A DNA stretch of 23,617 bases from a virus, in the IMG/VR virus record IMGVR_UViG_3300040801_003678, positions 1-23,617 of that record; one strand, 5' to 3'. Numbering within the stretch: the first letter of the stretch is position 1; each line of letters starts with the position of its first letter. The notes under the pieces are model-generated. The model was not told where the DNA came from. It saw only the letters and a program-made list of their open reading frames with translations, and did not search any database. Both the position numbers and the translations under genes were made by a program. This document shows positions 1 through 23,617 of this stretch, in pieces.

Positions 1-2493
1 CAGCGCCCTCTCGATCGACGCGGCGTCGATCTCGGGCGCGGTGACCGTGTCGTCGAGGATCCTGAGCGCCTCCGTCAGCTCGTCCGAGGCCGCCCGCGCG
101 GCCGCGAGCTTCTGCTCGGCGTTCCGCAGCCCGGCTTCCGCCGCCATGAGGTCGCCTTCGGCCTGCATCCTGAGCGGGTTGACGATGCCGCTCGCGAACT
201 CCGGGTTGGCGTCCAAGGCCGCGCGGGCGGCCTCGACCTCCGCGCGGTAGAGGGCGACTTCCTCGCGGAGATGCGCGAGGCGCTCGGGCGTCGGAAGGTG
301 CTGCGCGCCGGCGTACTCCTGCACCGTGCCCGCGGCGGCGCGGAGCGCCGGGTTGTCCGGCAGCAGGGCGGGCTCCACGGGGGCAGGGCTTCCATGGACA
401 ACCTCGTTGAGCCTCTCGTAGACCCCCATCAAACGCTCCATGCCCGGAACGGCCCGGAGGGCTCCATTCATCGAGCGGAGGTTGTCCTGCTGGAACTGCC
501 GCAGCTGTTCCGGGTCGTCCGGGACGTTCCGGAGGGCGAAGTAGGTGGGCACGCCGCCGAGAAAGGCGCGGCCGGTCATCCGGCCGATGCTTCGACGAAT
601 GGCTTCGGACTTGGTGCCGACATGGGACGCCAGGCGGGTCATTTCGTCGGATGCGCCGACGCGGAACCCCTGGAACCGACCGAGCGCGGGTCCGAAGCTC
701 GGCCCGCCGGCGAGGCGGCGGACGCCGGCGTCGACCCCGAGGAGGTCGCCGGCGGCGAAGGCCGCGCGGGCGCCCAGCCCGATCATGCCGAAGCGCAGCA
801 CGGCCAGCGTGCCGATCAGGCCGGCGGCCGCCGTCAGCAGCGCGCCGCCCACGACGAGCAAACCGCCAAGGGCGAAGGCGGCCGTCATGATCGTCTTCGT
901 GAGCTTGGGGTTCTCCTTGGTCCAGCGGGTTATGCGTTCGATTATCCCGCTCGCGCTCTCCAGGAGTTCGTTGAACGCGGGAAGCAAGGCGTCGCCGAGC
1001 GTGACGCCTAGTCGGCTCATCTGATTTCGGACCAGCTGCATCTCGTTGGCGGTGGTCGCGGCCCGCTTGGCGTATTCCTCCTCCGCGCTTCCGAGATACT
1101 GTCGTTCCTCCGCGACCAGGCCCAACAGCTCGGGCAGCAATTCGGCGTTGTTGACCAACTTCGTCAGCTCGCGCGCCTCGTCCCCGAACAGATCGCTCAT
1201 CGCCGAGGCGCGCAGGTGCTCGGGCAGCTCGCGCATGCGCGACAATACCATGTCCGTCGTCGCGACGGCGTCCTGCTGCATACGCTCGGCAACGCCCGAG
1301 GCACCGAACACACCCCGCTGCCGCGCGGTCGCGCTGTCGCCCCGGGTGAGCGCCCGGCCCATTGCCCGGAACGAGGTGGCCGCCGTGTCCGCGCCAGCCC
1401 CGGCCGCGATCATCGCGGCGCCATAGGCCAGCGTCTCCTCGGGGTCGAAGCCGTATGTCTCGCCCGATGAGCCGGCACGGTTCATGAAGTCCAGGGTCTG
1501 ATCCGCCCGGGCGGCGGACTCGTTGGACAGGTGATTGATGGCGTCGAACAGCGAACCGGTTTCGTCCAGCGTCAGCCCGAGGGCGGTCTTGATGCCGGCC
1601 ATCGCCTGGCCCGCGCTGTCGGCCGAGATGTCGAACGCCACGCCGATCTTCGCGGCCATCTCGGTGAAGCGAAGAAGGTCGTCGTTGGCGATCCCCGACT
1701 GCCCGCCGGCGGCCACGATCTGCGCCAGCCCCTCGGCGGCGATCGGGATCCGAGTGGACAAAGTCAGGATATCGTCCGACATCGCCGCGAATGCCTCGGG
1801 CGTCTCGAAGTCCACGACCTTGAGCACGTCGGACATCGCAGTCTCGAAGGCGATCGCCTGCTGAACGGGCCCGGACAGAGCCGTCACGATGCGGCGACCG
1901 GTCTGGATCCCGGCATAGCCTGCGAACGACATGTTGCCGGCCGTGGATAGGGAACGGTCCATCTGGCGGCGGCCTTCGGCGATGCGCCCCTGCATTCGCT
2001 CAAGGCGCCGCATCCTGTCGACTTGGCGACCGAAGGACGTGGTGGCGCCGTCGAGCGTGCGCTCGAGACGTCGCTGCTCTCCGACGAGGTCGGCCGTGTC
2101 GACGCCCGCCTCGCGCAGCTGCGTGTTGAGGCCCGACAGCGCGCGGCGGTTCGCCCCATGGGTCTGCTCGAGGCGCTCGGCGGATCGGCGGGCCCGGTCG
2201 AACTCCCGGCGCATGGCGGCGGTGGGCCGTTCCGTCCGCGTGAGCTCCAGCTTGAGCCGACGCGCGTCCTCCCGGGCCCTCGCGAGGGCCTCCCCCGACC
2301 GGGTGACGACCTCGCGCTGCCTGCGGAAATCCTCGATCAGCTTCAAGGGCCCGCGCATCTGTTGAAGCCGGCCCATCTGGGTGCGGACCCCGTCCGCGAA
2401 CCGTCCCGTGACGGTCCGCATTCCGCTCAGAACGGTCGAATACCGATCGACCGCCTTGATCGTGAGTTGCGTTTCGATTTTCCGGGACGACAT
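1..2493 (-). CDS. Tail tape measure protein T (partial, N-terminal 831 residues)
   Basis: The frame is open from ATG at 2493 to the left edge, 831 codons with no stop. Residues 1-45 form a short opening (KIETQLTIKAVDRYS); about 50-190 is a long coiled coil rich in R, E and L. The tape-measure core at about 195-500 includes FETAMSDVLKVVDFETPEAF, GLAQIVAAGGQSGI, AMAGIKTALGL and the late QMSRLGVTLGDALLPAFNEL motif seen in TP901-type tape measures. Hydrophobic segments at about 535-585 (TAAFALGGLLVVGGALL) follow, then more coiled coil. It sets tail length and is expected to be chaperoned by E/E'. AAGAAAAGG lies about ten bases before the ATG. Confidence 0.9.
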   Translation of the reverse strand, partial: MSSRKIETQLTIKAVDRYSTVLSGMRTVTGRFADGVRTQMGRLQQMRGPLKLIEDFRRQREVVTRSGEALARAREDARRLKLELTRTERPTAAMRREFDRARRSAERLEQTHGANRRALSGLNTQLREAGVDTADLVGEQRRLERTLDGATTSFGRQVDRMRRLERMQGRIAEGRRQMDRSLSTAGNMSFAGYAGIQTGRRIVTALSGPVQQAIAFETAMSDVLKVVDFETPEAFAAMSDDILTLSTRIPIAAEGLAQIVAAGGQSGIANDDLLRFTEMAAKIGVAFDISADSAGQAMAGIKTALGLTLDETGSLFDAINHLSNESAARADQTLDFMNRAGSSGETYGFDPEETLAYGAAMIAAGAGADTAATSFRAMGRALTRGDSATARQRGVFGASGVAERMQQDAVATTDMVLSRMRELPEHLRASAMSDLFGDEARELTKLVNNAELLPELLGLVAEERQYLGSAEEEYAKRAATTANEMQLVRNQMSRLGVTLGDALLPAFNELLESASGIIERITRWTKENPKLTKTIMTAAFALGGLLVVGGALLTAAAGLIGTLAVLRFGMIGLGARAAFAAGDLLGVDAGVRRLAGGPSFGPALGRFQGFRVGASDEMTRLASHVGTKSEAIRRSIGRMTGRAFLGGVPTYFALRNVPDDPEQLRQFQQDNLRSMNGALRAVPGMERLMGVYERLNEVVHGSPAPVEPALLPDNPALRAAAGTVQEYAGAQHLPTPERLAHLREEVALYRAEVEAARAALDANPEFASGIVNPLRMQAEGDLMAAEAGLRNAEQKLAAARAASDELTEALRILDDTVTAPEIDAASIERAL

Positions 2494-2545
2494 TTCGGCG
2501 GGGCCTTTTCTTGATTTGACCGTCAACGAACGCCATGTCGGACGT

Positions 2546-2776
2546 ATGGAATTCGTTTTCTTACTATTCGGGCTGCTGTTCTTCGGCTGCGTTGTCGCAG
2601 TCTGCTTCGTGTTCGGAATGGCCTTCGGCAGCGTCTGGGCCGGACTGGCGCTCTTCGGCGCGCTCTATGGCTTCTACCGCCTGGCGACGCGGGATGAGGG
2701 TCAGCCCCCATCGATGGCCCCCGACACGCTGAACGCGTTCCAGCAACCCCTGTCCGACGAGACGCGCGATTCCTAG
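2546..2776 (+). CDS. Plus-strand small membrane protein (probable moron)
   Basis: A 76-aa protein and the only supported plus-strand gene. It has two membrane segments, about residues 3-28 (FVFLLFGLLFFGCVVAVCFVF) and 30-47 (VWAGLALFGALYGFYRLA), and a polar C-terminal tail. Sixty-two of 76 codons end in G or C, matching coding usage of this genome, while the opposite strand here has no credible gene. The first 60 bases are less GC-rich than the neighbours. It lies in a gap between E' and the tape measure gene, where P2-like phages usually have none. Its TAG shares a CTAG palindrome with the E' stop. The ribosome site (GGA) and promoter are weak. The function is unknown; superinfection exclusion would be a typical moron role. 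Confidence 0.6.
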   Translation: MEFVFLLFGLLFFGCVVAVCFVFGMAFGSVWAGLALFGALYGFYRLATRDEGQPPSMAPDTLNAFQQPLSDETRDS

Positions 2777-3215
2777 AGGGGCCGGGTCGCCTCCAGGACC
2801 CGCCCCGCCGCCTCCTGCCAGCGTTCGAACTCGCCGATCTTCATCCGAAGGACATATGGCAGCGGCGCGTTGAGCGCGCGCGCCACCAACCCCGCGGCGG
2901 CCCGCAGCTCGTGCGCTATGCCGCCGGGCTCTCGTTTCCCACCGCTCCGCCCCTCGCCGCGGCGACTCCGTCCTGGTACGGGGTCATGACGTCTCGCATG
3001 ATCGTCTCGACGTCGCGCTCCTTGATCTTGAGGACGACCTCGCGATCCACGCCGGCCATGCCCGCCAGCAGGATCACCGTCTGATCGGTCGCCTTTTCGG
3101 CTTCCTCGACGGCGATGCTGGTGCCGAGGTCCGGCTCGTCGAAGGTCAGTTCGTCGTAGGTCGTCCCATCGACGCTGACCGGCTTCTTCAGCTTGATCGT
3201 GATCGGCAGCTTCAT
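2773..3215 (-). CDS. Tail assembly chaperone E-E' (-1 frameshift product)
   Basis: A 147-aa fusion made by a -1 shift at the heptamer on 2940-2934. The first 94 residues are E; the ribosome then continues in the -1 frame from 2934 for 53 codons to a TAG at 2775-2773. The E' part has no start codon of its own. Its sequence (for example ALNAPLPYVLRMKIGEFERW) fits the short, Trp-containing C-terminal extensions of chaperones in P2-like phages, which end in a helix with an M-x-x-x-E-x-x-x-W spacing. The extension is thought to recruit the tape measure protein. In-phase slippery site, open -1 frame and conserved gene order together make this strong. Confidence 0.85.
2916..3215 (-). CDS. Tail assembly chaperone E (short, unshifted form)
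   Basis: A 99-aa tail assembly chaperone of the P2 gpE kind (91 aa in P2). The start KLPITIKLKKPVSVDGTTYDELTFDEP is the typical beta-rich opening of this family, followed by helices (AVEEAEKATDQTVILLAGMAG, then VVLKIKERDVETIMRDVMTPY). GAGGGAG precedes the ATG at 3215; the frame is open upstream but overlaps the tube gene. Six codons before its TAG lies an in-phase slippery heptamer, so a fraction of ribosomes should make a longer product. The two forms coat the tape measure protein during tube assembly. Confidence 0.88.
   Translation of the reverse strand: MKLPITIKLKKPVSVDGTTYDELTFDEPDLGTSIAVEEAEKATDQTVILLAGMAGVDREVVLKIKERDVETIMRDVMTPYQDGVAAARGGAVGNESPAA
2934..2940 (-). promoter_or_regulatory. 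Slippery heptamer GGGAAAC for -1 ribosomal frameshifting
   Basis: Reads G GGA AAC in the zero frame, the canonical X XXY YYZ form and one base from the GGGAAAG of the lambda G-T chaperone. About nine bases downstream a GC-rich stem can form (CCCGGCGGC with a GCCGCC-GCGGG arm and one bulge), a possible stimulator. The zero-frame stop follows six codons later. Confidence 0.85.
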
Positions 3216-3226
3216 CGGATGCTCCC

Positions 3227-3739
3227 TCAATCCAGCAGCAGCGCGGCGCGGATGTCGCCGTACTGGCTCGCGCCGTTTATGATCACGTCGAAATCGTCGG
3301 CGGTGATCTTGTTGACGCCGCCGATGTCGAGCTTGAGGTAATCCCACTCGAACGTCACGTCGATCGCCTCGATCTTCTCACCGGACTTCCACTCCTCGAA
3401 GTCGATACCCTCGTTGAAGCCGCGCATGTAGGCGGTCGCGTTCGTGACCGTGCCGTCCTCGTCGACCAGCGCGCCGGTGATCATCAGCGTGTCGGTCGAC
3501 CCGGGCCTGAGGTTGATCGCGCCGACCACCTGCGGGTCCAGGCCCATCTGCTTGAATTTCGCCGGTTCGCGCACGTACCCGTAGCGCGCCTTGCGATCGG
3601 TCATCATGCCCGCGTTGCGGAACTGTTCGGTCTTGGCCTTCAGGGGCGGAATGGTCATCGCCGTCGCCTGGCCGACCTTGAGGTCTTCGTTGAACCACAG
3701 GGCGCAGTCGCGAAGGATGTATGCTGGGGTGGATTTCAT
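3227..3739 (-). CDS. Major tail tube protein (P2 gpFII family)
   Basis: A 170-aa protein, as in P2 FII (172 aa). It has AYILRDCALWFNEDLKVGQATAMTIPPL at the start and the central EEWKSGEKIEAIDVTFEWDYLKLDIGG, which is distinctive for this tube family. It polymerises inside the sheath as the DNA conduit. AGGAG precedes the ATG at 3739. The next gene starts 11 bases after its stop. Confidence 0.93.
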   Translation of the reverse strand: MKSTPAYILRDCALWFNEDLKVGQATAMTIPPLKAKTEQFRNAGMMTDRKARYGYVREPAKFKQMGLDPQVVGAINLRPGSTDTLMITGALVDEDGTVTNATAYMRGFNEGIDFEEWKSGEKIEAIDVTFEWDYLKLDIGGVNKITADDFDVIINGASQYGDIRAALLLD

Positions 3740-3777
3740 GGGTGTCTCCTAGGGGGCGCCATGGCCGTCGCACGGGC

Positions 3778-3859
3778 CGCCCGGCTCGGGCGCCCGCCAG
3801 TTGGGCCGTGGGGGATGGACTAGACCCGTGGTCCGAATGCGGACCGAGCGGGGGGGGGG
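3778..3859 (-). promoter_or_regulatory. Two perfect hairpins and a poly-C tract between sheath and tube genes
   Basis: The 122-bp gap carries a 10-base G run at 3850-3859 (C10 in the transcript, two bases after the sheath stop), a perfect hairpin at 3830-3845 (GGTCCG/CGGACC, four-base loop) and another at 3778-3792 (CGCCCG/CGGGCG, three-base loop). No T-run follows either stem. They probably set mRNA stability or stoichiometry between sheath and tube. The last bases before the tube gene hold its ribosome site. Confidence 0.5.
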
Positions 3860-3861
3860 CG

Positions 3862-5040
3862 TCAGGCGGCGGACTTGAGCGCGTCTCGGGTCAGCTCCAG
3901 GTAGTACTCGATGTTGCGGTGCGCGGTGAAGCGGATGTCTTCCATCGGCGCCGGCGGCTCGAAATCCAGCGAGAAGGTGATCTTCCCGGCCGCCATCTCC
4001 GTGGGCTCGTTCTGCGCCTCGTCGATCCAGACGCGACCGCCGAGTATCGCGCCGTCCTCCTTGAACGTCCTCAGCGCCGCGTTCCCGGACTCGAGCATGA
4101 ACCTCAGGTTCGCCTTCGAGAACGGCTTGTCCACGAATTCCAGATACGCCTTCTCGATGGCCTCGTTTATGAAGTCCGCGGTCCGGCGGACGCACAGGAA
4201 CGCCCAGAGGTCGTCCGACGTGGCAGGCCGGTTGCCCCAGGTGAGGAACCCGCTGCCCAGGTTGACGATCGTGCCGACATGCGCCTGGTTGAGCAAATTG
4301 GACTGCGCGGGGTAGGTCACCGTGCGCGAGACCCCGACGATCCCGTTGATCGCTTTGTTGGACAGAGAGTGCCAGAACCCGAGCTTGACGTCGACGCGGG
4401 CCTGGACGCCGGCGAAGCGCGCCGAAGCAGGCCGCGCGACGGTCGCGGCTGCCGTGGTGTCGTAGACCATGACCTTCGGATCGACGACGTAGACGCGCTG
4501 CGACGCGATCAGGGCGCGATAGGCGAGCGCGTCGGCGTCGGTCGTGTCGGGCCCGTCGACGAAGGCGACGGCGCGCAGCTTATCGAGCACGCCGATCAGC
4601 TCGGCGACCACCGGGTTCGCCGTCTCGCCGTCGCCGCTGGTGAAGCCGGGGGCGGCGATCAGCCGGGGCTTGAGCCCGAGCTGCGGTTCGGCCTTCAGCA
4701 GGGCGTGCACCCCGGTCGACTTCGTCTCGTCGCCGACCAGGTTCGCGATCGTCGCAGCGGCGTTCTCGCCTTCCTCGACTCGGACGACGATCGTGTAGGC
4801 GCCGATCTGGTCGAACACGTCGTCGACGGCGTCCTTGAGGGTGCCGGCGCTTCCCAGGCCGGCCGCGGCCTCGGGGCGCCCCGGCAGCAGCACCGGCGTG
4901 TTGAGCGGGAACGCGTCCTCGTCGGCGTCAGGTGCGGTGCCCAGCAGGCCCACGACGGCGGACTGGGCGACCTGGACGAGAACCGGGCCCTCGCTCGACT
5001 CTCGGAGCCGGGTGCCGTGGTGGAAAGATTGAAAGGACAT
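3862..5040 (-). CDS. Tail sheath protein (P2 gpFI family)
   Basis: A 392-aa contractile sheath subunit, about the size of P2 FI (396 aa). Family features: an N-terminal FHHGTRLRE followed by VAQSAVVGLLGTAPDAD, the KPRLIAAPGFTS segment near residue 130, SRTVTYPAQSNLLNQAHVGTI and FLTWGNRP in the middle, and a C-terminal domain with FEPPAPMEDIRFTAHRN, the strand that interlocks sheath rings. AGGAG is six bases before the ATG. Upstream and downstream gaps both contain hairpins and poly-C tracts. Confidence 0.93.
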   Translation of the reverse strand: MSFQSFHHGTRLRESSEGPVLVQVAQSAVVGLLGTAPDADEDAFPLNTPVLLPGRPEAAAGLGSAGTLKDAVDDVFDQIGAYTIVVRVEEGENAAATIANLVGDETKSTGVHALLKAEPQLGLKPRLIAAPGFTSGDGETANPVVAELIGVLDKLRAVAFVDGPDTTDADALAYRALIASQRVYVVDPKVMVYDTTAAATVARPASARFAGVQARVDVKLGFWHSLSNKAINGIVGVSRTVTYPAQSNLLNQAHVGTIVNLGSGFLTWGNRPATSDDLWAFLCVRRTADFINEAIEKAYLEFVDKPFSKANLRFMLESGNAALRTFKEDGAILGGRVWIDEAQNEPTEMAAGKITFSLDFEPPAPMEDIRFTAHRNIEYYLELTRDALKSAA

Positions 5041-5128
5041 GACATGCTCCTGTGGTCGCGGGGAATGGCCGCGGCGCCGAGGCTTCGCGGGGGGGGTAAG
5101 GCTAGTGATTGGAGGCGGAACGCGAGGC

Positions 5129-5144
5129 GCCCGGCGCGGCGGGC
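5129..5144 (-). promoter_or_regulatory. Hairpin after the membrane-protein gene
   Basis: GCCCG/CGGGC arms around a six-base loop, five bases past the TAA stop and about 90 bases before the sheath start. No T-run follows. The remainder of the 108-bp gap holds an eight-G tract at 5089-5096 (poly-C in the transcript) and GC-rich palindromes, with no gene. Confidence 0.4.
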
Positions 5145-5148
5145 ATCC

Positions 5149-5706
5149 TTACTCCACCGTCACCGGCCACCAGGGCGTGAACCGGGGGATCGGCTCTCGG
5201 ACGCCGGGGCAACTTTCGTACTCGACGCGCGCGCGCCAGGAATGCGTCCCGACCGGTACGACCCCTGGGATCGCGAGCCGGACGATGAAGGCCTCCGATT
5301 CCTCCGTCAGCTCGATCGGGCGCCATCCCGGCTCGGTCCGGATCTGGATCGGCCGCCCGCCGCTCAATCGTAGCGTGACGGAAAGGCTGTCCACCCTGCC
5401 GCACTGCGCGCCGTAGGTCGTGCGCGCGCCCTCCAAGACGTAGACGCACCTGTCGGAGGAGCAGGGCCCGTCTTGCGTGGCCGCGTCCTCGTTCCACGAG
5501 ACGACGCGGGGCGGGGGCATGTAGGCCTCGACAAACGCCAGCCGCTCTTTGACCTCGTCGATCCCGAGGAAGCTCTGCGCCCACGCGCTGAGGCCCGGGC
5601 CGAGCAGCTGGGTCCATCCCGCAGCCAAAAGAGCGCCGATAACCGTAACCCACTTGGCCCACCAGAGGGCCGATTCGGCAGTGCTGCGGAGTCTGTCTGC
5701 CGTCAC
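5149..5706 (-). CDS. Single-pass membrane protein with four-cysteine outer domain
   Basis: A 185-aa protein of unknown function starting with GTG at 5706 (GTGA overlap). Residues 13-35 (ALWWAKWVTVIGALLAAGW) form one membrane segment following a positively charged start, predicting N-terminus in the cytoplasm and C-terminus in the periplasm. A short amphipathic helix (45-62) precedes a strand-rich domain with cysteines at 82, 87, 102 and 166, probably two disulfides. It is not a recognisable virion family. Its place at the end of the fibre cluster suggests an accessory function such as superinfection exclusion or lysis, which is speculative. Confidence 0.7.
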   Translation of the reverse strand: MTADRLRSTAESALWWAKWVTVIGALLAAGWTQLLGPGLSAWAQSFLGIDEVKERLAFVEAYMPPPRVVSWNEDAATQDGPCSSDRCVYVLEGARTTYGAQCGRVDSLSVTLRLSGGRPIQIRTEPGWRPIELTEESEAFIVRLAIPGVVPVGTHSWRARVEYESCPGVREPIPRFTPWWPVTVE

Positions 5707-6191
5707 GCCTCCGCGCTCCCCGCCCGCACTGCCACGACCGCGGCCCGTGCGGCCTCCAGGGCCGCCTCGACGCGGTCGGCCACGTCCTCGGCGTCGTCCG
5801 GGATCGCGCGGATCGCGGCGGCGGCCTCGGCCTCCAGGCGCTCGACCGTCAGGGCCAGCACCTCCAGCGCGGCGAGCTTGGCGCGCCAGCCCGCCAGCAG
5901 GTCCGCGACCGCCACGCCGAGCGCGGCCGCCTCGCCCTCGATCTGCGCCCGCAGCGGGGCGGGCGCGCCGTCCCAGTCGGCGGCGCAGCGCGCCTTGATC
6001 GTCCAGGCCCACTGCTTGCCCGCGCTGGCGGGGGCAAGCCCCGCGCGCAGCGCCTCGTGCAGCGCGGCCGAGCGGGCCAGCGCGTCGGCCTTGACCGCAG
6101 CGCCGATCGCGGCCGCCGGCACCCCGGCGGCGGCGAGGTCGGGCGACGCCCAGCTCTCGTAGGTGGTCCCCTCGTGCGTCAGCGTGAGCAT
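5703..6191 (-). CDS. Ala-rich hypothetical protein, possible fibre assembly factor
   Basis: A 162-aa protein. A short start (MLTLTHEGTTYESWASPD) leads into long alanine/arginine/glutamate helices from about residue 85 on that should form a coiled coil. AGAAGGAGG precedes the ATG at 6191. In P2-like phages the gene after the fibre encodes a fibre assembly chaperone (gpG), and the position suits that role, but I see no sequence signature to support it. The stop overlaps the next gene's GTG. Confidence 0.6.
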   Translation of the reverse strand: MLTLTHEGTTYESWASPDLAAAGVPAAAIGAAVKADALARSAALHEALRAGLAPASAGKQWAWTIKARCAADWDGAPAPLRAQIEGEAAALGVAVADLLAGWRAKLAALEVLALTVERLEAEAAAAIRAIPDDAEDVADRVEAALEAARAAVVAVRAGSAEA

Positions 6192-6204
6192 GGCGCCCTC
6201 CTTC

Positions 6205-7026
6205 TCAGGCCGTGATCAGATGGTTGACGCCGACCGTGCCGCCCTGCGTCAGCGCGGCGCCACCCGACAGCGTGACGCCCCGCCGGCTGATGCCCACGAT
6301 GCCGTCGTCGGCGCTCAGGACCATGCTCAGCGGGCCATTGATCGAGACCGTCCGCAGCGCGGCGGCCACGTGGTCTTGCAGCAAGCACGTGGCGATCCCG
6401 AGCAGAGTGCCGGCGACCCCGCCGGTCAAAGAGGCGCCCACCATCTCGATCCGCAGGCTCGTCGACACCGACGCGGGCAGAAGCACGCGCCGGTCCTCGT
6501 TGCGCCAGCCGCCGACGCCTGCCGGCGCCACCGGAAAGCGGAGGTCCACGTTGTAGATCCGCAGCCGCTCGAAGCCCGGCCCGGTCTCGAAGCGTACCAG
6601 CTCGTTGGCCCCGCCCGCGGTGATCGCGGCCAGCGCCACGACGGGGTGCTCGCCGCCCCCACGCGCCGTTAAGGTGAGTGATCGGGCGACAAGCGGCACG
6701 CTCTCCGTCAGATCGTGCGTCGTGCCGGCGTCCAGCTCGATGATCGCCGTCGACAGCGCTGGCGCCGCGGCGATCGCATCGGCCAGCGACTTGTAGACCC
6801 CCGCCGCCCGCTCGGCGGCCGTGCCCGCCGCCGCTTGGTCCACGCGGACGGTCCAGGTCAGCTGCGCGGCGACCTCTGCGCGCAGGTCGGCCAGCGCGGC
6901 GTAGACGTCCGCCTGGGCCTTGAGCGCCCCGGCGCTCAGGGCGTCGCGGTCCGCCTCGTAGCCCTCCAGGAACACGAGCTGGGCCCTGACCAGCGCCATC
7001 GCGTCGTCGTACTCGGTGCCGCTCAT
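6205..7026 (-). CDS. Second fibre-like protein, probable beta-helical appendage
   Basis: A 273-aa protein immediately after the collar fibre. The N-terminal 80 residues are helical; the rest alternates short strands and turns (IIELDAGTTHDLTESVPLVARSLTLTARGG, then later GVTLSGGAALTQGG), as in pectate-lyase-type beta-helices used in phage fibres and spikes. No catalytic triad can be picked out. The ATG at 7026 has GAGGAGG just upstream. It is either a distal fibre segment, a receptor-binding spike or a decoration. The structural class is inferred from pattern only. Confidence 0.55.
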   Translation of the reverse strand: MSGTEYDDAMALVRAQLVFLEGYEADRDALSAGALKAQADVYAALADLRAEVAAQLTWTVRVDQAAAGTAAERAAGVYKSLADAIAAAPALSTAIIELDAGTTHDLTESVPLVARSLTLTARGGGEHPVVALAAITAGGANELVRFETGPGFERLRIYNVDLRFPVAPAGVGGWRNEDRRVLLPASVSTSLRIEMVGASLTGGVAGTLLGIATCLLQDHVAAALRTVSINGPLSMVLSADDGIVGISRRGVTLSGGAALTQGGTVGVNHLITA

Positions 7027-7036
7027 GCGCACCTCC

Positions 7037-8176
7037 TCACGTCTTGATGATGTAGTTGAGCGCCACGTTGCGCGGCCGCGTCTCGGTCGCGGTGCGCGCC
7101 TCGATCACCTGGCCGGTGTAGCGGTAGTACTGGGCGTCGTTCTCCTCCGTGGGACCCTGCGCGCGCGTGGCGCCGGCTTCGGGGGGCAGGTCGTTCTCGT
7201 CGTTGATCGTGTAGAAGGGTGTCCCACGGTCCCCGACCAGGTCGTGGCGGTGGGCCTGCAGCGCGTCGAGCTGCTCGCTGCCCATGAGGCGCCCGGCATC
7301 GATCCCCCGCCCGCCGTCCAGCCCGCGCACGAAGACGCCGCGCAGGTCCGGCACCGCGAAGCGGCTGCCGTCAGGCGCGCCGAAGGCAGTGCCGATCGCC
7401 CCGAACAGCGGCGCGTGGTCGGCGCGCAGGTAGTCCCGGCCGTCGCATAGCAGCCAGCCGGCGGGCGCGACCTGACCGCCATAGGCCTGGACGGCCCCGG
7501 GCGGCACGTGGGCCAGCCGCGTGGTCGCGAGCTCTGCCTCGGCCGCCTGGGCGCGCGCGTCGGTCGCGGACAGCAGGGCCTCGGCCGCCTCGACGCGCGC
7601 CGCCAGCGCCGCGAGGGCGCCGGCGCTGGCCGCGCTGTCGGCGCTGCCCGCGACCTGGTCGATCCGTGGGCGCAGGCGCACGAACTTGTCGATCGTCTGG
7701 ATCTGGAGGGCGACGAGCTGGCGCAGGTCCGGCGTGGTGAACCGACCGGCGTCGGGAGGGGCCTCCTGGAACGTCACGCTGTCGCGCGGGAAGGCGCCGA
7801 GGTCGATCTGCAGGATCAGGTGATAGGCGGTGCCGGCGGTCTTACGCGCCACGTAGGCGCCGGGCTCCGACCAGACCATCGCCAGCGTGCCGTCCGACAA
7901 CTGAAAGCCGATCTCCCGCACGTCCACGACGCCTTCGCCGTCGAACAGAGCGTGCACCTCGTAGACGTCCGGGCGCAGGGCGGCGACGCGGTAGGCCGGG
8001 ACGCGCTGGCGCTGCTGGCGCAGGGCCGTCTGGGTGGCTCGCCCGTCCGCGTCCACGGCCGGCGCGTAGGCCTCCGATCCGATCAGCGCGTGGGTGATGT
8101 CCAGTCGCAGCCCCTCGGACTGGGCGGAGGCGGCGGCGGCGATGCCCGAGGCGGTGACGTAGGGGGCAAAGCTCAT
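7037..8176 (-). CDS. Tail fibre protein with C-terminal collar domain (gpH position)
   Basis: A 379-aa receptor-binding fibre. Residues 1-150 form a P2-type fibre N-terminus that attaches to the baseplate (MSFAPYVTASGIAAAASAQ and a strand-rich body). A helical alanine-rich shaft (about 150-222) follows, then a phage tail-collar domain at about 224-290 (PPGAVQAYGGQVAPAGWLLCDG, then FAVPDLRGVFVRGLDGG), and the usual closing NVALNYIIKT. The start at 8176 has AGGAG upstream and an ATGA overlap with gpI; the frame is open further upstream but overlaps gpI. It determines host range together with the next gene. Confidence 0.88.
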   Translation of the reverse strand: MSFAPYVTASGIAAAASAQSEGLRLDITHALIGSEAYAPAVDADGRATQTALRQQRQRVPAYRVAALRPDVYEVHALFDGEGVVDVREIGFQLSDGTLAMVWSEPGAYVARKTAGTAYHLILQIDLGAFPRDSVTFQEAPPDAGRFTTPDLRQLVALQIQTIDKFVRLRPRIDQVAGSADSAASAGALAALAARVEAAEALLSATDARAQAAEAELATTRLAHVPPGAVQAYGGQVAPAGWLLCDGRDYLRADHAPLFGAIGTAFGAPDGSRFAVPDLRGVFVRGLDGGRGIDAGRLMGSEQLDALQAHRHDLVGDRGTPFYTINDENDLPPEAGATRAQGPTEENDAQYYRYTGQVIEARTATETRPRNVALNYIIKT

Positions 8177-8832
8177 GCGGAGGCTCCTGAGACAGTCATC
8201 TTGCAGCGGGTCAGGCTGGACCCCCGCACGGCGGCGGCCAGGCCGAACGCCGCAGCGCGGCGGGACGCCGGGGCGCGGGCGGACATCTTCGCGCGGGTCC
8301 GGGTGGAGCACGAGGCGCCGGCGGCCAGGGCAAGCGGGCCTGGCGACGTCGATCGTACGCGCATCCCGAAGCTCCGCGAGACCGGCGCGACCCTGCGCAC
8401 GGTCTGGTTCACCAGGCCGATAAGCGCTTCGTCCACCCTCACAGCCGGAGCCGACCCGACGCCCAGGCCGGCATGGACGATGACCGTGAACGTGCCGTGC
8501 GCGCCCGGGGGTGCGATCTGCCACCACTCCTCGAGGTCGACGCGCAGACCGATCGCCTCGACGGCGCGCCGCACGGCATAGGGCGTGCCCTTGAGCAGGT
8601 GCACCTCCTCGGACGCCGCGATGACGCGGCGCTTGACGTCCGGCGCCCAGCCCAGATTCCAGGAATCGACCGACGCCTCCCATGCCAGGTGATCGAGGAG
8701 GTCCTCATCGACGGTGCGCGGGTCCTTCGAGATGCGGTGCACCGGGAGTCGGAAAAGCCGTGCTTCGACGGCGTCGATCGCCCGGGCGAGGTCTGGGGCC
8801 GTCGCCGGGACCAGCACGTCGTCGTCAGACAT
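8173..8832 (-). CDS. Tail protein I (baseplate, gpI family)
   Basis: A 219-aa protein. The signature lies at about residues 45-95: DLLDHLAWEASVDSWNLGW, then KRRVIAASEEVHLLKGTPYAVRRAVEAIG, as in P2 gpI (176 aa). It links the baseplate wedge to the tail fibre. The extra C-terminal part is Ala/Arg/Ser-rich and of low complexity. It overlaps J by eight bases and the fibre gene by four (ATGA). Confidence 0.88.
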   Translation of the reverse strand: MSDDDVLVPATAPDLARAIDAVEARLFRLPVHRISKDPRTVDEDLLDHLAWEASVDSWNLGWAPDVKRRVIAASEEVHLLKGTPYAVRRAVEAIGLRVDLEEWWQIAPPGAHGTFTVIVHAGLGVGSAPAVRVDEALIGLVNQTVRRVAPVSRSFGMRVRSTSPGPLALAAGASCSTRTRAKMSARAPASRRAAAFGLAAAVRGSSLTRCKMTVSGASA

Positions 8833-9781
8833 CGCGCCACCCCGCAGGCGCCGGCCGGACCGTCAAGGACACTCCGGTGCAGAGCGGCGCCTCGAAGGGG
8901 CCGATCATCAGGTCGCGGCTCGGCGAGACGAGCTCGACGTCGACGACGCCCGCGACCTGGAGCGCGGAGGCGAGCGAAGTACGATACACGCGTCGCCCGA
9001 TGCGGACGCGCGAGGTCATGAAGCCGTCCGCGGCCGAGCGCGCGGCGGCCTCGATGGCCGCATGATCGCTGGCGGCGACGACATGGAGGACGGCTTCGAT
9101 CGCGTACGGCACGGGCCGGGCCGAGGTGACCTCGAGAAGGTCGCCGACGGGCCGCCGCCGGTCGGGCATGCAGTTCTCGCGCACCCGTGCGATCAACTCG
9201 GCATCGGCGGTCCCGTCGCCTTCGCTCGACAGGATGACCATCTTCGGATGCGCCGACAGGACCGGAGGGTCGACGTCGTGGTTGGGGCCATACACGGCGA
9301 CGTCGACCACGCGGTCATCGGCATCCAGCGCCCAATAGACGTAGGAGCCTTCGGTGCCGTGGGGCGACCATGCTTCCATCACCAGCTGTATCCTGGCGCG
9401 GAACGGGTCGTCCGCCTCCCGCACGACCGCCTGGGGGTCGCTGTCGTCGAGGACCTTTCGCGTGACGCCTCGGGTCGCGCCGATATGGTCGAGGTCCGCT
9501 CCCCGCGCCGTGGCGAGCAAGACGGACCGGATCGCCTCGTTGATCCGGTTCTCCATATAGAGCTCTCGCGCGGCCGCGGCCTCGTGCAGGTACCGCATCG
9601 GGCTGGACGCGAGGCGACGCAGCTTCGCCATGATGTCAGCGACCTTCGACGGCGCGAACGCTTCGGCGAGACGCGCCTCCTGCTCGGCCAGGCGCGCGGC
9701 CAGGATGGCGTCGTAGTCGAGCGGCCTGAGCGAGGACGGCGCAGGCAGCGTCGCGAGGTCCAGCGCGGCGAACCGGCTCAT
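8825..9781 (-). CDS. Baseplate assembly protein J
   Basis: A 318-aa protein, close to P2 gpJ (302 aa). Family features: ALDLATLPAPSSLRPLDYDAILAARL at the start, YLHEAAAARELYMENRINEAIRSVLLATARGADLDHIGA at about 75-115, and the EGSYVYWALDADDRVVDVAVYGPNHDVDPPV segment in the middle. It forms the outer edge of the baseplate wedge. The ATG at 9781 forms an ATGA overlap with W; the much longer open frame upstream overlaps W and is not used. Its end overlaps gpI by eight bases. Confidence 0.9.
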   Translation of the reverse strand: MSRFAALDLATLPAPSSLRPLDYDAILAARLAEQEARLAEAFAPSKVADIMAKLRRLASSPMRYLHEAAAARELYMENRINEAIRSVLLATARGADLDHIGATRGVTRKVLDDSDPQAVVREADDPFRARIQLVMEAWSPHGTEGSYVYWALDADDRVVDVAVYGPNHDVDPPVLSAHPKMVILSSEGDGTADAELIARVRENCMPDRRRPVGDLLEVTSARPVPYAIEAVLHVVAASDHAAIEAAARSAADGFMTSRVRIGRRVYRTSLASALQVAGVVDVELVSPSRDLMIGPFEAPLCTGVSLTVRPAPAGWRDV

Positions 9782-10167
9782 GCGGCCAGCCTCCAGCTGT
9801 CCACCCGGTCGCGCTGGACGCGGATGGCGCGTGTCTCGTCGGCTGCCGTCGCGAGGTCGCCGAGATGCGCGCGAGGGCGGTGCACCCCTTCGAGTGTCAG
9901 ATCGAGCACGCCGCTGGGCGCCACCGTGAGGCGCATGTCCGTGACTTCGAAACGTGGCTCCCATGCTTCCAGCGCCTCGGCGATGGCCACGTAGGCCGCC
10001 AGGACACCCGCGTCGTTCATCGGCGCATCGATCAGCGTAGGCAGGTCCGACCCGAAATCCCGGCGGAAGACGCGCGTGGTCGTCCGCGTGGACAGGATGG
10101 TGCGAATGCTCTGCACCACCTCGGCCCACCCTTCGATGGCGGCGCCGGATTCGACGTCGAGGTCCAC
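9778..10167 (-). CDS. Baseplate wedge protein W (gp25-like)
   Basis: A 129-aa protein of the P2 gpW / T4 gp25 lysozyme-like baseplate family. The diagnostic segment is SIRTILSTRTTTRVFRRDFGSDLP (residues 20-43), where the conserved R-FG-L core is expected. It starts with GTG at 10167, five bases after the preceding stop, with AAAGG upstream. It forms the inner baseplate with J and I encoded next, and its TGA overlaps the gpJ ATG. Confidence 0.88.
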   Translation of the reverse strand: MDLDVESGAAIEGWAEVVQSIRTILSTRTTTRVFRRDFGSDLPTLIDAPMNDAGVLAAYVAIAEALEAWEPRFEVTDMRLTVAPSGVLDLTLEGVHRPRAHLGDLATAADETRAIRVQRDRVDSWRLAA

Positions 10168-10171
10168 AGGA

Positions 10172-10471
10172 TCAGCCTTTCGCCTTGCCGCCGGCGCCGT
10201 TCCCCTCCGCCGCCGCAGGGGCAGGGGAGGGGACGGGCGACGGCCTCCGATCCGAAGCGGCGTCGACGCCAGGCGCGAGTCCTGTCCCGAATGGAGGGAG
10301 GTAGTACTTCGCCTGCGCCGCGGTCAGGCGAACGACGGTGCCGGCCTCCCGCCACGCTCCGCCGATCTCGCGGGAGACCGTGACGGCGTACTCCGCCGCC
10401 GAGACAGCGGACGTCGAGTTGGTGGCCGGGCCGGTGCCGTCGTCGTCCCGTTCCTTCATGTCCTTGCCCAT
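10172..10471 (-). CDS. Small hypothetical protein between spike tip and baseplate W
   Basis: A 99-aa protein of unknown function. The N-terminus is polar; the middle (EYAVTVSREIGGAWREAGTVVRLTAAQAKYYL) looks like a small strand-helix domain often seen in short phage structural proteins, and the last third is a disordered Pro/Ala/Gly tail. AAGGAG stands eight bases before the ATG at 10471. Lying within the baseplate operon, it is probably a virion or baseplate-assembly component, but no family is recognised. Confidence 0.7.
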   Translation of the reverse strand: MGKDMKERDDDGTGPATNSTSAVSAAEYAVTVSREIGGAWREAGTVVRLTAAQAKYYLPPFGTGLAPGVDAASDRRPSPVPSPAPAAAEGNGAGGKAKG

Positions 10472-10496
10472 GCGCTTCGCTCCTTAATGAGGCGGA

Positions 10497-10787
10497 TCAT
10501 CCGCCGATGATGACGTTTCCGGATCCCGCGGCGATCGACCCGCCGCAGCTGACCGCGTCCCCGACCCGCGCGGCCGGTCGGCCGTTCACGAACACGGTGG
10601 CCGAGCCCACGGCGACCGCGCCCGCGTGGCACGACCCGTGCGGGTCGCAGTGCGTCGGGTAGGCGTCGCCCTGCCGAAGCTTGGGGCGGCCGTTGACGAA
10701 CACGTTCGGGCTTCCGCCGTCGCTTGGCCGGCCCGGCCAGGGACCGTGCCCCGTGCAGGCATCGCCGCGCCGGGCGGCGCCGGGCAT
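10497..10787 (-). CDS. PAAR-domain spike tip protein
   Basis: A 96-aa protein with the PAAR layout: two copies of a VFVNGRP element (residues 29-35 and 65-71), the second continuing as AARVGDAVSCGG, and an end GSGNVIIGG. Several His/Cys residues (C11, H14, H46, H50, H54, C81) are available to bind the structural metal of the cone tip. It caps the gpV spike and punctures the outer membrane on contraction. It overlaps the gpV stop by one base. The minus-strand stop codon lies inside an inverted repeat (GGCGG/CCGCC, 10492-10506). Confidence 0.88.
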   Translation of the reverse strand: MPGAARRGDACTGHGPWPGRPSDGGSPNVFVNGRPKLRQGDAYPTHCDPHGSCHAGAVAVGSATVFVNGRPAARVGDAVSCGGSIAAGSGNVIIGG

Positions 10788-11266
10788 CAGCCGTTCTCCT
10801 CGATGCGCGCGGCGTTCAGGGCGATGAGGCTCGGGGTGATCGTCACAGAGCTCCCCCCGACCCGCAGCACCATGACGCCGCCGCCGTCGCCGACGGAGAT
10901 GCGCGCATCGCCGACGGCCAGAAGCACGTGCTCGTCGCCCTTGCTCGACGGTCTCCCGTTGGCTGCCGAGTTGACGCTGCCCTGGATGACCCCATCCCGC
11001 AGGTCTCCGCTCTCGGACAGGATCTGCACCTGCTGGCCGATCGATGGCGGGTTATGCGTCCGGTTCGCCCCCGCGGCGATCTCCGCCCAGGGAAGCCACC
11101 CGGTCAGGAAAGGGCGCGGCCCGTCCAGCAGGCGCACTCGCGCGAGGCCCGCCGCCGCGTCGACCTGCTCGACGACCCCGGTCCGCGTGCGCCCTCGCGC
11201 GCGCCGTTCCAGCTCCGCGACCCGCCCGCGCAGGTCGTCGATCACGTCCTCGACGCGGCGCGTCAC
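10787..11266 (-). CDS. Baseplate assembly / spike protein V (gpV family)
   Basis: A 159-aa tail spike protein of contractile tails. After a short N-terminal helix, an OB-fold-like region (TGVVEQVDAAAGLARVRLLDG) is followed by LPWAEIAAGANRTHNPPSIGQQVQIL, the signature of P2 gpV-like proteins, then DLRDGVIQGSVNS and a glycine/valine-rich repetitive end likely to form the triple beta-helix. It uses GTG at 11266, overlapping the previous stop (GTGA). It is shorter than P2 gpV (211 aa) because the tip is a separate PAAR protein encoded next. Confidence 0.85.
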   Translation of the reverse strand: MTRRVEDVIDDLRGRVAELERRARGRTRTGVVEQVDAAAGLARVRLLDGPRPFLTGWLPWAEIAAGANRTHNPPSIGQQVQILSESGDLRDGVIQGSVNSAANGRPSSKGDEHVLLAVGDARISVGDGGGVMVLRVGGSSVTITPSLIALNAARIEENG

Positions 11267-12039
11267 GCGCGGTCCCCCGAGATGCTCGCCGCTTGGATGC
11301 GCTCGCCCCTCGCCACGCCGGCAGGCCGCTGCAGGAACAGCGCCGCCGCTGTCCGGACGCTCATCGACGTCAGCCGCTCGACGGCATTGCCGCCGTCCGC
11401 GCCGTCCGGTCCGATAAGCTGCTGGAACAGGCTGGTCTGCGGCATGTCCTGCGCGGCCATCAGCGCCATGAAGCGTGGCCACGGGCCACCCTCCGCCAGC
11501 GCCTGACCGTGGGCGGGGTCGGCGATCACCTCGACCGTCAGCTTGGTCTGGCCGGCCGCGATGCGATCGCGGTCCGAGGAGCTGTTGGCCCGCAACACTT
11601 CCTTTGCGACGTAGGACATCACGAAATCGCCGAACACTTGCGCCCAGGGGTCGTCCGGGTCGGTCAGGGCGCGCGCGATCTGCACGTCCAGCGCGTCGAT
11701 GATCGCCTCCAGGCCTGCATCCGTGGCCGGGTAGAGCCCGACGAGCTTCGATTCCCCGGTCTCCCGATCCGTCTCGGCCATGGTCATCGACACGCCGCAG
11801 TTGAAGGCGATGTCGACGCGGCCGTTGGCGCGCAGGCCGGTTGGGCCGGGTTCCTGCGTCTTCGCGGCATCGGTGTAGACGGCGACGAACGGGCCGGGCT
11901 GATCGCTCTGCAGCGCACCGTCCGCCGTCCTATCGAGGGCCGATATCTGGCTGTCGAGCACGTTCGAGCCGACGAGCGTTCCGGCTCCCTTGATCGCTTC
12001 CACGGCCGCGATCCTCATCGCCATCATCGTCAGCGACAT
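11263..12039 (-). CDS. Probable tail terminator / tail completion protein
   Basis: A 258-aa protein. The N-terminal part (RIAAVEAIKGAGTLVGSNVLDSQ, then GPFVAVYTD) follows the helix-turn-strand pattern of gpU-type tail terminators and neck completion proteins, but it is about twice their usual length because of a helical C-terminal region. It sits where head genes end and tail genes begin. A terminator capping a contractile tail is the most economical guess. It starts in a TGATG overlap with FII, and its stop overlaps the gpV GTG. No catalytic motif is visible. Confidence 0.5.
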   Translation of the reverse strand: MSLTMMAMRIAAVEAIKGAGTLVGSNVLDSQISALDRTADGALQSDQPGPFVAVYTDAAKTQEPGPTGLRANGRVDIAFNCGVSMTMAETDRETGESKLVGLYPATDAGLEAIIDALDVQIARALTDPDDPWAQVFGDFVMSYVAKEVLRANSSSDRDRIAAGQTKLTVEVIADPAHGQALAEGGPWPRFMALMAAQDMPQTSLFQQLIGPDGADGGNAVERLTSMSVRTAAALFLQRPAGVARGERIQAASISGDRA

Positions 12040-12410
12040 CAGTTCGCGTCCCCGAGCTCGCAGGTCAGGCGAAGATGCGAGCGATCGTCGATCGCGCGCA
12101 CCTCGAAGAGCGGCGCGCCGGGGCGGTCGACGGCGACGATCTTGTCGCCCCGGCGGATCACCAGCCCGGGATGCTCGGTGCGATCCAGGCGCAGCCGCCC
12201 GCCGCCCTGGACGATCGCGCTCCGGTTCGAGGTCGAGCGCCCCATGCGCAGGGCCTGCGCGTCGCGGTCCTCGGTCCGCAGGACACCGATCAGCAGGGCG
12301 GGCACCCTGTCGGCATCGGGAGCGCCGGCCTCGAGCGGCAGATGCCGCACGGTCTCGGCGAAGATGCCGTCGACCTCCGCCGTCAGCTCGTCGCGCAGCG
12401 CCCGGTTCAT
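12039..12410 (-). CDS. Head-tail joining protein (gpFII-like)
   Basis: A 123-aa protein, near lambda gpFII in length (117 aa). The N-terminal helix (MNRALRDELTAEVDGIFAET) is followed by a strand-rich part; the motif LVIRRGDKIVAVDRPGAPLFEVRAI near the C-terminus is characteristic of short head-tail connector proteins. It would bridge the neck and the tail terminator. It overlaps both neighbours by one base (TGATG). The family call rests on this motif and position, so moderate confidence. Confidence 0.65.
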   Translation of the reverse strand: MNRALRDELTAEVDGIFAETVRHLPLEAGAPDADRVPALLIGVLRTEDRDAQALRMGRSTSNRSAIVQGGGRLRLDRTEHPGLVIRRGDKIVAVDRPGAPLFEVRAIDDRSHLRLTCELGDAN

Positions 12411-12640
12411 CAGTCGGGCTCGCGCCCGGCGACGTCGGGCCGCGACGTCGCGGGGCGTGCCGGCCCCGCCGGGGCCTTGGATGCGACCGCGAACCCCGAC
12501 GCCACCAGGTGATTGGCGTAGCCCGACGGCAGCGGCACCGGCTGCCCGGACCGGAGAACCCGATCCTCAGGCGTGCCCACCACGCCGCCGGGGACGATGA
12601 CGCCTGTGCGGGGCGTCACCCATGTTCGACGTCGCGCCAT
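12410..12640 (-). CDS. Small hypothetical virion-assembly protein in the FI position
   Basis: A 76-aa basic protein starting MARRRTWVTPR, with a central VLRSGQPVPLPSGYANHLVASGFA pattern and a proline-rich end. The frame is open upstream, but the ATG at 12640 has GGAGG five bases ahead, and the bases before it belong to the hairpin region. It occupies the place of lambda FI, between capsid protein and joiner, but is much shorter and shows no clear similarity to FI. Its function is unknown; a head-completion or assembly factor is a positional guess. Its stop overlaps the next start (TGATG). Confidence 0.65.
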   Translation of the reverse strand: MARRRTWVTPRTGVIVPGGVVGTPEDRVLRSGQPVPLPSGYANHLVASGFAVASKAPAGPARPATSRPDVAGREPD

Positions 12641-12662
12641 ACGTACCTCCTTGTCCGTTGCC

Positions 12663-12732
12663 GCCCGCTTCCGCGGGCCGACTGCTACAGCGCCGACCGT
12701 TCCCCAACGGCCCGGGCCCCGAAGGTCCCGGG
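12663..12732 (-). promoter_or_regulatory. Three tandem hairpins after the major capsid gene
   Basis: Within 70 bases the minus-strand RNA can form three stems: 12732-12711 (CCCGGG arms plus inner CC/GG closing a UUCG loop, one mismatch), 12710-12697 (CCGTT/AACGG, loop GGGG) and 12678-12663 (GCCCGC/GCGGGC, loop GGAA of the GNRA type). None is followed by a T-run, so they look more like mRNA 3'-end stabilisers, processing sites or partial attenuators than full terminators. Confidence 0.6.
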
Positions 12733-12743
12733 TCACCGCGCGC

Positions 12744-13748
12744 TCAGACGGTCAGCCGCCGCAAGGCGGCGGGGATCGTGCAGACGTTGATGACGTTCAT
12801 CTGCGCGTCGAGATGCCGGCCCTTGCCGTTGGGCATCGCCCACTGCCGGGCGTAGCGTGGCAGCCCGATGGTGTTGACGGTCTCCTCGTAGTCGGCCGGG
12901 CCGAATCGCGTGAGGTACATGTCGGGCACGCCGACCGGGAACAGCCGCGCCTCGTCGTCGCCGATATAGGCCGCGTTGCCGTTGGCCGCCGTGGCCTTGC
13001 GGCCCGTCCGGTAGCGCTCGAACACCATGTCGCCGAACTCGAACACGGGCGGGACGCCGCGCCGGAGGACCTCGGCCTGGTCAATCGCGAGGAACGTCTC
13101 GCGCACCACCTTCTGGCCCCACAGCTTCTTGTGGAAGTTGCGCCCAGTCAGCACGTGAAGGTGATCGTAGTCGCGATCCAGGTCGTCCTCGACGCTGTGG
13201 GTCACCCCGTCGAGAAGCTCGCCCAGGTCGTCGACCTCGCCCTCGCCGATGCCGAGATCGACGGCGGCCGGGACGGCGATGCCGAACCGGTCATAGAGGT
13301 TGTGCAGCACCTGCCCGGACTTGGAGACGACGAGCCCCTTGATGGCGCCGACGCGGTAGTGCTCAAGCGTGTTGTCGAGGACGCGCGCGTGGACGGCCTG
13401 CTTGGCGTCGATCCGCGCCTGGACGGTCTCCAGCTCGTCGTCGCTGCCCAGCACCCGGACGCCCTGGACCTCGTCCGCGTAGACGGCGTCGTTGATCTCG
13501 AAATGGTCTAGGTTGAACGGCACCTTGCGTCGCGTGCCGTCGCCGACGGTCACGCCGGGGGCGCCGCGCGGCGTCGGCTCGATCAGGTCGAGCACGCCGT
13601 TCTCCTCCTCGACGTCGATGCGGACCGAGTTGATCCCGTCCTCGACGAACAGGCCCAGGCGCCCGATCTGGCCGGGCACGAAGGGTTGATGGTTCAGCGC
13701 GGCCGTTAGGGCCATGACGCCGAACTGCGGGTCGTTGAACTGTTCCAT
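12744..13748 (-). CDS. Major capsid protein (lambda gpE family)
   Basis: A 334-aa protein, close to lambda gpE (341 aa). It opens with a segment containing LTAALNHQPFVPGQIGRLGLF, typical of this family, carries the basic RKVPFNLDHFEINDAVYADEVQG segment, and ends with a strand-rich region after NTIGLPRYARQW. It forms the HK97-fold icosahedral shell together with the decoration protein encoded just upstream. It is followed by an unusual gap with three perfect or near-perfect hairpins. Confidence 0.93.
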   Translation of the reverse strand: MEQFNDPQFGVMALTAALNHQPFVPGQIGRLGLFVEDGINSVRIDVEEENGVLDLIEPTPRGAPGVTVGDGTRRKVPFNLDHFEINDAVYADEVQGVRVLGSDDELETVQARIDAKQAVHARVLDNTLEHYRVGAIKGLVVSKSGQVLHNLYDRFGIAVPAAVDLGIGEGEVDDLGELLDGVTHSVEDDLDRDYDHLHVLTGRNFHKKLWGQKVVRETFLAIDQAEVLRRGVPPVFEFGDMVFERYRTGRKATAANGNAAYIGDDEARLFPVGVPDMYLTRFGPADYEETVNTIGLPRYARQWAMPNGKGRHLDAQMNVINVCTIPAALRRLTV

Positions 13749-13761
13749 GCGGGTGGCTCCT

Positions 13762-14142
13762 TCAGCGCGCGCGGATGTCGGCGGCGCCGAGCTGCGCGAC
13801 CTTGGCGTCGATCTTCGTCTGGTCGTCCACGGAGGCGTGGAACCGCAGCTCCGGGCGCTTGACCTCGGCGTCCCTGTCCACGATCGCCACCGTCACGGGG
13901 GCGTCGGTGGCGTCCACGCCGTAGCCGAGGATCGCGACGGCGGTCTCCGCGCCCTCGACGTCGTACGTCTCCGCCGCGGGCGACGGGGCGAACTCGCCCG
14001 TCGCGGTCACCACCCCGAGGACGGTCCCGGCCTCGAGCACGCCCGCGCCCGCCGCGATCGTCGCGGTACTGCGCGAGCGGTGGCCCGACGCCTCCGACAG
14101 AAGGAACGCGAGCGCGCGGCTCTGCATCGTCTTGGTTTCCAT
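13762..14142 (-). CDS. Head decoration protein (gpD family)
   Basis: A 126-aa protein matching lambda gpD in size (110 aa) and position, directly before the major capsid gene. The pattern EAGTVLGVVTATGEFAP, then AVAILGYGVDATDAPV, then a strand-rich end is that of capsid-stabilising decoration proteins, which trimerise on the expanded head. The ribosome binding site AAGGAGG overlaps the last codons of the protease/scaffold gene, so translation is probably coupled. Confidence 0.88.
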   Translation of the reverse strand: METKTMQSRALAFLLSEASGHRSRSTATIAAGAGVLEAGTVLGVVTATGEFAPSPAAETYDVEGAETAVAILGYGVDATDAPVTVAIVDRDAEVKRPELRFHASVDDQTKIDAKVAQLGAADIRAR

Positions 14143-14145
14143 GGC

Positions 14146-14541
14146 TTACGCCTCCTTGCGGGTGCTGCGGGCCGCGTAGATGGCGCGCGTGTCGATGGTG
14201 CGGGCCCTGGACGGCGCCGGGGCGCCCGGCTGGGCCAGCTCGGCGGCGATGCTGCGGCTCGCGCGGTAAGCGTCCGCGTCCGGGGCGTCGTCGGTGCGGG
14301 CTTCCGGCACGTCCGCCGCGACGGCGCGCAGCTTGGCCAGGGCGTCCTCGGCCGGCTCGTCGCCGTCATAGGCGAGGGCCTCGGCCAGCGTCGGGAAGCG
14401 CTTGGCCTCGGCGCTGGTCATGATCGCCTTGATGCGGGCCTTGGCCGCGGCGGCGGTCTCCGGAACCGCCGCCCCCGGGGCCGCCGCGGCCAGGCTCTCG
14501 GCCGGGGACTGCACGTCCTTCGCCTTCTGCGTGTCGCTCAT
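14146..14541 (-). CDS. Nested in-frame capsid scaffold (Nu3-like)
   Basis: A 131-aa internal translation product in the same frame as the protease. The ATG at 14541 (residue 224 of the protease) is preceded by AGGAG at six-base spacing, as strong as any start site in the window. The product is Ala-rich, acidic to mixed in charge and helical, with a basic end (ARSTRKEA), as expected for a scaffold that binds capsid protein inside the prohead. The arrangement copies lambda C/Nu3, where the scaffold is the C-terminal part of the protease gene. This is an inference from the start site and family precedent. Confidence 0.75.
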   Translation of the reverse strand: MSDTQKAKDVQSPAESLAAAAPGAAVPETAAAAKARIKAIMTSAEAKRFPTLAEALAYDGDEPAEDALAKLRAVAADVPEARTDDAPDADAYRASRSIAAELAQPGAPAPSRARTIDTRAIYAARSTRKEA

Positions 14542-15210
14542 CGTCGTCTCCTGTTCTCTGTTGGGGTGGCGCACGCGGGGCGCCCCGTCGCGCGCGACCG
14601 CGAACGACCAGTTCTCGGCCTTCGACTTCGCCACGAGCGGCCGGGGCGCCTTCGCGAACATGCGGTAGTCGAAGGCGCAGGCGGCGACCGCCCGGGTCTC
14701 CTCCACGTCGGTGGCGAAGCCCCGCGCGACCGCCTCGTCGCCGGTCAGCCACAGCTCGGCGCGCATGTCCGAGCGGATGGCGGCGGCGGCGCCGCCGGAT
14801 CGTTCGGCGTAGATGTCCGCCATGAGGTCGGCGAGCTTGTTGAGCCGCTCGGTCGACTTCTCGTGGTCGCCCGCGTTGCCCCAGGTGAGCACCGCGGGGT
14901 CGTGGATCATCATCAGCGCCCCGGACCGCATCGTGATGGTGTCGCCCGCCATCGCGATCACCGAGGCCGAGGAGGCCGCGATGGCGTCGACGACCACCTC
15001 GACGGTTCCGCGATGCGCGCGCAGGGCGTTGTAGGTCGCGATGCCGTCATCCGTCCGGCCGCCGGCCGAATTGATGCGCACGGTCACGTCCGCGTCACGG
15101 CCCAGCACCGCCAGGGCGTCGACGACCTGGGAGGCGGTGAAGCCCTCGTCCCAGAAGTCTTCGCCGACGAGCCCGTAGAGCACGAGCTCGCCGTCCACCA
15201 AGATGGGCAT
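14146..15210 (-). CDS. ClpP-like head maturation protease with C-terminal scaffold region
   Basis: A 354-aa prohead protease. The N-terminal ClpP-like domain shows the oxyanion segment INSAGG (46-51), the nucleophile region AIAASSASVIAMAGD with likely catalytic S80, the histidine motif MMIHDP with H103, and a likely acid D148 in SDMRAELWLTGDEA. After about residue 205 the protein becomes Ala-rich with the KARIKAIMTSAEAK pattern common in scaffold regions of such proteases. The start at 15210 has GGAAGGA upstream. The last 131 codons are also a nested gene with its own strong ribosome binding site. Confidence 0.9.
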   Translation of the reverse strand: MPILVDGELVLYGLVGEDFWDEGFTASQVVDALAVLGRDADVTVRINSAGGRTDDGIATYNALRAHRGTVEVVVDAIAASSASVIAMAGDTITMRSGALMMIHDPAVLTWGNAGDHEKSTERLNKLADLMADIYAERSGGAAAAIRSDMRAELWLTGDEAVARGFATDVEETRAVAACAFDYRMFAKAPRPLVAKSKAENWSFAVARDGAPRVRHPNREQETTMSDTQKAKDVQSPAESLAAAAPGAAVPETAAAAKARIKAIMTSAEAKRFPTLAEALAYDGDEPAEDALAKLRAVAADVPEARTDDAPDADAYRASRSIAAELAQPGAPAPSRARTIDTRAIYAARSTRKEA

Positions 15211-15236
15211 GGTCGTTCCTTCCATGTGTTCGTCGC

Positions 15237-15506
15237 TCAGATCCAGCGGACGCCTTTGGCGAAGCGCGTACGGCGCGCTTCGGCCCGCGCGGACGGGCAT
15301 AGCGCGCGGTACTCAGCGATCAGCGCCGCGAGGCGGCGGTCGCTCGCGCGCTGGAACGTGACCTCCTCGCCGTCGATGCGCACCGTCTCCCGCAGGCCGC
15401 CGCTGGCCAGACGCAGCTGCGTCTTGGTCAGGGCGGTGAGCACGTCGCACGGGCGCGTGACGTCGACGGCCTCGCCGCCGATGATCACCGTCGCGGACAC
15501 GGTCAC
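15237..15506 (-). CDS. Head-tail joining protein gpW-like
   Basis: An 89-aa protein using a GTG start that overlaps the portal stop (GTGA). The core (LTALTKTQLRLASGG, then VRIDGEEVTFQRAS, then a final helix RLAALIAEYRALC) matches the gpW fold pattern of helix, two-strand hairpin, helix. gpW adds to the portal after DNA packaging to permit tail attachment. Lambda gpW is 68 aa and its gene lies between terL and portal; here it follows the portal and has extra basic C-terminal residues. Confidence 0.8.
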   Translation of the reverse strand: MTVSATVIIGGEAVDVTRPCDVLTALTKTQLRLASGGLRETVRIDGEEVTFQRASDRRLAALIAEYRALCPSARAEARRTRFAKGVRWI

Positions 15507-17101
15507 GTCACCGCCTCCATCTGGACCACCGGCTCGATGCCCTCCAGGCCGTAGGGCGACCGCATTCCCTTCTCGACGTAGCGCTGATGCTCGCGCAGCC
15601 GCTCGTCGAACAGGGCGTCCGAGTCGACGCCGAGGTCGCCTGTCTCGATCGCGATCGAGCTTGTCCCGTTGCGCAGCCGCTCGGACGACGCGCGCGCGCT
15701 CTTGTGATCGTCGGCCGTCGGCTTGGCCGGCCCCTGCCAGACGGCGGTGCAGACGCGCTCGCGATTCGCTCTGAACGCGCGATAGCCGCCGCGGAACGGG
15801 ATGCGGCCCTCGCCGATCTCCTCGTCCAGCCAGTTCGCGTAGGCGCTCTGGCAGATCGGCGCCGCGATGCGCTCTCGGCGGCGCATCACCACGGACCAGA
15901 TGCTCGAGGTCTCCATGCGCACGCTCGAATAGGTCGCCGCCGAGTAGTCCATCGTCAGGCCGCCGTAGGAGCAGCCGATCGCCCGCGCCATGTCGCGCGC
16001 CAGGCTGCCCGAGAACGGCAGGAAGTCCTGCCCGGGCACCTTCGCCGTCTCCATCGCCAGCCGCTCGCCCGGCCCGAGATGCGAGACCTGCGGGTCGGAC
16101 CCGACCGAGATGCGGCCCTCCGCGGCGCGGTCGAGTTGCGAGGCCAGGAAGTCGAGGTACTCCGAGGCGTAGCCCTTGCCCGCCGTGTCGTGGCTGTCGC
16201 GCAGCACCTCCAGCGCCTCGTAAGCGTCCTGGCTGGGCGCCTCGCTCGTCAGCGTGATCGCCATCACGGTCTGCAGGATCGCCATCTGGAGCGTCGCGTC
16301 GTCGAGCATCTCCGCCTGGATGTGCTTGCGGAACGCCGGGGCCAGCTGCGAGATGCCGCGCACGTCCTCCGCGTCCATCGGGTCGAACACGTGCAGCACC
16401 ATGGGGCGGCCGTCGGCGTCGTGGGCGGCGTGATCGCGCGTGCGCGCTGAATTTGCGCCGGAGCGGAACCTGTAGGCGACCGGCCGGTGGTTGCCGTCGT
16501 GCAGGACGCCCTGGAACAGCATCCCGGCCGCGTCGGTGTCCTGCACGAGCCGGGTCGGCGGAACCATGCACAGCTTCGTGCCCGTGGCGATTCCGTAGCG
16601 CGCCCGGTCGACGGCGCCGAAGAAGTCGAACACGCCCGTCGCCTCGCCGTAGGCGATGTGCCAGCGGAGGCCGACGTCAACCATCTGCGCGCCCGTGAGC
16701 TTGCCGCGCATGTCGCACTCGCGCGCGCTGCGCCACCACGCCTGCCAGCGCTTCTTCACCAGGCGGATGAACGCGGCCTTGTCCGCCTCGTCGTAGCCCA
16801 GCCCGGCCAGGTCCGGGTCCGGCGCGACGGTGAGCCCCACGCCGACCGTGTCCGCGAGCACCTGGTCGGTCGCGCCCTTGAGCCGCCCGCTGTTCTGGAT
16901 CAGGTCCATCGCGAGGCCGGCGGCGCGCAGCCAGGACGCGCGCACGTCGTCCCGGTGGCTGGTGACCGGCGCCAGGCGCGATGCGATCACCCGGCTGCCC
17001 GTGTCGCGCAGGTACCGGGCGGTCGGCCGCGCGGCCGTGTCGGCGGGTCCCCGCGCGGGACGTCCGAGACCGGCTTTGATTCGTCGCAGCAGTCCGCTCA
17101 T
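15503..17101 (-). CDS. Portal protein (lambda gpB family)
   Basis: A 532-aa protein, nearly the same length as lambda gpB (533). Typical features are an N-terminal YLRDTGSR segment, the SHRDDVRASWLRAAGLAMDL region, VPPTRLVQD in the middle, and the conserved SYGGLTMDYSAATYSSVR stretch of lambda-family portals. Twelve copies would form the DNA channel at the capsid vertex. The ATG at 17101 was chosen over one six codons earlier because it overlaps the terL stop (ATGA) and has GGAGGAA upstream. The stop overlaps the gpW GTG. Confidence 0.92.
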   Translation of the reverse strand: MSGLLRRIKAGLGRPARGPADTAARPTARYLRDTGSRVIASRLAPVTSHRDDVRASWLRAAGLAMDLIQNSGRLKGATDQVLADTVGVGLTVAPDPDLAGLGYDEADKAAFIRLVKKRWQAWWRSARECDMRGKLTGAQMVDVGLRWHIAYGEATGVFDFFGAVDRARYGIATGTKLCMVPPTRLVQDTDAAGMLFQGVLHDGNHRPVAYRFRSGANSARTRDHAAHDADGRPMVLHVFDPMDAEDVRGISQLAPAFRKHIQAEMLDDATLQMAILQTVMAITLTSEAPSQDAYEALEVLRDSHDTAGKGYASEYLDFLASQLDRAAEGRISVGSDPQVSHLGPGERLAMETAKVPGQDFLPFSGSLARDMARAIGCSYGGLTMDYSAATYSSVRMETSSIWSVVMRRRERIAAPICQSAYANWLDEEIGEGRIPFRGGYRAFRANRERVCTAVWQGPAKPTADDHKSARASSERLRNGTSSIAIETGDLGVDSDALFDERLREHQRYVEKGMRSPYGLEGIEPVVQMEAVT

Positions 17102-19074
17102 CGCGTCCGGTTCCTCCATTTGGCGCGTCCGTCACGCGGTCGGGGTCGGTCCGGCGCGCCCGCCGCCGGCGGCTCGCTCGGCCCCTCGCGCCCCTCGGGG
17201 ACCGGCCGAGCCGGCATCAGCAGGTCCTCCAGGTCGCCCTGGGCGTCCTCCGGCCCGCGTTCGCGCTCGGTCGACAGCCGGTCCCATTCCGCGTCCGGAA
17301 GGGACCGCACGCCGAGACGGATGGCTGCGGCCTCCGCCTGCAGATGGGTGTCGAGCCCTTCGTTGGCCTGGTTCGGGTCCTTGACCCAGAGCCAGCGGGT
17401 GAACCCGCTCTTCGCCTTCTGCGGCTTGCGCGTCTCGGCCGTCAGCTGGCGGTAGAACTCGTCCTCCAGACCCCGGGGCAGCGCGACGTGGCCGCGCTCC
17501 TGCGGGTCGGCCTTCCGCAGATTGCGGTAGAGGCTCATCTTCAGCACCGAAGCCGCGAAGTTGAAGAAGCGCTTGGAGTAGCGCAGGACCTTGCCGCGCC
17601 GGTCGCGCTCCTTCTTGACCTGGGCGAGCAGCGGAGCACTGTCCGGATGCACGCCGCGCACCATGATCACTCGGCTCGCCGGATGGCGCCGCGACCAGTC
17701 CCAGACCTCTTCGGTATAGGCGTTGCCGTCGATGGCCAGCATGTCGATCGCGACCCTCGCGCCGCTCGCGGTCCTGAACTGCTGCTTGATCAGCGCGTCC
17801 AGGGCTGCCTGGCACGTCTCGTCCGATATGTGCCCACGGAACACGCCGACCTCGACGATCGCGCGCCGCCGGTCGCGCGCCCATGCCACGACCTGCCACT
17901 CGACGCGGTCGCCCTGGCAGTCGATACCGCAGGTGAGCAACGGGTGGCCGGCGGGAACGGTGCCGCGCGCGTATTCCGACTCCGCCGCGCGGTCCCTGAT
18001 CTCCTCCCACGGCGGGGCCTCGCCCAGGACGCGGTAAGGTTGCCCGACCACGTCGTTCCAGAACGTCTGTTCCTTGGGCGGGTCACCCTTCGCCGCCAGC
18101 CAGGACCGTGCGATCCGCTCGAACGACTGGAGCATAGAGTAGGCGGACCACAGATGGAACGAGCGGTGGACGCGTTTCATCCGGGGGTTGTCCGCCCGCC
18201 ACTCGGCACCGCGCAGCATCCGGGCCCGATGATGCTCCTCGATGGCCGCGCCGCACTCCATGCAGGTGAAATGCGCAAGCTCGGGGCGCTCCTCGTCCAG
18301 GCTCGCCAGCATGTTCTCCCAGGCCAGGACCTGCATATGCCCGCATTCCTCGTGAGGGCAGGGCACGAACAGCCGCTCTTGGCTGCCGGCCTCGAAGTTC
18401 TTGGTGATCCGGCAGCCGGGCACGACCATCGGCGTACTTATCTTGAAGATCTTCGCGAACTCGTAGCCCTGCGATCGGCTGTCGGTTTGCGTCTCCGGGT
18501 CTCCGGCCGCGTTCATGTCCCATTTGGCCAGGTCGTCCTGCACCTGGCGGCTCATCGACACCTGAGACAGCGAGGCCGTCGAGTTGGCGCCGCTGATCTG
18601 GATCGCGCCGCGGCCGTCCCGCCGCTCCTTGTAGAACACCGAGTCCTGGCCGTCGCGTGCCTTCATCGGAAAGATGGCGCGCAGCGACGACGTGCCTTTG
18701 AGCATCGGCGCCAACTTCATCTTCGACCAACGGCGGGCGTTCTCGTCCGTCGGGTGGACGTAGAGGAAGTCGCCGGGGTCCATGTCCAGCGTGCCGCCGG
18801 TGAAGATGTTCGCCAAGACCGTCCCGCCGAGCTGCGCAGACTTCGACAGCGTCACGATCCGGCACGGGTCATCGGGCGACAGGGCGCGCAGGACCTCGTC
18901 GAAGTAGCTGAACCGCGCGCGGTCGTACGGGCCGGGGAGGGGGCTCTCCCGCGGCGAGAAGACGATGTTGCGTTCGGCCCAGTTGAGGTAGTCGACGGCG
19001 GGCGGCGGCTCGAGGACGTCCGCGATCACGTCATGCGCCATCCACGCGGCGCTCGTCACCGCCACCTGCAGCAT
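17098..19074 (-). CDS. terL: Terminase large subunit (lambda gpA family)
   Basis: A 658-aa packaging ATPase and nuclease. The N-terminal ATPase has a divergent P-loop LSKSAQLGGT at residues 76-85 and a likely acidic Walker B pair at D180-D181. A four-cysteine cluster (C239, C244, C271, C274) looks like a zinc-binding insertion. The nuclease domain begins near CGIDCQGDRVEW, with D385 as an expected metal ligand. The frame is open far upstream, but the ATG at 19074 has GGAGG seven bases before it and overlaps the terS stop (TGATG). The length is close to lambda gpA (641 aa); a proline/arginine-rich tail accounts for the excess. Confidence 0.92.
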   Translation of the reverse strand: MLQVAVTSAAWMAHDVIADVLEPPPAVDYLNWAERNIVFSPRESPLPGPYDRARFSYFDEVLRALSPDDPCRIVTLSKSAQLGGTVLANIFTGGTLDMDPGDFLYVHPTDENARRWSKMKLAPMLKGTSSLRAIFPMKARDGQDSVFYKERRDGRGAIQISGANSTASLSQVSMSRQVQDDLAKWDMNAAGDPETQTDSRSQGYEFAKIFKISTPMVVPGCRITKNFEAGSQERLFVPCPHEECGHMQVLAWENMLASLDEERPELAHFTCMECGAAIEEHHRARMLRGAEWRADNPRMKRVHRSFHLWSAYSMLQSFERIARSWLAAKGDPPKEQTFWNDVVGQPYRVLGEAPPWEEIRDRAAESEYARGTVPAGHPLLTCGIDCQGDRVEWQVVAWARDRRRAIVEVGVFRGHISDETCQAALDALIKQQFRTASGARVAIDMLAIDGNAYTEEVWDWSRRHPASRVIMVRGVHPDSAPLLAQVKKERDRRGKVLRYSKRFFNFAASVLKMSLYRNLRKADPQERGHVALPRGLEDEFYRQLTAETRKPQKAKSGFTRWLWVKDPNQANEGLDTHLQAEAAAIRLGVRSLPDAEWDRLSTERERGPEDAQGDLEDLLMPARPVPEGREGPSEPPAAGAPDRPRPRDGRAKWRNRTR

Positions 19075-19775
19075 CAGGCATCCTCCTCCAGCCGCGCCGT
19101 CACGTTCCGCTCGACGTCCTGCGACCGCGCCCGCTCGTTGCGGGCCGCGGCCGAGCGGACCTTCCTCATCTCCGCCCGCAAGAGATGCAGGACGTCTCGC
19201 TGCGGAACCCCGAACTGGGCCGCCATCGCGTCGGCGATGTTCGGCAGGGCGCCCTCGAAGATCTGCAGCATGAGGCCCGCGACGCGGGCCATCTGCTGGC
19301 GCGCGTCGGCCGCAGCCAGAAGCCGGCCCTGACGTTCGGCCTCCTCCGAGGCCATGATGCGGTTGCGCCGCAGCTGCTCTTCCAGCTTGGCCCGCTTGAG
19401 CTGGTCCTCGATCGTCTCGCGCGCGGGCGCCGGCGCAGGGCCGGTCACTTCGTCCTGGGCTTGCGTGTTGGGCGCGGGCGGGCGCGGCGATGTCGGCGGT
19501 CGCGGACCGTCCTGCATCTGCCCCGCACCCTCCGCGCCCGCCTCGGTGGGTGCCGTTCGAGTCGCGACGCCGTTTCCCAGCGACTGGCCTATATCTCGAT
19601 TGCGCCGCACCTCGTTGACGGCGACGTCGTAGATGAGCCTGCCCGTCTTGTCCGAGCCGGCGAACGCCGCCTCGGTGAGAATGCCCCTCGATTTCCACTG
19701 CGACACGGCCGCGCGGCTGACGCCCCGGTCACGTGCGAACTCCGCCTGCGTCATGAGCCGTATCGCGGCGTTCAT
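19074..19775 (-). CDS. terS: Terminase small subunit (Nu1-like)
   Basis: A 233-aa DNA-recognition subunit of the packaging motor. Residues 11-31 (EFARDRGVSRAAVSQWKSRG) are a clear helix-turn-helix like that of lambda Nu1 and related prophage terminase subunits. A Pro/Thr-rich linker (about 83-120) and a long charged helical segment (about 121-170, rich in K, R, E, L) for oligomerisation follow. The C-terminus is positioned to contact the large subunit encoded next door. The ATG is preceded by GAGGGAG at good spacing, and the stop overlaps the terL start in TGATG. It is longer than lambda Nu1 (181 aa), mainly because of the linker. Confidence 0.85.
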   Translation of the reverse strand: MNAAIRLMTQAEFARDRGVSRAAVSQWKSRGILTEAAFAGSDKTGRLIYDVAVNEVRRNRDIGQSLGNGVATRTAPTEAGAEGAGQMQDGPRPPTSPRPPAPNTQAQDEVTGPAPAPARETIEDQLKRAKLEEQLRRNRIMASEEAERQGRLLAAADARQQMARVAGLMLQIFEGALPNIADAMAAQFGVPQRDVLHLLRAEMRKVRSAAARNERARSQDVERNVTARLEEDA

Positions 19776-19823
19776 CGATCAAGCTCCCTCGATCCCCTTG
19801 GATTGCCGACGCGTGCCGCGCGT

Positions 19824-19852
19824 CGTTAAGGCGGAAGCCCCGCCGTTAAGGC
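19824..19852. repeat. CGTTAAGGC direct repeat upstream of terS (candidate terminase-binding site)
   Basis: CGTTAAGGC occurs at 19824-19832 and again at 19844-19852, exactly 20 bases apart (two helical turns), in the 193-bp gap between gpZ and terS. The segment between is itself a GGCGG/CCGCC inverted repeat. In lambda-type phages the small terminase subunit, which carries a winged-helix DNA-binding domain, binds repeats next to cos just upstream of its own gene. The placement fits, but the cleavage site cannot be read from sequence. A transcriptional operator is the alternative. Confidence 0.4.
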
Positions 19853-19930
19853 TGCGCGAACCCTCTCAGACTGCCGAACCCCCGGGCGGATCGAACCCCG
19901 TGGCCGCCGTTCGAGGGGTACGGTCCCTAA

Positions 19931-19946
19931 CCCGCCAGGGGGCGGG
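19931..19946 (-). terminator. Perfect 6-bp hairpin after gpZ (possible weak terminator)
   Basis: Perfect arms CCCGCC/GGCGGG around a four-base loop, 22 bases past the gpZ stop. On the minus strand only TTAGGG follows, so termination would be weak. An adjacent inverted repeat GGATCG/CGATCC lies at 19945-19963. The two may instead be part of a packaging site upstream of terS. Confidence 0.35.
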
Positions 19947-19968
19947 ATCGGGGGTGACGATCCGTCGG

Positions 19969-20541
19969 TCACGCCCGAAGGAGGCGCCCGATCTCGTGAT
20001 CCAGCCGCGCGGGCAGCACGTCCGCGACCATTCGTTCGAAGGCCTCGACCGTCGCGCCGTCCGCCATGTCCTCTGGGATCGATACGCCCGACCGCACGCG
20101 GCGCAGATCGAACCGATCCTCGCTGACGCGGTCCATCACGTGCCCGTTGAAGGCGGTCAGCGCCACGCGCCGCGGGAAGGCGCCGCCCTTGAAGAACGTC
20201 CGCTCGAAGACCACCCGGCCCCTGGCCTGGCCGAGGTCGGCGGAAACCCCCGCCCGCGTCTCCCGCTTGCGGAAATACTTGAGGGACACGTCGCCGCCCG
20301 TTGCGGCGAGCGTGTATTCGAGGTCCGCCCAGGTCGAACGATCAGCCCGGACCGCCCGCCGGATCACCTTCTGCGACAGGCCCGTTTGCGCCGACAGCGT
20401 CCGCACCACCTGCGTCCGCGCCCTGTCACCGGTTCGGTTCAGCGCCCGGTTCACGGCCTTCGGCGCATCCCTCCCGAGCGCGCCTAGCATGTTGCCGAAC
20501 CGGTCGAGCCCCTTCACGTCGATCTCTCCGACGCGGAACAT
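19969..20541 (-). CDS. Minor tail protein Z-like (gpZ family)
   Basis: A 190-aa protein similar in length to lambda gpZ (192 aa) and with the family pattern: an N-terminal helix with KAVNRALNRTGDRARTQVVR, then a Lys/Arg-rich middle (LKYFRKRETRAGV) and a GRVVFERTFFKGG motif. In lambda, gpZ acts at the head-proximal end of the tail during completion. Here it lies upstream of the terminase rather than after the head-tail joiner, and has its own leader with GGAGG six bases before the ATG. The family call is good; the role in a contractile-tail phage is inferred. Confidence 0.75.
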   Translation of the reverse strand: MFRVGEIDVKGLDRFGNMLGALGRDAPKAVNRALNRTGDRARTQVVRTLSAQTGLSQKVIRRAVRADRSTWADLEYTLAATGGDVSLKYFRKRETRAGVSADLGQARGRVVFERTFFKGGAFPRRVALTAFNGHVMDRVSEDRFDLRRVRSGVSIPEDMADGATVEAFERMVADVLPARLDHEIGRLLRA

Positions 20542-20643
20542 GACATTCCTCCGGATTGGTGACGGTCAGGCGCGGGGTAAACCGGACATGGGGAAAAGAG
20601 GGCGGGCAGCTGAACGCGCGTCGACCGCCATCAATCTCGCCTG

Positions 20644-20677
20644 AAAGAAAGCCCGACAGGCCAACTGGCCGCCGGGC
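20644..20677 (-). terminator. Rho-independent terminator closing the early module
   Basis: On the minus strand a GC-rich stem (outer arms GCCCG/CGGGC, inner arms GGCC/GGCC with a short internal loop) is followed directly by TTTCTTTC. It lies in the 201-bp gap between the DUF6456-like gene and the gpZ-like gene, separating early from late genes. The rest of the gap holds no convincing gene. A TTGACG hexamer occurs on the minus strand near 20723-20728 without a matching -10 element. Confidence 0.8.
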
Positions 20678-20742
20678 GCATCTCTAACGATACGCATGAA
20701 CTGCCATCGAGCGGACTTAAGCGTCAACCCCCTTTCGGCGGC

Positions 20743-21543
20743 CTACATGGCGTAGATGGCGTCCAGCGCCGCGCGCAGGGCCGCCACCACCCGCTTTCGG
20801 TGGTCGCCCTTGTCCGACCACCCGAACCGAGCCAGCACACCGGACGGCATCACGCCGCCAACGGCGACCATGTCCAGCACGTCGAGCGCGCGGATCGACG
20901 CCCGCGTCCCGCCCCGGGCCGACGGCCGCACCCGGCGGAGCTCCAGCGCCAAACCGTCTCCGACCCGACGCCGCATCCGCCGCACCCGTTCCGCGTCGGC
21001 CAGTCGCCCTTCGGACACCCCGCCCGCGCCGCCGCCCGAGACGATCTCCATCGAGGAGCCCGCCAGCCCGGCCGCGCTCATCCGCTCGATCAGCGCGCCG
21101 TAGACCCGCCCGGCCTCGACCTGCGCCGGCGTCAGCGACCGCGGCCGGCGGGCGCGGCGGTCGGCGACGTCGATCCGGTCCCACACGTCGAGGGTCCGGA
21201 TCACGGCCCGGCCCTGATGGGTGGCTGGCGCGGCCCGGTAGGCCCCGGCCTCGCCGCCCTCGGGCACCATCGTCTCGGGACGCAGCAGCTGATACGCCCC
21301 GCGCGCCGGCGAGGCCGGAACCTCGGGCCCGCACTCGTCGGGGGCGAGGGACCACAAGCGGATCGCCTCCAGCGTCAGAGCCTCGCGCCCGAGCGGCCCC
21401 ACCCCGTCGAACAGCGCGCGCTCCGCCGCGCTCAGGTCCCGCCCGGCGCGATCCTTCGCGGCGATCCGCACCAGGCGGTCGAGCCCGACCTGGCGGGCGA
21501 TGGCGTCCAGCCCGGACGCAGGCGCCGTCCGACCCATCAGCAT
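20743..21543 (-). CDS. Hypothetical protein with DUF6456-like C-terminal region
   Basis: A 266-aa protein, highly charged and Arg-rich. The C-terminal half begins near LTPAQVEAGRVYGALIER, runs through a Gly-rich loop (SGGGAGG) and an RVRRMRRRVGDGLALELRRV helix, and ends LRAALDAIYAM. That layout resembles the DUF6456 region found in alphaproteobacterial prophage and replication-linked proteins, and the late helices could form a helix-turn-helix. The start at 21543 has GGAG eight bases upstream; an in-frame ATG at 21537 overlapping the previous stop is the alternative. It is the last gene before a strong terminator, so it ends the early transcription unit. A regulatory role, such as late-gene activation, would suit the position but is unproven. 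Confidence 0.6.
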   Translation of the reverse strand: MLMGRTAPASGLDAIARQVGLDRLVRIAAKDRAGRDLSAAERALFDGVGPLGREALTLEAIRLWSLAPDECGPEVPASPARGAYQLLRPETMVPEGGEAGAYRAAPATHQGRAVIRTLDVWDRIDVADRRARRPRSLTPAQVEAGRVYGALIERMSAAGLAGSSMEIVSGGGAGGVSEGRLADAERVRRMRRRVGDGLALELRRVRPSARGGTRASIRALDVLDMVAVGGVMPSGVLARFGWSDKGDHRKRVVAALRAALDAIYAM

Positions 21544-22127
21544 GCCGCCCGCTCCGCTCCGGCCCCGAGCGCGGCGATCGCCCGGCACCGCTCCACCGCG
21601 GCCAGACGCCGATCACGCCAGGCGAGCTCCTCGCCCGACACGTCGCGTCCGGCGTCCAGCCGCTCCTCGATCAGCACCAGCTGGCGCGCGTTCTCGGCGG
21701 CCCGCTCCTGCACCTGCCGGACCACGAAGGGGATCGGCCGGCGGCGCGTCTTCTTGACCTCGGCCAGCAGCTCGGGCGCCCAGCCCCGGGCCAGCGCCTC
21801 GGCCCCGATCGCGTGGGCGAACACGGCACGGATCAACGGCGAGGCGGTGTCGGCCGGCGGCTCGATCTGCGCGGCCCATTCGAGGATCCTGACGGCGATG
21901 GGGAAGCGGTCCCGGTCCTTGCCGCCCGGGTTCGACGCGGCCTGCTCCTCGAGCGCCATCAGGGCGGGCGCGCTCATGTAGGCCAGCCGCGCGCAGACGT
22001 CGCCCAGCATGTCCTCGAACGCCGCCACCGTCAGGCTGGTCGGTCGGGCCAGTCCGCGCCGCTTCAAAGGCTCCACCAGCAGCGCCTTCACCCTTCGCTC
22101 GCCCTCGGCCTGTTCCGTGCTGTCCAT
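21537..22127 (-). CDS. Hypothetical phage protein, early module
   Basis: A 196-aa mostly helical, charged protein that I do not recognise. No signal peptide, membrane segment or catalytic motif is evident. Basic patches (for example KKTRRRPIP near the middle) allow nucleic-acid binding but do not show it. The start at 22127 was preferred over 22166 because a purine-rich GAGAGGGAAAGG site precedes it at good spacing, and the longer form would run over the DnaA box. Its stop overlaps the next gene's start region. Its position between a DUF1376-like gene and a DUF6456-like gene suggests a replication or regulatory accessory role, which is inference only. Confidence 0.75.
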   Translation of the reverse strand: MDSTEQAEGERRVKALLVEPLKRRGLARPTSLTVAAFEDMLGDVCARLAYMSAPALMALEEQAASNPGGKDRDRFPIAVRILEWAAQIEPPADTASPLIRAVFAHAIGAEALARGWAPELLAEVKKTRRRPIPFVVRQVQERAAENARQLVLIEERLDAGRDVSGEELAWRDRRLAAVERCRAIAALGAGAERAAC

Positions 22128-22158
22128 CGCCGCCTTTCCCTCTCTCCACCCGACCACG

Positions 22159-22167
22159 TTATCCACA
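22159..22167 (+). promoter_or_regulatory. DnaA box (TTATCCACA)
   Basis: Exact match to the bacterial DnaA-box consensus TTATNCACA. It lies in the gap just upstream of the preferred start of the 196-aa gene, and would fall inside that gene only if the earlier ATG at 22166 were used. One nine-base match can occur by chance, but the sequence is unusual in such GC-rich DNA. Confidence 0.5.
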
Positions 22168-22236
22168 GGCTCTCCCGGCCGATCTCGGGGCGGTCTGCCG
22201 GTGTCTTTTCATTTCCCTGTCTGTGTCCCTGTCGTG

Positions 22237-22277
22237 CGGGACACTTTCGGGACGGACCTGTCCCGGAAAGTGTCCCG
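22237..22277. repeat. Large near-perfect inverted repeat with overlapping 12-bp palindrome
   Basis: The arm at 22237-22253 and the arm at 22260-22277 are complementary over 17 pairs with one bulged base, around a six-base loop. The right arm overlaps a perfect palindrome TGTCCCGGGACA at 22271-22282, and TGTCCC at 22224 can also pair with GGGACA at 22238, so alternative folds exist. No T-run follows on either strand, so a simple rho-independent terminator is unlikely. Confidence 0.8.
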
Positions 22278-22294
22278 GGACAGAGTTGCTGGGG

Positions 22295-22927
22295 CTACCC
22301 GCTGCGCCCGCCGGCCATGCCCCGGCGGCGCATGTGGTCGACCCAGGCGGTCAGCCCGCGCTGATGCCACTCGGCGCTGCGCCAGGTGCAGCCCTGGTCG
22401 GTCAGCCACCCGTCGATCCACAGGACCGCGCCGTCGTCCTTGGCGATCTCGGGGGCGTAGGTCTGTATGTTCGACCGCAGACGCTGGAGGCGCTTCTTCA
22501 GGTTGGCGGCCTCGTTCCGCGCGCGGTTGTCCTCGCGCCGCGAGACGGCTTCCTGCACGGTCGCGAGCACCACCGGGTGCATCAGCCGCACCTCGTCCCC
22601 GCAGAGGCACCGCGTCCAGTTGTGCAGAGGCCCGTATTCGAGGACGCGCAGCTGCTGGAAATAGCCGAGCTCGACCATCAGGATCTTCGCCAGCATCGCG
22701 TCGTCGTCGGGCAGGGTGCCCATAGGCGACTGATCGAAGGCGATCCAGATCAGGTCGAGATAGAGCGCGCGGCACTCGGGCGTCCCGCGCAGCCGCATCC
22801 CCGAATTGAGCCAGCGGCGCCGCTCCCAGACGACCCAGGAATGGCTGTCCAGGCGATCGTCGATCGTCAGCGGGTAGACCGGCAGGTCGTCGGCCGCGAC
22901 CGGCGCGAGGGATGCGCGCCCGGTCAT
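22295..22927 (-). CDS. DUF1376-like replication-associated protein
   Basis: A 210-aa protein. The region around residues 45-75 (RALYLDLIWIAF followed by GTLPDDDAMLAK) matches the style of DUF1376-type proteins found in phage and prophage replication modules, often beside helicase-loader or O-like genes. A basic segment (about residues 135-155, KKRLQRLR) and an aromatic C-terminal part with WIDGWL follow. The frame is open much further upstream, but the ATG at 22927 forms an ATGA overlap with the methyltransferase stop, so that start was chosen. Downstream lies a repeat-rich gap with a DnaA box, which fits a replication role. The assignment rests on recalled family features, and the biochemical function is unknown. 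Confidence 0.6.
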   Translation of the reverse strand: MTGRASLAPVAADDLPVYPLTIDDRLDSHSWVVWERRRWLNSGMRLRGTPECRALYLDLIWIAFDQSPMGTLPDDDAMLAKILMVELGYFQQLRVLEYGPLHNWTRCLCGDEVRLMHPVVLATVQEAVSRREDNRARNEAANLKKRLQRLRSNIQTYAPEIAKDDGAVLWIDGWLTDQGCTWRSAEWHQRGLTAWVDHMRRRGMAGGRSG

Positions 22928-23577
22928 GCTGCGGCCTCGCCGGGCCGGTCCAGGGGATGCCACTCCGTCGGGCCCCGATGCGTCGAGTCCCACACGAACC
23001 AGGCCATCGACATCGGCGAGGCCCCCTCGCCGGTCCAGTCCACGCGCCAGCGCAGCGCGTGGATTCGCGCGAGCGGCCAGGCGCGCAGCAACGCGTCGTG
23101 CCCCGCCGCATGCGGCCAGACGGCGGGCAGCAGCAGCGCCATGTACGTCACGCCCAACCGGCGCGCATGCCATTGCCAGCGCGCCTTTCCGCGGCTGCTC
23201 GTCTCGGAGTACGGCGGGTTGGTCACCAGGCACGACGCCGGCGCCTCCCGCCAGTCGTAGAAGCTCCGCACCGCCGCGCCCGCGCCGCGGTCGACGAGGT
23301 CCGACATGACGACGCGCTCGACCCCGCAGGCCCGCAGGTCGGCGGCCATCGCGCCGTCGCCGGCCGCGGGCTCCCACACGAGGTCGAAGCTTCGGATGCG
23401 CGCGCCCTCGGACGAGGCCATCAGCGCGACGGTCGGCTCGGGCGGCGTCGGGTAGAAGTCGTCGGCCTGCCGTCGCGTCGGATCGGCGATCACGGTCCGC
23501 GCCTGCGCCTTCGCCAACCCTCGCACGGCCCGCGGCGCCGCGTTGGGCGCCCCGAGGAGGTCGGTCTCGGGGATCAT
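22924..23577 (-). CDS. Adenine-type DNA methyltransferase (phage orphan methylase)
   Basis: A 217-aa protein with class I SAM-dependent N6-adenine methyltransferase motifs: a DDFYPTP segment at residues 39-45, motif I WEPAAGDG at 68-75 (SAM binding), an SD pair at 92-93 as the expected motif II acid, and catalytic motif IV TNPPY at 119-123. It lacks an obvious separate target-recognition domain, as in many compact phage methylases. The likely role is self-modification of phage DNA against host restriction, or a regulatory mark. No restriction endonuclease is adjacent. The ATG is preceded by AAGGTG at suitable spacing, and the stop overlaps the next ATG by 4 bases. The family call is firm; the specificity and the exact modified base are not readable. 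Confidence 0.82.
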   Translation of the reverse strand: MIPETDLLGAPNAAPRAVRGLAKAQARTVIADPTRRQADDFYPTPPEPTVALMASSEGARIRSFDLVWEPAAGDGAMAADLRACGVERVVMSDLVDRGAGAAVRSFYDWREAPASCLVTNPPYSETSSRGKARWQWHARRLGVTYMALLLPAVWPHAAGHDALLRAWPLARIHALRWRVDWTGEGASPMSMAWFVWDSTHRGPTEWHPLDRPGEAAA

Positions 23578-23617
23578 GCCGACACCTTGACCGCGTGGGC
23601 CGACGTGCAGGGCCGCG
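23574..23617 (-). CDS. C-terminal end of an upstream gene (partial)
   Basis: The last 14 codons, including TGA, of a reading frame entering from the right edge. The frame is open to the edge and its TGA overlaps the methyltransferase ATG in an ATGA pattern, the same coupling used by most other gene pairs here. The visible residues end in AHAVKVSA. Too little is present to identify the product, and a chance open frame over 40 bases cannot be excluded. Confidence 0.3.
   Translation of the reverse strand, partial: RPCTSAHAVKVSA

Follow-up and report, generated by a model that had tools for sequence, protein, structure and literature searches.

Does the tail chaperone gene E of this phage end at its stop codon, or do some ribosomes shift into the -1 frame near that stop and continue into a second domain, E'? 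The window, by which we mean the whole stretch of 23,617 nt analyzed (positions 1-23,617 of IMG/VR record IMGVR_UViG_3300040801_003678), carries on its minus strand the tail module of a contractile-tailed phage, as judged by Pfam matches, with sheath, tube, E, E', and tape measure in the same order as in P2; the phage probably infects Alphaproteobacteria, judging from its named relatives (Paracoccus, Agrobacterium). The features that matter here are the following.

3862-5040, minus strand: sheath (PF04984)
3227-3739, minus strand: major tail tube protein, upstream neighbor of E (PF04985 Phage_tube, E=1.1e-21)
2916-3215, minus strand: gene E, putative tail assembly chaperone, 0-frame product of 99 aa, from ATG at 3215 to TAG at 2916
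2934-2940, minus strand: slippery heptamer G_GGA_AAC (GGGAAAC), in phase with E
2773-2933, minus strand: E' extension, predicted three-helix domain, 53 codons in the -1 frame and then TAG at 2773-2775
2546-2776, plus strand: small membrane-protein gene between E' and the tape measure, with homologs at the same place in relatives
1-2493, minus strand: tape-measure protein, downstream neighbor, ATG at 2491-2493, running off the window (PF10145 PhageMin_Tail, E=8.3e-33)

Gene E thus lies between the tail tube (PF04985) and tape-measure (PF10145) genes, and its 0-frame product falls into PF10109 Phage_TAC_7 (E=1.6e-9; 38.1 bits against a cut-off of 25), a family of tail assembly chaperones that takes its name from protein E; it also matches PHROG 166, a tail protein. 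In the AlphaFold2 model, E is folded to about residue 89, with a pLDDT of about 90 or more over residues 1-80, and residues 90-99 are disordered; a Foldseek search of the PDB with this model gave no significant match, the HK97 tail chaperone 2ob9 appearing only at E=3.2.

A sequence-only reading of this DNA had proposed a -1 slip site at GGGAAAC near the end of E, and the heptamer is indeed exactly in phase, at 2934-2940 of the minus strand. The distance of six codons that it gave to the end of E is right as a position, but only five of these are sense codons and the sixth is the TAG itself. Slippage here would re-pair the P-site Gly codon GGA as GGG and the A-site Asn codon AAC as AAA, and beyond the heptamer the -1 frame is open for the predicted 53 codons to TAG 2773-2775. 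A single sequence is nonetheless weak evidence, because the word GGGAAAC turns up at about the expected frequency (observed 2, expected 1.7) and the GC-rich E is free of -1-frame stops along its entire length. We then counted ORFs that combine an in-phase heptamer among their final 30 codons with a -1 extension of at least 20 codons: of the 130 window ORFs of at least 100 codons only E qualified, as did 4 of 164 non-E ORFs from the relatives. When the E tail was reshuffled synonymously, about 2.3% of the shuffled versions gave an in-phase heptamer, counting the heptamer alone. Judged from the aligned sequences, the combination in E is not due to chance, and it is the homologs that are decisive.

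A direct scan with E alone gave no viral match, and its sole genome match (L002) proved spurious, the surroundings reading as an opposite-strand ABC-ATPase-like gene. Since E is fast-evolving, the tail tube was chosen as the search anchor, and two tail-tube scans provided a set of 18 related loci whose tubes are 46-75% identical. Specifically, i) all 18 have the identical GGGAAAC in phase, 1 to 6 codons before the E stop, followed by a homologous -1 product of 54-59 aa, and within an E end that is otherwise highly variable the eight bases GGGAAACG are invariant; ii) window E' as a single query found no match, but a profile of the E' family, which is independent of the tube scans and not conditioned on any heptamer, found 24 loci, 8 of them on new contigs, every one with GGGAAAC in phase at the E/E' junction; and iii) with a wider tube profile, an in-phase heptamer and a -1 extension accompany all 42 complete E homologs found by the E profile, a count that excludes L053 (cut by a contig end), duplicate loci, and some 26 tube-bearing loci without a match to the E profile. 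The heptamers among the 42 are GGGAAAC (25), CCCAAAC (5), CCCAAAT (3), GGGAAAG (4), TTTTTTG (3), and TTTTTTA (2), the three with TTTTTTG being the distant relatives L054, L055, and L077; outside this set, Wolbachia phage WO has TTTTTTG as well. From 385 genomes sampled evenly across the class, only distant tail tubes were recovered. We looked in particular for homologs that lack the heptamer or have stops in the -1 frame, and found that the 18 and the 24 retain the heptamer and an open -1 frame without exception.

Downstream of the E stop codon, the -1 frame has a pN/pS of 0.45, compared with 1.19 and 1.68 for the other two frames, and its third positions vary more (0.50) than its second positions (0.20). 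This coding signature, confined to its own frame, marks the -1 region as part of a gene. Thirteen of the 18 relatives have a stop in the -1 frame no more than 30 codons upstream of the heptamer, and in 10 of these the distance is 2 to 5 codons, so that the frame change must be confined to the heptamer or a few codons around it. Modeled alone by AlphaFold2, E' forms three helices with a mean pLDDT of 90; since the E tail is disordered and E' folds by itself, the slip site falls in a linker, and on these models its position is as expected for a frameshift that adds a domain. The predicted masses, 10.6 kDa for E and 15.9 kDa for the 147-aa E-E', agree with the forms of about 11 and 16 kDa that had been anticipated.

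The relationships of E' itself are distant. A profile of the family aligned by hhalign with that of the TTTTTTG-type (P2-like) E' (90%, E=1.6e-6) suggests that the two are remotely related; one of 12 E' members matches PF06528 (P2 GpE), weakly (E=0.13), as does one TTTTTTG-type E', only below the cut-off, and window E' itself had no match reaching a Pfam cut-off. Among the small viral models that fit E' most closely is gp41.5 of the Mu-like phage D108 (TM 0.87 by target, rmsd 1.0, E 0.67), which sits between gp41 and the tape measure; the Foldseek matches of both E' and E are weak in E-value.

The most serious alternative is that E' is a separate translation product, made by ribosomes that re-initiate beyond the E stop on an internal ATG, GTG, or TTG. 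The earlier statement that the extension has no start codon was too strong, as window E' has a TTG at codon 17, a GTG at codon 18, and an ATG at codon 32, and annotators have given E' a start of its own in both Paracoccus phage Pyei1 and Wolbachia phage WO; what does stand is that these codons come too late to supply the whole domain. In the relatives no start codon occurs before E' codon 9, the first half of E' is without any conserved start codon, and in five of them (L007-L010 and L012) the first start comes no earlier than codon 29 of 57-58, where initiation would remove helix 1 even though the earlier codons are conserved; re-initiation therefore cannot supply the whole domain, and we consider it a very unlikely source of E'. 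The conserved -1 coding extension thus has no start of its own for the whole domain. Taken alone, the window, where the -1 frame is open through all of E, might suggest that this frame lacks stops simply as a result of high GC and that E' is not made at all, but the conservation of the E' sequence, the codon periodicity in the -1 frame only, the confident predicted fold, and the presence of the heptamer in all 24 homologs found from E' alone leave this reading scarcely credible.

To each of two further explanations we give almost no weight. One sequence with two overlapping frames may resemble an indel, and the arrangement could then be a degraded or mis-sequenced fused gene; the same arrangement recurs in 18 relatives, and both segments are under purifying selection, which makes a pseudogene or sequencing error extremely improbable. 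Slippage by RNA polymerase needs long homopolymer runs, by which standard the three G and three A of GGGAAA are far too short, and the invariant XXXYYYZ phase obeys the ribosomal rule; so although transcriptional slippage does serve some recoded genes (review, PMC5009743), it can hardly be what changes the frame here. Programmed -1 ribosomal frameshifting that produces both E and E-E' explains the observations far better than any of these, and with it the 18 tube-anchored and the 24 E'-anchored homologs all agree, and we regard it as highly probable that the tail operon works in this way; the slippage and its rate are what we infer from these data.

According to the frameshift model, the majority of ribosomes would translate E (99 aa) and terminate at TAG 2916, and a minority would pause on G_GGA_AAC with tRNA-Gly on GGA and tRNA-Asn on AAC; a tandem slip one base back would move tRNA-Gly to GGG and tRNA-Asn to AAA, after which a further 53 codons, read in the -1 frame, would complete E-E' (147 aa, 15.9 kDa), the slip rate setting the ratio of E to E-E'. 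By analogy with lambda gpG/gpGT (review, PMC5009743), E would coat the tape-measure protein and the E' domain would recruit tail-tube subunits; it is from this analogy that we infer chaperone roles for E and E'.

The sequence-only reading had also suggested that a bulged GC-rich stem downstream may stimulate slippage, and this suggestion finds no support. In a test confined to stem-loop structures, folding energies of the downstream region were no better than those of shuffles (z 0.0 to -1.1), and covariation was absent from the alignment (covariation term 0.06); nor was a conserved Shine-Dalgarno-like element upstream obvious by eye among the relatives. Thus no conserved downstream stem-loop was found that would mark the signal as structure-stimulated. 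P2-like phages likewise have no downstream hairpin (PMC3091744).

Tail-chaperone frameshifting is widely conserved in long-tailed phages (PMC5009743), and the precedents invoked at the outset, P2-like E-E' and lambda-like G-GT fusions, are of the same kind (PMC3091744, PMC5009743). P2 and the Burkholderia phages KS5, KS14, and KL3 resemble the window in having a contractile tail, in the order tube, E, E', and tape measure, and in the sizes of their products (E of 91-116 aa and E+E' of 142-157 aa, with a -1 shift near the end of E; PMC3091744), which are comparable to those predicted here; P2 E/E+E' also has no predicted downstream hairpin (PMC3091744). The window differs from P2 in having a gene on the opposite strand between E' and the tape measure, in the remote similarity of its E' to that of P2, and in its slip site, GGGAAAC, which is not the TTTTTTG of P2 proper (PMC3091744). 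In lambda the two chaperone forms, gpG and gpGT, arise from a single start through a -1 shift late in the first gene (PMC5009743), as is predicted for the window; unlike the window, lambda has a long non-contractile tail and differing chaperone domains. We conclude that the locus very likely belongs to the established kind of tail-chaperone frameshift exemplified by lambda G/GT and P2 E/E+E', that this arrangement is lineage-wide here, and that E-E' is its predicted product. The lambda heptamer, G_GGA_AAG, is of the same GGGAAA type as that of the window, which ends in C.

There are earlier predictions of GGGAAAC in tail genes, namely those of Caulobacter phage Colossus (PMC3556154), Burkholderia phage KL1 (PMC3483164), and halovirus HCTV-1 (PMC5009743); these three have the same tail-chaperone heptamer with no demonstrated sequence relationship to window E, and HCTV-1 and KL1 are siphoviruses according to their sources, a phage type different from that of the window. 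Closer to home, Paracoccus phage vB_PyeM_Pyei1 has the same gene order, an E found with the same profile, and an in-phase heptamer with a -1 extension, but its heptamer is GGGAAAG rather than GGGAAAC and lies 19 codons before the stop, its E' is annotated as a separate hypothetical gene, and a longer gene cassette precedes its tape measure. E of Wolbachia phage WO (L080) contains an in-phase TTTTTTG, after which the -1 frame continues for 46 codons that the record assigns to a hypothetical protein of its own; this phage probably has an unannotated E-E' frameshift. In the record of an Agrobacterium salinitolerans plasmid prophage, GGGAAAC is present and E' is unannotated, bearing out the expectation that start-codon-based annotation misses the extension; the gene model given here fixes, for the whole phage lineage, a 53-codon E' domain absent from such annotation.

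We wish to stress that the novelty is mild, as GGGAAAC and this kind of frameshift are already known, and lies in the strict use of an Asn-codon heptamer. Throughout the window lineage the A-site codon at the slip site is Asn (XXXAAAC/U), and in a sister group with closely similar E (L037, L038, L041, L042, and L044-L047) CCCAAAC alternates with CCCAAAT, changing an E' residue between Arg and Cys and keeping the A-site Asn, a natural experiment on the final heptamer position. The site can be called canonical, as had been claimed, only with a qualification: in E. coli G_GGA_AAC, which IS elements also use, is a low-efficiency motif because the A-site tRNA re-pairs non-cognately, from AAC to AAA (PMC4066793). 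The weakness of these sites may itself serve a purpose, or ribosomes of Alphaproteobacteria may not behave as those of E. coli do. We raise tentatively, as possible and rather doubtful, the idea that these phages rely on tRNA-Asn slippage (AAC/AAU to AAA) without a conserved stimulator, following a eukaryote-like rule that E. coli obeys poorly. Derivation of the C-ending heptamer from a separate host tRNA-Lys for AAG was considered, and is weakened by the GGGAAAG of Pyei1 and by the IS data (PMC4066793). The loci described here amount to a large natural set of tail-chaperone slip sites with Asn (AAC or AAU) in the A site on which rules derived from E. coli can be tested.

The -1 frame had been expected to close just before the next gene, which is not so for the tape measure, whose ATG at 2493 lies 279 nt further on; an opposite-strand ORF fills the gap. 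This gene (2546-2776, plus strand) encodes a 76-aa small membrane protein of a family of 70-96 aa with a conserved NAFQ motif, and it stands tail to tail with E', the two TAG stops overlapping within 2773-2776 of the window. It occupies the same place in 23 of the 24 E' loci, the exception being cut by a contig end. A search with the opposite-strand protein found 19 loci, 17 of which have E' adjacent by pattern; the other two are on contigs already seen (L006 and L036), with a variant E'. The protein reached no family at the Pfam cut-off and had no convincing PHROG match. It could be expressed from the prophage, for example as a superinfection-exclusion factor, and transcription of it would enter E' in antisense and might extend across the slip site.

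Upstream of this gene, 13 of 17 relatives among L003-L020 have a TTG that begins 35 bases ahead of the ATG, and hexamers resembling TATNTT frequently begin 12 bases ahead of it in the same set, a spacing by which the transcript start would coincide with the ATG to give a leaderless mRNA. The window copy at 2511-2545 (plus strand), TTGATT, 17 nt, and CATGTC, is weak and fails a consensus scan. The junction between E' and the tape measure also accommodates other genes: Pyei1 (L021, 4940-7649) has Arc-like DNA-binding and KilAC/Rha antirepressor genes there, and L005 an extra membrane-like ORF of 230 aa, so the junction looks like a hot spot for extra genes.
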